From Gemmatimonadota bacterium (GTDB taxonomy: Bacteria > Gemmatimonadota > Gemmatimonadetes > Gemmatimonadales > Gemmatimonadaceae), in NCBI GenBank assembly GCA_026387935.1, contig JAPLKU010000021.1:124001-188000 (forward strand): a DNA stretch of 64,000 nucleotides, written 5' to 3'. The stretch's first letter is position 1. Every line of letters starts with the position of its first letter. This document shows positions 1 to 64,000 of this stretch, piece after piece. Position numbers and translations under genes: made by a program. Below the pieces are notes generated by a model. That model did no database searches. It was given only the letters and a program-made list of their open reading frames with translations, and was not told where the DNA came from.

Positions 1-1042
1 GCCCGACCGGCTCAGCAGCCACGAGCAGCGCAAGCGGCGCGGCGAAATACGCCAGACGGTCTGAAAGCGGGTACACCCCGGCGATCGAGGCCAGCGCAGC
101 AACGGCAAATGGACCGGCCGCGAGCAATCCGATTCGCCAGTCGCGCCGCACCACCAGCACGACGCCAACAAACCAAAGCGCAACCAACCCGAGCGCCAGC
201 GGCACCGAGCCAATCCACTGCACCGGAGTGGCAACCGTCGAGGCAACGGCCCCAATCATGCGCGCCGAAAAATCACTGGCGCGCCGATCGAGCATCACCG
301 GCGCCCAATACTCGCGCAGATACTCGCCTCCAGACGACTCCTGAATCACCAGCAGCCAGAGAACCCCGAATGTTGCGAGCCAGAGGGCACCAGTGCCGAA
401 CGCCACCGTCCGCACCGCCGCACGTTGCCGCCACGCGTCGCGCACAAGCGCCGCGCCAATCGCCGCGAGCACGAACGCGGACGGCAGCGAGATCAACACG
501 CCAATAGTCCCCGCGACACCGAGCAGCATCCAGCGGCGCAGCGATGCGGGTTCGTCCAGCACCTGCAGCGCAAAACCCACCAGCGCGACCGCGACAAATG
601 CATCACTCGCATACGGCTTGGCCTCGGCCGAGTACCGAAGCGCGAGCAGCGAGAATGCCAGGACCGTGACCGTCAGCGCCGCGGCGCACGGCCGCACGAG
701 CCGGCGGCCGGCGATCCAAACGACCACGAGCGTTCCCGCGCCCGTCACCGCCGGCCAGAGCCGAAGCACCCACTCAGCGGGCCCCAGAACAGTCGTCAGC
801 CCCTTCTCCAACCAGAGAAAGCCCGCTGGGGCGGCCTGCCCCCAGTCGAGCGGCCGCGCGAGCCCGCCGAAGTCCCGGCCGAGGATGTTCAGCGCAAGGG
901 AGGCCTCGTCGAGCCCGAGTGACCCGCGCTGCGTAAGCACCCAGATCCGGAGCACCACGCCAACGACAATCGCCGCCAGCGCAACGCGGGCGGCGGCACG
1001 GTCGAGCGGGGTGGGGTGGGATGCACTGGCGGACATTGGCAT
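1..1042 (-). CDS. Membrane glycosyltransferase, PMT/GT39-like (partial, runs off left edge)
   Basis: An open frame of 347 codons continues past base 1 with no stop, so the C-terminus is missing. The ATG at 1040-1042 is chosen; a second in-frame ATG lies two codons later. The protein is very hydrophobic with many predicted membrane segments. Near the N-terminus it has an acidic LDEASLAL loop just after the first membrane helix, and further on the periplasmic motif SAEAKPYASDAF. Both are typical of dolichyl-phosphate-mannose:protein mannosyltransferase-like (GT39/GT83) lipid-sugar-dependent glycosyltransferases. It lies 57 bp after map on the same strand, where other bacteria usually have infA and the alpha operon. 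Substrate unknown; the family call is moderately secure. Confidence 0.7.
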   Translation of the reverse strand, partial: MPMSASASHPTPLDRAAARVALAAIVVGVVLRIWVLTQRGSLGLDEASLALNILGRDFGGLARPLDWGQAAPAGFLWLEKGLTTVLGPAEWVLRLWPAVTGAGTLVVVWIAGRRLVRPCAAALTVTVLAFSLLALRYSAEAKPYASDAFVAVALVGFALQVLDEPASLRRWMLLGVAGTIGVLISLPSAFVLAAIGAALVRDAWRQRAAVRTVAFGTGALWLATFGVLWLLVIQESSGGEYLREYWAPVMLDRRASDFSARMIGAVASTVATPVQWIGSVPLALGLVALWFVGVVLVVRRDWRIGLLAAGPFAVAALASIAGVYPLSDRLAYFAAPLALLVAAEPVG

Positions 1043-1055
1043 GGAAGCTAGCCCT

Positions 1056-1083
1056 ACCGACAGCCGTGAACCGTCAACCGTCC
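1056..1083. repeat. Heptamer-periodic intergenic tract
   Basis: In the 57-bp gap between the glycosyltransferase and map the units ACCGACA, GCCGTGA, ACCGTCA and ACCGTCC follow each other with a period of exactly 7. It belongs to the degenerate 7-bp repeat family seen in many gaps of this window. Read on the minus strand the unit is TGACGGT and contains a TGA. Confidence 0.5.
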
Positions 1084-1099
1084 ACCCGCTGTTGCAGTC

Positions 1100-1849
1100 T
1101 TATCGCGTCAGGACTCGCGGCCCGTCGGCCGTCACGGCGACAGTGTGCTCGAAGTGGGCGCTTCGCTTGCCGTCAATCGTCACCACCGTCCACTTGTCCG
1201 GCAGCGTGCGCGTTTCGGCGCGCCCCGCATTCACCATCGGCTCAATGGCGATGGTGAGACCGGCAGCAAGCTTCGCGCCGCGCTTCGGCTTTCCGTGGTT
1301 TGGCACCTGCGGCTCTTCGTGCATCGACTGGCCAACGCCATGCCCGACCAGATCGCGAACGACCACGAAGCCGCCTTTCTTCACGTGCGCTTCGATCGCC
1401 GCGCCGATGTCACCCACATGATTGCCCAGACGCGCTTCCGCGATGCCCGCCTCGAGCGATTCCTCGGTCACCGTGAGCAGTTTCTGTGTTTGGGCATCCA
1501 CCGTGCCCACGCCAAACGTCCGCGCCGAATCGGTGTGCAATCCACCGTAGTAAACGCCGATATCCACCGACACGATGTCGCCGTCCTTGAGCACGCGACG
1601 TGGCGACGGAATGCCGTGCACAATTTCCTCATTCACACTCGAGCAGATGCTCGCGGGAAATCCGTAGAGGCCTTTAAAGCTCGGCGTCGCACCTTCGTGC
1701 GAGCGGATGAACTCCTCCGCGACGCGGTCCAGCTCCGCCGTGGAGATGCCTGGGCGAATCGACTTACGCATCTGTTCGTGGGTCGCCGCGAGGATCTTCC
1801 CGCCGGTGGCCATCGTCTCGATTTCCCGTGGCGACTTGAGTTGCACCAT
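1100..1849 (-). CDS. map: Methionine aminopeptidase, type I
   Basis: This 249-residue protein removes the initiator Met from nascent proteins and uses a dinuclear metal centre. All five metal ligands can be placed: two Asp in DIGVYYGGLHTDSAR, His in GHGVGQSMHEEP, Glu in IAIEPMVNAG and Glu in the C-terminal HFEHTVAVT. Length and the lack of an N-terminal zinc-finger extension fit type Ia enzymes. Its start codon overlaps the adk stop by one base (TAATG), so it is translationally coupled as the last housekeeping gene of the spc operon. Confidence 0.97.
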   Translation of the reverse strand: MVQLKSPREIETMATGGKILAATHEQMRKSIRPGISTAELDRVAEEFIRSHEGATPSFKGLYGFPASICSSVNEEIVHGIPSPRRVLKDGDIVSVDIGVYYGGLHTDSARTFGVGTVDAQTQKLLTVTEESLEAGIAEARLGNHVGDIGAAIEAHVKKGGFVVVRDLVGHGVGQSMHEEPQVPNHGKPKRGAKLAAGLTIAIEPMVNAGRAETRTLPDKWTVVTIDGKRSAHFEHTVAVTADGPRVLTR

Positions 1850-2499
1850 TACGCGACACCCGCCGCGGCGTTCACGAGCGCCGTCACGCCATCAACCGTC
1901 CCGAGCGCGGCAATGGACTTCATGTTCGCGCCATGCTCGCGGTACCAGCCAATGACCGGTGCCGTTTGCACACCGTACACCGTGAGCCGGTTACGAATCG
2001 CTTCCGGTTCGTCGTCCTTGCGGCGAACAAGCGTGCCCTTGGGATCCTTCAGACAGTCGGCGTGCCGCTCGCCCGGCTGGCGTCCCATGAACGGCGACTG
2101 GCACGCCTCGCACACCACGCGGGCGGAGAGTCGGCCGACGAGTTCTTCATCGGCGATTTCGAACAGAAGAACGAGATCCACCTTGCGGCCAAGTTCGGTC
2201 AGCACGCCATTGAGGCCTTCAGCCTGCGGCGTCGTGCGCACCACGCCGTCGAGGACGACGCCCCGGGCCTGCTCGGGGGCCGCGAGTGTCTCGCGGATGA
2301 TGTCCATGATGAGCGTATCGGGCACGAGGTCGCCGCGATCGTAAAACGCCTTGGCCTGGAGGCCGAGTGGCGTCCCGTTCTTCATCGCCGCCCGGATGAC
2401 GTCTCCGGTCGAGATTTTCGGCACCTTCAGGGCTGCTGCCAGCCGCTCTCCCTGCGTCCCCTTCCCGCAGCCCGGAGGCCCAAGCAGCACGACAATCAT
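1849..2499 (-). CDS. adk: Adenylate kinase with zinc-binding LID
   Basis: Catalyses ATP + AMP = 2 ADP. The N-terminal P-loop GPPGCGKGTQ and the NMP-binding region (ISTGDVIRAA) are clear. The LID domain carries a Cys4-like zinc site of the Cys-Cys-Cys-Asp type: CEAC, then about 16 residues later CLKD. This is the long form (216 residues) known from Gram-positives and some other phyla and absent from E. coli. The position secY-adk-map is the classical spc arrangement, with 21 bp to secY. Confidence 0.97.
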   Translation of the reverse strand: MIVVLLGPPGCGKGTQGERLAAALKVPKISTGDVIRAAMKNGTPLGLQAKAFYDRGDLVPDTLIMDIIRETLAAPEQARGVVLDGVVRTTPQAEGLNGVLTELGRKVDLVLLFEIADEELVGRLSARVVCEACQSPFMGRQPGERHADCLKDPKGTLVRRKDDEPEAIRNRLTVYGVQTAPVIGWYREHGANMKSIAALGTVDGVTALVNAAAGVA

Positions 2500-2520
2500 G
2501 ATGGCCGCTGGGCCTGCCTG

Positions 2521-3849
2521 CTAGAAGCCGCCCTGCTGGCGTCCGCGGAACCGCACGCGGCCCTTCTTCATGAACGTGTCGTACTTCCGGAGCAGAAGGT
2601 GCTGGTTCATCTGCGCCATCGTGTCGAGCGCCACGCCCACCACGATGAGGAGTGAGGTGCCTCCAAAGCGGAACGTCACATTCACGAAGTCGGCAATCCA
2701 GACCGGCAGCAACGCGATGACAGTCAGGAAGATCGCGCCAGGCAGCGTGATGCGGCTCACGACATGATCGATGTACTCCGCCGTCTTCGAGCCCGGCTTC
2801 ACACCGGGAATAAAGCCGCCCTGCTTCTTGAGATTTTCCGCGAGGTCAACCGGGTTGAACACGATCGCCGTATAGAAATACGTGAACGCGATGATCAGCA
2901 CGGCCGACAGAATGAAATAGAGCGCCGTGCCCGGCTGGAAGAGATCCGAGAAATCTCGGAGCTTTTCGTTGCCGGAGAACGTCGCCAGCGCACCAGGCAC
3001 CACGATAAGTGACTGGGCGAAAATGATCGGCATCACTCCGGCCGCATTGATGCGGAGCGGAATGAAGTTCTTCGCCGCTTCTCGCATTCGCCCGCGGCCC
3101 ATGGTTCGCTGCGGAATCTGAATGGCAATGCGACGCGCGGCGAGCGTGATGACCACGACGCCTGCGATCACGCCCGCCATGACGGCGAGCAGCGCGATCA
3201 CCGAGAGAATCCCCACACCGCCCGTTGAGACGAGCTGCACGGTGCTCCAGATCGCCGGAATGAACCGCTCGACAATCGAGAAGAAAATCATCAGCGAGGC
3301 GCCGTTGCCGAGGCCACGCTCCGTAATCTGCTCGCCCAGCCACATGACGAACACCGCGCCGGCCGTGAGGAAGAGCGCCATTTCCGTCTTGAAGCCGAAG
3401 CCCGGCGACGTCACCGCGCCCTGCACACTCTCGGTGAAGAGCGCATAGCCCCATCCCTGCACCACCGCGAGGCCAACCGTGGCGTAACGGGTGTACTGAA
3501 CGATTCGCTTTCGGCCCTCTTCATCCTTCTGCATCTTCTCGACCTGCGGAATCACCGCCGCCGCGATCTGCGAGAAGATGCTGGCCGAGATGTACGGCAT
3601 GATGCCGAGCGCAAAGACCGTCGAGCGCGACAGGTTGCCGCCCACGAACAAGTCGTAGAGCCCGAGCAGTCCACCGCCCTGCTGGCTCTGGAAGAAATTC
3701 ACCATCGCCTGCACGTTTACGCCCGGCACCGCGACGTAAGAGCCTACGCGATAGACCGCGAGGCAGATGAACGTGAAGACAATCTTTTCCCAGAGCTCCG
3801 GCGTGCGATAGATGTTCGCAACGGCCTGGGTCGGGCTGGCCTGAGCCAT
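2521..3849 (-). CDS. secY: Protein translocase subunit SecY
   Basis: The 442-residue central channel of the SecYEG translocon in the inner membrane. About ten hydrophobic helices are visible. The conserved cytosolic loop reads RRIAIQIPQRTMGR, followed by LRINAAGVMPIIFAQS, both signature regions of SecY, and the plug-side segment GLYDLFVGGNLSRSTVFALGIMPYI is also present. It is followed 21 bp later by adk and preceded 9 bp upstream by rplO. Its partner SecE is encoded in the same window at 44.7 kb. Confidence 0.98.
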   Translation of the reverse strand: MAQASPTQAVANIYRTPELWEKIVFTFICLAVYRVGSYVAVPGVNVQAMVNFFQSQQGGGLLGLYDLFVGGNLSRSTVFALGIMPYISASIFSQIAAAVIPQVEKMQKDEEGRKRIVQYTRYATVGLAVVQGWGYALFTESVQGAVTSPGFGFKTEMALFLTAGAVFVMWLGEQITERGLGNGASLMIFFSIVERFIPAIWSTVQLVSTGGVGILSVIALLAVMAGVIAGVVVITLAARRIAIQIPQRTMGRGRMREAAKNFIPLRINAAGVMPIIFAQSLIVVPGALATFSGNEKLRDFSDLFQPGTALYFILSAVLIIAFTYFYTAIVFNPVDLAENLKKQGGFIPGVKPGSKTAEYIDHVVSRITLPGAIFLTVIALLPVWIADFVNVTFRFGGTSLLIVVGVALDTMAQMNQHLLLRKYDTFMKKGRVRFRGRQQGGF

Positions 3850-3858
3850 GTGGTTCTC

Positions 3859-4320
3859 TTACTCCTCGACTTTGCCGCCGGCCGCCACGATCTTCTCGCG
3901 CGCCGACGCGCTGACCTTGATGCCACGAACCGTGAACGCCTGCGAAATCTCACCATTGGCGAGCAGTTTTGCCGGACCCTTCGCCGTGCGAATAAGTCCT
4001 GCCGCGACAAGCGTCTCGCGGGTCACTTCTGCACCCTTCGGCAACTTGGCCAGATCATCAAATCCGAGCGTCTGCGACTCGACCCGGAACGGGTTCGTGA
4101 AGCCGCGCTTCGGCAGACGACGCGTGAGCGGCATCTGGCCGCCTTCAAACTGCGGCTTTCCGCCACCCGGACCATGATGGCCCGAGCGCGCCTTGATGCC
4201 CTTATGTCCCTTGCCCGACGTTTTGCCCGTTCCTGAACCCGGACCACGACCGATGCGCTTCCGGTTGCGGTGCGAGCCTGGGTTGGCCATCAGGTTATGA
4301 AGTCCAATCTTGTCGCTCAC
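3859..4320 (-). CDS. rplO: 50S ribosomal protein L15
   Basis: A 153-residue large-subunit protein. The N-terminal Gly/Arg/Lys-rich extension (RKRIGRGPGSGTGKTSGKGHKG) and the later GGQMPLTRRLPKRGF are diagnostic of L15. It lies between rpmD (4-bp gap) and secY (9-bp gap), the standard spc order. Confidence 0.97.
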   Translation of the reverse strand: MSDKIGLHNLMANPGSHRNRKRIGRGPGSGTGKTSGKGHKGIKARSGHHGPGGGKPQFEGGQMPLTRRLPKRGFTNPFRVESQTLGFDDLAKLPKGAEVTRETLVAAGLIRTAKGPAKLLANGEISQAFTVRGIKVSASAREKIVAAGGKVEE

Positions 4321-4324
4321 CGTA

Positions 4325-4585
4325 TTACTCCTTGTCTGCGGTCACTGGGGTCACCTTGATCAGGTGACGCACCTTCAAAATCATGCCCCGCAACGCCGGC
4401 GAATCCTGCTTGATCACCGACGACTGATGATGGCGGAGCCCAATGGCTTCGAGCGTGGCACGCATGCGCGCCGTGTGCCCGATGCCCGACCTGACCTGCG
4501 TGATCCGGACCTTGCCCTTTGTCAGGGTGTTGGCCTCGGTGTGTTTTGGACCCTTGGTCGGGTGCCAAACGAATGTCCTAGGCAT
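4325..4585 (-). CDS. rpmD: 50S ribosomal protein L30
   Basis: The L30 core lies in the last 60 residues, including [20 protein letters not shown] and a C-terminal hydrophobic [12 protein letters not shown]. The protein is 86 residues because of a basic N-terminal extension of about 25 residues (starting [12 protein letters not shown]) that standard 58-60 residue L30 lacks. The start codon overlaps the end of rpsE by 8 bp, which supports the long start and translational coupling. Confidence 0.92.
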
Positions 4586-5402
4586 GAGCGGCCACCTTCA
4601 CCTTTGCGCGCGAACGGTAGCCGAGCGACGAGACTTCGACGCCACGCTCCTTCGCAATCTGTTCGACAGTTGTGAGGCTCTGCAGGCCATCCATCGCCGC
4701 GAGCACCATGTTGTGTGGATTCGTTGAGCCGAGCGACTTGGTGAGGATGTCCGAGATACCGATGCATTCCATCACCGCGCGCACCGCGCCACCGGCAATG
4801 ACGCCGGCGCCGGGAGCTGCCGGCTTCATCAAAACCTTTCCAGCGCCATGCTCGCCCACGATCTCGTGAGGAATAGTCGCGCCCGTCATCGGGATGGACA
4901 CCATCTTGCGACGCGCGGCTTCCACGGCCTTGCGGACCGCTTCCGACACTTCGTTCGCCTTGCCTGTCGCGATACCGACGTTGCCCTTGCCATCGCCCAC
5001 CGCCACGAGGGCGTTGAACGAGAAGCGACGGCCACCCTTCACGACCTTGGCCACGCGATTAATCGCGATGACGTTCTCGACCAGGCCGCTCTCTTCGCGA
5101 TCACCACCACGTCCACCACGATCACCGCCGCCACGACCGCCACGGTCGCCACCGGGGCCACGTCCTCCACCGCCGGCGCCACCGCCCGGGCCACCGCGCC
5201 CGCCACCGGGGCCGCCACCAGGGCCGCCTCGGCCACGGCCACCACCGCCGCGACCGCTGCGCGCGCTGCCGCCGCCGCTACGGGCTGAGCCACCGCCCTG
5301 CGGCGCCGCGCCTGCCATCGGTGCCGCGCCTGCCATCGGCGCCGCGCCTACCGTCGGAGTTTCCGGCGCTGCGCCGGCCTGAGTGCCTTCGTTTTCTGCC
5401 AT
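4578..5402 (-). CDS. rpsE: 30S ribosomal protein S5 with RGG-like N-terminal extension
   Basis: The last 170 residues are an ordinary S5: double-stranded RNA-binding-like domain ([19 protein letters not shown]), the [17 protein letters not shown] loop, and the C-terminal domain with [22 protein letters not shown]5 acts in decoding accuracy. In front is an extension of about 100 residues: first Ala/Pro-rich [13 protein letters not shown] repeats, then a Gly/Arg stretch with many RGG and GGRGG units ending in [13 protein letters not shown]. Typical S5 is about 165 residues, so this is 274. The start abuts rplR directly and no closer start fits the gap, so the extension is probably translated. 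Confidence 0.95.
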
Positions 5403-5759
5403 TTAGAACTCCAACCCGCCTTCGCGGGCTCCGTCGGCCACTGCTTTCACGCGGCCGTGATATCGGTATCCGGCACGGTCGAACACCACCTTGGTGATCC
5501 CCGCGGCCTTCGCCTTCTCGGCGACCAGCTTGCCCACCGCCGTGGACTTCTCCGACTTCTTGCCCTTCAGCGCGGAATCGGAAACGGACATCAGCGTACG
5601 CTGCGTCACGTCGTTGACGATCTGCGCATAGATGTGCTTGTGCGAACGAAACACGACGAGGCGCGGCCGCTCTTCGGTGCCCGCCACTTTCGAGCGCACG
5701 CGAATGTGACGGCGCGTGCGAAGCCCGGCGGGCGTCTTGGGTACACGTTGTCCTGGCAT
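5403..5759 (-). CDS. rplR: 50S ribosomal protein L18
   Basis: A 118-residue 5S rRNA-binding protein of the large-subunit central protuberance. [20 protein letters not shown] and [17 protein letters not shown] match the L18 N-terminal and core motifs, and the C-terminus ends [20 protein letters not shown]. Its first base overlaps the rplF stop (TAATG) and its stop directly precedes rpsE. Confidence 0.97.
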
Positions 5760-6298
5760 TACTTGGCTCCTGCCTTGCCGGCCTTACGGCGAACCACTTC
5801 GCCGACGTACTTGATGCCCTTGCCCTTGTATGGCTCAGGCTTGCGCAGCAAGCGGATTTCCGCCGCCACCTGCCCAACCTTTTCTTTGTCTGGTCCTTCG
5901 ATGATCACCGACGTCGGCTGTGGCGCCGTGAGCTTGATGCCAACCGGTGACTTGTACTCGATCGTGTGCGAGTACCCAAGCGAGAGCAGCAGGCCATAGG
6001 GCTTGAGCTCCGCCTTGTAACCAACACCCGTGATTTCGAGCTGCTTCACGTATCCCTTCGTGACGCCCTCGATCATGTTGGCCAGAAGCGTGCGCGAGAG
6101 GCCGTGGAGCGACTTGTGCTTGGTCTCGTCCGACGGACGCGTCACCGTGAGCACGTCGCCGTCGAGCTTGACACTGATGTCCACGTGGACGTCGCGGTAG
6201 AGTTCGCCCTTCGGTCCCTTGACCGTCACCTTCTGGCCAACGATGGCCACAGTGACGCCCTTCGGAACGCTGATCGGGAGCTTGCCAATTCGTGACAT
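5759..6298 (-). CDS. rplF: 50S ribosomal protein L6
   Basis: The 179-residue L6 starts [15 protein letters not shown] and carries the C-terminal [21 protein letters not shown] segment that contacts 23S rRNA helix 97 and the sarcin-ricin region. The two repeated L6 domains are both complete. It is located between rpsH (12 bp upstream) and rplR. Confidence 0.98.
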
Positions 6299-6310
6299 GA
6301 TGTTCTCCTC

Positions 6311-6712
6311 CTACCAGACCACGGCGAGCAACTCACCGCCGGTACGGGCCTGGCGCGCCTGGCGATCCGTCATCAAGCCCTTCGGCGTGGACAGAATCGC
6401 GACCCCAAGGCCGTTGCGCACACGCGGGATCTCGCCCACGCCGACGTACTTGCGGAGGCCGGGGCTCGAAACGCGCTGCAGGTTGCGGATCACCGCATGC
6501 CCGCCGTGCGCGTACTTGAGCACGACGCGCAGCATCGGGCGTCCCGCTTCGTTCGGCACAGTACGGAAATCGGTAATGAAGTTGTTCTCCTTCAACAGGC
6601 GCGCGATTTCGAGTTTCAACTTGGAGGCCGGCATGTCCACGCGACGGTGCTTCGATCCGCAAGCATTGCGGATGCGCGTCAACATGTCGGCTACTGGATC
6701 GGTCATGCTCAT
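6311..6712 (-). CDS. rpsH: 30S ribosomal protein S8
   Basis: The 133-residue S8 starts MSMTDPVADMLTRIRNA and ends with the conserved PKGLMTDRQARQARTGGELLAVVW block. In E. coli S8 is the translational repressor of the spc operon and binds near rplE. Whether that holds here cannot be told from the sequence. A 96-bp gap carrying a heptamer tract separates it from rpsN. Confidence 0.97.
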   Translation of the reverse strand: MSMTDPVADMLTRIRNACGSKHRRVDMPASKLKLEIARLLKENNFITDFRTVPNEAGRPMLRVVLKYAHGGHAVIRNLQRVSSPGLRKYVGVGEIPRVRNGLGVAILSTPKGLMTDRQARQARTGGELLAVVW

Positions 6713-6773
6713 CGGTTACGTCTCGCTCCTATGGTATCCGGGTCAACCGGACTTCTAGGATGAATGGGTTCAG

Positions 6774-6815
6774 ACTTCAACTGCTCACGGCAAACGACCA
6801 ACTACTCCCTACCAG
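6774..6815. repeat. Heptamer-periodic tract between rpsH and rpsN
   Basis: Consecutive 7-base units ACTTCAA, CTGCTCA, CGGCAAA, CGACCAA, CTACTCC, CTACCAG run through the gap into the rpsN stop codon. The units are degenerate but keep the pyrimidine-rich CTRCYNA character of the family. Confidence 0.4.
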
Positions 6816-7114
6816 CTCGCCTTCCGCACCCCGGGAATCAGCCCAGACAGCGCCATCTCCCGGAAGACCATGCGCGAGAGACCAAACTCGCGAAGGTTGC
6901 CGCGCGACCGCCCGGTCATCGAGCAACGATGCCGCACACGATCTTTCGCCGAGTTGCGGGGCAGCTTCTGCAGAGCGGACTGTGCGGCCTGTTTCTGCTC
7001 CGCCGTCGCCGTCGTGCTCTGCATCACAGCCCTGAGCGTCTTCCGCTTCGCCGCAAAACGCGCCGTGAGCTTCTTCCGCCGCTCGTTCTTTTCAATGCTG
7101 CTCTTCTTGGCCAT
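6809..7114 (-). CDS. rpsN: 30S ribosomal protein S14 (zinc-free long form)
   Basis: The 101-residue S14 ends with RHRCSMTGRSRGNLREFGLSRMVFREMA, the rRNA-binding core. The two CxxC pairs of the zinc-binding short form are absent, so this is the C-minus long type. The ATG at 7112-7114 (MAKKSSIEKN) is chosen because it matches S14 N-termini; a longer frame upstream begins MATRQRR and is not expected to be used. Confidence 0.95.
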   Translation of the reverse strand: MAKKSSIEKNERRKKLTARFAAKRKTLRAVMQSTTATAEQKQAAQSALQKLPRNSAKDRVRHRCSMTGRSRGNLREFGLSRMVFREMALSGLIPGVRKASW

Positions 7115-7162
7115 CGGGTCGCCCGCTGTGGGTGATTGGTGTTGTCGTCTCTGTCGTGTTGC

Positions 7163-7190
7163 CAACTGCCTACGGTCTGCTGCCTACTGT
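7163..7190. repeat. Heptamer-periodic tract between rpsN and rplE
   Basis: Four adjacent 7-base units, CAACTGC, CTACGGT, CTGCTGC and CTACTGT, fill the 69-bp gap up to and including the rplE stop codon (CTA at 7184-7186). Confidence 0.5.
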
Positions 7191-7888
7191 ACCACGATCG
7201 GCTTATCGTCGCCGCGGAACGGCATCCCCAGTTCGCGCAGCAGCGCGAACGCCTGCTCATCCTTGGGCGCCGTCGTCACGAACGTGATGTCCATGCCGTG
7301 GATCTGGTCAACCGAGTCATAGTTGATCTCGGGGAAAATCATCTGTTCCTTAATGCCCAGGCTGTAGTTCCCGCGGCCGTCAAATGAGCGCGTCGAGAGC
7401 CCGCGGAAGTCGCGGATTCGCGGAATCGCCACCGAAATGAATCGGTCGAGGAACTCCCACATCCGTGCACCGCGCAGCGTCACCGCCACGCCAATTTCCT
7501 GTCCCTCGCGCAGCCCGAAGTTGGCGATCGACTGCTTCGCCTTCTTCCGCACCGGGCGCTGGCCCGTGATAATGCCCAGCTCTTCAACCACGGAGTCGAG
7601 AAGCTTTGGCTGCTTAATCGCCTCACCGAGGCCGACGTTGAGCACGATCTTCTCGAGCGTCGGAACCTGGTGCGGGTTCTTAAGGCTGAACTGCTTGGTC
7701 AGGTTTGCACGCACCACCTTCTGGTAGTGAATGCGCAAACGCGCCGCCGGCACCGGCAGCCCGACACCCGTGTGCTCCTTGGGTGGCGCAGCAGCCTTCT
7801 TGCCCTTCTCCGCCTTGGGCTTCTTTTCCTGCTTTGGCGGAGCCGGCTTCTTGTCCTTCTTGTCCTTGTCTTTTTTATCGTCAGCCAT
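7184..7888 (-). CDS. rplE: 50S ribosomal protein L5 with Lys-rich N-terminal extension
   Basis: L5 binds 5S rRNA and contacts the P-site tRNA. The core begins near residue 50 ([17 protein letters not shown]) and includes [34 protein letters not shown] and [16 protein letters not shown], all typical. In front is a charged extension of about 45 residues made of Lys, Asp, Ala and Pro ([19 protein letters not shown]...). Ordinary L5 is about 180 residues; this one is 234. No ATG lies close to the core start, so the long form is the best model. Confidence 0.95.
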
Positions 7889-7920
7889 CGGTCGATTCCT
7901 GTGAGTCGAGCTCGGGTGTC

Positions 7921-8328
7921 TTAGCTCTGTTTCGCGGTACGCGGGAACGCGTCGCCGGACTTGGCGCTGATGCGTTCCTTCGTGCCGTCCGTATCCACGC
8001 GGTACCGAATGCGTGCCGGCTCACCCGACTTCGGGTCGAGCAGCATGACGTTCGACGCGTGCATCGGTGCCGGCATTTCCATGATCTGCGACTGCTCTTC
8101 GGCGCGACGCGCCTTGCGGTGCTTCTTGACGATGTTCACGCCTTCAATCGTCACGCGGCCCGTTTTCGTGAACACGCGCAGAATCTTTCCTTCCTTGCCC
8201 TTGTCGTCGCCACGCACCACGCGCACCGTGTCGCCCTTCGCGACATGGATCGTCGTGCGCTCGGCATTGATCTGGTGCCGCTTCCGCGAGCGGATGCCGG
8301 CGTTCTTCTTATAGGTGTGAATGCGCAT
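7921..8328 (-). CDS. rplX: 50S ribosomal protein L24
   Basis: An assembly-initiating large-subunit protein with a KOW motif ([23 protein letters not shown]), followed by the L24 signature [21 protein letters not shown]. At 135 residues it is longer than the usual 105, owing to a basic N-terminus of about 27 residues. It lies one base after rplN. Confidence 0.96.
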
Positions 8329-8329
8329 G

Positions 8330-8698
8330 CTAGATGACCTCTGGCGCGAGCGAGACGATCTTCATGTACTTCTTCTCGCGCAGTTCGCGGGCCACCGGCC
8401 CGAAGATGCGGGTCGCACGGGGTTCGCCCGTGTCGTTGATGATTACGACGGCGTTCTCGTCGAAGCGGATGTAGCTGCCATCCTTCCGGCGCGTCTCCTT
8501 GACGGTGCGCACGACAACGGCGCGCGCCACTTCGGACTTCTTGACCGTGCCATTCGGCAGGGCGTCCTTCACCGCGACGATGACGATGTCACCCAAGCCG
8601 GCATAGCGCCGGCGGGTGCCGCCAAGCACACGGATGACCAGCGCGCGCTTGGCGCCGCTGTTGTCCGCCACACGGACCATTGATTCCTGCTGGATCAT
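8330..8698 (-). CDS. rplN: 50S ribosomal protein L14
   Basis: The 122-residue L14 starts [20 protein letters not shown] and contains [21 protein letters not shown] and the conserved [28 protein letters not shown]. Length and all blocks are standard. Gaps of 19 bp to rpsQ and 1 bp to rplX keep it in the operon. Confidence 0.98.
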
Positions 8699-8717
8699 TG
8701 CAAAGTCTCCGGTATGA

Positions 8718-8999
8718 CTACTTGGCGCGCTTGACGATCTCGACCACGCGCCAACGCTTGTCCTTCGACATCGGGCGAGTTTCCATAATCCGCACCGTAT
8801 CGCCGGTCTTGGCCTCGTTCTGCTCGTCGTGCGCCTTCAGGTTCGTGGACCGCGTGATCATCTTCCCGTAGACCGGGTGCGGCACCCGCCGCTCGATGGA
8901 CACTACGACCGTCTTCATCATCTTGTCGCTGACAACCACGCCGACACGCGCCTTGCGCGCGTTCCGGTCCGTCGCCGCCACATTCGTCAGTTCAGCCAT
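8718..8999 (-). CDS. rpsQ: 30S ribosomal protein S17
   Basis: A 93-residue OB-fold 16S rRNA-binding protein. Typical segments are [32 protein letters not shown] and [24 protein letters not shown]. Its stop lies 19 bp upstream of the rplN start, and 3 bp separate it from rpmC. Confidence 0.97.
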
Positions 9000-9002
9000 C
9001 GG

Positions 9003-9224
9003 TTACTTCCCTCCGATGCGGGCAGTGCCCGCCGTTTTCACGCTGCTCTCGCGCAGCACCGTCTTGAGTCGAGCCACGTCCTTGCGGATGACGCGCAACC
9101 GAAGCGGATCCTCCAAGGGCTGCGTGCCGCCGCGAAACCGCAGGTTGAAGCGCTCACGCTCCAGCTCCGCGATGCGGGTGGCGATTTCTTCAGGCGAGAG
9201 TTCGCGGATCTGTGTCGGCTTCAT
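9003..9224 (-). CDS. rpmC: 50S ribosomal protein L29
   Basis: A 73-residue helical-hairpin protein beside the exit tunnel and part of the SRP/trigger factor dock. It begins [20 protein letters not shown] and has the conserved [28 protein letters not shown]. Its start overlaps rplP by 4 bp. Confidence 0.96.
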
Positions 9225-9643
9225 TCCGTGTGCGCCTCCTCGCGCGCCACAAACTTCGTGCGAATGCCGATCTTCGCCGCGGCCAGGCCTAGGGCCTTCT
9301 GCGCGAGCGCCTTGTCGACACCCTCGATTTCAAACATCACGCGGCCCGGCTTGACCACCGCCACCCAGAGCTCCGGCGATCCCTTGCCCTTGCCCATACG
9401 GGTTTCGGCCGGCTTCTTCGTGACCGGCTTGTCCGGGAACACGCGAATCCAAACCTTGCCGCCGCGCTTGATGTGACGCGTCAGCGCCACACGAGCGGCT
9501 TCGATCTGCCGCGCCGTGATCCAACCTGGATCAAGCGCCTGCAGGCCGAAGTGCCCGAACGACACTTCGCTCCCACGGGTCGCGATGCCGTTCATGCGAC
9601 CCTTGAACTGTTTTCGGAATTTGACGCGCTTTGGTGACAGCAT
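9221..9643 (-). CDS. rplP: 50S ribosomal protein L16
   Basis: The 140-residue L16 lies near the peptidyl-transferase centre. It starts [16 protein letters not shown] and contains [47 protein letters not shown], the L16 signature. It is separated from rpsC by a 68-bp gap filled with a heptamer tract. Confidence 0.98.
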
Positions 9644-9669
9644 TGTCTATCGTGAGCTGATGGTGTTGT

Positions 9670-9711
9670 CCGTCGCCTGCCTGCTACCGTCTATTGCCTA
9701 CCGTCTGTTCG
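9670..9711. repeat. Heptamer-periodic tract between rplP and rpsC
   Basis: Six exact-phase 7-base units, CCGTCGC, CTGCCTG, CTACCGT, CTATTGC, CTACCGT and CTGTTCG, run to the base before the rpsC stop (TTA at 9712-9714). CTACCGT occurs twice unchanged. This is one of the clearest members of the family. Confidence 0.6.
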
Positions 9712-10374
9712 TTACGCGTCGGTCGAGTATGTCTTTCCACGCCGATCTTCAACGACTTCGCCCTTGAAGATCCAGACCTTCACGCCAATCGTGCCGAACG
9801 TCGTCTTCGCCGTGCTCGTGGCGTAATCGATATCCGCGCGCAACGTGTGAAGGGGCACACGACCCTCGTGGTAACCCTCGACGCGCGCGATTTCCGCACC
9901 GCCGAGACGGCCACCGCACTTCACCTTGATGCCGCCGGCGCCCATGCGCATCGCGCTCTGCACCGCGCGCTTCATCGCGCGACGGAACGAGATACGCTGC
10001 GCGAGCTGTGCCGCGATGTTGTCGGCGACCAGCTGCGCCTCGATCTCCGGGAGCTTGATCTCCTCCACATTCACGCCGACATCCTTGCCCGTCAGCTGCT
10101 GAAGCTCATTCTTGAGCTCCTCGACGCTCTGGCCCTTCTTGCCGATCACCACGCCCGGACGACCGGTGTGGATCGTCACCACCACCTTGCCAGGCTTGCG
10201 CTCGATGATGATGTCGCTGATCGCGGCGCCCGCGAGGCGCGCCTTCAGGTACTTCCGCAGCAACTCGTCTTCCTTGAGGAGTGCCGGAAAATCCTTGCCA
10301 GTGGCAAACCACTTCGAGCGCCACTGCTTCGAGACGCCGAGGCGAAAGCCGATCGGATTAGTCTTCTGTCCCAT
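9712..10374 (-). CDS. rpsC: 30S ribosomal protein S3
   Basis: The 220-residue S3 forms part of the mRNA entry site. The N-terminal [12 protein letters not shown], the KH domain with [18 protein letters not shown], and the C-terminal [19 protein letters not shown] and VWIFKGEVV blocks are complete. The stop-start TAATG overlap with rplV indicates coupling. Confidence 0.98.
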
Positions 10375-10751
10375 TAGCGAGCCTTCTTGCGCTTAGGTGC
10401 CTGTTGATCGGCCACGAAGATTTCGACGTGGCTGGTCCGCTTCTTGATCGGAGTCGCGCGGCCCATCGCGGCGGGCATGAAGCGCTTGAGCTTCGGGCCT
10501 TCGTTGATGATCGCGTGCGTGATGAACAAATCGTCCACATCGAGCGCTTCGCTCGAGGCACGAGCCGCTTGCTCGGCATTCGCGACGGCGCTCTTCAGCA
10601 CCTTCTCGATCTGCTTGGCCGCGAGCTTCTTGCTGAACCGCAGCAACGCGAACGCTTCATTGACTCGCTTGCCACGGACCTGGTCGATGACCAAGCGCAT
10701 CTTGTACGGCGACTGCCGCGTCGTCCGCTGGATCGCGCGTGATTCTGTCAT
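10374..10751 (-). CDS. rplV: 50S ribosomal protein L22
   Basis: The 125-residue L22 lines the peptide exit tunnel. The start [26 protein letters not shown] and the beta-hairpin/C-terminal part [27 protein letters not shown] are characteristic; the hairpin is the site of macrolide-resistance mutations in other bacteria and looks normal here. Its first base overlaps the stop of rpsC. Confidence 0.97.
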
Positions 10752-10754
10752 GGG

Positions 10755-11129
10755 TTACTTGCCTCCCTTGGCAGCTGCGCCTGGCTTCGCTTTCGCGTCG
10801 CTCGATGCCTTGGGTGCCGCCTTGGGCGCCGCCGCTGGCGCCGCCGCTGCCGGCGCCGCTTCCGTTGCGCGCGCCATCGTGTGGCCGCGGAACGTGCGTG
10901 TCGGTGAGAACTCGCCGAGCTTGTGTCCGACCATGTTTTCCGTCACGTACACGGGAACGAACTTGTTCCCGTTGTGAACGGCGAAGGTGTGCCCGACGAA
11001 GTCGGGAAGCACCGTGCTCGCACGAGACCAGGTCTTCATGACCTTCTTCTCGCTGCGGGCATTCTGGGCGTCTACGCGCTTGCGCAGGCTGTCCTGAACG
11101 AATGGGCCCTTCTTTACGCTACGTGCCAT
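10755..11129 (-). CDS. rpsS: 30S ribosomal protein S19 with Ala/Lys-rich C-terminal tail
   Basis: Residues 1-88 are a standard S19 ([60 protein letters not shown]). A tail of about 35 residues rich in Ala, Pro and Lys ([20 protein letters not shown]...) replaces the normal end, giving 124 residues. The tail resembles that of L4 in the same operon. Confidence 0.96.
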
Positions 11130-11172
11130 CGTGTCGAATCCGGGTTGTGATACTGTATTCGATCGCTAACGC

Positions 11173-12003
11173 TTACTGCGTGGCCTTGCCGCGCTTGCGT
11201 CCGCGCACGATCAACCGTGTCGACGCCTTCTTCTTGTTGCGGGTCTTGACGCCTTCCTTTTTTCCCCACGGGCTCACCACGTTCCGGCCGCCGCGCGTAC
11301 GGCCACCGTGCGGGTGATCCACCGGGTTCATGACTTCGCCGCGAACGCGCGGGCGACGTCCTTCCCAGCGCATGCGACCGGCTTTGCCCCACGAGAGCAA
11401 CTCATGCTCCGCGTTGCCCACTTCGCCGATCGTTGCCAGACACTCGCCATGGATCATCCGCATTTCGGTGGAGGCCATGCGCAGCGTCACGTAGTCGCCT
11501 TCCTTCGCCACGACCTGGAGGCTCGTGCCGGCGCTACGCGCCATCTGGCCACCCTTGCCACGGATCAGTTCCACGTTGTGCACCGCCGTACCGAGCGGCA
11601 CTTCCTTCAGCGGCATCGCGTTGCCGGTACGGACGTCCGAGCCCGGACCTGACACGATCTGGTCGCCCTGCACCAGACCCTTCGCGTGCAGGATGTAACG
11701 CTTCTCGCCGTCGGTGTACTCGACGAGCGCGATGCGCGCGGAACGGTTCGGATCGTACTCGATCTCCTTGATCGTGCCCACGATCCCGAACTTGTTCCGC
11801 TTGAAATCGATCAGGCGATACATCCGCTTGTGACCGCCACCAAGGCGGCGCATGGAGATGTGGCCGTGGTTGTCACGCCCGCCCGTACGCTTCACGGGCT
11901 CGAGCAGCGACTTCTCCGGCGTGGACCTGGTGACCACGTCATTGTCCGGCACTGAGCGGAACCGCGAGCTCTTTGTGACCGGCTTGAACTGGCGAATGCC
12001 CAT
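11173..12003 (-). CDS. rplB: 50S ribosomal protein L2
   Basis: The 276-residue L2 is needed for subunit association and peptidyl transfer. The conserved His lies in [17 protein letters not shown], where most bacteria read VDHPHGGGEG; the Gly-rich loop is altered but the His is kept. Other blocks, such as [20 protein letters not shown] and [19 protein letters not shown], are normal. It lies 4 bp after rplW. Confidence 0.97.
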
Positions 12004-12007
12004 TGGC

Positions 12008-12295
12008 TTAACCCTCGAAGATCTCGATCGTGTCGCCGGCCTTCAGCGTCACGATGGCCTTTTTCCAACGCGGACGGAGTCCTGATTTTCCGCCCATGCG
12101 ACGCGGCTTGCCGCGCTGCTGCGACGTCCACACACCCGTGACCTTCACGCCGAACAACGACTCGATCGCCTGCCGGATCGAGATCTTGTTCGCCGTCGGA
12201 TGCACTTCAAATGTGTATTCACCACGGTCCTGAAACGCCGCTGAGCTCTTCTCAGTGACGATCGGACGAACGATGGTGCGATTGATGGTTGGCAT
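12008..12295 (-). CDS. rplW: 50S ribosomal protein L23
   Basis: A 95-residue protein at the exit-tunnel rim, docking site of trigger factor and [33 protein letters not shown] and the [24 protein letters not shown] block identify it. It lies between rplD and rplB with 3-4 bp gaps. Confidence 0.97.
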
Positions 12296-12298
12296 GGC

Positions 12299-13228
12299 TT
12301 ACTTCCCCTTCTTTTTCGCGACGGCTTTGCCCGGCTTCTTCGCAGCGCTCTCGACGGCCGGCTTCTTCGCCGCTGCCTTTGGAGCTGCCTTTGGAGCTGC
12401 CTTTGAAGCTGCCTTTGAAGCTGCCTTTGGAGCTGCCTTGCGCGCCGCCACCTTGGCCGACGCCTTCTTGGCCGCAACTTTCTTTGCGGACTTGGCCTTT
12501 CCTTCAGCAGCGTTGCCTTCAGCCTTGCGGCTGCGTTCCTGCTTCTTCTTGACGACCTTCACCTTCGCCAACGCCTTTTCGGACACCGGCGCGAGCGCCG
12601 TACCGAGGGCGGCCGACTCCACGAGCACGACATCCGACCAGAGGACGTGGTAGGTCGTGGCATCCGAGTACGGCATCACATGCACCTTCGGGAGATTTCG
12701 CCCCGAGAGAAACACGTTGTTCTTCACGCCGTCTGTGAGGATCAGGACTTTTTTATGCGCAATGTCGAGCCGCGCGAGCAACTGCAGGAGGGTGGACGTC
12801 TTCGGCGTGTCGTACCCGAACAAGTCAATCACGTGCAGCGCCCCTTCACCGGCACGGGCGTTGAGCGCGCTCTTGCGAGCGAGCGCCTTCGCCTGGCGCG
12901 GCATCGACTGCGTGTACTTGCGCGGCGTCGGACCGAACACCGTACCACCGCCCGGCCAGTTTGGTGCGCGGATCGAGCCCTGACGGGCGCGACCGGTGCC
13001 CTTCTGACGCCACGGCTTCTGGTTACCACCCACCACCAGGCCACGCGTCTTGGTCGAGTGCGTGCCCTGGCGCTGGTTGGCCAGATACATCTTCACCGCG
13101 AGATGCATCGCGGCCATGTTCACAGTCCCGTCATACGTCTCGTCAGGGAGCGCCACGCGATCACGCGGGGTGCCCTGCGCCGAGAAGGCCAAGGCCTGGA
13201 CGGGTGTTCCTGTCGTTGATTCGGCCAT
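12299..13228 (-). CDS. rplD: 50S ribosomal protein L4 with histone H1-like C-terminal tail
   Basis: Residues 1-225 are L4, with the tunnel loop KPWRQKGTGRARQGSIRAPNWPGGGTVFGP and a normal C-terminal half (VLILTDGVKNNVFLSGRN). The last 85 residues are an Ala/Lys/Pro tail with KAAPKAASKAASKAAPKAAP-type repeats, resembling bacterial histone H1-like tails. Normal L4 is about 205-215 residues; this is 309. In E. coli L4 is the S10-operon repressor. The tail is encoded partly by a 12-bp tandem repeat listed separately. Confidence 0.96.
   Translation of the reverse strand: MAESTTGTPVQALAFSAQGTPRDRVALPDETYDGTVNMAAMHLAVKMYLANQRQGTHSTKTRGLVVGGNQKPWRQKGTGRARQGSIRAPNWPGGGTVFGPTPRKYTQSMPRQAKALARKSALNARAGEGALHVIDLFGYDTPKTSTLLQLLARLDIAHKKVLILTDGVKNNVFLSGRNLPKVHVMPYSDATTYHVLWSDVVLVESAALGTALAPVSEKALAKVKVVKKKQERSRKAEGNAAEGKAKSAKKVAAKKASAKVAARKAAPKAASKAASKAAPKAAPKAAAKKPAVESAAKKPGKAVAKKKGK
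12378..12437. repeat. 12-bp tandem repeat inside the rplD tail
   Basis: Five consecutive copies of TTTGGAGCTGCC, two of them with GAA in place of GGA, encode the repeated Ala-Ala-Pro-Lys / Ala-Ala-Ser-Lys tetrapeptides of the L4 tail. The period is a multiple of three, so copy-number change would keep the frame. Confidence 0.85.
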
Positions 13229-13239
13229 GTGTATGTCCG

Positions 13240-13923
13240 TTATCCCTGCTTGCGGACCAGCACGATCCCGTTCTTCGGACCGGCGACTGAGCCGCGGATG
13301 TAGATGAGGTTGCGCTCCGCGTCGATTTTCTCGACGCGAAGGTGCGTCTGCGTGTGACGCGCGGCGCCGTAGTGGCCCGGCATCTTCTTGCCCTTGATCA
13401 CGCGCGACGGATCTGTGCCGGCGCCGATTGATCCGGGACGACGGTGCTTGGTGTTGCCGTGCGTGTTCGGACCGCCGCCAATGCCATAGCGCTTGACGAC
13501 GCCCTGGAAGCCGCGACCCTTGCTCGTGCCAGTCACCTTCACCGTGTCGCCCGGGGTGAAGATGCCGACCGTCACCTTGTCACCAACAGCGTACGTCGGA
13601 ATCTCCGGATTCTTGCCCGGTGCGTCGTCAAGGCGGAACGAACGCAGTACGGTCGGCGGCGCCGACAGCCCGGCCTTCGTCGCATGCGCAACTTCGGCCT
13701 TCGCTGCACGACCACCACGCGGCGTGTGCTCGCCCTTCTTCGATTCGCGAGCCAGGCGCTGCGCGCCCATGCCGAGTTCGACGGCGGCAAAGCCCGACGT
13801 CTCCTTCGCCACAACCTTCGTGACCGGATTCGGCTCGGCTTCTACAACCGTCACGGGAATCTGCTGTCCCGCTTCGTTGAAAATCTGGGTCATGCCCAGC
13901 TTGCGACCAATAATCCCGATCAT
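13240..13923 (-). CDS. rplC: 50S ribosomal protein L3
   Basis: An early-assembly protein of 227 residues reaching the peptidyl-transferase centre. It begins MIGIIGRKLGMTQIFNEAGQ and has the conserved GTSKGRGFQGVVKRYGIGGGPNTHGNTKHRRPGSIGAGTDPSRVIKGKKMPGHYG. It lies 3 bp after rpsJ. Confidence 0.97.
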   Translation of the reverse strand: MIGIIGRKLGMTQIFNEAGQQIPVTVVEAEPNPVTKVVAKETSGFAAVELGMGAQRLARESKKGEHTPRGGRAAKAEVAHATKAGLSAPPTVLRSFRLDDAPGKNPEIPTYAVGDKVTVGIFTPGDTVKVTGTSKGRGFQGVVKRYGIGGGPNTHGNTKHRRPGSIGAGTDPSRVIKGKKMPGHYGAARHTQTHLRVEKIDAERNLIYIRGSVAGPKNGIVLVRKQG

Positions 13924-13926
13924 CGG

Positions 13927-14235
13927 CTATTCCACCTTGATCTCGACGTCCACGCCAGCCGGCAGATCGAGCTTTGTGAGCGCGTCCACTGTCTGAGCAC
14001 GCGAATCGAGGATGTCGATTACGCGCTTGTGCGTCTTCAGTTCGAACTGCTCGCGCGACTTCTTGTCCACGTGCGGCGAGCGCAGCACAGTCCATCGCTG
14101 CGTCTTCGTCGGCAACGGGATCGGCCCCGACACCTGCGCGCCGGTCTTCTCGGCCGTGCGCACGATGTCGCCCGCCGCCTGGTCAATCACGGCGTGGTCA
14201 AAAGCCTTCAGTCGAATTCGGATTCTTCCTGCCAT
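13927..14235 (-). CDS. rpsJ: 30S ribosomal protein S10
   Basis: A 102-residue first gene of the classical S10 operon; also the NusB partner (NusE) in antitermination. [21 protein letters not shown] and [26 protein letters not shown] are standard. A 42-bp gap with a heptamer tract separates it from tuf. Confidence 0.98.
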
Positions 14236-14243
14236 GTACGCCT

Positions 14244-14284
14244 CGTAGCTCGTTGTTCTACCGTCTACCGTCTTTTTTTACTTA
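14244..14284. repeat. Heptamer-periodic tract between rpsJ and tuf
   Basis: Units CGTAGCT, CGTTGTT, CTACCGT, CTACCGT, CTTTTTT follow in 7-bp phase up to the tuf stop (TTA at 14278-14280). CTACCGT is perfectly duplicated at 14258-14271. Read in the direction of the genes the unit is ACGGTAG and contains TAG. Confidence 0.6.
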
Positions 14285-15480
14285 AGAATCTTCGTGATCA
14301 CGCCCGAACCCACCGTGCGACCGCCTTCGCGAATGGCGAAACGCAACTGCGTTTCCATTGCGACCGGCATGATCAGCTCGATGACCATCTGCGTGTTGTC
14401 GCCCGGCATCACCATCTCCGTGCCCTCGGGGAGCTCAATCGAGCCCGTCACGTCGGTCGTACGGAGATAGAACTGCGGCCGGTAGCCCTTGAAGAACGGC
14501 GTGTGACGGCCGCCTTCATCCTTCGTGAGGACGTACACCTCGGCTTCGAATTTCGTGTGCGGGGTGATCGAACCCGGCTTCGCCAGCACCATGCCGCGCT
14601 CGATGTCCTTCTTGTCCACGCCGCGGAGGAGGAGACCGACGTTGTCGCCGGCCTGACCGTCATCCAGCAGCTTCCGGAACATTTCGACGCCCGTGACGAT
14701 CGTCTTCTTGTCCGTGCCGAAGCCGACCAGTTCGAGCTCGTCGCCCACCTTCACCTTGCCGCGGTCAATACGACCCGTGGCCACCGTGCCGCGACCCGTG
14801 ATCGAAAACACGTCTTCGACCGGCATCAGCATCGGCTTGTCCACTTCGCGAACGGGCTGCGGAATGAACGTGTCGAGCGCGTCATACAGCTCCTGAATCT
14901 TCGCAATCCAGGCGGCATCGCCATCGATCGCCTTGATCGCGGAACCGCGAATCACCGGGGCGTTGTCGCCGTCGTAGTTGTACTTGGAGAGCAACTCGCG
15001 GACTTCGAGCTCGACGAGGTCGAGGAGCTCGCTGTCTTCCACGAGATCGCACTTGTTGAGGAACACGACAATCTTCGGCACGTTCACCTGACGGGCGAGC
15101 AGGATGTGCTCGCGCGTCTGCGGCATCGGGCCGTCCAGGGCGCTCACCACGAGAATCGCGCCGTCCATCTGCGCGGCGCCCGTGATCATGTTCTTCACAT
15201 AGTCCGCGTGGCCAGGGCAGTCGACGTGCGCATAGTGACGCGCGGTCGTCTCGTACTCCACGTGCGACGTGGCAATGGTGAGAATCTTCGTTGGGTCACG
15301 ACGGCCCTGCGACTCGGACGCCTTGGCGACCTGATCGTAGGCGATGTACTTCGTACTGAAGCCCTTTTCCGCCGAGATCTTCGTCAGGGCTGCCGTCAGC
15401 GTCGTCTTGCCATGGTCAACGTGACCGATGGTTCCGACGTTTACGTGCGGCTTATTCCGCTCGAACTTTGCCTTGGCCAT
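14278..15480 (-). CDS. tuf: Elongation factor Tu with divergent switch I
   Basis: The 400-residue EF-Tu delivers aminoacyl-tRNA to the ribosome. G1 is GHVDHGKT (about residue 19), G3 is DCPGH, G4 is NKCD, G5 is GSAIKA, and the C-terminus ends SGVITKILK. Domains II and III look normal. The switch I/effector loop is odd: after YIAYDQV it reads [18 protein letters not shown] and then ATSHVEYET, where nearly all bacteria have APEEKARGITI. The Mg-coordinating Thr is kept (Thr68 here) but Arg-Gly before it are Lys-Ile. It is the only tuf in the window; there is none in the tRNA-secE cluster. Confidence 0.97.
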
Positions 15481-15494
15481 GATGTGCGTCCTGA

Positions 15495-15558
15495 GAAAGG
15501 AAAAAGTGAAAAGTGGTGAGAACCTGTTTCTTACTGCTTACTGCTTACTTACTTCTGC
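15495..15558. repeat. Heptamer-periodic tract between tuf and fusA
   Basis: Units AAAAGTG twice (15502-15515), GTGAGAA, then after a 1-base slip CTGTTTC, TTACTGC, TTACTGC, TTACTTA, CTTCTGC. The last units include the fusA stop codon (TTA at 15549-15551) and continue into its last codons. In the sense of the genes the unit is GCAGTAA. Confidence 0.6.
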
Positions 15559-17684
15559 TTCGCAACAATCTCTTCCGCCTTCGACTTCGGCACTTCGTCA
15601 TAGTGCGCGAACTCCATCGAGTACACCGCGCGGCCCTGCGACATCGAACGGAGCTTCGTCGAATACCCGAACATCTCCGAGAGCGGCACCGTGCACTCGA
15701 TGACCTGCGCTTCGCCACGCTGCGTCATGCCGCCAATCTTACCGCGGCGCGACGACACGTCACCAAGCACGTCGCCCATGAACGCATCAGGCGTCACGAC
15801 TTCAACATTCATCAGCGGTTCGAGCAGCACCGGATGCGCCAGACGACACGCTTCCTTGATGGCCATTGAGCCCGCAATCTTGAACGCCATTTCGCTCGAG
15901 TCCACGTCATGGTATGAGCCGTAGACCAGCGCAACCTTCACGTCCACCATCGGGTAGCCGGCCAGCACGCCGTTTTCCAGCGCTTCCCTGATGCCGGCTT
16001 CGACGGGCTTGATGTACTCGCGCGGGATCGTGCCACCGACAATCTCGTCCTCGAACACGAAGCCTTGACCTGGCTCCGCCGGACCGACGTTGATGACCAC
16101 GTGGCCGTACTGGCCCTTACCGCCCGACTGACGGATGAACTTGCCTTCGACTTTGTTGACCTGTTTGCGGATGGTTTCGCGATAGGCCACCTGCGGGCGC
16201 CCAACGTTCGCGTCCACCTTGAACTCGCGCATCATGCGGTCGACGATGATCTCGAGGTGCAGTTCGCCCATGCCCGAGATGATCGTCTGCGACGTTTCGG
16301 CGTCCGAGTGCACGCGGAACGTTGGATCTTCTTCCGCCAGCTTCTGCAGCGCGATGGCCAGCTTGTCCTGGTCGGCCTTCGTCTTCGGCTCAATGGCGAC
16401 GTCGATGACTGGCGCCGGGAACTTCATCGCCTCGAGAATAATCGCGTGATCTTCATCGCAGAGCGTGTCGCCGGTGCGCGTGTCCTTGAGGCCGATGGCG
16501 GCGGCAATGTCGCCCGCGCGCACTTCTTCGATCTCTTCACGCTTGTTGGCGTGCATCTGCAGCAGACGGCCCACGCGCTACGTCTTGTCCTTCGTCGAGT
16601 TATAGACGCCCGAGCCCGCCTTCAGCACGCCGGAATAGACGCGGAAGAACGTCAGCTTTCCGACAAACGGATCGGTCGCAATCTTGAACGCGAGGGCCGC
16701 GAACGGCGACTCGTCGTTGGCAATACGGGTGTCGAGATGCTCGTCATGCGCCGGCAGGTGGCCCTGAATCGGGGGCACATCACTCGGCGCCGGGAGGAAA
16801 TCGATGACGGCATCGAGCAGCGCCTGCACGCCCTTGTTCTTGAACGAGGCGCCGCAGAGCACGGGCACGAAATGCATCTTGCACGTCGCCGCGCGAATCG
16901 CATGGCGGATTTCCTCATCCGTCAGCGTCTCGCCGGCCAGGTACTTCTCAATGAGCTCGTCGTCGTACTGAATCGCGGCCTCGACCAGCGCGTAGCGCGT
17001 CTTCTCGACGATTTCCTTCATGTCATCCGGGACATCCGTGACGGTGAAGGTCTTGCCGAGCGTCTCTTCGTTGAAGATGTACTGCTTGCGCTCGATGACG
17101 TCGATGTGGCCCGTGAAGAGCTCACCCGAGCCAACCGGCAGCTGGAGCGGATAAGCGTCCTTCGAGAGGCGCCCACGGATCATCTCCATGCAGCGTTCGA
17201 AGTTCGCGCCCACGCGGTCCATCTTGTTCGCGAAAATGATGCGCGGAACCTTGTAACGGTCGGCCTGGCGCCACACCGTTTCCGTCTGCGGCTCAACGCC
17301 GGCGACGGAATCGAGCAGCGTTACGGCGCCGTCGAGCACGCGCAGCGAACGCTCGACTTCAACGGTGAAGTCCACGTGGCCCGGCGTGTCAATGATATTG
17401 ATGCGGTATTCCGGGCCCGTCGCCGAGCCGGTGTCGTGCGACGATCCGTGGCGCTTCCAGAAACAGGTGGTAGCTGCCGACGTGATCGTGATTCCGCGTT
17501 CCTGTTCCTGCTCCATCCAGTCCATGGTGGCCGCGCCGTCATGAACTTCCCCGATCTTGTGCGACTTCCCCGTGTAATAGAGGATGCGCTCAGTCGTGGT
17601 CGTCTTCCCGGCATCAATGTGGGCCATGATGCCGATATTCCGATAATACTGCAGTTCAGTCTCGCGGCCGATCGTCTTGGACAA
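15549..17684 (-). CDS. fusA: Elongation factor G, interrupted by one in-frame TAG
   Basis: Full-length EF-G (711 sense codons) apart from one amber codon at 16578-16580 (codon 369, domain II). The first part has the G domain ([40 protein letters not shown]). After the stop the same frame continues [15 protein letters not shown] and holds domains III-V ([21 protein letters not shown]). Where the TAG stands, other EF-Gs have Glu in KERV, so a single GAG-to-TAG change explains it; there is no frameshift. The start is taken as TTG at 17682-17684 ([22 protein letters not shown]), since the next upstream candidates would add an unrelated extension. EF-G is essential and no second copy is seen here. 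Real translation would give a 368-residue fragment and possibly a GTG-started 341-residue one from 16574. Confidence 0.9.
16578..16580 (-). other. In-frame amber codon within fusA
   Basis: The plus strand reads CTA, that is TAG in the fusA frame, between codons for KDKT and RVGR. Both flanking halves are well-conserved EF-G sequence in one frame. Confidence 0.95.
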
Positions 17685-18244
17685 GTGCGTCGATTCTCGC
17701 GTCAGGTGTCGAACGTGCTTCCTACCGGGAACACAAACGCGGGTGGACCAGCGCCTCAGTGAGGCCGGTATCCATCCGCTGTCGCCGGGTACGTTCGCAT
17801 TGTTGCGCGAACGGGGACCCACGGCGCGTCGGGGATATTCTACTGGCGTCTCTCTCGAGAGCGTCCATCCCAAACGTCAAATTGTCCTGCGTTGCTTTTC
17901 GGGAACCTCAGCGCGGCACCACAGGCGTACTCCTGCTTGCCGTGCGTCATCAATCGGAGCGGTCCATCGCTCCATCGCGCGACCAACTGCAAACGCACAG
18001 CTAACCCGGTCGTTGGCGATCCCATATTTGCCGGCACGCAGTTCGCCGGAACAACACCTACACCAACCGAAAAACGTCGAAAAACTCCGGGTGTAAACAC
18101 ACTTCCCCCAGAGCCTTAGGAAGATAGTGGGGTGCGGCTCAGTGTCAACCGGCGCGGGTGGCTAGAAAACACCGCCTCGCAGCTCACGGGTGTGAATCGC
18201 CCTGCAGAACGCCCGCCGACACGGCGCTCCGTTCGAGATCCCCA
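17685..18244. other. 560-bp non-coding leader region upstream of fusA
   Basis: No convincing gene is seen on either strand; the short frames here lack homology to known families and have no ribosome-binding site. On the minus strand a TAGAAT (17837-17842) lies 19 bp below TGGACG (17862-17867), a possible weak fusA-tuf promoter. A small inverted repeat, GCCTCA-G-TGAGGC, at 17753-17765 would lie in the leader of that transcript. The region follows the stop of the small CYSF-type gene. Confidence 0.4.
17837..17867 (-). promoter_or_regulatory. Possible fusA-tuf-S10 promoter
   Basis: TGGACG (-35-like, four of six) and TAGAAT (-10-like, five of six) with a 19-bp spacer, about 150 bp upstream of the fusA start. 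The long spacer and imperfect -35 make this weak. Confidence 0.3.
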
Positions 18245-18718
18245 TTACGGCGGAGGCTGCGTGCTCCCCGTGTCGCCGCCACCGTGCGAACCGCCGCTGG
18301 CAAATGCCAGGGCGAACACCGCAATGACGCCGAGCACACCACCGATGGTGGCCAACCGCGTCTTGTGCGTGTCGAGCGTCCGCTCCTGGACCTCCACCAC
18401 CTGTTGAGGCGCAAAGATCACCACACTTTGGCCGCTCCAGAACTGGTCGATCCCGTCGAGCAACCGGATGTTCGTGACGCCAACAACAACCGACCCATCA
18501 GAGCGAACTTCGCTCAGCATCCCCTCGGCGTACTCCACCCGCGGACCGAGGTAACGCGCCAGCTCGTCGGTGCCGGTCGCGTTGAGCCGCACTTTCACAA
18601 TCTGGCCGGACTTCGGCGACGCGCCCGAAACCGTCGGCACAAACGAATAGCATGCTGTGTTCAGGCCCATCGCGAGCGCCATCACCACTCCAACCGACCG
18701 TCGCACGACAATCCACAC
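18245..18718 (-). CDS. Small CYSF-type exported protein of unknown function
   Basis: A 157-residue protein starting at GTG with GGGAGG 10 bp upstream. The N-terminal hydrophobic segment ends LNTACYSFVPT, a possible lipoprotein processing site, although Asn at -3 is not ideal. A beta-rich middle part follows (GQIVKVRLNATGTDELARYL, VTNIRLLDGIDQFWSG) and then a hydrophobic segment near residue 130 (IGGVLGVIAVFALAFASGG) and a Gly/Pro tail, so it may be anchored at both ends. I recognise the CYSF/CYTY-type N-terminus as a recurrent small-protein type of Gemmatimonadota, from memory. No function is known to me. It lies beyond the terminator of the SusC/SusD unit. Confidence 0.7.
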   Translation of the reverse strand: MWIVVRRSVGVVMALAMGLNTACYSFVPTVSGASPKSGQIVKVRLNATGTDELARYLGPRVEYAEGMLSEVRSDGSVVVGVTNIRLLDGIDQFWSGQSVVIFAPQQVVEVQERTLDTHKTRLATIGGVLGVIAVFALAFASGGSHGGGDTGSTQPPP

Positions 18719-18780
18719 TAGTACACCCTCCCTGATGCCAGTCCATGTCCGCAGCGGAACTTACGCGGCACTGCACGCAC

Positions 18781-18835
18781 AAAAAAGACCGTGGGGCGGA
18801 CCCGCCATTGAACCACATGGCAAGCCCGCCCCACG
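18781..18835 (-). terminator. Rho-independent terminator after susD
   Basis: On the minus strand a 10-bp perfect stem (CGTGGGGCGG with CCGCCCCACG) encloses a second short stem (GCCAT/ATGGC) and is followed by GTCTTTTTT. It lies 48 bp beyond the susD stop and ends the SusC/SusD transcript. Confidence 0.85.
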
Positions 18836-18882
18836 AGTACTACCACACGACTAGCTGATTCGTTCGTTCCCTACCGGGTTCC

Positions 18883-20199
18883 CTACTTGCACTTCGTGGC
18901 GTCGGCCACGCAGGGATTTCCGAGTCGCTCGACCTGAGCAATCGGGAAGAACAGCCCGACGACGTTGAATGCCGAGGCGTAGTTCGCGTTCGCCGTCCAG
19001 CGCGGATCCTTCTGACCGAAGCGGTACATGTCCGACAGGCGGCGGCCCATCAGCCAGAGCTGTGCCTGCCGCTCATACGCCAGCATCGTGTTTTTGGCAA
19101 TCTGGCCCGTAAAGGCCGGCTTGCCGCCCAGCGCACGCACCGTGTTGATCTGCGAGGTGAAGCCGTCCGTATTCCCACCGGCCAGAGCGGCCTCAGCCAG
19201 GATCAGCCGGAGTTCGCGCGTGCTCGTGATCGTGAACGTGCCGGACTGCGTTCCAAAAGCCTTGAACGCGGCCAACGAAGCCTGAACAACAGGATCCAAT
19301 GCGTCGCTGATCGGGTCCTTGAGGTTCTTGTACACAACGCCAACCGCGCTCTCGTTGCGACCGTTGACTTCGTACCAGACATTCGTGCCGGCCGTCGATT
19401 CAAGATTATTGACCAGCGTGAACTTCTGGTCAGCCGAACCGAGTGCAATCGCCGCGTTCGCGTCGGCCACTGCGCCGGCGTCGTTTACGAGCGGATTGCC
19501 CGGCGCGCTGGCGCCGACGGGAGTGACCTTGGCCCAGACGCCCTTCGCGTGCTTCACCCGGGCACGGTACGCCGTGATGTTGTACCGGTCGGTGTTGGAC
19601 GTGGCGATGGCCAGGGCCTTGTCGAGGTAGCTGACCGCGGTGTCATACAGCTTGGACATGTTCGCGCGCCCAATCGGCGCGGCCGCCACTGTCTTGTTTG
19701 AGAAGACGAAATCGTCGTAGGTATCGGCGATCGTCGCGTAGACGAGTGCGGCGTACTGATACGTGCGCATCAGATCGGCACGCGAGGTGAGCGTGCCCTC
19801 CTTGTCGAAGGCCTCGAGCCGCGCGATGGTCTGGTCAACCAGATACCGAGCCTCGCCGACGTACTTGAACGTGTCATCCGAAAACTCGTTGCTGTAATTG
19901 GCAATCGCCCCGGTATCGAGGTCGTTCCACGCGTCGCGTGAGCCAATCCAGTCCATCTCGTCCGTCGACTCGGCGTACACCAACGAAAGACTGGACAGCA
20001 TGCGCATCGTGGAGGCGAGCGCACCACTCGCTTGCGGCCCAGCGGCAGACGGGTTGGCAAGCGACGACTCGGCGACGTTGTTCGGGTTCTTCACGTCCAG
20101 GAGGCCCGTGCAGGCTGTGGCAACAAGCAGCATGCTTGCGCCGGCGGCCAAGCGGACGCCGCGACGGAACGCGGGATAGGTGCTGTGGGAAGTAATCAT
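18883..20199 (-). CDS. SusD/RagB-like nutrient-binding outer-membrane lipoprotein
   Basis: The 438-residue lipoprotein has a signal segment ending LLVATACTGLLDVKNPNNV, with the lipid-modified Cys followed by the usual SusD start. The body is helix-rich with TPR-like SusD segments (ARYLVDQTIARLEAF, YDTAVSYLDKALAIA) and the C-terminal QAQLWLMGRRLSDMYRFGQKDPRW typical of SusD/RagB. It caps the partner TonB-dependent transporter encoded immediately upstream with a 2-bp gap. No glycoside hydrolase or peptidase gene is adjacent, so the substrate cannot be inferred. Confidence 0.92.
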   Translation of the reverse strand: MITSHSTYPAFRRGVRLAAGASMLLVATACTGLLDVKNPNNVAESSLANPSAAGPQASGALASTMRMLSSLSLVYAESTDEMDWIGSRDAWNDLDTGAIANYSNEFSDDTFKYVGEARYLVDQTIARLEAFDKEGTLTSRADLMRTYQYAALVYATIADTYDDFVFSNKTVAAAPIGRANMSKLYDTAVSYLDKALAIATSNTDRYNITAYRARVKHAKGVWAKVTPVGASAPGNPLVNDAGAVADANAAIALGSADQKFTLVNNLESTAGTNVWYEVNGRNESAVGVVYKNLKDPISDALDPVVQASLAAFKAFGTQSGTFTITSTRELRLILAEAALAGGNTDGFTSQINTVRALGGKPAFTGQIAKNTMLAYERQAQLWLMGRRLSDMYRFGQKDPRWTANANYASAFNVVGLFFPIAQVERLGNPCVADATKCK

Positions 20200-20201
20200 C
20201 G

Positions 20202-23200
20202 TTAGAAGCCCACGCGGATGTTGAAGGAAATGGAGCGCGGGATCGGGAAGCCGAACGCGTCGATGGACTCGCCGACGTTCTGGTCCGTGCCGCCGCCTGA
20301 ACCGCGACCGAAAATGTTGATTTCCGGATCAGCGCCCTTGTACTTGGTCCACAGGGCGAAGTTGCGCGCCGACAGGGTGAACGAAAGATCCGTTCCGCCA
20401 ACCTTGCGCGCCCAGGCCGACGGCGCCGTGTACGTGGCGCTGAGCTCGCGCCAACGGACGAAGTCACCCGGCGACTGCTGGTTGATGCCGTCATACGGCG
20501 ACAGCGCGATGACCGAGTTCCAGTACTCCTTGGCGGCGTCAACACGCTGTTGCGGCGTGCTGGCCGGATTTTGCACAGTCATTTCAACCGTGGCTCGACG
20601 CTCGCTGTTTCCACCGTTGGTCGGGCTGCCGGTGCGGAACGCGTCGGTCAGGTCCGAAATCGTGTAGTGGCCACCGCGGTACTCGAAGTTGGTCGAGAAA
20701 CGCCAGTTCTTGCGCCACGTGAGCGAACCGCCAAACGAACCTTCGAAGTCCGGCAGCGGCTTGCCACTGTAGTGGTCAAGGAAGTCGCCGTTCTTGTTGT
20801 CGTCGGACTGCAGTGGGCCCAGGTTGGCCAGCGTACGCGGCTGAGCCAGATAGGCAAGCAGCTGCGCATCGGTGCTCGGCCCCGTGGTGCCCGGCACCGT
20901 ATATGGATTCTGGCCAGGGGCCAGGCAGAGTCCGCCGAGCGGATGTGTGGTGCGGCCCGCTTCGCACGCGAGCGGAAGGCGCGCGCCGAAGAACGCACCC
21001 GGCGCCCACCCTTGCTTGATGAAGTTGCGGTAGCGCGGATAGCTGCCACCAACCTTGAGGGCCGGAGCGCCGCCCATGCTCGTGACGAGCTGGCTGAGGA
21101 ATGCTGTCGAGGCGAACACGTCGGCGGATAAGTTCGCCCGGTTGACGAGGAACGCCTTCATCTTGATGTCATAACCGAACGACGTCATCTCGCCGATGTT
21201 GTCCAGCTGCAGGGCGCGGAAACCACCCGACACCGGGAACTGGCGAGCCACGAGAGCGTCCTTCAGCTTGCGCTGCCAACGCGTAAAGTCGATGGACACA
21301 TTGTCATGAAACAGGCCGAACTCCGCGCCGAACTCCATTTCGGTCGAGATTTCCGGCTTGAGGTTCGGATTGCCGAGGTTGCCCGGCACGAGTCCGCCAC
21401 CGGTCGTCGCGGTGAGCGGCTGGTACGTCGTGAGCTTGTCAAAGGCACCGGGCTGGCGACCCGCCTGGCCGGCCGCGCCACGGATACGGAAGGTGGACAG
21501 ATAGCGTCCGAGGAAGCTCTCCTTGTATCCGGCGCGATCGCTGATTACCAGCGAGAACGACGCCTGCGGATACAGCACCCCGCCGGACGTCTTGCCGAAC
21601 GCGCTGTTGTAGTCGAGCCGGCCGCCGACGGTGCCGAACACCCAGTCGTGCCAGCCGAGCTGTTCCTGTGCAAATACGCCGGCATTCACGATCGAGCCGA
21701 ACGACTCGAACACCTGGGGTGACGAGCCGCCGCCGACCACTTCGATGCCAGGGCCAGGGAATCCCTGATTCGAGCTGCTTTCGTCGTTGGTCTTCGTGAT
21801 GTACCCCTGCGAGCCGAAGATCAGGTTCGACGTGAGGTTGAACGGATTCGACGACCAGCCGCCGTTCACCGATATCGTGAGCACCTGGTTGGTACGATCA
21901 TCGATGCCGGCCGAGCCCTCATTGGCGCGATTGGTGCGACGATCAATGTTGTTGCCGAATGGCAGGAAGCTGGCCGACCGCTGCGCCGTAAAGTCGATAC
22001 CCATCGTCGCGTCGAAGTTCAGTGTCGCGGACGGGATGTAGCTGGCGCGAACCGAGCCGTTGTAGTGCCGTGCATCCTGACTGATGGCGTACTGCAGGAG
22101 TTCACGTTCCGAACCGAACGTGCTGGCACCCGTGGGGTTGCCAGAAACCTTGCACAGCCCGTTGCCGAGACTGCCATACGTGGCGTCCGTCGCGCTCGTC
22201 TTTGAGGCGTCGCACTGGGCGTTCTCAGGCTTCGAGAAGAGCCCAACCGTGTACGGTGCGTAGATGCTGTTGTTGTTCTCAGGGATTTCGTTGTGCGTCA
22301 ACGCGAAGAGCGAGTTGAACTGCAGCTTGAAATCCTTGGAGGGCGTCAGGCCAATGGCCATCGTGCCCTGGTACTTGTTGTTGATGTCCTGCATGAAGGT
22401 GCCGCGGTTCTGCCAGTCGAAGTTCTTGGCAGTGAACGGCCCGTCTTCGAGGTAGGCACGGAGCGACGCGAAGTAGGTCGACGTCGGCGTGCCACCCGAT
22501 ACCTGGCCGCTGGCGGTGGTCGCCTTGCCCGTCTCGAATAGCCTCTTCGCGACGTTCTGCGAGATCACCTTGTACGCGGCGACCGGCGTGCCGTAGTGGA
22601 ACGCCAGGCGCGTGGCCTGCGTGTCGGCGCACTGTTGTGCCGCGGCAATGAGACCGCAACTGCGACCGGCAAAGCCGAACTGGTCGCTGATGCGGTTGGT
22701 CGGATATGTCTTGGCGGTCTGCTCCATTTCGAGCGACCACTTGGTGTTCGCGACCGAGCCCTTCTTTGTGGTGATGAGGAGCACACCGGCCGACGCTTCT
22801 GTGCCGTACAGCGTGGCCGCGGCAGCGCCCTTCAGCACTTCGACTTTTTCAATCGAGGCCGGGTTGATGTCGTCGAGGCGCGACGGACGTCCACCGCCGC
22901 CGGTGCCGACGAAGCCGGACCCGAAGCCGCCGCCGTTGTCGATGCGGACACCGTCCACGTAGACGATCGGCTCGTTGTTCTGCGAGAGCGAGGCATTGCC
23001 GCGGATGCGGATGCGCGCGCCTTCACCGGTGGTGCCCGACGAGGGCAGCAGCATCAGGCCTGGCTCGCGGCCCTGCAGCGCATCGGAGAAGTTGGAGATC
23101 GGAGCATTCGCCGGCAGCTCGACCGACGCCACGGTGTTGCCCAGCTTACGGGCCTCCACCTGGCTGCCGCCGGTACCCGTCGTCACGACGGCCGACAGTT

Positions 23201-23549
23201 CAATGGCGGATTGGCGCAGCGTGATCGACACGCGGCCGATTGCGCCGGCCGTCACCTGGACGGTGGTGCTCGCCGCGGCATATCCAATCAGGCGAGCACG
23301 CACCGTCTGCGTGCCCACGGCGACGTTTGGAACTCGAAACGTGCCCTGAGCATTCGTGAGCGCGCCGACCGTTGCGCCGGTGCCCTGAATGGACACCTGA
23401 GCATTGGCCAACGGGCGCTGGCTTGCACCGTCAACAACGGTGCCTTCCACCGTGCCCGTACCCTGGGCGAGCAGTGCGCTGGGCAGCGCGAGGCCCAACA
23501 GGGCAAGAAAGGCGGTAGCGGCGCGCCACCTTATTACAGATCGCAGCAT
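20202..23549 (-). CDS. SusC/RagA-like TonB-dependent outer-membrane transporter
   Basis: The 1115-residue protein starts at the ATG 23547-23549, preceded by GGAGGG at 8 bp; a longer frame to 23594 lacks such a site. Order of parts: signal peptide (ends PSALLAQ), carboxypeptidase-regulatory-like domain (about residues 28-110; GTVVDGASQRPLANAQVSI), plug domain (about 120-260) with the SusC signature KGAAAATLYGTEASAGV and ITTKKG, and a 22-strand type beta-barrel ending in RSISFNIRVGF with C-terminal Phe. It takes up an oligomeric nutrient with the SusD-like lipoprotein, driven by TonB. Substrate unknown. Confidence 0.95.
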   Translation of the reverse strand: MLRSVIRWRAATAFLALLGLALPSALLAQGTGTVEGTVVDGASQRPLANAQVSIQGTGATVGALTNAQGTFRVPNVAVGTQTVRARLIGYAAASTTVQVTAGAIGRVSITLRQSAIELSAVVTTGTGGSQVEARKLGNTVASVELPANAPISNFSDALQGREPGLMLLPSSGTTGEGARIRIRGNASLSQNNEPIVYVDGVRIDNGGGFGSGFVGTGGGGRPSRLDDINPASIEKVEVLKGAAAATLYGTEASAGVLLITTKKGSVANTKWSLEMEQTAKTYPTNRISDQFGFAGRSCGLIAAAQQCADTQATRLAFHYGTPVAAYKVISQNVAKRLFETGKATTASGQVSGGTPTSTYFASLRAYLEDGPFTAKNFDWQNRGTFMQDINNKYQGTMAIGLTPSKDFKLQFNSLFALTHNEIPENNNSIYAPYTVGLFSKPENAQCDASKTSATDATYGSLGNGLCKVSGNPTGASTFGSERELLQYAISQDARHYNGSVRASYIPSATLNFDATMGIDFTAQRSASFLPFGNNIDRRTNRANEGSAGIDDRTNQVLTISVNGGWSSNPFNLTSNLIFGSQGYITKTNDESSSNQGFPGPGIEVVGGGSSPQVFESFGSIVNAGVFAQEQLGWHDWVFGTVGGRLDYNSAFGKTSGGVLYPQASFSLVISDRAGYKESFLGRYLSTFRIRGAAGQAGRQPGAFDKLTTYQPLTATTGGGLVPGNLGNPNLKPEISTEMEFGAEFGLFHDNVSIDFTRWQRKLKDALVARQFPVSGGFRALQLDNIGEMTSFGYDIKMKAFLVNRANLSADVFASTAFLSQLVTSMGGAPALKVGGSYPRYRNFIKQGWAPGAFFGARLPLACEAGRTTHPLGGLCLAPGQNPYTVPGTTGPSTDAQLLAYLAQPRTLANLGPLQSDDNKNGDFLDHYSGKPLPDFEGSFGGSLTWRKNWRFSTNFEYRGGHYTISDLTDAFRTGSPTNGGNSERRATVEMTVQNPASTPQQRVDAAKEYWNSVIALSPYDGINQQSPGDFVRWRELSATYTAPSAWARKVGGTDLSFTLSARNFALWTKYKGADPEINIFGRGSGGGTDQNVGESIDAFGFPIPRSISFNIRVGF

Positions 23550-23640
23550 GAGCTTCCCTCCAGCTTGGGGGGTCAGAGCGTAGGAATTCGACAACTGAGA
23601 GGCCTACCCCGGTCACGTGCAACCGAGATCACGGCACTCG

Positions 23641-23670
23641 TAATTACCCGCCGAACCTCGATTCTGTCAA
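23641..23670 (-). promoter_or_regulatory. Possible promoter of the susCD-like pair
   Basis: A perfect TTGACA (plus-strand TGTCAA at 23665-23670) with an AT-rich TAATTA 18 bp downstream, about 90 bp upstream of the susC start. The -35 is ideal but the -10 matches poorly, so confidence is limited. Confidence 0.4.
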
Positions 23671-23689
23671 CGCCATGTAACAACTGTGT

Positions 23690-26188
23690 TTAGCGCGACT
23701 TAGGGAGGTCCTGCCTTTTAAGCTCCCGCGCCATGGCCCGCGCCATGGCATCCGATGAGTCAATCGCGAGTCCACGCCGAAGCTCTCTCAGCGCAGAAGC
23801 GTTGTCACGCTGCAGCAAATGGATGCGCGCGAGCTGGAAATGTGCCTGCACGAGCGCGCCGTCGAGCGCCACCGCGCGGTCGAAATACCGCACGGCGTTC
23901 GTGAAATCCCCCTTCAGCAAGGTCACGTTGGCAAGGTTGAACCAGCCGAGTGGTTCGGATGCATCGGCATCGGTTGCGCGTCGTAGCGCCTCCTCGCCCG
24001 CCGTACTGTCCCCCGCCGCGCCAAGTGCGATGCCCAGGTTCACCATCGTGAGCGCGTTACGTGGGTCCCGCGCGAGTGCCCCTTCATATGAAGTGATCGC
24101 CGCCCGATAGTCGCCCGCCGCACGCTCGACGTTGCCCAGGCTCTGCAGCAATCGCGGATTGCCGGGCGCCACTTCGAGGCCGCGCTGGTACGCGATCCGC
24201 GCCGCCGGATAATCACCGCGCTCCGCGTACTTGTCGCCCATGAATCCGAGCGCCACTGACCAGCGGGAGCGCAAGGCGAAATCATGCGAACCCTCACGGG
24301 CCGCGGCGCTGGCGAGTTGCCGTCGGACCACCGGTTCGTTTCCGCCAATCAGGTGCAGCGAGGCAAGCGCCAGCGCGCGGATGTCGAGGTCCGGATCCTT
24401 GCTCAACAGCTCGAGGCGGCGGCGCTCATCATTCTCGATCCGCGTCGTGTCGGGCGCCGGAATGCTCTCGAGGTAGCGCGCGACGCCGGCGGCCATCGCC
24501 GCCACATTTCGCCGCGGACCAATCGAGTCGTACGACAGCAGGAGTCGGCGCATGCGCTGCAGCGGTTCGGCCGGTCCCCCGTCAATCACCAGCGGCGTAC
24601 GCTCATACGCCCGCTGGTCGCGATTCACCGTCAGCTGCCCGAGCATCTCGCGGGCGGGTGGCTTGCCACGGCCCCACCAGGCCTTCGCTTCGCCCTCGAG
24701 CTGCGCCGTGGACTTTGCGGTGTGGCATGAGGCGCACGCCGTGGCGACTCCGAGCGTGCTGTCAGCGCGCGGGCGCGGAATCGCGATGCTATGATCCGAA
24801 CGCGCATACCGCACGGCCGCACGCCCGGTTTTCGGATCGGTCGTTTCCGGCTGCTGCAGATACGGCATATGGCAGGCCGTGCACTTGCTGCCGGCAGAGC
24901 TCGCGGCGTGATGCGTATGCTCCACGACCTGTTCAGCCTTGCTCGCATGACACGAGGTGCACTGCCGGTTGTCATTGCGGCCCGGAATCGCGTCACCCGA
25001 CACCGTGCGATAGCTCTGCGTGTGCGGATCGTGGCACGACGTGCAGGTCATGCCGCCGTTGATGTAGCAATCACTCGACGAGTGCGCTTCCTGATACGCA
25101 AAGGTGCGCACACGACCATCGGCGTGCAGCGGACGATCACCGAGCATCGGCAACTTGAGCGAATAGAACAGCTCTAGCGAATCGCCGGACACATACCCCT
25201 CACGTAGTTGGTCCTTGACCGAGTGGCATTGGTAGCAAACGCGCACCGACGCTTGTTTGTCGAGGGTTCGGAGTGACACGAGGCCGACGTCCGCCCGGTT
25301 CGCGAGCGCACCACGCTCGGCGAGTTCGACATGACGCTTGGCGGGGCCGTGACAGCTCTCGCAGTTGATCGCGAGCGATGTGAAGGTCGTTGTGCGGCCG
25401 GCATCCGTCTGCGTGACGCGCAGCTGGCTCGCGTGGCAGCTCTGGCAGTTGGCCCAGCGTGGTACGTCACCGAGTACGCGCGCCGGCGGCCAGTCACCGC
25501 AGTCGGAAAGGCGCATGGACTCCGTGATCGGCACCCAACCGCGCCCCGCTCGCGAGTTGGTATTGCAGAACCAGTTGTTGCCGTGGCGCGACCAGTCGAA
25601 GGGCACAAATCGCATCGTGCCGTCGGGCCGCTTCGTGACGAAGCCCTGCGTGCCGCCCCCTTCCATGTGCCCGCGGCCAATCACACCATCCACGTGCACC
25701 ACCTGCGTGGAATCGTCGTCGCGCGTGATGACAAACTCGTACGCGCCGGCTTGCACGCGCGGCGTGACGACTGCGTCGCGAAACCGAATTGGGTTGCCGT
25801 TGAACGCGGCGATGACGACATCCGGTGATGCCGGTCCGCCGGCACGCCCATGAACCGAGGCCTGCCACTTCGCGAACTCCGCAGCGTGACACGTGGCGCA
25901 GCGTTCGGCACCGACAAAGTCTGATGGGGCAAAACGGGAAACGGGTGCCGCTTCGCGCGGGGCGGGCATCGTGGCGCTGCCGAGCGGACCCGGGAGGGCA
26001 TACCGGAACGTGCGCCACGCAACGGTGACCGCCGCTGCGATCGCGATGACAATTCCTGCGGCGCGCAGCAGCCGCGTTCGGGCGCGCGGTGACCAACGCG
26101 AGGCGGCGGCCCGTCGAGCGGCGCGCGGGTCAGGCCGCGACTGGTCGTTCTCGCGTTGCGGCCGCTTGTTCTTTCCACCGCGACTCAT
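23690..26188 (-). CDS. Octaheme c-type cytochrome with C-terminal HEAT/TPR repeats
   Basis: An 832-residue protein. A basic cytoplasmic N-terminus is followed by a membrane anchor (AAGIVIAIAAAVTVAW, about residues 43-58). Eight CxxCH heme motifs follow: CATCH near residue 97, then CQSCH, CESCH, CYQCH, CTSCH, CTSCH, CTACH and CASCH near 480. Then comes a helical region and at least four TPR units (GNPRLLQSLGNVERAAGDYR, NALTMVNLGIALGAAGDS, LGWFNLANVTLLKGDF, AHFQLARIHLLQRDN). The architecture resembles multiheme cytochromes of the NrfA/hydroxylamine-oxidoreductase relatives fused to TPRs, but no catalytic signature is clear. The ATG at 26186-26188 forms an ATGA overlap with the di-heme cytochrome gene, so both are probably one periplasmic electron-transfer unit. 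Confidence 0.9.
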   Translation of the reverse strand: MSRGGKNKRPQRENDQSRPDPRAARRAAASRWSPRARTRLLRAAGIVIAIAAAVTVAWRTFRYALPGPLGSATMPAPREAAPVSRFAPSDFVGAERCATCHAAEFAKWQASVHGRAGGPASPDVVIAAFNGNPIRFRDAVVTPRVQAGAYEFVITRDDDSTQVVHVDGVIGRGHMEGGGTQGFVTKRPDGTMRFVPFDWSRHGNNWFCNTNSRAGRGWVPITESMRLSDCGDWPPARVLGDVPRWANCQSCHASQLRVTQTDAGRTTTFTSLAINCESCHGPAKRHVELAERGALANRADVGLVSLRTLDKQASVRVCYQCHSVKDQLREGYVSGDSLELFYSLKLPMLGDRPLHADGRVRTFAYQEAHSSSDCYINGGMTCTSCHDPHTQSYRTVSGDAIPGRNDNRQCTSCHASKAEQVVEHTHHAASSAGSKCTACHMPYLQQPETTDPKTGRAAVRYARSDHSIAIPRPRADSTLGVATACASCHTAKSTAQLEGEAKAWWGRGKPPAREMLGQLTVNRDQRAYERTPLVIDGGPAEPLQRMRRLLLSYDSIGPRRNVAAMAAGVARYLESIPAPDTTRIENDERRRLELLSKDPDLDIRALALASLHLIGGNEPVVRRQLASAAAREGSHDFALRSRWSVALGFMGDKYAERGDYPAARIAYQRGLEVAPGNPRLLQSLGNVERAAGDYRAAITSYEGALARDPRNALTMVNLGIALGAAGDSTAGEEALRRATDADASEPLGWFNLANVTLLKGDFTNAVRYFDRAVALDGALVQAHFQLARIHLLQRDNASALRELRRGLAIDSSDAMARAMARELKRQDLPKSR

Positions 26189-26904
26189 GGCGCCGCTCCC
26201 GGCCGCGACCATCCCGGCCCTTGGCAGCGACAGAGCGTGCGAATCTGCGTGACGAGCGCGCGAATCTCCGTTGGCGTCAGCGTTGCCCCGAAGGCGGGCA
26301 TGCGCGGCGATCGCGCCGCGTTGAGTCCGCCGGTGGCGATCACGTCATACAGCGAATCGTCGGGTCGGCGACTCATTGCATTTCCGTCGGAATGTTTTGC
26401 GGGCGGAATCGGTTGGTACTTCGCGTCGGGTCCGTCGCCACTACCCGTGGCGCCGTGGCAACTCGCGCACCACTTGGCGTAGAGCGCCGGCGCATTCGGC
26501 GCGACGGTCGTGGCGGTGCGCGGCGCAGTGGCCGTTGTCATGGCCAGCGGAACGTCGGCGCCTTTGGCGCCACTTGAGAGAAACTTGATGATCAGCTCGC
26601 GCACGGGAACGGCGAGCACCGGCTTCGGCATCGCCGCGCCGGGCAGCGTACGCTGCGGATCCTCGATCATTGCACGGATGTATGCGGCGGATCGACGCGC
26701 GCCAACGGTGCTTAGCGACGGCGCACTACGACCGCCGTCACCGTCGAGCTCGTGGCACCCGAGACAGGCGGTTTGTGTACGGAGCAACGTTTGCGCCTTG
26801 CGCGCTTCGTATAGCGGAATCGTCTGCTGCGCGTGAGCCACACGCAGCACCGATGCGAGAAGGAACGCGGCGACGAATCTCACCGGGCAAAGTCTAGGGC
26901 GCAT
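26185..26904 (-). CDS. Di-heme class I c-type cytochrome
   Basis: A 239-residue secreted protein with a signal peptide (FVAAFLLASVLRVAHAQ) and two cytochrome c domains, with heme motifs CLGCH near residue 48 and CASCH near 148. Probable axial Met residues occur in GAAMPKPV and in PRMPAFGATLTPTEIRALV, which is the standard class I ending. A GTG one codon upstream is an alternative start. It is coupled to the octaheme protein by an ATGA overlap and probably passes electrons to or from it in the periplasm. Confidence 0.92.
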   Translation of the reverse strand: MRPRLCPVRFVAAFLLASVLRVAHAQQTIPLYEARKAQTLLRTQTACLGCHELDGDGGRSAPSLSTVGARRSAAYIRAMIEDPQRTLPGAAMPKPVLAVPVRELIIKFLSSGAKGADVPLAMTTATAPRTATTVAPNAPALYAKWCASCHGATGSGDGPDAKYQPIPPAKHSDGNAMSRRPDDSLYDVIATGGLNAARSPRMPAFGATLTPTEIRALVTQIRTLCRCQGPGWSRPGAAP

Positions 26905-26933
26905 CACGCGCGCCGGGTAGTTGCCGTAAAGCC

Positions 26934-26965
26934 AGAGGGCCCGGCGCGCATGCGCCGGGCCCTCT
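26934..26965. terminator. Strong terminator after rpsG
   Basis: A perfect 32-base palindrome (arms AGAGGGCCCGGCGC and complement, GCAT loop) lies 65 bp beyond the rpsG stop. Downstream on the minus strand is GGCTTTA, a weak T-run; the very stable stem should still end rpsL-rpsG transcripts. It also lies upstream of the cytochrome gene and separates the two units. Confidence 0.8.
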
Positions 26966-26985
26966 GTGTCGTTGTAGTTCTTCGG

Positions 26986-27020
26986 CTACCGTCTACCGTA
27001 CACGGTCTACGGTCAACGTT
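26986..27020. repeat. Heptamer-periodic tract after rpsG
   Basis: Units CTACCGT, CTACCGT, ACACGGT, CTACGGT, CAACGTT in exact 7-bp phase. The first and second halves are inverted copies of each other (ACCGTCTACCGT against ACGGTCTACGGT, 26988-27013), so a hairpin with one 2-base internal mismatch can form just after the rpsG stop. Confidence 0.6.
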
Positions 27021-27029
27021 TGTGGTCGT

Positions 27030-27500
27030 TTACCAGCGGTAGTGCGCAAACGCCTTATTGGCGTCCGCCATGCGGTGCGTGTCTTCCTTCTTCTTGACCG
27101 CGTTGCCTTCACCCTTCGAGGCGCTGATCACTTCGGCGGCCAGCTTCTCGGCCATCGACTTTTCGTTCCGATCGCGCGAGAACGAGATCAGCCAGCGCAT
27201 CGCCAGCGCCGTACGGCGCTCGGGGCGGACTTCAACGGGCACCTGGTACGTCGCACCGCCAACTCGGCGGCTCTTCACTTCGACGACAGGCTTGAGGTTC
27301 GTCAGCGCCTGCTTGAAGACGGTCACGCCGGACTGTGACGTGCGCGTCTCGACAAGATCCATCGCGCCGTAGAAAATCTTTTCGGCGGTGGCCTTCTTGC
27401 CCTGGTACATCAGGACGTTGATGAACTTCGAAACGGTCTGGCTGTCATAGCGGGCGTCCGCGAGGATCACGCGCTTGACACTCTTTTTTCGGCGGCTCAT
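27030..27500 (-). CDS. rpsG: 30S ribosomal protein S7
   Basis: The 156-residue S7 organises the 3' domain of 16S rRNA. It begins [31 protein letters not shown] and contains the conserved [26 protein letters not shown]. It overlaps rpsL by 4 bp. The usual next gene, fusA, is 9.3 kb further on because of the cytochrome/SusCD island. Confidence 0.98.
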
Positions 27501-27895
27501 TTGGTGGTCGCTCCGACCTTGCCACCCTTCGGCCTCTTGGTGCCGTACTTGGAGCGGCTCTTGTTTCGGCCGTTGACGCCGGATGCGTCAAGCTTGCCAC
27601 GAACGATGTGATAACGCACGCCTGGAAGATCCTTCACGCGGCCGCCGCGAATGAGCACGATCGAGTGCTCCTGCAGGTTGTGGCCTTCGCCGGGGATATA
27701 GGCGGTGACTTCGAATCCGTTGGTGAGGCGAATACGCGCAACTTTACGGAGCGCGGAGTTCGGCTTCTTCGGGGTGGTGGTGTACACGCGAGTGCACACG
27801 CCACGCTTGAAGGGATTCGCTTTGAGCGCTGGCGCCTTTTCCTTGCGGGCAACGTCGCGCCGGCTCTTGCGAACGAGCTGGTTGATTGTCGGCAT
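27497..27895 (-). CDS. rpsL: 30S ribosomal protein S12
   Basis: The 132-residue S12 of the decoding centre. [22 protein letters not shown] and [17 protein letters not shown] carry the Lys residues equivalent to E. coli K43 and K88 unchanged, so no streptomycin-resistance mutation is present. It is the first gene after a well-formed promoter. Confidence 0.98.
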
Positions 27896-27936
27896 CTAAC
27901 CCTGAGTCTTGTTCGTCGATCTGCTTCTGCGTGGAT

Positions 27937-27955
27937 CACCCTAGGAGTTAGGGTG
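27937..27955 (-). promoter_or_regulatory. Hairpin in the rpsL leader
   Basis: A 7-bp perfect stem, CACCCTA with TAGGGTG, and 5-base loop lies in the 5' untranslated part of the rpsL-rpsG transcript, about 10-30 bases after the predicted start. It may be a protein-binding or stability element; nothing more can be said. Confidence 0.35.
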
Positions 27956-27972
27956 GCACGGAACAGTCTCGA

Positions 27973-28001
27973 AAGATAGACGGGCGCCTGCCCGATTTCA
28001 A
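27973..28001 (-). promoter_or_regulatory. sigma70-type promoter of rpsL-rpsG
   Basis: On the minus strand TTGAAA (27996-28001, five of six) and TATCTT (27973-27978, four of six) are separated by exactly 17 bp. The predicted start lies near 27966, giving a leader of about 70 bases before the rpsL ATG. Confidence 0.7.
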
Positions 28002-28081
28002 GCTGGCTAAGTGGCGCTGCGGCAAGGGGTAACGGGGTCCCTACGGGATCCCGGGACGCTTCGGCCGGGGCACCGTATCAG

Positions 28082-29008
28082 TTACGGCTTCTTGTCCGGA
28101 TTGATGCGGCTCCAGAAGAGGATCACACCGCAGCCCGAGCGGAAGCGGCTTCCGTACTTGGCCGGCACCTGCGCGGCGCCGGTGTACACCTCGACGCCCT
28201 CAATACCATCTGGCGCGATGGCATTCATATCAAACAACGGCTGCGCAGGCTCCATGCCGAACTGGTACGCGGCCGAGCCGTCCAGGTACACGTCCATGTA
28301 GCAGGCGGCGCGCGTGCCGGTCGAAATCATGACGGCGGGATCGAGGGTATCCGCAACGGCGGTACGACACACCGTACAAGTCGAAACCGGCACTCGCCCG
28401 TTGACGGCAAACGACTGCAGCCCACTGTTCTCGATCTTGAGTCCACCGACGGCGTCGAGCATTTCGGCCGTGCGCTTCTTGCTCCACCGCGCCACATCGT
28501 CGCGCCCAAAAAACCGGCCGACGCCCTGTTTCTGACGGGCGAAGAACTCGCTCATCTTCGCGGACCCATCCGGCGCGTTGGGATTCGCCACCTCAATTGT
28601 CGTTACCGGCCCAGACGGCGCTCCGCGTGGGCGCGTGATGACGATGTCGTCGTACGCAAGCCGCAGTTCGAGACTGACCACGCGACGCTCGCGTACATCA
28701 ATCGTCGTCGATTCCTCGCGAAAGCCCATCGCCCGGACGCGAACCATCACACTTCCCGATGCAAGATTCGGAATGTCATAGCGCCCGGCCGTGTCGGTGC
28801 GCACGGAACGCTGAAGTGACGCGATGAATACTTCGGCGCCCTCCACCGGCGCACCCCCGCTATCCACCACCACCCTGCCTCGTACGCGGCCAGGCGTCGG
28901 CGCGCGCACGGTCGTGTCCTGCGCGAAGAGCGGTGCGGCGAGGAGCGCAGCCGCGCACAGCGCAACGACCGGACGCAAGGCGGCAGCGTCGCGACGGGCC
29001 GGACTCAC
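28082..29008 (-). CDS. Plug-only TonB-receptor-like exported protein
   Basis: A 308-residue protein. The signal peptide ends LLAAPLFAQD, then comes a carboxypeptidase-regulatory-like Ig domain (RVRGRVVVDSGGAPVEGAEVFI, YDIPNLASGSVMVRVRAMGF), a linker, and a segment like the end of a TonB-receptor plug: CYMDVYLDG, then APDGIEGVEVYTGAAQVPAKYG and CGVILFWSR. No beta-barrel follows, so it cannot be a transporter by itself. Cys residues in ACYMDV and SGCGVIL match positions in the second such protein at 50.7 kb and may form a disulfide. The GTG start overlaps the acyltransferase stop (GTGA). Confidence 0.8.
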   Translation of the reverse strand: MSPARRDAAALRPVVALCAAALLAAPLFAQDTTVRAPTPGRVRGRVVVDSGGAPVEGAEVFIASLQRSVRTDTAGRYDIPNLASGSVMVRVRAMGFREESTTIDVRERRVVSLELRLAYDDIVITRPRGAPSGPVTTIEVANPNAPDGSAKMSEFFARQKQGVGRFFGRDDVARWSKKRTAEMLDAVGGLKIENSGLQSFAVNGRVPVSTCTVCRTAVADTLDPAVMISTGTRAACYMDVYLDGSAAYQFGMEPAQPLFDMNAIAPDGIEGVEVYTGAAQVPAKYGSRFRSGCGVILFWSRINPDKKP

Positions 29009-30477
29009 AGATCCACCACCGTGTACACGGGCAGCACATCTCGCGCGCGCACGGCGGCTTCGAACTCGCCGAGCAGATGCGAAATGGAGTTGGCGTAGTA
29101 GCTCACGAGCTCACGTCCCCTGGGAAGCACTACGATGCCGTCCGGACCGCGCGCCACGGCGCGCCGCATCCATAGCAACTCTACTGCCCGATCGATCACC
29201 GCGTCCAGCGGTGCGTGGGCGTCAACGATCTGGCGGCCATCTTCGATCAGCGATTGACGAAGTTCGCCGACGCGGTCCAGCAGCAGCGGGCGCGGTACGT
29301 AATCGGCGTCAAGTGACTGAATCGCGGCACATACCAGTGGCACGGCCGGCACGGGCATGAGTTCGCCAATCCGCCGCATCGCGTCGTCGGCAATGCCCTG
29401 CACTTCAGCCAAGCGTTCGTGTCGTTCGAGCGCGAAGATGTTGCGGCCTCGGGCTTTGAGCTCGGCGAACCAGGGCGAGAGCGGCACCGGTTCGCCGATC
29501 ACCACGACCGCATCGCCGTGACGTTTCCAGCTGCGCGTGACAATGCGAAACGTGTTCCAGAGCGCATACCAGAGGACCATGCTGAACTGCACGATCCTCG
29601 GCGGCGGACGGTGGCCATCCTCGGGGTGCAACTCGCGGAGGAGCGAGCGATCCTCGAGTACGCGATCGTAATTGATCGCCACCGGCACGATATACACGCG
29701 CTCGGCGACGGCCGGGTCGCGCGCGACGCCGATGATGTAGTCGAGCAGTCCGATTTTGGCCGGGCGGAAATTTCCGTCGCGCGTGAGTCCGCCTTCCGGG
29801 AAAATTCCCTGCGTCACGCCGTTCTTCGTGATGAGCTGCACGTAGCGCTCGAGGACGGCGTGATAGAGCGTCTCGCGAAAGCGGCGCCGAATGAAATACG
29901 CGCCAAAAGCCTTGAAGAGGTACTCGAGCGGAAACACGCGCGCCCACTCGCCCACGGCGTAGGAGATGGCCACCTGCCCGCCGAGCGCGTGCGCAGCCAG
30001 GATGTAGTCGGCGTTGGACCGATGGTTCATCAGGTAAACGATCACCGCATCGCGCGGGAGCTCCGCCACTGCCGATGCACGCTTGTCGACAATCGAAACG
30101 CGAAAGAACAATTTGATTGCCGCTTCAGCGACAGCCAGCCCGATCTGGTAATAGAACCAGAGCGAGAAGGCTGGGACGACTTCATTGAGGTAGGTGCGAA
30201 CGCGCGTCCACGCTTCGTGTTCGGTGACTCCATGCTCGATGACGTGGGCTCTGACTGCCGCTGCGATTTCCGCGTCGTCGAGCAGCGTGGCGATGATCGT
30301 CGCGCGGTCGGCGAGCTTGAAGCGGTCCACGCGCGCACCGAAGCGTTTGTGGGCGCGGAGCGACGAGCGATGGGCCCACCGCCGCCACCAGCGCGCGGCG
30401 ACCCCGGTGAGGAGCAACATCAGGCCAATCGCGACAACTGCGCCCAGCCCGAATGCGAGGAGGTTCGAGCGAATCAT
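29005..30477 (-). CDS. PlsB-like glycerol-3-phosphate acyltransferase family protein
   Basis: A 490-residue protein with an N-terminal membrane segment (LLAFGLGAVVAIGLMLLLTG). All four acyltransferase motifs are present: I, NHRSNAD (H-x4-D catalytic pair, about residue 150); II, GAYFIRRRFRE; III, FPEGGLTRDG; IV, VPVAINYDRVLE. This pattern fits the GPAT/PlsB branch rather than the shorter PlsC. E. coli PlsB is about 800 residues, so this is a compact version. It probably makes lysophosphatidic acid at the inner membrane. Its end is coupled to the plug-only gene by a GTGA overlap. Confidence 0.85.
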   Translation of the reverse strand: MIRSNLLAFGLGAVVAIGLMLLLTGVAARWWRRWAHRSSLRAHKRFGARVDRFKLADRATIIATLLDDAEIAAAVRAHVIEHGVTEHEAWTRVRTYLNEVVPAFSLWFYYQIGLAVAEAAIKLFFRVSIVDKRASAVAELPRDAVIVYLMNHRSNADYILAAHALGGQVAISYAVGEWARVFPLEYLFKAFGAYFIRRRFRETLYHAVLERYVQLITKNGVTQGIFPEGGLTRDGNFRPAKIGLLDYIIGVARDPAVAERVYIVPVAINYDRVLEDRSLLRELHPEDGHRPPPRIVQFSMVLWYALWNTFRIVTRSWKRHGDAVVVIGEPVPLSPWFAELKARGRNIFALERHERLAEVQGIADDAMRRIGELMPVPAVPLVCAAIQSLDADYVPRPLLLDRVGELRQSLIEDGRQIVDAHAPLDAVIDRAVELLWMRRAVARGPDGIVVLPRGRELVSYYANSISHLLGEFEAAVRARDVLPVYTVVDL

Positions 30478-30592
30478 GGCGTCTGCATGCGCACCGGGAT
30501 GTTAGCGCCGGAGAACGGTCGCAGCGATGACACCGCCAGAGCTGGGAAATACGCCCCGTTGATGCAACCGGACGGCCACGCCGTGCATGTGG

Positions 30593-31891
30593 CTACTTCG
30601 CCAGCGCATTCCAGTCCCGCGGCGCATCCGTCACGGGTTGAAGGATCCTCCAGCCGACGAGCACCATCGCGAAGAGCGACACCAGCGCGATGGCCTGTCC
30701 CGTAAGCTCTGGCGCGCCATTCCGCTGGACGACCACATACATGATCACGCTCCAGAGAAGCGGACCGGTGACGGCGGAGAAACGACCAACCATTCCGTAG
30801 AGTCCGTAGAACTCGCCGATACGATCCGGCGGCGTGAGGCGCAGCATGTACGGACGATCTGCGCTCCAGATTCCGCCCATTGCCACTCCAGCCTGCACGG
30901 CCACCAGATAGAGCCAGCCGACGGGCAACCGGAAGAAACCGATCGCCGCCGCAAGCGTGAACGTCCAGAGCCAGATAAAGAGCACGATGTTCAGGGTGCG
31001 CTTGGGTCCGATCTTGTCCACGAGCCAGCCCCACACGAATCCACCGACCACCGCGAACGAAATCGCGGCCATCATAACGAGCTGTGCCGTGTGCTCGCCG
31101 GCTTCTTTTGTACCGCCATTCACCATTGCGACGTTGATCGCGTACAAGGACATGTACGAAATCACAGTGTTGATCGCGTCGGTATAGAAAATCCGCCCGA
31201 GCAGGAATCGGAGCAGGCCGGGATACTTGTGGCCTTCCTTCAATGTGCGAAGGGTCTGGGCCGTGGACTCCTTGATCACGGCCAACCCAAACACCGGGCG
31301 CGGATTGGGGTTCCCTCGCTCCTTCACCAAGAGGAAACAGGGGATCGCAAAGATCAGGAAGGTCGCGGCAATTATTCCGAAGAGCAGCGGCTTGTCCTTC
31401 GTGCCGAGGAGGAGGCCGATGGCGACGGCAAGGTACGAACCGAGATACCCGACGCCCACGCCGATGCCGCTGATCCGTCCGCGGTTGTGTTCCGTTGTCA
31501 CCTCGGGCAACAGCGAATCATAGAACTGCAGCCCCGCCTGATACGCAGCGTTGCCAACGATGAACAGCCCCGCCGACATGAGATACGAGCCGCGCGCGAT
31601 CAGCGCGGTGCAGGCGCAACAGATGACCGTCGTCCAAATGAGGAATGGCATCCGGCGCGCGGCACGATCGGTCATCGCGCCAAGCAGCGGCGAAATGACA
31701 AAGATCATCCCCATGGACATCGTGGTGATGATGCCGTACACCGAGTCGGCGCGTTGGGCCCCGACTTCGTCGCGCACATAGAGGGAGAAGTAGAGCGACA
31801 CTACGCCCATCGAAAAAATCGTGTTCGCCAGGTCGTACAGCACCCAGCTCACCACGGCACGCTGCGGGATGACTCGGGTCGGTTCCGTCAT
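30593..31891 (-). CDS. MFS transporter, UMF1 family
   Basis: A 432-residue, 12-helix membrane protein. SWVLYDLANTIFSMGVVSLYF at the N-terminus is the hallmark of the UMF1 (Atg22-related) MFS family, and GAMTDRAARRMPFL is the loop-2 MFS signature. Substrate unknown. It lies upstream of the acyltransferase gene on the same strand with a 115-bp gap that shows no clear signal. Confidence 0.88.
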   Translation of the reverse strand: MTEPTRVIPQRAVVSWVLYDLANTIFSMGVVSLYFSLYVRDEVGAQRADSVYGIITTMSMGMIFVISPLLGAMTDRAARRMPFLIWTTVICCACTALIARGSYLMSAGLFIVGNAAYQAGLQFYDSLLPEVTTEHNRGRISGIGVGVGYLGSYLAVAIGLLLGTKDKPLLFGIIAATFLIFAIPCFLLVKERGNPNPRPVFGLAVIKESTAQTLRTLKEGHKYPGLLRFLLGRIFYTDAINTVISYMSLYAINVAMVNGGTKEAGEHTAQLVMMAAISFAVVGGFVWGWLVDKIGPKRTLNIVLFIWLWTFTLAAAIGFFRLPVGWLYLVAVQAGVAMGGIWSADRPYMLRLTPPDRIGEFYGLYGMVGRFSAVTGPLLWSVIMYVVVQRNGAPELTGQAIALVSLFAMVLVGWRILQPVTDAPRDWNALAK

Positions 31892-31933
31892 GTCAGCTGG
31901 GCTCGCCGCCGGCGCGCACGGACGAGTCGGTGC

Positions 31934-32614
31934 TCAGTTGGCCGCGAAGCAGTACAACAGCCCGGCGCCACCGGTCGCAACCAGATTGGGCTGGCTGCAC
32001 CCACGCGACGCGTGCGTCGAGTTCCATGACGAGTTACCACCGCCCGTGCGGTCGCTGTGACCGAGCATCGCGCTGCCCGTGGCGGCGTTGCTCGTGTAGT
32101 TGCTGCAGGTGGTGTCGAACGTGCCGCCTACGGCGCGCCCAAACGAGTCGGAGCCCGTGATGATGTCGTGGGTGTTCGGCGTGTCGCCAACGCCGTTCAC
32201 CGGAAGTCCCTTCTCGGTGAGCGCGTTGACCTTGTTCATCTGGCTACGGTCGCGAATGATGTCGCCATGCAGGTCGGCGGCATTCGCGGCAATGAGCGCG
32301 CCCTTCACGTTGTGCCAGGGACCGCTACCGATCCGGTCACGCGCATTGATCGGTTTGCCATCGGCGGCCGTTGCGCTGAGATAGGCACGCCACGTCCGGC
32401 CCGGCGCCTGCGCGACACCTGACGCGTCGGCCAACGTCTTGCAGTGCGCATCAGCGCCATCGAGTCCGCCAAGATTGGCGCCGTCACCCTTGCCCGCACT
32501 GGTGACGAAAAAGCTCATCGGGCTGGCGGGCTGGGCCGGAGCCTGCGCCGGCGCCACGGTCGACGTCAATGCCACCGCCGCGACCGCGGCAAATGCGTAC
32601 GTGAGTTTCTGCAT
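31934..32614 (-). CDS. Secreted lectin/endostatin-like protein of unknown role
   Basis: A 226-residue protein. The ATG at 32612-32614 has GGAAGG upstream and gives a clean signal peptide (FAAVAAVALTSTVAPAQA). The mature part has the repeat-free fold seen in secreted proteins of myxobacteria and relatives: GGLDGADAHCKTLADASG, WRAYLSATAADG, ARDRIGSGPWHN, then Cys residues in DTTCSNYTS, SRGCSQPN and LLYCFAAN. This resembles the C-type-lectin/endostatin-like (DUF1554-type) group. It is probably a periplasmic or extracellular binding protein. Confidence 0.7.
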   Translation of the reverse strand: MQKLTYAFAAVAAVALTSTVAPAQAPAQPASPMSFFVTSAGKGDGANLGGLDGADAHCKTLADASGVAQAPGRTWRAYLSATAADGKPINARDRIGSGPWHNVKGALIAANAADLHGDIIRDRSQMNKVNALTEKGLPVNGVGDTPNTHDIITGSDSFGRAVGGTFDTTCSNYTSNAATGSAMLGHSDRTGGGNSSWNSTHASRGCSQPNLVATGGAGLLYCFAAN

Positions 32615-32671
32615 CGGATTCCTTCCGGTCAGAGTGGGCAAACCGCTCCGAGAAAACATACCTCTAAACGA

Positions 32672-32708
32672 AACGGCCCGGAGCGGTGAACCACCGCCCC
32701 GGGCCGTT
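32672..32708 (-). terminator. Terminator of the rpoBC operon
   Basis: A 17-bp stem (AACGGCCCGGGGCGGTG on the minus strand with its partner, one G-U pair) and 3-base loop lies 26 bp beyond the rpoC stop and is followed by TCGTTTAG. It separates rpoC from the lectin-like gene. Confidence 0.8.
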
Positions 32709-32733
32709 CTGCCTACTGCCTGCTGCGCGCTGC

Positions 32734-32736
<3 letters not shown>
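32709..32736. repeat. Heptamer-periodic tract at the rpoC stop
   Basis: Units CTGCCTA, CTGCCTG, CTGCGCG, CTGCCTA in exact 7-bp phase; the last includes the rpoC stop codon (CTA at 32734-32736). The tract abuts the rpoC terminator stem. Confidence 0.6.
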
Positions 32737-37059
<4,323 letters not shown>

Positions 37060-37062
37060 GGG

Positions 37063-40000
37063 TTATTCCTCGCTCCCATTGGTGAAGGGAGAGTTGTAGC
37101 CGTCGGCATTCGCATCCATCGTGACGTGGATGCCGAGCGCCTGGAGCTCCTTCACGAGCACGTTGAATGATTCCGGCGTGCCCGGTTCAGGCAGGTTCTG
37201 CCCCTTCACAATCGCCTCGTACACCCGTGAACGCCCGTTCACGTCGTCCGACTTGACCGTGAGGATTTCCTGGAGCGTGTGCGCGGCGCCATACGCCTCG
37301 AGCGCCCACACTTCCATTTCGCCAAAACGCTGGCCGCCGAACTGCGCCTTACCAGCGAGCGGCTGCTGCGTGACGAGCGAGTACGGTCCGATGGAGCGCG
37401 CGTGGATCTTGTCGTCGACGAGATGGCTGAGCTTCAGCATGTAGACATGCCCCACCGTCACCGGCGACGAGAACTTCTCGCCCGTCCGGCCGTCGCGCAG
37501 GAAGATCTTGCCGCCCGGCTGGAGTCCCGTATAACGGAGGAGCTCCACCGCCGCCTTGTCGACGTCGGCATCAGACTTCTTGACCAGCATCGCGGCGAGC
37601 GCCGGATAGCCAGCCTCTTCGAGCAGTTCGGCACCGGTCATGGCGGACCGCTTCTCGAGTTCCTTGGCCGCCTTCTTGAACTCAGGCTTCCGCGCAGCGG
37701 CGAAGTCCTCGCTCTCGGTGGCGTCTTCATTGAACTTCACGCCGTGGCCGAGCGCCTCGATCTCACGATCGGAGAGCTCCTTGGCGGCGGCCGCGATGAA
37801 ATCGCGGATCGAATGGAACACGTCGCGTGCGTCCTGCGACATCGTGCGGCTGCCCAGATCGTTCAGCGTCGCATCCGCGAGCAGCTCAACTCGTGCTTCC
37901 GCCCCGACTTCCGGGCGAATGTCCCTGAGCAGCGTCTTGATTTCCTTGTCGGTCGGCGCAGGCGCCGGCGCGTTCAGGCGCAACGCGTCGCGCACCCAGT
38001 TCATACCGGCCAGCTTCAGCAGCATGCCGATCTCGCGCTCGTTGGCGCCCTGAAACACCGGCGTCTTTGCGTAGAAGCCGAGGATCCGCGCCGCCCATCC
38101 AAGATGGGTTTCGAGAATTTGCCCGACGTTCATACGGCTCGGCACGCCGAGCGGGTTGAGCACGATGTCCACCGGACGACCGTCCGGCAGGAACGGCATG
38201 TCTTCTTCAGGCACGATGCGGGCAACAATACCCTTATTGCCGTGACGGCCGGCCATCTTGTCGCCCACCGAGATCTTGCGCTTCTCGGCGAGGTAGACCT
38301 TCACAAGCTGAATCACGCCCGGCGGGAGCTCATCGGGCTGGAGAATGCGGTCGATGCGCTCTTCCGCCTTCTCTTCGATGCGCGCCTTCACTTCGTTGGC
38401 CGCGTCGATGATCTCGCGGATGGCGTCATTCACCTTCTTGTTCTCGACCCGGAAGGTCTTGAGGTCGAGCGTGGCAAGGCGCACGCCGTCGAGGACATCG
38501 CCCGAGAGCTTCGTGCCCGCGGGAATCGCCTCTTCCACCGTGCCGGACTTAAGCGCGAGCGCGACGACCTGACCGTCGAGCAGTTCCTTCAGCTCGCCGT
38601 CACGCACGTCGTTCACGTGCACCTTTTCCTCACCTTCGAGGCGGCGCACTTCGCCAATCCGTTCGCCGCGGTCCTTTTCGACCACCTGGTCTTCAACGCG
38701 CGAGAAGATCTTGACGTCGATGACGACGCCTTCGACACCCGGCGAAACCTTGAGCGACGAATCCTTCACGTCCTTCGCCTTCTCACCGAAGATGGCCGTC
38801 AGCAGCTTCTCTTCCGGCGAGAGCTCCGTTTCACCCTTCGGCGTGATCTTGCCGACGAGGATGTCGCCCGGACGCACATGTGCGCCGATGCGAACGATGC
38901 CGCGCTCGTCGAGATCCACAAGCGACTCTTCCGAGACGTTCGGGATTTCCCGCGTGATTTCTTCCTGGCCGCGCTTGGTATCGCGGACATGAAGTTCCAT
39001 CTCCTGGATGTGGATGGACGAGTACACGTCCTCCTTGACCAGGCGCTCGGAGAGCACGATGGCGTCTTCGAAGTTGTGTCCATACCACGGCATGAACGCG
39101 ACGAGCACGTTGGAGCCGAGGGCGAGCTGGCCATGTTCCGTTGCGGCGCCGTCGGCGAGCACTTCGCCCGCCTTGACGGTCTGACCGCGCCGGACGATCG
39201 GGCGCTGATTGATTGCCGTGTCCTGATTCGTGCGCCAGTACTTCCGGACCTTGTAGCGGTCCTGCTGCGTGAGCCGCGCGAGCGGTTCGTCGGCGCCCTT
39301 CTTTCCCTTCTCTGCCGGGCCGGCATCAACGATGATCTCGTCGGCCGTTACGCGCGTCACGACACCGCTACGCTTGGCGATGACCATGGCGCCCGAGTCC
39401 CGCGCGACCGTCTCTTCAAGGCCCGTGCCCACGAGCGGCGTCTGCGGGTTGAGGAGCGGCACGCTCTGGCGCTGCATATTCGAGCCCATGAGCGCACGAT
39501 TGGCGTCGTCGTGCTCAAGGAACGGGATGAGCGCGGCGGCGATGGAGACGAGCTGTTCCGGCGCGACATCCATGTAGTCGATGCGCGACGGCGGCGTGAG
39601 TGGGAAGTCCGACCCATGACGGCAGAGCACGAGCTCGTCGACGAAGGTATGGTCGTCGGCCAACTTCGCATTCGCCTGCGCGATGATGGAGTCTTCTTCC
39701 TTGTTCGCGTCCAGCCAGGTGATTTCGGTGGTGCTCACCTTGCCGTTCTTCACGACGCGGTACGGCGTTTCCACGAAACCGAGGTCGTTCACGCGCGCAT
39801 AGCACGCCAGCGACGTGATGAGTCCGATGTTCGGACCTTCTGGCGTTTCGATGGGGCACATGCGGCCGTACTGCGAGTAGTGCACGTCACGGACTTCGAA
39901 GCCGGCACGCTCACGCGTGAGGCCGCCAGGTCCGAGCGCCGAGAGACGACGCTTGTGCGTCAGCTCGCCGAGCGGATTGGTCTGGTCCATGAACTGCGAG

Positions 40001-41745
40001 AGCTGGCTCGACCCGAAGAACGCCTGAATGACGGCGCTCACGGTGCGGGCATTGACCAGGTCGTCGAGCGCGATTTTCTCGGTGTCCTGGTTGATGCTCA
40101 TGCGCTCCTTCACGAGGCGCGCCATACGTGAGAGGCCCACCGAGAACTGGTTGGCGATGAGCTCGCCCACCGAGCGAATGCGGCGGTTACCCAGATGATC
40201 GATGTCATCCACATGGCCGCGGCCTTCGTGGAGTTCCACGAGGTACCGGACGATGGCGATGAAGTCTTCCTTCGTCAGGACCGTGTGGTTTGACGCCGTC
40301 GTCAGACCGAGGCGCTGGTTGATCTTGTAGCGGCCGACGCGGCCGAGGTCGTAGCGCTTGGGCGAGAAGAACAGGCGCTCGAGCGCCTGCTTGGCGGTTT
40401 CCTTGTTCGGTGCGTCGCCCGGACGGAGGAGCGAGTAGATCGCCTTCAACGCTTCGGCTTCGCCGAACTCGGATTCGGTCGACTCCTTGTGGCCTCGGCG
40501 ACGACGGGCTTCGTCGTCGAAGTGGCCGGGGTTTGTCGGGTCCTTGGCGAGCGTGTTCTTGATGAGCGTGCTCTCGGCGCGGCCACTCGGCACGAAGCAG
40601 CGGACCTTGTTCAGGCCGTGCTTGCGAAGGCGCTTGGCGAGGGTCTCCTTGAGCATGTCGCCAGCTTCGGCAATGACTTCGCCGGTTTCCGGGTCGGACG
40701 CGTCAACGGCAATCACGCGCGCCACCGGACGTTCGCCACGCTCGAGGGCCTCGAGTTCGTCTCGGAGGTCCACCGTGCCATAGCTCGCGAACACCTTGAT
40801 CGTGTCGATCTTGAGGCGGCGGAGGCGGTTGAACACCTCTTCCGTCAGCTCATCACCTTCGCGCACGGCCAAGTCGGCTTCGGCGCGCTCACGCTCGGCG
40901 CGGGCCTTCTTGGTCTTGAGCTTTGGTGCGTCGATTACTGCCGCTTCTCCGGCAAGGGTAACCGTCTCCGCGACGATCGCCCCGATGACTTCGCGGTTCT
41001 CGGCGCGGCCTTCGCGCTTCTTGGTCAGGTCGAGCTCACGCACCGCGAAGAACAGACGCAGGATGTCGGAGTTCGAGCCGTACCCGAAGGCGCGCAAGAG
41101 CGCGGTGGCCGGGAACTTCTTCTTCTTGTCGATGTGGACGTAAATGATGTCGTGGATGTCGACAGTGAACTCCACCCATGAGCCACGGAACGGGATGATG
41201 CGACTCGAGATAAGCCGCTGTCCGTTTGGATGCGTCGACTCTTCGAACACGACTCCAGGCGAGCGGTGCAGCTGGCTCACGATGACGCGTTCGGCGCCAT
41301 TGATCACGAAGGTGCCGAGCGGAGTGAGCAGCGGAAGCTCTCCGAGGTAGACCTCCTTCTCGATCTGGTTCTTGATGCGCTTCTTGCCTTCGACGGGCTC
41401 GGGCTCGAAGACCGTCAGGATCAGCGTCGCCTTGAGCGGCGCCGAGTAGGTCATGTCGCGCTCGATGCACTCTTCGACGGAGTACTTCGGCTCACCCAAG
41501 GTGTATTTCTTGAAGTCGAGCGAGAAGTTCTCGTGGACGTCGGTGATGGGGAACAGGTCCTTGAAGACCCGCTCGAGACCCACGTCCTCGCGATTGGCCG
41601 CGGCTGCGTCGAGCTGCAGCAGCGACTCGAAGGCGCGGGTCTGGATGTCGAGCAGGTGGGGCATCCCCATGCCCTGCTCGAGCTTTCCGAAGGAAATCTG
41701 CTTAATCATGTCGTTCCGGGGCTCACCCGGGAGGTTTTCTGCCAT
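37063..41745 (-). CDS. rpoB: DNA-directed RNA polymerase subunit beta with a long insertion
   Basis: About 1560 residues. The rifampicin region [20 protein letters not shown] is wild-type in character, and [12 protein letters not shown] and [15 protein letters not shown] carry catalytic and switch contacts. Between LLKLAGM and [17 protein letters not shown] (37528-38004) lie about 155 residues ([18 protein letters not shown] ... [15 protein letters not shown]) where E. coli and B. subtilis have only a few. Start uncertain: GTG 41769, ATG 41745 (chosen, MAENLPGE) or ATG 41709 (MIKQISFGK). It follows rplL with a gap of about 190 bp. Confidence 0.98.
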
Positions 41746-41874
41746 GCACAAAGCGCCACGCCCCGGCACCCGACAGGTTGTTCTGTGGGATGACGGTGCG
41801 CGTGCAGTCTGACCGCGGTGCTGCGAGTGTAGCGGTGGAGCGAAGTCGTCACGGAATCGAAGTCAAGTAGAGGT

Positions 41875-41937
41875 GGCAGTAGGCAGCGGGCAGTTGGCAG
41901 TGGTTACTGCCAACCCCCAGCTGTCATCTGTCAGCCG
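41875..41937. repeat. Heptamer-periodic tract between rplL and rpoB
   Basis: Nine contiguous 7-base units: GGCAGTA, GGCAGCG, GGCAGTT, GGCAGTG, GTTACTG, CCAACCC, CCAGCTG, TCATCTG, TCAGCCG, ending at the base before the rplL stop. The family motif changes strand in the middle, which creates a hairpin (listed separately). This is the longest clear tract in the window. Confidence 0.65.
41893..41914. promoter_or_regulatory. Hairpin in the rplL-rpoB gap
   Basis: GTTGGCAGT and ACTGCCAAC form a 9-bp perfect stem with a 4-base loop. It lies in the transcript between rplL and rpoB, where E. coli has a partial attenuator and an RNase III site. No T-run follows, so processing or attenuation rather than full termination is possible. 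Confidence 0.4.
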
Positions 41938-42327
41938 TTACTTGACCTCGACGGTCGCGCCCTGCTCTTCGAGCTTGGCCTTGATCTGAGCCGCTTCGTC
42001 CTTGGTGGCGCCGGCCTTCACGACCTGCGGGGCACCATCGACCAGATCCTTGGCTTCCTTCAAGCCAAGACCGGTAACTTCGCGAACCACCTTGATGACC
42101 TGAATCTTCTTCGCGCCGGCTTCTTTGAGCGTGACGTTGAATTCCGTCTGCTCTTCGGGCGCAGCGGCCGCGCCGCCACCACCGCCAGCCGGGGCGCCAG
42201 CCGCCACCGCCGAGATGGTCACGTTGAACTTCGTCTTGAAAGCGTCGATAAGCTCGACGAGCTCGATGACCGACTTGTTGCCGATCGCTTCGAGGATCTC
42301 GTCGTTGCTCAGGGTTGTGGTAGCCAT
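41938..42327 (-). CDS. rplL: 50S ribosomal protein L7/L12
   Basis: The factor-recruiting stalk protein. Start at ATG 42325-42327 ([20 protein letters not shown]) with GGAGAA upstream; a longer frame begins MPDTHTPQV and is unlikely. The N-terminal dimerisation domain, Ala/Gly hinge ([18 protein letters not shown]) and C-terminal domain ([26 protein letters not shown]) are all present, 128 residues. A small hairpin, CCCAGG/CCTGGG (42350-42365), lies in the gap after rplJ. Confidence 0.98.
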
Positions 42328-42396
42328 TGTCTGTTCTCCGTAAGTATTTCCCAGGGTTACCTGGGGCGTGTGTGTGTCAGGCAAACGCCTGGGGAA

Positions 42397-42891
42397 TCAA
42401 GCCGCCTGCTGGGGGGCGTCCATCTGGGTCTTTTTTGCTTCCAGCGCCAACGCGAACATCGCCAGCACGCTGTTCATCGCGCCGACGAGCTGCCCGAGGG
42501 CCTCATCGCGCGTGGGCAGGGATGCCAGCTTCTTGACCAGCGCCTCATCTACTGCGGCGCCTTCGTACAACCCACCCTTCACGAGCGGGCGCTGGTCGTT
42601 TTCCTTGCGGAAATCGGTCAGCACCTTGGCCGCGGCAATCGCGTCCTTTGCGACGATGACGCCGGTTGGTCCCTTGAGCCGGATGCCGGCCAGACCACTT
42701 TCGTTGACGGCTTTGAGCGCGAGCGAATTTTTGATGACCACGTACTCGACGCCCGCGCGGCGCAGGCGCCGGCGAAGGTCGGTCATCCGCTTCACGTTCA
42801 GGCCGGTGAAATCGGTGTAATAGAGGGCTGTTGAGCCCTTGATCTTGTCCTTGAGCTCGGCAACGAGCTGTTCTTTTTCAGGTCGTTTCAT
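42397..42891 (-). CDS. rplJ: 50S ribosomal protein L10
   Basis: The 164-residue base of the L7/L12 stalk. MKRPEKEQLVAELKDKIKGS and YYTDFTGLNVKRMTDLRRRLR followed by VVIKNSLALKAV are typical. It lies 6 bp after rplA, so a separate L10 leader is not present; any autoregulation would have to use the end of rplA. Confidence 0.97.
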   Translation of the reverse strand: MKRPEKEQLVAELKDKIKGSTALYYTDFTGLNVKRMTDLRRRLRRAGVEYVVIKNSLALKAVNESGLAGIRLKGPTGVIVAKDAIAAAKVLTDFRKENDQRPLVKGGLYEGAAVDEALVKKLASLPTRDEALGQLVGAMNSVLAMFALALEAKKTQMDAPQQAA

Positions 42892-42897
42892 GGCGCG

Positions 42898-43587
42898 TTA
42901 CCGGTAGGGAGTGGTGTCGATTTTCACGCCCGGGCCCATCGTGCTGGACACCGCAACGGTTCGCACGTACACGCCCTTCGTGGCACTCGGCTTTGCACGG
43001 ACAATCGTGTCCATGAAGGCCGTGAAGTTCGTTTCGAGCGACTCGACCGGGAACGAGACCTTGCCGATGGCGGCGTGGACAATGCCCGCTTTGTCGACAC
43101 GGAACTCGATCTTACCGGCCTTCGTTTCCCGTACGGCCTGACCAACGTTCATCGTGACCGTGCCCGCCTTTGGGTTGGGCATGAGGCCACGCGGACCGAG
43201 CACGCGACCCAGCTGGCCCACCTGGCCCATCTGGTCCGGCGTGGCGATCATCACGTCGAAATCTGTCCAGCCTTCCTTGATCTTCGCGATGTACTCGGTG
43301 CCGACAAAATCGGCGCCAGCGGCTTCGGCTTCCTTCGCCTTTTCACCGACTGCGATGACGAGCACTCGCACCGTCTTACCGGTGCCCGCGGGCAAGACCA
43401 CCGTGCCACGAATGGCCTGGTCGGCATGCTTCGGATCAACGCCGAGACGGACGGCGATGTCGATGGTCTCGTCGAACTTCGCAAACGCCCCACTCTTCAC
43501 GAGCTCGAGCGCAGCGCGCGCCTGGAGATTCGCGTTGATGTCGCGCCCTTCGGCTGCTTTGCGGTACTTCTTGCCGTGATTGCGCAT
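42898..43587 (-). CDS. rplA: 50S ribosomal protein L1
   Basis: The 229-residue L1 stalk protein. The ATG at 43585-43587 ([14 protein letters not shown]) is chosen because it overlaps the rplK stop by one base (TAATG); a longer frame with an unrelated N-terminus exists. Typical blocks: [40 protein letters not shown] and the C-terminal [22 protein letters not shown]. Confidence 0.97.
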
Positions 43588-44009
43588 TAGCCCTTGACCT
43601 CCACGCCCATCGAGCGCGCGGCGCCGGCAACCATCGCCATGGCCGACTCGATGGTATCGCAATTCAGGTCGGGCATCTTGAGCTCGGCGATCTGTTTCAC
43701 CTGAGCCGTCGTGATGACACCCACCTTGTTGCGGTTTGGCTGGCCCGAACCCTTCTCAATCCCCGCTGCCTTCTTGACGAGCACCGCAGCTGGCGGCGTC
43801 TTCAGGATGAAAGTGAAAGACTTGTCGGCGTAAATCGTGATCTCGACCGGAAGGATCGTATCCTGGCCTTGTGTTTTTGCATTGAACTCCTTGCAAAAGG
43901 CCATGATGTTGATGCCCTGCGGACCGAGCGCGGTGCCGACTGGAGGGGCCGGGTTCGCCTTCCCTGCAGGAATCTGCAGTTTGACAAAACCGACTGCCTT
44001 CTTTGCCAT
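43587..44009 (-). CDS. rplK: 50S ribosomal protein L11
   Basis: A 140-residue protein of the GTPase-associated centre, needed for RelA activation in other bacteria. [37 protein letters not shown] and the C-terminal [16 protein letters not shown] region identify it. The gap of about 97 bp to nusG holds a short heptamer tract and a hairpin, CGTCGG/CCGACG (44068-44087). Confidence 0.98.
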
Positions 44010-44088
44010 TGTACTCCTCTTCGCAGTAGCGGACGGTGAGGTCCGCTGGCTCCCACAAATGTTTTAGCGTCGGTGTGGTCGCCGACGG

Positions 44089-44109
44089 TACTGCAACGAC
44101 AACTGCCTA
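44089..44109. repeat. Short heptamer-periodic tract at the nusG stop
   Basis: TACTGCA, ACGACAA, CTGCCTA in 7-bp phase; the last unit contains the nusG stop codon (CTA at 44107-44109). Confidence 0.4.
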
Positions 44110-44649
44110 GTGCCCGCGGAGCTGGAGGTAATCGAGCTCCACGCTGGTGGGGCGACCAAACAGGCTCACCGACACCCGAACCTTGCCCTTGTCCGGCATC
44201 ACGGCTTCGACTGTGCCGTTGAAATCGGTAAACGGTCCTTCGGTGATCGCTACGGCCTGGCCGATGAGGAACGGGATCTCCTCCTTCGGCGCTTCTTCTG
44301 CCACTGCGTCGGCGATGCCGAGCAGCCGGTTCACTTCTTCAGGGCGAAGCGGCTGCGGATCCCGGTCCTTGCCCACGAACTTGATCACACCCTGGATCGA
44401 GCCGATGGTGTGCAACGTCTCTTGGTCGACGACCATTTCGACGAGCACGTAGCCCGGGAACACTTTCCGCTCCACGGTCACCTTCTTGCCATTCTTGATC
44501 TCGACGACCTGCTCCACGGGAACGAGCGCTTGACGGATCTGGCGCTCCTCTGCTGGCGTCGGGTCGGCATCAATGCGACGCTGAATCAGCGAGCGCACCT
44601 TGTTCTCGTGACCAGACGTCGTCTGGATCGCGTAGAAACGGTGGGCCAT
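44107..44649 (-). CDS. nusG: Transcription antitermination factor NusG
   Basis: A 180-residue protein. Start at ATG 44647-44649 (MAHRFYAIQTTSGHENKV); a GTG five codons upstream overlaps secE and is an alternative. The NGN domain (FYAIQTTSGHENKV ... FPGYVLVEMVVDQETLHTI) and C-terminal KOW domain (VAITEGPFTDFNGTVEAVMPDKGKVRVSVSLFGRPTSVELDYLQL) are complete. It links RNA polymerase to Rho or S10 and lies after secE as in most bacteria. Confidence 0.97.
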   Translation of the reverse strand: MAHRFYAIQTTSGHENKVRSLIQRRIDADPTPAEERQIRQALVPVEQVVEIKNGKKVTVERKVFPGYVLVEMVVDQETLHTIGSIQGVIKFVGKDRDPQPLRPEEVNRLLGIADAVAEEAPKEEIPFLIGQAVAITEGPFTDFNGTVEAVMPDKGKVRVSVSLFGRPTSVELDYLQLRGH

Positions 44650-44656
44650 CGAGAAC

Positions 44657-44893
44657 TCAACCACCGAACAACTTCGGCAGCCAGCTCACAAGCACGAGCT
44701 GGAGGATGAAATCCATGACCCAGATGACGACGCCAATGAAGAGCGAGAGGAAGACAACGCCGATAGACAACTGGCGCACCTGCGGCCAGTCGGGCCACGT
44801 GACCTTCCGCATCTCGGCCATGACGTCGTGATAGAACGCCACGATCCGGTGCGACAGAGTCGGCTTGTCAACCACCTGCACCGTCGTCGACAC
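44657..44893 (-). CDS. secE: Preprotein translocase subunit SecE
   Basis: A 78-residue single-pass short form. The conserved amphipathic segment AEMRKVTWPDWPQVRQLSIG precedes one membrane helix (VVFLSLFIGVVIWVMDFILQLVLV). It starts at GTG directly after the rpmG stop and overlaps the nusG region, the standard secE-nusG pair. Confidence 0.95.
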   Translation of the reverse strand: MSTTVQVVDKPTLSHRIVAFYHDVMAEMRKVTWPDWPQVRQLSIGVVFLSLFIGVVIWVMDFILQLVLVSWLPKLFGG

Positions 44894-45046
44894 CTACTTC
44901 GTCTCCTTGTGGACCTGATGCTTGTTGCACCGCGGACAGTACTTCTTCCATTCCACGCGCTCCGGGTGGAGGCGCTTGTTCTTCATGGTGAAGTAGTTCC
45001 GGTTTTTGCACTCGCCACAGGCGAGGATGATCTTTTCGCGAGCCAT
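44894..45046 (-). CDS. rpmG: 50S ribosomal protein L33, zinc-binding form
   Basis: A 50-residue protein found by reading the gap between secE and tRNA-Thr. It starts [19 protein letters not shown] and ends [16 protein letters not shown]. Two Cys pairs (10/13 and 37/40) make a C-plus zinc ribbon. Its TAG stop directly precedes the secE GTG. The place rpmG-secE-nusG is common in many phyla; here rpmG stands where E. coli has tufB. Confidence 0.96.
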
Positions 45047-45062
45047 TTATCGAATCCCCAGG

Positions 45063-45090
45063 TCTTATTTCTTATTTCTGACTTCTGCTT
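45063..45090. repeat. Heptamer-periodic tract between tRNA-Thr and rpmG
   Basis: TCTTATT, TCTTATT, TCTGACT, TCTGCTT in exact 7-bp phase; the first two are identical. In the transcript sense the unit is AATAAGA and contains TAA. Confidence 0.55.
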
Positions 45091-45097
45091 CACTCAG

Positions 45098-45170
45098 AGC
45101 ACGCGACCAGGATTGAACTGGTGACCTCCCCCTTACCAAGGGGGTGCTCTACCAACTGAGCTACGCGTGC
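45098..45170 (-). tRNA. tRNA-Thr(GGT)
   Basis: A 73-base cloverleaf without encoded CCA: acceptor GCACGCG/CGCGTGC, D-arm TAGCTCAGTTGGTAGAGC, anticodon stem CCCCC/GGGGG with loop TTGGTAA (anticodon GGT), and T-loop TTCAATC. Last of four tRNA genes before rpmG, equivalent in position to E. coli thrT. Confidence 0.97.
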
Positions 45171-45195
45171 AAGCACGCCCTTGTCTTCATCCCAC

Positions 45196-45216
45196 CGACT
45201 GCCAACTGCCTTCTAA
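45196..45216. repeat. Short heptamer-periodic tract between tRNA genes
   Basis: CGACTGC, CAACTGC, CTTCTAA in 7-bp phase in the spacer between tRNA-Gly and tRNA-Thr(GGT). Confidence 0.4.
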
Positions 45217-45224
45217 CAACCCAG

Positions 45225-45297
45225 AGCGGGAGACGGGGCTCGAACCCGCGACATCAAGCTTGGAAGGCTTGCGCTCTACCAGCTGAGCTACTCCCGC
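45225..45297 (-). tRNA. tRNA-Gly(TCC)
   Basis: A 73-base cloverleaf: acceptor GCGGGAG/CTCCCGC, anticodon stem CAAGC/GCTTG with loop CTTCCAA (anticodon TCC), T-loop TTCGAGC. Third gene of the cluster, position of E. coli glyT. Confidence 0.97.
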
Positions 45298-45318
45298 GGT
45301 TTGTCATACTCCGTCACC

Positions 45319-45395
45319 TGCTTACCACACGCTGCACACTGCACACCAAACACTGCACCATCACTGCACACCACTTTCATTCACTGTCAACCACA
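45319..45395. repeat. Heptamer-periodic tract between tRNA-Tyr and tRNA-Gly
   Basis: Eleven units in phase: CTGCTTA, CCACACG, CTGCACA, CTGCACA, CCAAACA, CTGCACC, ATCACTG, CACACCA, CTTTCAT, TCACTGT, CAACCAC. CTGCACA is duplicated exactly (45333-45346); the right half is degenerate. Confidence 0.5.
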
Positions 45396-45404
45396 AACCG
45401 CAAT

Positions 45405-45486
45405 GGTGGGGGAAGGATTCGAACCTTCGAAGGCTTGCGCCGTCAGATTTACAGTCTGATCCCGTTGGCCACTTGGGTACCCCACC
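45405..45486 (-). tRNA. tRNA-Tyr(GTA)
   Basis: An 82-base class II tRNA with long variable arm. Acceptor GGTGGGG/CCCCACC with discriminator A, anticodon stem TCAGA/TCTGA with loop CTGTAAA (anticodon GTA), T-loop TTCGAAT. Second gene of the cluster, position of E. coli tyrU. Confidence 0.96.
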
Positions 45487-45572
45487 TGAGCTGCCAGCCG
45501 AGTCCTTCGATACGCCTCCCAAAAAACCCCGAATTACCGCCAACATCCAGAGACTAAAAACACTACAGGCAG

Positions 45573-45645
45573 AGCTGACGGCGAGAATCGAACTCGCAAC
45601 CGCCTGATTACAAATCAGGTGCTCTGCCAATTGAGCTACGTCAGC
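45573..45645 (-). tRNA. tRNA-Thr(TGT)
   Basis: A 73-base cloverleaf: acceptor GCTGACG/CGTCAGC, anticodon stem CCTGA/TCAGG with loop TTTGTAA (anticodon TGT), T-loop TTCGATT. First gene after the promoter, position of E. coli thrU. Confidence 0.97.
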
Positions 45646-45680
45646 CAGAACAACCCTTGTAGACATCGACGAGCGGTTTT

Positions 45681-45711
45681 TCGCGAGCCTTAAAACTTAT
45701 CGTGCTCGCGA
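45681..45711. promoter_or_regulatory. Inverted repeat straddling the tRNA-operon -10 region
   Basis: TCGCGAGC (45681-45688) and GCTCGCGA (45704-45711) are perfect inverted copies 15 bp apart. One arm lies in the promoter spacer and the other at the predicted transcription start, with the -10 box between them, so it looks like an operator. Confidence 0.55.
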
Positions 45712-45722
45712 AATCGCGTCAA
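45694..45722 (-). promoter_or_regulatory. sigma70-type promoter of the tRNA-rpmG-secE-nusG operon
   Basis: TTGACG (45717-45722, five of six) and TAAGTT (45694-45699) with a 17-bp spacer, about 45 bp upstream of tRNA-Thr(TGT). The bases after the -10 (TTAAGGCTCGCG) are GC-rich close to the start, as in stringently controlled stable-RNA promoters. Confidence 0.65.
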
Positions 45723-45788
45723 GCCGTTGAGAGCCAGATAGTTAGGTCAGTTCTCGCGCTGGGCACGAATCCCGGCAAATCCGAATGC

Positions 45789-45809
45789 AAAAAGGTGCTA
45801 ATGCACCTT
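45789..45809 (-). terminator. Terminator overlapping the cysS stop
   Basis: On the minus strand AAGGTGC and GCACCTT form a 7-bp stem around the cysS stop codon, followed by TTTTT in total. It ends cysS just before the tRNA promoter region. Confidence 0.6.
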
Positions 45810-47210
45810 CTTCCAGCGGGTCCCGGACGGGGAGTCCTCGATAGCTATCCCCTTATCCTCCAACACCTTCCGCACCCGGTCCGCCTCGCCGAAGTCCCGT
45901 TTGGCGCGGGCGGCCGCCCGCGCTGCCAGCTGTTCTTCCACCCAGGTGGCGAGCTCAGAATCGTCGGTTCCGCGATCCGGGACGAGGTCCAGGACAGCAT
46001 TCACCTGCCGGAACGCGTCCCTGGCACGGTTCAGCGCGCCGGCGTCGGTGCCCTTCGCATCGAGCGCCTTGTTCGCCGCATGAATGAAATCGAAGAGCGC
46101 ACCGAGCGCGCGCGGCGCATTCAAATCATCGGAGAGCGCCGTCGTTGCCTCAACGATGAGGGTGTCGGCCGCCTCCGCAAGTCCCGCATTCCCTGCGCGT
46201 TCACGCGAGAGTCGATCGGAAAAATCGCCGACGCGACGCACCGCCTCCATCGACGCCTCGAGGGCGCCGCCCGACAGGTTGAGCTGTTTGCGATAGTGCG
46301 TGGAGAACACAAAATGTCTGAGGGCGGCCGCGCTCACGCCGTTCGTCCGCAAATCCTCGACCGTGCTCACATTGCCAACGCGCTTCGCCATCTTCGCGCC
46401 GTCAGTCAGCAGGAACTCGCCGTGGCACCAGAACCGGGCGAACGGTTTTCCGGTCGCGGCTTCGCTCTGCGCAATTTCATCTTCATGGTGAGGAAAGACG
46501 AGATCCACGCCACCGGCATGGATGTCGAGCGTCTCGCCGAGGATGGCCATCGCCATCGCCGAGCACTCGAGGTGCCAACCGGGACGTCCACGGCCCCACG
46601 GTGAATCCCAGGCGGCGCCGCAGGCTTCGTCTTCGGGCTTCGCGGCTTTCCAGAGCGCAAAATCCTGCGCGTTTTCCTTGGCGTACTCGTCCTGTGCCAC
46701 GCGGGCGCCCGCGCGGATCTCGCGCGTGTCGAGTCGTGAGAGACGGCCGTACGTCGGGAACTTGTCGATCGCGAAATAGACCGTGCCGTCGTCCGCCTTG
46801 TAGGCGATGCCATTCGCTTCGAGCCGCTTCACCAGCTCGATCATCTCCGGAATGAACGCCGTCGCGCGCGGATAGTGCTCGGCGCGCTGAATGCGGAGAT
46901 ACTCGCGGTCCGCGTGAAAGGTTTCGACCACCGGATCCGTGAGGTCCGTAATCGAAATGCTTCGCTCGGACGCCCGCTTGATGATCTTGTCGTCGACGTC
47001 GGTGAGATTCATCACCTGCTCGACGGCCCACCCGCGCATGCGCAGCACGCGGCGGAGCAGGTCTTCGAAAAGGAAGGTGCGAAAATTTCCGAGATGCGCC
47101 GGGTTGTACACGGTCGGGCCGCAGGTGTAGAGCTTGACCGTCGTGCCATCGCCTGGCACGAAGGGTTCTATGCTCCGGCTGAGCGAGTTGTAGAGGCGGA
47201 ATTCGGGCAC
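45798..47210 (-). CDS. cysS: Cysteinyl-tRNA synthetase
   Basis: A 470-residue class I synthetase. The HIGH-type motif is PAHLGNF in CGPTVYNPAHLGNFRTFLFEDLL. The zinc-site Cys and His residues follow, in CGPTV, in WHLECSAMAMAILG and in FPHHEDEIAQSEA. The KMSKS-type motif is KMAKRVGN. The start is GTG at 47208-47210. It lies alone between the degenerate ABC gene region upstream and the tRNA cluster downstream. Confidence 0.97.
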   Translation of the reverse strand: MPEFRLYNSLSRSIEPFVPGDGTTVKLYTCGPTVYNPAHLGNFRTFLFEDLLRRVLRMRGWAVEQVMNLTDVDDKIIKRASERSISITDLTDPVVETFHADREYLRIQRAEHYPRATAFIPEMIELVKRLEANGIAYKADDGTVYFAIDKFPTYGRLSRLDTREIRAGARVAQDEYAKENAQDFALWKAAKPEDEACGAAWDSPWGRGRPGWHLECSAMAMAILGETLDIHAGGVDLVFPHHEDEIAQSEAATGKPFARFWCHGEFLLTDGAKMAKRVGNVSTVEDLRTNGVSAAALRHFVFSTHYRKQLNLSGGALEASMEAVRRVGDFSDRLSRERAGNAGLAEAADTLIVEATTALSDDLNAPRALGALFDFIHAANKALDAKGTDAGALNRARDAFRQVNAVLDLVPDRGTDDSELATWVEEQLAARAAARAKRDFGEADRVRKVLEDKGIAIEDSPSGTRWKKVH

Positions 47211-47282
47211 GAGGGAAAGTTAGCCATCTCCCCTAGCGGTGTGCGACGGCTCGACTCCGGCGTCTACCTGCAGCAACCGGTG

Positions 47283-48173
47283 TCAGGCCTCGCGCGGCGG
47301 ACGTTCGGCCACCCGGCGGCGCGACGGCTCCTCATGGCCGAGCAGGCGCGACCCGCGCACCTCGATCCCCAGCGACCGGCATTCGGACAGGACCTGCTCC
47401 GGCGACAGGCGCGCCAGCGGAACGCGAAGCGAACGGCCACGCCGGTACACCGACGGGACCCGGAGGGCGAGGCGCGATCGCGCTTCGATCGGGAGCGGCA
47501 CGTCGAGCTCGAGCGTTTTTTCTTCTGCTGTGGCCGAGGCGAGGCGGCCCGCGATCAGCGCGTGAATCCTGCCAGGGGCGAGCGCGGCCAGCATGCCCGC
47601 CGCGTGGGCTGCGACCACAATCGTCATGCCTGCCTGTCGTAGAAAGCCGAGTGTTTGCGCCAACCGCATGCGCTCCGGTCCGGACAATACGTCGAACGAA
47701 CGGTCGAGCAGGAGGATCCGCGGCGTGCGGAGCAACGCCGCCGCGAGGGATACACGTGCGGCGACGCCAGGCGTCAGGTGTCCAACGCGAATCCGTGCGA
47801 ACTCGTTGAGCGATGCGAGTGCCAGCACGGCGCGAACATCCGGCTCTGGAATGCTGGCGTCGTCGAGTTGCGAAGCGGTGAACTCGAGCCAGGCCTGCAC
47901 GGAGAGGTAGGGGTGCGCCTCAGGGGCGGCCGCAGCCACGCTCGCGCGGGCGGTGTGCCAGCGATGCGAGCCAAACCAGCGGACGCTTCCCGAATCGGCG
48001 CCAACGAGTCCAGCTGCGCAGAGCAGGAGCGTGCTCGTCCCGGACCCTTCGCTGCCCACGATGCCGATGCAGGCTCCCTCGGGAACATTCAGCGACGCGC
48101 TATCCAGGATCGGACGAGTGCCCGCAGCGGCGTAGCGAATGGTGATGTCACGGAGTTCGAGTGCAGTGTGCAT
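47283..48173 (-). CDS. Degenerate ABC-type ATPase-like protein
   Basis: A 296-residue protein with the ABC ATPase fold order but broken motifs. Walker A is GSEGSGTST, with Thr46 where Lys is required; the signature region reads LTPGVAAR instead of LSGGQ; Walker B is ILLLDRSFDV, with Arg in place of the catalytic Glu; only the H-loop His (AAHAAGM) survives. ATP hydrolysis is unlikely. Residues 225-296 form a basic, Arg-rich extension. No permease gene is adjacent. It may be a non-catalytic partner or regulator, or a decaying gene; the frame is intact over 296 codons, which favours function. Confidence 0.75.
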   Translation of the reverse strand: MHTALELRDITIRYAAAGTRPILDSASLNVPEGACIGIVGSEGSGTSTLLLCAAGLVGADSGSVRWFGSHRWHTARASVAAAAPEAHPYLSVQAWLEFTASQLDDASIPEPDVRAVLALASLNEFARIRVGHLTPGVAARVSLAAALLRTPRILLLDRSFDVLSGPERMRLAQTLGFLRQAGMTIVVAAHAAGMLAALAPGRIHALIAGRLASATAEEKTLELDVPLPIEARSRLALRVPSVYRRGRSLRVPLARLSPEQVLSECRSLGIEVRGSRLLGHEEPSRRRVAERPPREA

Positions 48174-48199
48174 GCGAACACACTGGCCTGCACAGGAAC

Positions 48200-48221
48200 C
48201 GTGCGCGTCATCACGCGCACG
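48200..48221 (-). terminator. Hairpin after the AI-2E-type gene
   Basis: CGTGCGCGT and ACGCGCACG make a 9-bp perfect stem with a 4-base loop, 9 bp beyond the stop of the AI-2E-type gene. There is no T-run, so termination is only possible. Confidence 0.4.
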
Positions 48222-48230
48222 CCATCAACA

Positions 48231-49358
48231 TCATTTCGTTGCGTGCGGCTCGGGTGCCGGGTCCGGCATCGGATCGCGATAGACCTGCTCCATCAGAATC
48301 TTTCGCAGGAGCACCATGAGCACGGCGAGCGTCGGCACGGCGACGAGGAGGCCGATCGGTCCGACAATGGACCCCATGATCAGCACCGACATGATCGTGA
48401 GGACCGGCGGCAGGTGCACGCCACGCTGGAACACCAACGGTGCTACAAAGTTGCCCTCGATGACGTGCACGACGACGCCGAGCAGGAGTACGAGCGTGAC
48501 GCTCGTCAGTCCCTGATCCACGACGAAGAGGGCCGGCAGGACCGTGGAGACCAGCGTGCCAAAGAAGGGCACGATCGCGGCGAGTCCGGCGAAAATTCCA
48601 AAGGCGAGCCAATATGGCACGCCGAGAATCCAGAGCCCGAACGCCGTGAGCATGCCGAGCAGCACCATGTTGAAAATCTGCGCGAACACCCAGGACTTGA
48701 GCGTGGTGCCAATCGCCGCGAGCACATGGCGCGTTGTCTCGCGGTGGCGCGGCGGCGTCAGTGAAACCACCAGGTCGATATAGACCTGCGGCGTCCGCGC
48801 CAGATAGAGCGACATCACGATTACGGACACGAGGTTGATCAGCCCGTGCACGAGGTTGAATACCTGCGGGAAAATGCCGGCAATGAGCGACTCGGCCTGC
48901 GCGATGAGGCCGTCGATCACTTCCTGCTGGCGGTCGCCGCCAACGAATGGCTCGAGCGCCGGGAAGCGCTCGACGAGTCGCACCAGCCACTGTTGCCAAG
49001 CCGCGATGTAACGGGGCAGTCCAGCAACCAGCGCCTTGGTTTGCGCGATGACGGGCGGGACGAGGAGTGCCTCGATACCCCAGAGCACGAGGATCGTGAC
49101 GACGATGGCCGTCGCGAACGCGATGGGCCGCTTCCAGTCGGTGCGCTTGACGATTTCGTCGGTGAAGGCGCCGAGATAGACCGCGACGAGCACCGCAAGG
49201 AACAGGAGGAGCAGGAGGTCCGAGGCCTGTCCCGCCAGAAGCAACACCAGCACCGTCAGCACAACGGCCGCGATGCCGGGCGTCAGGATGACGCGGCGGA
49301 GGGTGTTGCCTTCCACGGCCGTTGGTTCTGCCGTGCCGGAACTCTGCAAATCAGCCAA
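48231..49358 (-). CDS. AI-2E family (PerM/YdiK-like) membrane protein
   Basis: A 375-residue protein with about eight membrane helices, paired hydrophobic segments at the N-terminus (LTPGIAAVVLTVLVLLLAG) and the conserved C-terminal half with AFGIFAGLAAIVPFFGTLVSTVLPAL and GNFVAPLVFQRGVHLPPVLTIMSVLIMG. The family includes TqsA and PerM and some Na+/H+ antiporters; the substrate cannot be told. Its start lies 2 bp after the pspA-like stop, so it is in one unit with the YbjN and PspA genes. Confidence 0.88.
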   Translation of the reverse strand: MADLQSSGTAEPTAVEGNTLRRVILTPGIAAVVLTVLVLLLAGQASDLLLLLFLAVLVAVYLGAFTDEIVKRTDWKRPIAFATAIVVTILVLWGIEALLVPPVIAQTKALVAGLPRYIAAWQQWLVRLVERFPALEPFVGGDRQQEVIDGLIAQAESLIAGIFPQVFNLVHGLINLVSVIVMSLYLARTPQVYIDLVVSLTPPRHRETTRHVLAAIGTTLKSWVFAQIFNMVLLGMLTAFGLWILGVPYWLAFGIFAGLAAIVPFFGTLVSTVLPALFVVDQGLTSVTLVLLLGVVVHVIEGNFVAPLVFQRGVHLPPVLTIMSVLIMGSIVGPIGLLVAVPTLAVLMVLLRKILMEQVYRDPMPDPAPEPHATK

Positions 49359-49360
49359 CG

Positions 49361-50134
49361 CTACTTCTTGTCCCGGCGTGCGTCCTCGATTTCAGCGTGC
49401 ACCGTCTCTTCGCCCGCGCCGAGCGCCTTTGGCCGGCCGGCGGACCCGGTGCCGAGCATGCCCATTTTTTCCTTGAGCGCCAGAAGCTGTTGATCGGCGC
49501 TCGCCGAGCCCGCAACTTTCTCCAGTCGCTTGAAATCGCCGGCAAGCTTGTCGCCAGAGAACTCTTCGTCGATTTCCGACGAGGCTTTGATCATGCGCTC
49601 GTTCTGGTTGACCTTCTCTTCCATCCGCGCGAACGCCTCGAAGGCGCTCTTCTCGGACATGGACGACATGGTCTCAGCAATACGCTGCTGTGCCTGTGCC
49701 CGGCGCTGACGCGCGAGGAGCAGATTCTTCTTTCGCTTGGCTTCCTCGATCTTGTCATTGAGGTCGCGCAGCGAGTTCTTGAGTTTTTCCGTTTCGAGCG
49801 CGTGCGACTGCCAGGTGGTCTGGAGACTCTGTGCGTGCTCGAAGTGTTCGTTATGGCGGACAAGCGCCTGCTTGGCCAGATCGTCGCGGCCTTCCTTGAT
49901 CGCGAGCATCGCCTTCTGCTCCCAGTCCTGCGACGCCTTGAGCTCCTGCTCGGCCTGGTCCTTGAGGCGTTTTTCATCGGCGATCGCCGACGCGACCTGC
50001 TGCTTGGCCTTGCCAAGCTGGCTCTTCATGTCCGTCACGATCTGGTCCAGCATCTTTTCCGGATTCTCCGCCTTGGAGATCAGGTCATTGATGTTGGACT
50101 TGAACAGCGTGGCGATGCGGTCGAAGATGCCCAT
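49361..50134 (-). CDS. PspA/IM30 (Vipp1) family membrane-stress protein
   Basis: A 257-residue, almost wholly helical coiled-coil protein: MGIFDRIATLFKSNINDLISKAENPEKMLDQIV at the N-terminus is the classical PspA/Vipp1 amphipathic start and first helix. It forms ESCRT-III-like rods on damaged inner membrane. No pspF or pspBC is nearby. It is encoded 2 bp after the YbjN-type gene and 2 bp before the AI-2E-type gene, so the three are probably co-transcribed. Confidence 0.92.
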   Translation of the reverse strand: MGIFDRIATLFKSNINDLISKAENPEKMLDQIVTDMKSQLGKAKQQVASAIADEKRLKDQAEQELKASQDWEQKAMLAIKEGRDDLAKQALVRHNEHFEHAQSLQTTWQSHALETEKLKNSLRDLNDKIEEAKRKKNLLLARQRRAQAQQRIAETMSSMSEKSAFEAFARMEEKVNQNERMIKASSEIDEEFSGDKLAGDFKRLEKVAGSASADQQLLALKEKMGMLGTGSAGRPKALGAGEETVHAEIEDARRDKK

Positions 50135-50136
50135 CG

Positions 50137-50541
50137 TCAGCGTGCCTCACGGTATGTCGACAGCTCGCGAATATTCGACGCGAGTGCGAGGGTGATGCTT
50201 TCATATGCCGCGCGAAACTCTTCGTAGTCGAGATGCGAGAGTTCGAGCGCGTCGGTAAGCACGACGGACTCTTTCTGGATGCCGTACGACCCGTGGAGCA
50301 GGTCGGAAGCGTTCAGTTCGAGCAGGCGCCGACAGAGCGCGGCGAGTTTTTCCTTGTCCTGGGGCAGGCCCATCACATTCACGCGCAGGACCACGACCGG
50401 CGGCGAGTGGTGAACCACTACGCCAAAGTCGAGATCGCCCGCGGGACGGATGTTCCAGAGCCCCTCCGAGACTTCGGAGTAGGTGGCTCCCGTCGAATCG
50501 AGACGGTCCAAGAACGTTTCGAGATCGTCTTTCGTGACCAT
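50137..50541 (-). CDS. YbjN-domain (secretion-chaperone-like) protein
   Basis: A 134-residue protein from ATG 50539-50541 (MVTKDDLETFLDRLDSTGA); a longer frame to 50631 crosses a repeat-rich leader and is less likely. The alternating pattern LWNIRPAGDLDFGVVVHHSPPVVVLRVNVMGLPQDKEKLAALCRRLLELNA matches the YbjN/CesT-like chaperone fold. Genes of this type often accompany pspA-like genes, which fits here. Molecular role unknown. Confidence 0.75.
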   Translation of the reverse strand: MVTKDDLETFLDRLDSTGATYSEVSEGLWNIRPAGDLDFGVVVHHSPPVVVLRVNVMGLPQDKEKLAALCRRLLELNASDLLHGSYGIQKESVVLTDALELSHLDYEEFRAAYESITLALASNIRELSTYREAR

Positions 50542-50641
50542 AACCTCAGGCTCCCGTTGCACTGATGGCCCTACGAGACTGGCCACGCCGGAAGTTTCGC
50601 TCCGACACGGGGTCGGCGCCAGTCGGCACATCTATATAGAA

Positions 50642-50690
50642 GGCAGACGGTGGTGCGTAGTTGGCAGATGGCAGCACGCGGTGGGCAGAA
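50642..50690. repeat. Heptamer-periodic tract between the plug-only gene and the YbjN gene
   Basis: Seven units in phase: GGCAGAC, GGTGGTG, CGTAGTT, GGCAGAT, GGCAGCA, CGCGGTG, GGCAGAA. GGCAG recurs four times at multiples of 7. The orientation is opposite to the tracts in the S10-spc region. Confidence 0.55.
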
Positions 50691-50697
50691 ATCGGGG

Positions 50698-52128
50698 CTA
50701 TCGGGTCCAGATGACAATGGTGCCACACCCGTTGTTCCGGTTGAACTCGGGCGGGATGCCGCCGAGGCCACCATAGATCTCGATGCCGCGCACATCCTCG
50801 GGATTGACCATGGCCTCAATCGCCTGAAGCATGGTCTGGCGCATGCCCTGCTCCGGTGCCGGAATGAGCATGCCGTCCAGGAAGAAATTCGGAATGCAGC
50901 GCGAATCGTTGGTCATCGACCCCGTGGCGCGCATCTTGAGTTCGGGGCCGACGGACGTGAGATCGTACGTGACGTTGCCGCTTCGAAGAATCGCATCGCC
51001 CACGCGTGAAACGGGCCGGCGCTTCAGGTCATCGTCGGTGACGTACTTGCCGAGCCCTTCGCGCTGGCGGACGGCGAACCCTTCGATGTCGCGACGCGGG
51101 CGTTGTCCGACGACGGTGATGGCCTTGAGTTCCTGCGCACGCCGATCAAACAGAATATCGGCGTTGGCCGTGCCCCCGGTCGGCACGTCTACCTCATTCG
51201 TTGCCGGGCCATAGCCGATGGCGCGGGCTTCAACGGTGCGCGTCCCGGCCGGCACGCCGGTGAGCACGAACTTTCCGTCAGGGCCACTACGAGTCTCGCG
51301 TGCGTCGGCGACAATGCGAACGGGCGCATCAGCCACGGTCTTTCCGTTGCGATCGCGAAGCGTACCGCGCACCACTCCGGAACCGATTGGGATGTGCGTG
51401 CTGTCGCGCACCAGCCGCATCGTGTCGGCACGGGCCGCGCTGTCGCGCCGGCTTACGGCGATGTCGCGTCGCGCCACGACATCGCGACCATGCGTGACGG
51501 TCACGGGCCCGGCTTCGAACACGCCGGAGCGCACAGTTATGTCGAGCGGCACGTCCGCCGGCACACCGCAGAGTATGAATGCTCCCTGCGGGCCGGATCT
51601 CGTGATCGCCTTGAAGGTTCGTCGGCGGAAGTTTCGCGACACGTATTCGAACTCGGCCCAGAAGGTCTCGACATTTGCGTCGGCAATCGGCTGGCCTGTA
51701 TCGACGTCACGCACGTGCCCAAGCACGGCGGCGACGGAAGGGTCCTTCGGCGGCCCACAGAGCCGCCGGTACAGTTCCGCCGGCGATGGCGTGGTGAGAT
51801 AGGCCTCTGCGGGACGACCGTTTGACACGGTGATCGTCGCAATCGGACCACCGATGCCGAGTGAGTCGAGGGCCGAGTAGAAGAACGTGACGTGGTACTG
51901 TCCGTCCGGCACCGAATCGAACTTGAAGCGTCCGCGCGCGTCTGCCGTTGTGACCCGATTGAGCTCGGTGAGCATCACGCTCACATCGCGAAGCGGGCCG
52001 CGCAACTTCAGTGAATCGTAGATCACGCCAGAAATCGCGCCCTGTCCGACCGCGCGGGACTGGGGGACGACCAGCGTTGCAGCGGCGCAGCAGAGGAGGG
52101 TCAGGAATCGGCGCATCGGTCTCGGCAC
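50698..52128 (-). CDS. Plug-only TonB-receptor-like protein with three Ig-like regulatory domains
   Basis: A 476-residue exported protein (signal peptide ends SRAVGQG). Three carboxypeptidase-regulatory-like domains follow, at about residues 30-110 (ISGVIYDSLKLRGPLRDVSV), 135-220 (LGHVRDVDTGQPIADANV) and 255-330 (VRGTLRDRNGKTVADAPVRI). Then comes a plug-like region ending CIPNFFLDGMLIP, MVNPEDVRGIEIYGGLGGIPPEF and CGTIVIWTR. There is no barrel. The ending is homologous to the protein at 28.1-29.0 kb, including two Cys. Such proteins may be surface adhesion or signalling modules rather than transporters. Confidence 0.8.
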   Translation of the reverse strand: MPRPMRRFLTLLCCAAATLVVPQSRAVGQGAISGVIYDSLKLRGPLRDVSVMLTELNRVTTADARGRFKFDSVPDGQYHVTFFYSALDSLGIGGPIATITVSNGRPAEAYLTTPSPAELYRRLCGPPKDPSVAAVLGHVRDVDTGQPIADANVETFWAEFEYVSRNFRRRTFKAITRSGPQGAFILCGVPADVPLDITVRSGVFEAGPVTVTHGRDVVARRDIAVSRRDSAARADTMRLVRDSTHIPIGSGVVRGTLRDRNGKTVADAPVRIVADARETRSGPDGKFVLTGVPAGTRTVEARAIGYGPATNEVDVPTGGTANADILFDRRAQELKAITVVGQRPRRDIEGFAVRQREGLGKYVTDDDLKRRPVSRVGDAILRSGNVTYDLTSVGPELKMRATGSMTNDSRCIPNFFLDGMLIPAPEQGMRQTMLQAIEAMVNPEDVRGIEIYGGLGGIPPEFNRNNGCGTIVIWTR

Positions 52129-52150
52129 AGGTCGTTAATACTACCCCGGA

Positions 52151-53035
52151 CTAGGCCCCTGATCGCTTGATGCTGACCAGACGTTCCTTGGCGAGCCGGC
52201 GCCCCGTAGGTGTGGCCGCGAGCCCACCGCCGGCTGTCTCCCGATAGCGAACGTCCATGGACCGGCCGATTTCCCCCATCGTGTCGATGACTTCGTCGGC
52301 CGGAATCGCGAACTCAACGCCGGCAAGCGCCATTTCGACTGCCGCGAGCGCAATCGCCGCACCCGTCGCGTTTCGGAACACGCAGGGCAGTTCGACGAGA
52401 CCGCCGAGCGGATCGCAGACCAACCCGAGCGTCCCCTGCTGTGCGAGGGCGACGGCGTGGCCCACCTGGCGCGGCGTTCCGCCCAACATCTCGGTTGCGG
52501 CTCCGGCAGCCATTCCTGCGGCGGCTCCCGTTTCTGCCTGGCACCCGCCCTCGGCGCCTGACAACGACGCGCGTTCGGCGACGACCGCGCCGATCAACCC
52601 GGCAGTCGCGAGGGCATCGATGAGCCGTTCATCGTCGATCTGTTTTGCTTCCGCTAGGCCGGTGAGCACCGCCGGGAGCACTCCGGCACCGCCGGCCGTT
52701 GGCGCGGCGACAATCACGCCCATCGCGGCGTTGACTTCCTGCACGGCGAGCGCGCGTGCGATCACGCTGGCAAATGGTGTTCCGGAAAATGGACCGGCAA
52801 CCGATTGGTGCACCTTTGCCGCATCGCCGCCGACGAGGCCGCTCGCGCTCTTCAGGTCACCGACGAGCCCCTGCTCTACCGCGCCCCGCATCACCACGAG
52901 CGCCCGCCGGAGCGCATCGCGAATCTCAGCGACCGGACGGCCCTGATCTTTCGCTTCGAGCGCGAGCGCCACGGCGCTCAGCGACGTCGATTCCTTTTCT
53001 GCGGCGGCAATCGCGGCGTGCAGTGAGGTGAACAT
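52151..53035 (-). CDS. sdaAA: L-serine dehydratase, alpha chain (iron-sulfur)
   Basis: The 294-residue catalytic subunit of the Bacillus-type two-subunit enzyme converting L-serine to pyruvate and ammonia. The three cluster-binding Cys are visible in GGCQAETGAAAGMAAG, LVCDPLGG and LPCVFRNATGA. The ATG at 53033-53035 overlaps the sdaAB stop as ATGA and is preferred over a longer frame to 53068. Confidence 0.93.
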   Translation of the reverse strand: MFTSLHAAIAAAEKESTSLSAVALALEAKDQGRPVAEIRDALRRALVVMRGAVEQGLVGDLKSASGLVGGDAAKVHQSVAGPFSGTPFASVIARALAVQEVNAAMGVIVAAPTAGGAGVLPAVLTGLAEAKQIDDERLIDALATAGLIGAVVAERASLSGAEGGCQAETGAAAGMAAGAATEMLGGTPRQVGHAVALAQQGTLGLVCDPLGGLVELPCVFRNATGAAIALAAVEMALAGVEFAIPADEVIDTMGEIGRSMDVRYRETAGGGLAATPTGRRLAKERLVSIKRSGA

Positions 53036-53709
53036 CAGCCGGACACCTTGTCGAGCCGGTGCGCCCATCGCACCCAGGGGAATGCGCGCAGATGATCCCG
53101 CACTTCCTCGCCCGGCGGATCGTCCACTTCGATGACCATGAATGCGTCGCCGCCCTTCTGCTTTCTCGTCAAACGCAGGGTGGCGATATTGATGCCGTCA
53201 TCGGCGAGCAGTCCCGCGATGCGGGCCACGCTTCCTTTCACATCTTCGGCCACGAGCACAATCGTGTGATGGTTACCGTGCACCTCCACGGGGAATCCGT
53301 CAATCTCCGTGACGAACACGCGACCGGCGCCGAGTGACGAACCCATCATCACATGCGAACGTTCCGCGCGCTCGAGCGTGATGCGCACGGTGTTGGGGTG
53401 CACTTCGTTCTCTTCACCAAGCTTCGTCTTGTCGAATGAGTACGCGAGCCCTTCGCGTTCAGCGATATCGAGCGCCGTGCGAATACGCTCGTCGTCCGGG
53501 CGAAATCCCATCAGGCCGCCGACGATCGCCTTGTCGGTGCCATGGCCCTCGCCGGTGCGAGCGAACGACCCATGCAGTTCGACTAACGCGCGCTCGGGCG
53601 TCCCGCCCACGAGGTTGCGCGCGAGCAAGCCAAGCCGACAAGCACCGGCGGTGTGGCTGGAGCTCGGGCCGACCATGACGGGGCCGATGATGTCGAGCAG
53701 AGAAACCAT
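53035..53709 (-). CDS. sdaAB: L-serine dehydratase, beta chain with ACT domain
   Basis: A 224-residue subunit. The N-terminal serine-binding part is DIIGPVMVGPSSSHTAGACR, then GSFARTGEGHGTDKAIVGGLMG. An ACT domain follows at about residues 145-220 (HHTIVLVAEDVKGSVARIAGLLADDGINIA), probably binding serine. Its start overlaps the uvrA stop (TGATG), so the dehydratase is translated with uvrA. Confidence 0.94.
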   Translation of the reverse strand: MVSLLDIIGPVMVGPSSSHTAGACRLGLLARNLVGGTPERALVELHGSFARTGEGHGTDKAIVGGLMGFRPDDERIRTALDIAEREGLAYSFDKTKLGEENEVHPNTVRITLERAERSHVMMGSSLGAGRVFVTEIDGFPVEVHGNHHTIVLVAEDVKGSVARIAGLLADDGINIATLRLTRKQKGGDAFMVIEVDDPPGEEVRDHLRAFPWVRWAHRLDKVSG

Positions 53710-56525
53710 CAGCGCAGCATTTTCTTGAGATACTGCCCCGTGTAACTCGCCGCGACCTTCGCGACGTCCTCCGGCGTTCCGGCCGCGACAATCGTGCCGC
53801 CATTGTCGCCACCATCGGGACCGAGGTCCACAACCCAGTCGGCCGTCTTGATGACGTCGAGATTGTGTTCGATGACCAGCACGGTGTTGCCACGATCGAC
53901 GAGGCGATGGAGCACTTCGAGCAGCATCCGCACGTCTTCGAAGTGCAAACCGGTCGTTGGCTCGTCGAGGATGTAGAGCGTGCGGCCGGTATCGCGCTTG
54001 GCGAGTTCGGTCGCGAGCTTCACCCGCTGCGCCTCGCCGCCGGAGAGCGTGGTCGCGCTCTGGCCGAGGTGCACATACCCGAGACCGACTTCGTTCAGCA
54101 CGCGAAGTTTTTCGTAAATACGCGGCTGGTTACTGAAGTTCTCGAGCGCATCCTCGACCGTGAGTTCCAGCACATCGCTGATCGAAAGGCCGCGGAAGCG
54201 GACTTCGAGCGTTTCGCGATTGTAGCGCTTGCCGCGGCAGGCGTCGCAGGTGACATAGACGTCGGGCAGGAAGTGCATCTCGATCTTCACCAGCCCATCC
54301 CCCTGGCACGATTCGCAGCGCCCGCCCTTCACGTTGAAGGAGAAGCGTCCGGGTCCGTAACCGCGAAGCTTCGATTCGGGCAATTCCGCGAAGAGATCGC
54401 GAATCGGAGCGAAGAGTCCCGTGTACGTCGCCGGATTCGAGCGCGGCGTGCGCCCAATGGGGCTCTGGTCAATGTCGATGACCTTGTCGAGATGCTCGAG
54501 TCCGGTCAGCCGTTCGTGGGCGCCCGGCACAACCCGCGCGCGATAAAAATGGCGCGCCAGCGCGCGGTGGAGAATGTCCTGAATCAGCGTGGACTTGCCC
54601 GAACCGCTGACGCCGGTGACGGCGACGAAGAGACCGAGCGGTACTTCGAGCGTGACGTTGCGCAGGTTGTGCTCACTCGCCTTTTCCACGCGCAGCGTGC
54701 GGCGCACGTCACGCGGGCGACGTTCCGCGCGAACGGGAATCTGTTTGCGGCCACTCAGGTAAGCAGCCGTCACCGATTTGGGATTGCTCAATACGTCGTC
54801 AATCGTCCCTGCCGCGATCACTTCACCGCCATGCTTTCCCGCACCGGGCCCGAGATCAATGACGTAGTCGGCGGCGCGAATCGTCTCCTCGTCGTGCTCA
54901 ACCACAAGTACCGTGTTGCCGAGATCGCGCAACTTGCGAAGTGTGGTCAGCAAGCGCGCGTTGTCACGCTGGTGCAGGCCAATACTCGGCTCGTCGAGGA
55001 TGTAGAGCACGCCCACGAGTCGCGAACCGATCTGCGTGGCGAGCCGGATGCGCTGGGCCTCGCCGCCAGAGAGCGATTCGGCACTGCGGTTCATCGTCAG
55101 ATACTCGAGCCCGACGTCTACCAGAAAACGGAGCCGCTCAGAGACTTCTTTCACGATCGGCGCCGCAATATCGGGGTCGAGGCCTGGCTTTCCCGGCGCG
55201 CGAAGCGGCACGGACTCGAGAAACTTCAGCGATTCGGCTACGGAGCCCTCGCCGAGCTCACCGATGTTCTTGCCATGTACGGAGACGGCCAGCGATTCCG
55301 GCCTGAGTCGGAGGCCGGAGCAGTCCGGACACTCCGTCACGACCATGTACTCCTCGAGTTCGGCGCGAATGCTGTCGCTCGAGGTCTCGGAGTACCGACG
55401 CTGGACGTTGGAGAGAATGCCCTCCCACTTGCCCGCCGACTCGGCATCGCCGCGCTTCACCGAGAGGCCGTGGAGCAACGCGTCCTGCACCTTGGCCGGC
55501 AATGTTCCCCACGCCGAATTCAGGTCAAACTTGAGCTGCTTGGCCAAGCCCGGCAGAATCACCTTACGCAGGTAACCGTCGGGTTCGCCCCAGGGCAGCA
55601 CGACGCCCTCGAGGATCGAGATTCCGGCGTCACCCAGGACGAGCTCGGCGCTTGCGAGACGTTTGGTGCCGAGACCGCTGCAGCCCGGGCAGGCGCCAAA
55701 GGGCGAATTGAACGAGAAGTGGCGCGGCTCAAGGTCGGGCATCGAGATGCCGCAGTCCGGGCATCCGAAGCGTTCGCTGAACATGGTGGTGACACGCTTC
55801 TCGCCGGACACCTTCACGACCTCGACGATCCCTTCCGCGAGGCGCAATGCGGTCTCGAGCGAGTCGGTCAGTCGCCCGCGGTCCGACTTACGGACCGCGA
55901 GCCGGTCGATGATCACGGCCACATCGTGGTTCACACGACGGTTCAACTTTGGCGGCGAGTCGAGTTCGATCACCGTACCGTCCACGAGCGCGCGAACAAA
56001 TCCCTGCTTTCGCGCCGATTCAAAGAGGTCCCGGAACTCGCCCTTTCGTCCCTTCACGAGTGGGGCGAGTACTTCGATCCTCGTGCCATCGGTCCATCCG
56101 AGCACGACTTCGGCGATCTGGCCAGGACTCTGCCGCTCAACCGCGCGGCCGCAGTTCGGGCAATGCGGCGTGCCGGCGCGGGCATACAGCAGGCGCAGGT
56201 AGTCGTGGATCTCCGTGACCGTCCCGACGGTGGATCGTGGATTGTGGCCAGCCGTTTTCTGCTCGATCGAAATGGCCGGTGACAGGCCTTCGATGGCATC
56301 GACGTCCGGCTTTTCCATCAGGCCGAGGAACTGACGGGCGTACGCCGACAGCGACTCGACGTAGCGTCGCTGCCCTTCGGCAAAAATGGTATCGAACGCG
56401 AGGGAGGACTTGCCCGAACCGGACAGCCCCGTAATGACCGTCAGCTTATCCCGGGGGATCGTGACGTCGACATTTTTGAGGTTGTGCGCGCGGGCGCCGC
56501 GAACAATGAGGGCGTCTTCGGCCAT
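53709..56525 (-). CDS. uvrA: Excinuclease ABC subunit A
   Basis: A 938-residue damage-recognition ATPase of nucleotide excision repair. Two ABC modules: Walker [16 protein letters not shown] and [15 protein letters not shown], signatures [13 protein letters not shown] and [13 protein letters not shown]. Zinc sites are [28 protein letters not shown] and [27 protein letters not shown]. It is the first gene of the uvrA-sdaAB-sdaAA unit and is divergent from the TPR gene; the 127-bp gap shows no clear LexA box or strong promoter. Confidence 0.98.
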
Positions 56526-56652
56526 AGCCTGATAAAGCTGGTGGGCTACGGGACCGGATACAAGCGCGGGAGTACCGCGTTCTTATAGATTTCGCCTCGA
56601 TGCCGAACGCGCTTGTCGAGGGGACGCGAGCGACACCGGACGTGGCGGCCTG

Positions 56653-57585
56653 ATGGTCACGCCTCGCGACCGCACGTCCATTATTGGCCTGCAGGTGCCG
56701 GATCCGGACCAGCTCACGCTGGGCGGATTGGACCCGTCCGCGCCGGCGCCAGCACCGGCGCGCGACACCGCCCCTGCGGGTGGCACCAAAGACGGCCAGG
56801 TGGCGCTCCGTGAGCCTCCGGTCTGTGGCGAATGGTCGTTCGATCTGGATGAAACGCCGGAGTCACGCTCAGGCGCGACGTTCGTGCCAACCCCGCCGTA
56901 CCAAGTCGCCATTTCGGCTCCGCGGAGCGAGCTGCGAAAAGCAGACGTGCCGCCTGCGCCTGGAGTACGGATTGCGCCACCCGCGCCGCGCGCACTCGCG
57001 CGGAGCATGACCCCGCCGACGCCGCTTCCCGCGCTCGACGAATTGAAGAGCATTCACGACGCGCATCCTGGCGACGAACACGCTGCCATGGCGCTCTCGA
57101 ATGCCCTCGCCAAACGCGGCAACATCGAGGGTGCGCTCGGCGTGCTGCAGCGCGCCATCGACGCCGGCGCCGATTCGGTGACGCTGCGTTGCGCTCGTGC
57201 GACAATTCTCAGCGGTCGTTTACGGTACGAAGACGCCGAACGCGAGCTCAAGCGCGCACAAAAGGCGAAGCCGGACGATCCGGAAGTGCTCCTCCAGCAG
57301 GGGATCCTCGCCTGCCGACGCGCCAAGTGGCGCGAGGCCGTGGAACCCCTCGCCCGTGTTGTGAAGATTGATCCGCTCTGTGGGCAGGGCCACTTTTACC
57401 TGGGTGAGGCACTCAGCAAGCTCGACCGTCTTGGCGAGGCGCTCGAGGCGTATCACCGAGCCGCCGAGATCGAGCCAGAAAACTGGCGCGCCTTCAAGGG
57501 CGTGGGCATCGTGCTCGACCGCATGGGACGTTCGCCAGAAGCAGCGGAGTTCTACCGGCGCGCTCGCGACGGACAGCGCGGCTGA
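56653..57585 (+). CDS. TPR-repeat protein with Pro/Ala-rich N-terminus
   Basis: A 310-residue protein with no signal peptide. Residues 1-125 are low-complexity and rich in Pro and Ala. Residues 130-305 hold about five TPR units (AAMALSNALAKRGNIEGALGVL, VTLRCARATILSGRLRYEDAE, PEVLLQQGILACRRAKWREAV, GHFYLGEALSKLDRLGEALEAYH, NWRAFKGVGIVLDRMGRSPEAAEFY). No catalytic domain is seen. It is followed 2 bp later by the half-length permease gene, suggesting one unit. Confidence 0.85.
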   Translation: MVTPRDRTSIIGLQVPDPDQLTLGGLDPSAPAPAPARDTAPAGGTKDGQVALREPPVCGEWSFDLDETPESRSGATFVPTPPYQVAISAPRSELRKADVPPAPGVRIAPPAPRALARSMTPPTPLPALDELKSIHDAHPGDEHAAMALSNALAKRGNIEGALGVLQRAIDAGADSVTLRCARATILSGRLRYEDAERELKRAQKAKPDDPEVLLQQGILACRRAKWREAVEPLARVVKIDPLCGQGHFYLGEALSKLDRLGEALEAYHRAAEIEPENWRAFKGVGIVLDRMGRSPEAAEFYRRARDGQRG

Positions 57586-57587
57586 TC

Positions 57588-58529
57588 GTGGCGTGGGTGG
57601 CCGGACTCGCGCTGCTCGCGCGCCGCGAATTATTCGTCGGCGAAGTACAACGGCTCGCCGAACGCGCGCTGCTGCACCGCTCGCTCTACGCGACGGGGTT
57701 CTCCCAGGCCCAGGAGAGTTCACAGGGATGGGTGCGTTCTGGCGCCGGCGCCGATCTGCTGCGCCGCACGTTGCGGCCGCTTGGGGTGTTGCGCGCGGAG
57801 CTCATACTCAAAGAACTGCGACTCTTTTTTCGCGACACCACTCAGTGGTCGCAGCTGATCCTGCTTGCCGTGCTGGTCATTGTGTACGTCTTCAACATCA
57901 AGTTCTTGCCGTTGCGCGGCGAAGGCACCACGTTCTCCCTTGTGAGCATCGTCCCCTTCCTGAACCTCGTCCTCGCCGGCTTTGTGCTCGCGTCCATCGC
58001 GGCGCGATTCATTTTCCCGGCCGTTTCGCTTGACGGACAAACGCTCTGGCTGCTGCGATCGAGTCCGATGAGCATGCGCGGCCTGCTCTGGGCGAAGTTC
58101 TGGGTTGGCACCACGCCGCTCCTGGTGCTGGCGCTCGTCATCGTCGGCATCACGAACTTTCTGCTGGAGGTGACCCCGTTCATGTTCGCCGTGTCGGTGC
58201 TGTCCATTATCGGCCTCACCTTTGCCGTCTGCGGAATGGCCATTGGGTTCGGGACGATTTTTCCGCAGTTCGAAACGGAAAACGCCGCACAGATTCCCAC
58301 ATCGTTCGGCGGCCTGCTGTTTATGATGGCGTCTGTCGCGGTGATCGGCGGCGTGGTGATGCTCGAGGCGCGACCGGTGTACGGGTACGTCTCCGACCGC
58401 ACGTTCAAGACGCCAATCAGTCCCGCCGAAATGATCATTGGCTTCGCCGCGGCGGCTGCACTCTGCGCGGCCGCGACCTATTTCCCCGTTCGCGAAGCGC
58501 TGCGCCGCCTGGAGAAAGTGGAACGATGA
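57588..58529 (+). CDS. ABC-2-like exporter permease, apparently lacking the N-terminal half
   Basis: A 313-residue protein with about six membrane helices (QLILLAVLVIVYVFNI, VPFLNLVLAGFVLASIAA, LLVLALVIVGITNFLL, FMFAVSVLSIIGLTFAV, GLLFMMASVAVIGGVVM, MIIGFAAAAALCAAATYF). LKELRLFFRDTTQWSQL before the first helix is the mid-protein hallmark of a putative ABC exporter family (PF16949-type) whose members are about 530-570 residues. The N-terminal membrane half is absent. It starts at GTG 2 bp after the TPR stop, with no ATPase gene next to it. It may be a truncated remnant or a half-size variant. Confidence 0.7.
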   Translation: MAWVAGLALLARRELFVGEVQRLAERALLHRSLYATGFSQAQESSQGWVRSGAGADLLRRTLRPLGVLRAELILKELRLFFRDTTQWSQLILLAVLVIVYVFNIKFLPLRGEGTTFSLVSIVPFLNLVLAGFVLASIAARFIFPAVSLDGQTLWLLRSSPMSMRGLLWAKFWVGTTPLLVLALVIVGITNFLLEVTPFMFAVSVLSIIGLTFAVCGMAIGFGTIFPQFETENAAQIPTSFGGLLFMMASVAVIGGVVMLEARPVYGYVSDRTFKTPISPAEMIIGFAAAAALCAAATYFPVREALRRLEKVER

Positions 58530-58999
58530 GCCGCGTGCAACACGCCAACGAGCCCGACATCCAGGACATCGTCGCGCTCAACAACCGGTACGCCACGCAA
58601 GGCCTGACGCTGATGCGGAGCGAGGAATTCGTCTACGCCCACCTCGCCGACTATCGGGTGCTTCGGGATGGCGACGGCGGAATCGTCGGATGCGCCGCGC
58701 TCGATGAGTACTCCCCGTCGGTGGTCGAACTCATTTCGCTCGCGGTGTCGCAGGACGAGCAAGGCGTCGGCCATGGCAAGGCACTGATCGAGGCGACTGA
58801 ACAACTCGCGCGGAAGCGCGGCTATGACGAGCTGTTCTCGGTGTCCTTCTCCGACGAACTGTTTCTCGCCTGCGGCTTCAGTCGCTCGGCGCTCTCGAAC
58901 TACCCCGAGAAAATCGCCCGCTACGAGCGCATCGACCGCAGCGAACTCCAGGTTGGTGAAAAACACTGCTTCACCAAGCGGCTGCGCGAGAAAGCGTAG
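58526..58999 (+). CDS. GNAT-family acetyltransferase, ArgA-like short form
   Basis: A 157-residue single GNAT domain. Motif A is LAVSQDEQGVGHGKALIEA (QGVGHGK binds acetyl-CoA), and the C-terminal part FLACGFSRSALSNYPEKI resembles short N-acetylglutamate synthases. Substrate not proven; arginine synthesis is one possibility. It overlaps the permease stop by 4 bp (ATGA). Confidence 0.82.
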   Translation: MSRVQHANEPDIQDIVALNNRYATQGLTLMRSEEFVYAHLADYRVLRDGDGGIVGCAALDEYSPSVVELISLAVSQDEQGVGHGKALIEATEQLARKRGYDELFSVSFSDELFLACGFSRSALSNYPEKIARYERIDRSELQVGEKHCFTKRLREKA

Positions 59000-59017
59000 C
59001 GCGAGGCTCGGAGACGG

Positions 59018-59191
59018 CTACGACAACACCGTCGCGCCGCAGCTGGCGCAGAATCGCGCGTCCGGCTCCAGACGCACTCCGCAGCTGGCACAATCGCCGC
59101 GGGTGACGCCAGCCGCCGCCGCGCCCCAGATGAGCGGCGCGGCCACCCAGAGCGAGAGCACGGCCGCGATGATGCCACCGACGATCGTCAT
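59018..59191 (-). CDS. Small membrane protein with zinc ribbon
   Basis: A 57-residue protein: one hydrophobic helix (MTIVGGIIAAVLSLWVAAPLIWG), then a zinc ribbon with Cys34, Cys37, Cys48 and Cys51 (CASCGVRLEPDARFCASCG). The ATG overlaps the stop of the CcmF-like gene (ATGA), which supports the short start. By position it may help the CcmF-like protein; no function is known. Confidence 0.75.
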   Translation of the reverse strand: MTIVGGIIAAVLSLWVAAPLIWGAAAAGVTRGDCASCGVRLEPDARFCASCGATVLS

Positions 59192-60696
59192 GCTGGCGTC
59201 TCCGTGCGCGCAGGCGCCAGCGGCAGCAGTGTGCCAATCACGATGAGCCATGCGCCGACCATGACCCAAGGCGCGAGCGGGACAAAGGCAATGCGCACCG
59301 TTGGACGCTTGCCGTCTGGTTGTGTGATCGTCAGTCGCGTTTCCATGAACAGGCTGCTGAGCGTTCCCGTGATGAACGCCGGCAGCCCGGATTCCTTTCC
59401 GCTGGCGAGTCCGTACGATCGCGCTTCGGCCGAGAGCATTGGCATCGAGACGTCGTCGCGACGCGCCAGAAGCGATACCGTCAGCGACGCGTAGTTCTCG
59501 CGCTGGAGTGTGGACATGCCCTGGCTGGAGAACTGCCACCGATGCCCAAAAGGATCTGACGCCCGGAAGATCTCGGCGTCGCGCAGCGCGACCGTATGCT
59601 CTCGGCTCATCCGCGAGCCCGCGGCGGCGCAGACGAGCAGAATGAACCCCGCGTGCGCGATCCAACCGCCCAGGCGCGACTTCGGCTGCGCCCGCACACC
59701 AGCGATGGCGCGCAACACACCAGCGCCACGCCTCAGGCGCGCGATGAGGCCGGCGATCGCGATGACCGGCACGATCCCGATCAGCGCGCCGGCGACATCC
59801 GCCTCACCTTGATTCACTCCTCGCAGGAAGGCACCATCGGTGAAGGCGACGGCGATCATCAGTGCGATAAACGCACCCGCCCCGAGGAGTAATCGCGTGA
59901 CCACCCGTTTGGCATCCTGCACGCCGGCGTCGAGGTGGATCAACCACGCGCCCGCGAAACAGGGCAGCAACCAGAGCGCCGTGACTGGAGACTCGAGCCA
60001 CGCACCGCGCACGGGATTCATCGCGTACCATCGCGCGCCGGCGACGACACCAATCAGGAGCGACGTCCACGCCAGCGCATTCCAGCGGCGGGTGCGGCGG
60101 CTCCACGAGTCATCAATGCCACCGGTGGCGAGCGCGGAGAGTGTGTCCGCAAATGACGCCGTGGCGAACACGGTCGCCAACAGCAGGGCGATTCCATGCA
60201 GCACGGCGCCGCCACGCTGCAGATCTGAGGAGAGGCCGGCGCCATCGGCGCGGGCAACGCGAAGCGCGAAGGGCGTGGCCGCGGCGGCGACAATAAGGAG
60301 CGAGACGAGCATCGCGGCGGCGACAACGGTCGTGGCCCAGCGTCGCGCCGGGCCGCTCGCGTTTCGTACGACCAGCAGTCCCACAATCCCGCTGAGCGCG
60401 GCCAACATGAGCAATGCGCCGCCGGGCGCGCTCAGCAGCGCCGCCGGCACGTACCGAACCGGCATCAGCACCGATGAAGCCTGTGCTACATAGTGAACGG
60501 CGAGGTCGCCCTCGATGAGTGCGCGTGTCAATCCGGCTGCGGCGATCACGGCGCATGCCGTTGCCGCGACCAAGCCGCGAACGGCGGACTGCGCCAAGTC
60601 CGCGCGGGCCGTACGGATTGACGCGATCGAGGCCGCGACTGCCCAGGCAGCAAACACCGGCGCGAGGGCGACAGCGAACTCCATCAACCGGTTCAT
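59188..60696 (-). CDS. CcmF/NrfE-like membrane protein without the WWD motif
   Basis: A 502-residue protein with about 13 membrane helices. The N-terminal HYVAQASSVLMPVRYVPAALLSAPGGALLMLAALSGIVGLL aligns by eye with the CcmF region that ends WGGQEGSLLLW. A conserved His is kept in AGAWLIHLDAG, and a periplasmic C-terminal domain follows GWIAHAGFILLVCAAAGSRMSRE. The heme-handling GWGGWWFWDPVENAS segment reads NPVRGAWLESPVTALW instead. So it is CcmF-related but probably not an ordinary heme lyase. The ATG at 60694-60696 overlaps the upstream stop. Confidence 0.7.
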   Translation of the reverse strand: MNRLMEFAVALAPVFAAWAVAASIASIRTARADLAQSAVRGLVAATACAVIAAAGLTRALIEGDLAVHYVAQASSVLMPVRYVPAALLSAPGGALLMLAALSGIVGLLVVRNASGPARRWATTVVAAAMLVSLLIVAAAATPFALRVARADGAGLSSDLQRGGAVLHGIALLLATVFATASFADTLSALATGGIDDSWSRRTRRWNALAWTSLLIGVVAGARWYAMNPVRGAWLESPVTALWLLPCFAGAWLIHLDAGVQDAKRVVTRLLLGAGAFIALMIAVAFTDGAFLRGVNQGEADVAGALIGIVPVIAIAGLIARLRRGAGVLRAIAGVRAQPKSRLGGWIAHAGFILLVCAAAGSRMSREHTVALRDAEIFRASDPFGHRWQFSSQGMSTLQRENYASLTVSLLARRDDVSMPMLSAEARSYGLASGKESGLPAFITGTLSSLFMETRLTITQPDGKRPTVRIAFVPLAPWVMVGAWLIVIGTLLPLAPARTETPA

Positions 60697-60944
60697 CAGG
60701 GTGCCTTGTCGATTTGACGGACGGCGACAGCGCCGGCGACGCCACCAATTCCATCCCAGGCGAGATCGCGGAGACTGAAGTCTCGCTTCTGGTGCCGATC
60801 CCACAGTTCCTTCCCGATTCCGACCGTGAGCGTGGTGAGCGCCGACGCCGCGAAGTGAAAAACCTTGTCGCGCCCAAACCAGGGATCGCGATCCGATGGA
60901 AGCGCCGGATTCCCCCACAGCACGAACACAAGCGCCCATCGCAT
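60696..60944 (-). CDS. YfiM/DUF2279-like small exported protein
   Basis: An 82-residue protein starting at ATG 60942-60944 (MRWALVFVLWGNPALPS), which overlaps the glpK stop (TGATG). The core DKVFHFAASALTTLTVGIGKELWDRHQ and FSLRDLAWDGIGGVAGAV resembles YfiM-type periplasmic proteins, a VanZ-like pattern with His in a helix. No catalytic role is known. Confidence 0.7.
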   Translation of the reverse strand: MRWALVFVLWGNPALPSDRDPWFGRDKVFHFAASALTTLTVGIGKELWDRHQKRDFSLRDLAWDGIGGVAGAVAVRQIDKAP

Positions 60945-62422
60945 CAGGCGGTATCCCGTGCCCAAGAGAGCGCCGCCCGAACGGCGCGGTGCCAGCCGCG
61001 GAGCCCTTCCGCAGCGCGCACGCGACCGGCGCCGGGCGTGAAGCCGTCGAACTTTCGTGAGTGAATGAAGTCCTCGCCGGTGGCCCAGACACCGGCGGCA
61101 AGGCCGGCGAGCGCACCAGCGCCCATGGCCGTCGTCTCGATCACATCGGGGCGCTCCACATGCACGTCCAGCACGTCGGCCTGGAACTGCATCATCCACG
61201 AGTTGGCCGTTGTACCCCCGTCAACGCGCAGCACATCGAGTGGCGCGCCGCTGGCTCCGCGCATCGCGCCAAGGACATCCGCGGTGCCGTAGCACATCGC
61301 CTCGAGTGCCGCGCGCACGAGATGGTCGCGCGTCGTACCGCGCGTGAGACCCACAATCGTGCCGCGCGCGTTCGGCTCCCACGACGGCGCACCAAGCCCC
61401 GTGAGCGCCGGCACGAAATAGACGCCGTCGTTGGTTTCTACGGCCCGTGCCATCGCTTCCGTTTCACTCGCGTGCGACACGAGGCCAAGTCCATCGCGCA
61501 GCCATTGTACGGCGGCGCCTGCAATAAAGATGCTTGCTTCGAGCGCATAGGCTGGTCCGCCGCGGGGATCGCAGGCGATGGTGGTGAGCAGTCCGCCACC
61601 GCCGGCCGGTCGTGCGTCGCCCGTATGCAGCAGCAGAAACGCGCCGGTGCCGTACGTATTCTTGCTCGCGCCGGCATTCCAGCACCCTTGCCCGAAGAGC
61701 GCGGCCTGCTGATCACCGGCCACTCCGGTAATCGGGATGGCGCGACCAAAATGTTCCGCGGCCGCGACGCCAAAATCACCCGACGATCGCCGGACCTCCG
61801 GTAGCATCGCGTGCGGCACGCCGAACAACGTCAGCAGCGGCGCACTCCATGCATGCGTGTCGATATCGTAGAGCATCGTGCGCGACGCATTCGTCGGATC
61901 GGTCGCGTGGGTAGCGCCGTTGGTCAGTTTCCAGATGAGCCAACTGTCAATCGTGCCGGCGGCGAGCGAGTCGAGTCCGCCACGCACCCCGGCCGCCCGG
62001 TGCTGGATGATCCACTCGAGCTTGCTCGCGGAGAAATAGGGATCGGTCACGAGACCGGTGGCTGTGTAGATGGCGTCACGTTGCGGCGTGAGCGCCGCGC
62101 AACGAGCCGCCGTACGCCGATCCTGCCAGACGATCGCGCGGCCGAGCGGCGCGCCAGTCGTGCGGTCCCAGACGACGATCGTTTCGCGCTGGTTGGTGAT
62201 GCCGATCGCTTCCGGCTCGAGTCCGCTCTGGGCGATGGCTTCGCGCGCCGCGTCGCGCGTACGCTCGAAGATTTCCTCGGCGTCATGCTCCACCCAACCT
62301 GGCTCTGGGAAGTACTGGGTGATTTCCCGATAGGCCCGCCCGGCGACCTGCCCGTCTTCAGCGATCACCAGGCAGGTGACGCCGGTGGTTCCTTCGTCAA
62401 TCGCGAGTACGCTGCGCTTCAT
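60944..62422 (-). CDS. glpK: Glycerol kinase
   Basis: A 492-residue FGGY-family kinase making sn-glycerol 3-phosphate. The N-terminal phosphate-binding loop is AIDEGTTGVTCLVI, followed by ITNQRETIVVWDRTTGAPLGRAIVWQDRRTA, FGVAAAEHF, GVAGDQQAALFGQG and the FGGY signature FVPALTGLGAPSWEPNARGTIVGLTRG. Its start overlaps mtnA by 4 bp. The product could feed the PlsB-like acyltransferase encoded elsewhere in the window. Confidence 0.96.
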   Translation of the reverse strand: MKRSVLAIDEGTTGVTCLVIAEDGQVAGRAYREITQYFPEPGWVEHDAEEIFERTRDAAREAIAQSGLEPEAIGITNQRETIVVWDRTTGAPLGRAIVWQDRRTAARCAALTPQRDAIYTATGLVTDPYFSASKLEWIIQHRAAGVRGGLDSLAAGTIDSWLIWKLTNGATHATDPTNASRTMLYDIDTHAWSAPLLTLFGVPHAMLPEVRRSSGDFGVAAAEHFGRAIPITGVAGDQQAALFGQGCWNAGASKNTYGTGAFLLLHTGDARPAGGGGLLTTIACDPRGGPAYALEASIFIAGAAVQWLRDGLGLVSHASETEAMARAVETNDGVYFVPALTGLGAPSWEPNARGTIVGLTRGTTRDHLVRAALEAMCYGTADVLGAMRGASGAPLDVLRVDGGTTANSWMMQFQADVLDVHVERPDVIETTAMGAGALAGLAAGVWATGEDFIHSRKFDGFTPGAGRVRAAEGLRGWHRAVRAALSWARDTA

Positions 62423-63447
62423 GACGTAAAAGAATACGGAGGAAGCCGCACGCCGTGGTCCGTGACGATGGCCGTGATGAGCGCCGCAGGAGTGATATCG
62501 AAGGCGGGATTCCAGATGCCGGCGCCATGTGCGGCCACTGGAACGCCGGCGAGCGAACGCACTTCGGCCTCGTGACGCATCTCAACCACGATGCCGCCAC
62601 CATTCGCCGTGCGCGGATCGATCGTGGACGACGGCGCGCACACAACAAACGGGATGTTGTGATGGTGTGCCGCGACGGCAAGCGAGTAGGTGCCGATCTT
62701 GTTCGCCACGTCGCCGTTGGCGGCGATGCGATCCGCGCCGACGATCACGACATCCACCGCGCCATTCTGCATGGCGGACGCGCCCATCCCATCGGTGATC
62801 ACCTGCACGGGAATACCGGCGCGGCTGAGTTCCCATGCGGTGAGACGCGCGCCCTGTAACAACGGACGGGTCTCTCCGGCGAGGACACTGACCGAGCGAC
62901 CAGCAGCATGCGCGACATAGACCGGGGCGAGCGCCGTTCCGATGCCGGCCGTGGCGAGCGCGCCGGCATTGCAGTGCGTGAGCACTCGCGCGCCGCTCGG
63001 CAAGAACCGTTGCCCATGCCTCCCGATCGCTTCACACATCGCGCGGTCTTCGTCGAGGATGGCCGTCGCCTCCACGCGAAGCGCGGCCAGCACATTCTGC
63101 GGAGCGGCCTTCGTCGCAGCAGCACGCTGCCGCATGCGCCCGATGGCCCAGGCCAGATTCACCGCCGTCGGCCGCATTGCCGCGAGCGCACGCGCGTGCG
63201 ACTCGAGCATGATGGCAAAGGCGTGGCGATCGTCGCTGCGAAAATCCTGCAGCGAGGTCACCAGCCCCATTGCCGCTGCGACACCAATCGCGGGCGCACC
63301 ACGCACGGCCAAGGTGGCGATCGCATCGCAAACGTCGTGGAGCGACCGGAGGTCGCGTTCGATGAACTCGCCAGGGAGGCGACGTTGATCAATGATGCGG
63401 ACAGCATCTCCGCCGGGCGACCACTGCACCGCACGAATCGGTTCCAC
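62419..63447 (-). CDS. mtnA: S-methyl-5-thioribose-1-phosphate isomerase
   Basis: A 342-residue enzyme of the methionine salvage pathway, related to eIF2B. Catalytic Cys is in VLTHCNAGALATAG and catalytic Asp in IVGADRIAANGDVANKIGTY; the N-terminal AVRGAPAIGVAAAMG loop is also typical. It is the first gene of the overlapping unit mtnA-glpK-YfiM-CcmF-zinc ribbon. The 70-bp gap to the divergent enoyl-CoA hydratase gene shows no clear promoter. Confidence 0.96.
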   Translation of the reverse strand: MEPIRAVQWSPGGDAVRIIDQRRLPGEFIERDLRSLHDVCDAIATLAVRGAPAIGVAAAMGLVTSLQDFRSDDRHAFAIMLESHARALAAMRPTAVNLAWAIGRMRQRAAATKAAPQNVLAALRVEATAILDEDRAMCEAIGRHGQRFLPSGARVLTHCNAGALATAGIGTALAPVYVAHAAGRSVSVLAGETRPLLQGARLTAWELSRAGIPVQVITDGMGASAMQNGAVDVVIVGADRIAANGDVANKIGTYSLAVAAHHHNIPFVVCAPSSTIDPRTANGGGIVVEMRHEAEVRSLAGVPVAAHGAGIWNPAFDITPAALITAIVTDHGVRLPPYSFTS

Positions 63448-63517
63448 CTGAAGAAAATAGCCGACGTCCGCACGGCCGGTGGACTAACTTTCCCGCCCTA
63501 CCGAGGCGCGAAACGAC

Positions 63518-64000
63518 ATGCCATTCGAACTCCTGCTCGTCGAGACCACCGATCGCATCGCGACGGTCACGATCAATCGCCCCGACAAGCTGAACGCGCT
63601 GAACGCGGCAATGCTTGCCGAACTCGCCACGGCGATGGGCGCGCTCGCCGCAGACCACAACGTCGGCGCCATCATCATCACCGGAGCAGGCCGCTCATTT
63701 GTGGCGGGGGCCGACATCGGCGAAATCGCCGCCGAGAGTTCCACGGCACTCGAAGCATTCGCGCGAAAGGGCCAGGGAACCTTTCGGGCCATCGAGCGCA
63801 CGCAAAAGCCGGTGATCGCTGCCGTGAATGGATTCGCACTCGGCGGCGGCTGCGAACTCGCGCTGGCGTGCCACGTGCGCGTGGCCTCCACGAAGGCCAA
63901 GTTCGGCCTCCCAGAGGTCAAGCTCGGCCTGATCCCCGGCTATGGCGGAACGCAGCGCCTGCCCCGCCTCGTGGGCCGCGGACCAGCGCTCAAGTTGATC
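63518..64000 (+). CDS. Enoyl-CoA hydratase/isomerase family protein (partial, runs off right edge)
   Basis: The first 161 residues of a crotonase. Start at ATG 63518-63520 with GAGG upstream. The oxyanion-hole residues are in AGADIGEI and FALGGGCELALAC. The Glu in GGGCEL and the Glu in GLPEVKLGLIPGYGGTQRLPR correspond to the two catalytic Glu of enoyl-CoA hydratase (E144 and E164 in rat), so hydratase activity is likely. Divergent from mtnA; the pathway (beta-oxidation or other) cannot be told. Confidence 0.92.
   Translation, partial: MPFELLLVETTDRIATVTINRPDKLNALNAAMLAELATAMGALAADHNVGAIIITGAGRSFVAGADIGEIAAESSTALEAFARKGQGTFRAIERTQKPVIAAVNGFALGGGCELALACHVRVASTKAKFGLPEVKLGLIPGYGGTQRLPRLVGRGPALKLI

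Follow-up and report, generated by a model that had tools for sequence, protein, structure and literature searches.

The predicted promoter of a minus-strand operon for tRNAs, ribosomal protein L33, SecE and NusG in a Gemmatimonadota genome carries its -10 element in the loop of a perfect inverted repeat, and the question raised by this locus is whether the repeat as such, or an element overlapping it, is the functional unit. The window, i.e. the whole 64-kb stretch of DNA that was analysed, holds on this strand a -35 element TTGACG (45717–45722), of which TTGAC is kept in most orthologous promoters, a 17-nt spacer (45700–45716), which contains the upstream arm of the repeat and is conserved only in a few near relatives, and a -10 element TAAGTT (45694–45699). 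The promoter is a predicted one, of the sigma70 type as judged by TTGAC, a distance of about 17 nt and TANNNT upstream of a gene; a terminator and promoter scan of the area at a strict setting listed no sigma70 promoter. Four bases (TTAA) separate the -10 from a start-site box GGCTC (45685–45689), which is an instance of GKCTS (G-[GT]-C-T-[CG]) and is followed by GCGAAAA (45678–45684), an extension of the box conserved in the family at this promoter alone. The operon, all on the minus strand, begins with tRNA-Thr(tgt) (45572–45645) and continues with tRNA-Tyr(gta) (45404–45486), tRNA-Gly(tcc) (45224–45297), tRNA-Thr(ggt) (45097–45170), rpmG (L33; PF00471, 44894–45046), secE (PF00584, 44657–44893) and nusG (PF02357, 44107–44664), after which ORFs resembling rplK, rplA, rplJ, rplL and rpoB were identified by eye.

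A preliminary description of this DNA had reported a perfect inverted repeat bracketing the -10, with one arm in the promoter spacer and the other from about the predicted start. Both the repeat and the placement of its arms were confirmed, and the arms even extend to 10 bp, at 45679–45688 (TTTCGCGAGC on the plus strand, overlapping the start-site box) and 45704–45713 (GCTCGCGAAA on the plus strand), with a 15-nt loop between them. The range originally given, 45681–45722, covers the repeat with 8-bp arms, whose core TCGCGAGC-N15-GCTCGCGA (45681–45711) was matched exactly, and then continues beyond the repeat as far as the -35. Eight perfect 10-bp arm pairs with loops of 3–30 nt occur in the 64-kb window against 4.4 (sd 2.2) by chance, as estimated from 20 first-order Markov resamplings of the window; a repeat of this length is thus expected somewhere in 64 kb and is unremarkable by itself, and it is the location over the promoter that singles this one out. 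Similarly, the 8+15+8 pattern with up to three mismatches showed no excess in the window (two matches versus 3.29 by chance).

On balance, we favour the view that function resides in GKCTS and not in the palindrome. GKCTS would be a promoter element in the start region of Gemmatimonadota growth genes, read by RNA polymerase or a factor bound to it and possibly serving growth control. Orthologous upstream regions were collected by DNA searches with the tRNA-Thr/Tyr stretch and with stretches from relatives, yielding 55 regions (one per genome) from 61 genomes, the six left out (G008, G017, G024, G025, G038 and G040) having only weak tRNA matches. A promoter-like site was present in 50 of the 55, and in 47 of these 50 GKCT stands exactly 4 nt after the -10, another offset (within 0–13) being seen once; the exceptions to offset 4 are L046, L051 and L103. 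Five regions (L034, L052, L053, L108 and L123) have no promoter-like site under the rule used, among which L123 nevertheless reads TATCCT-CCAA-GTCTG, with a weak -35. For L051 and L052 (G002 and G014) the region taken precedes a different tRNA-Thr, while the boxed promoter lies further downstream, before tRNA-Tyr. The box is retained where tRNA-Tyr replaces tRNA-Thr as the first gene of the operon (G013, G015, G014 and G002). At this promoter its family form is prolonged to G-K-CTCGCG-M-AAA.

The box extends well beyond this operon. The pattern TTGAC-N18-TANNNT-N4-GKCTS was found 220 times, in all 61 genomes, against nine matches for the backward pattern and six (in five of the 61 genomes) for the permuted box CTKGS. 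The other orders of the class (120 genomes, 94 of them with a match) yielded 203 matches versus eight, and another class gave seven versus one in six genomes. Of the 298 phylum genomes scanned, 259 contain the pattern. The survey covered Gemmatimonadota genomes and 22 kb of E. coli. Box plus -10 without a -35 showed no enrichment in the window (one match versus 1.67 by chance). Additionally, 16S rRNA genes were located by an Rfam search that is independent of the box, and were found in seven of 37 genomes; the same search found none in the window's own assembly (G000), the lack of this gene being usual for metagenome bins. A promoter-like site precedes six of the seven 16S loci (the script found none at L158), and GGCT[CG] occupies offset 4 in all six. 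The boxed 16S promoters have -35/-10 spacers of 17 or 18 nt at a constant offset of 4, and the position of the box therefore follows the -10, not the -35.

Downstream genes were considered for 150 listed places of the 220, the downstream DNA of 117 being typed; family names derive from Pfam searches with one or two members of each family and from tblastn for the rest. Genes for rRNA, tRNA, ribosomal proteins, EF-P, RnpA or YceD follow the box at 92 of the 117 (rplM 14, rplU 14, tRNAs 13, rpsL 12, 16S 11, rpsA 8, efp 6, rpsT 5, rpsF 5, rnpA 3 and yceD 1), and a further 17 precede secD (7), prs (3), degT (2), yicC (2), groES (2) and pnp (1). The eight left untyped by the script were assigned by Pfam or by reading to IF-1, NusA, SecG (L247, and L194 by likeness), two Big_2 proteins, a Flp pilin and a solute-binding protein, L201 being named by likeness to L326. 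The other 33 listed places, assigned by coordinates, comprise 22 tRNA-Thr promoters, four sites of the window's own genome, four before tRNA-Tyr and two before 16S, with G012:C295:84 outside the typed set. Boxed sites also occur at genes without an evident growth role, namely those for the DegT aminotransferase (two), the Big_2 proteins, the solute-binding protein and the Flp pilin.

Since the search pattern demands TTGAC, a spacer of 17 and TANNNT, it is biased to strong promoters, which are themselves rich in growth genes, and sites of the window's own genome picked without regard to the box therefore provide a fairer test. Seven of 27 such promoter-like sites are boxed, where about 0.25 would be expected from composition, and all seven stand before growth genes (prs, efp, tRNA-Arg, tRNA-Thr, tRNA-Val, rpsA and rplM), as compared with six of the 20 unboxed sites that precede translation genes (Fisher 0.002, or 0.024 with prs left out; the numbers are small and the protein names were assigned by eye). 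The link of the box to translation genes is thus supported. Not every translation promoter carries the box: in the same genome an exact GKCT is missing from the promoters of rpsF, infC and rimP (named by eye) and from three tRNA promoters. By eye, larger lists of promoter-like sites were mostly without the box. The preliminary description had suggested that the repeat might serve a growth regulator of translation genes and recur elsewhere in the genome, which holds for the downstream arm alone, once recast as GKCTS at offset 4, and fails for the palindrome.

These data bear on whether the box might be merely the preferred initiator of strong promoters in this phylum, helping transcription to start and escape efficiently but regulating nothing. 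We regard this as rather unlikely: the box does occur at promoters expected to be the strongest, translation genes are served by boxed and unboxed promoters alike, and an A-rich stretch lies 5–8 nt beyond the box, but growth genes are over-represented relative to the other promoter-like sites of the one genome so compared. Less probable again is that the box constitutes a half-site for a classical double-strand DNA-binding regulator, whether repressor or activator, of a translation regulon, kept at constant spacing from the -10. The gene set does resemble a regulon and a steric cause could fix the spacing, but the word has just five letters, and a double-strand site should tolerate other offsets, against which the almost constant position at the tRNA operon speaks. 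Furthermore, the profile of 161 distinct sites contains neither symmetry nor a second half-site. These sites were selected by the pattern, so that its fixed letters are given; between the -10 and the box the profile is A/T-rich (first base A 0.32, T 0.40; fourth base A 0.49), and the A-rich stretch after the box belongs to it.

The suggestion that the palindrome is the operator of a dedicated repressor covering the -10, in this species and its nearest relatives, we consider very improbable. In its favour, the 10-bp arms are perfect and suitably placed, none of 500 spacer shuffles gave 10 bp for the window, and part of the repeat is kept in the near relatives L025, L026 and L030. Against it, the repeat is absent from the other orthologous promoters, an outcome that the preliminary description itself had named as refuting its reading: complementarity between spacer and start reaches 10 bp in only one of the 47 boxed promoters, that of the window, followed by 7 bp in L026 and L099 (the latter with a different sequence), 6 bp in L030 and at most 5 bp elsewhere. 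The partial arms read TTTCGCG/CGCGAAA in L026 and TTTCGC in L030, while L025 has TTTCGCAAGC versus GCTCGCGAAG, the arm differing at two of ten places with a complement of at most 5 bp, and two of six near-group genomes (L028 and L033) lack such an arm. The proposed search for further copies near other promoters returned TCGCGAGC-N10-20-GCTCGCGA as a single copy in the 2.8-Mb genome, and the 10-bp arm alone has 22 genome copies against 16 for its backward control. The palindrome was consequently rejected as a genome-wide operator, being single-copy with half-sites that are not conserved in orthologous promoters. It resembles palindromic repressor operators lying over a -10 in its geometry, in this one genome, and differs from them in its lack of conservation and its single copy. 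The conservation of the downstream arm has a separate cause, as this arm contains the GKCTS box; because relatives do not retain the upstream arm in the counterpart promoters, the palindrome probably came about accidentally in this lineage, its spacer arm being perhaps a product of drift aided by a T-rich spacer segment (TTTC) that is common in near relatives. That the box might act in the RNA, marking the 5' ends of growth transcripts as the eukaryotic 5' TOP does, seems hardly credible, since, although it would fall at or near the RNA 5' end, it also occurs at rRNA and tRNA promoters, whose 5' ends get cut off, and its spacing is fixed relative to the -10.

Returning to GKCTS as a promoter element, we infer both a reader and a physiological role from four observations: the constant spacing to the -10, the enrichment, the kind of genes that follow and the distribution over the phylum. 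The promoters on which the box sits are of the sigma70 type and serve growth genes, among them those for rRNA, tRNA and ribosomal proteins; the box would lie at around -2 to +3 if transcription started 7 nt after the -10. That it follows the -10 rather than the -35, in a region melted in the open bubble, suggests as its reader the RNA polymerase holoenzyme or a polymerase-associated factor, either of which would recognise the box as a single strand in the open complex. Such reading could set the life of the open complex and promoter escape, and growth genes might thereby respond jointly to the nutritional state, via ppGpp or the initiating nucleotide. The core recognition element of RNA polymerase, at about -4 to +2, is a general contact with single-base preferences; the box is like it in lying near the predicted start, fixed to the -10 at an offset that agrees with this position (the start itself being only predicted), and unlike it in being a five-letter word on a subset of promoters.

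The closest counterpart in place and gene set is the stringent discriminator of E. coli, where a G+C-rich stretch after the -10 of rRNA promoters bears on sensitivity to ppGpp and DksA (PMC7822876). Like the discriminator as described there, the box is found just downstream of the -10 at rRNA, tRNA and ribosomal-protein promoters; in E. coli, however, the signal is a G+C-rich stretch from -8 to -1 (PMC7822876), whereas in Gemmatimonadota a specific word stands at a constant offset of 4 nt, the bases preceding it are A/T-rich, and the segment from the -10 to the start is not G+C-rich. GKCT is absent from the corresponding place in E. coli rrnB P1 and P2, and no GKCTS promoter was found in the 22 kb of E. 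coli examined. To judge from the promoter sequences, the box is a different kind of signal in a like place and gene set. It is conceivable, and we put it forward tentatively, that Gemmatimonadota coordinate the synthesis of rRNA, tRNA and ribosomal proteins through this box, a code unlike the G+C-rich discriminator and visible across the phylum. The matching of ribosome synthesis to growth has been worked out in few bacterial phyla, and a short word at one fixed place would make it possible to read from sequence which genes form the growth regulon in a phylum that has received little study, in addition to offering a sharp mutational test of direct reading by RNA polymerase. Literature searches returned nothing on a GKCTS start-site element.

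Several smaller observations accompany these results. The longer word TANNNTNNNNGNCTCGCGNAAA was rejected as a regulon motif, as 14 of its 16 places in the 61 genomes are the tRNA-Thr promoter (backward control: two), and with two mismatches it is no commoner in the window's own genome than its control (43 versus 65). In a named genome collection the long promoter word occurs in 19 stretches, of which 16 bear the name of Gemmatimonad bacteria, one of 'bacterium', one of Bacteroidales and one of Proteobacteria. A segment resembling TAAGT-NNTTG recurs in the rplM promoter spacers of different genera, for example in L187, L212, L272 and L296, and may be a further element specific to that promoter. 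In some genomes of the genus, namely in L044 and L045 (G013 and G015) and at G002:C11:23423 and G014:C3:26424, tRNA-Tyr comes first behind the boxed operon promoter, G002 and G014 having a different tRNA-Thr(tgt) upstream of it. The start of rpmG, ATGGCTCGCGAAAAG (45034–45046), repeats the operon-start word GGCTCGCGAAAA, probably by chance. Finally, the gene order is the same as in the thrU-tyrU-glyT-thrT-tufB and secE-nusG operons of E. coli except for tuf and rpmG: unlike in E. coli, tuf is absent between tRNA-Thr(ggt) and rpmG in the window (44894–45170), whereas it is present there in the relative G058 (L193).
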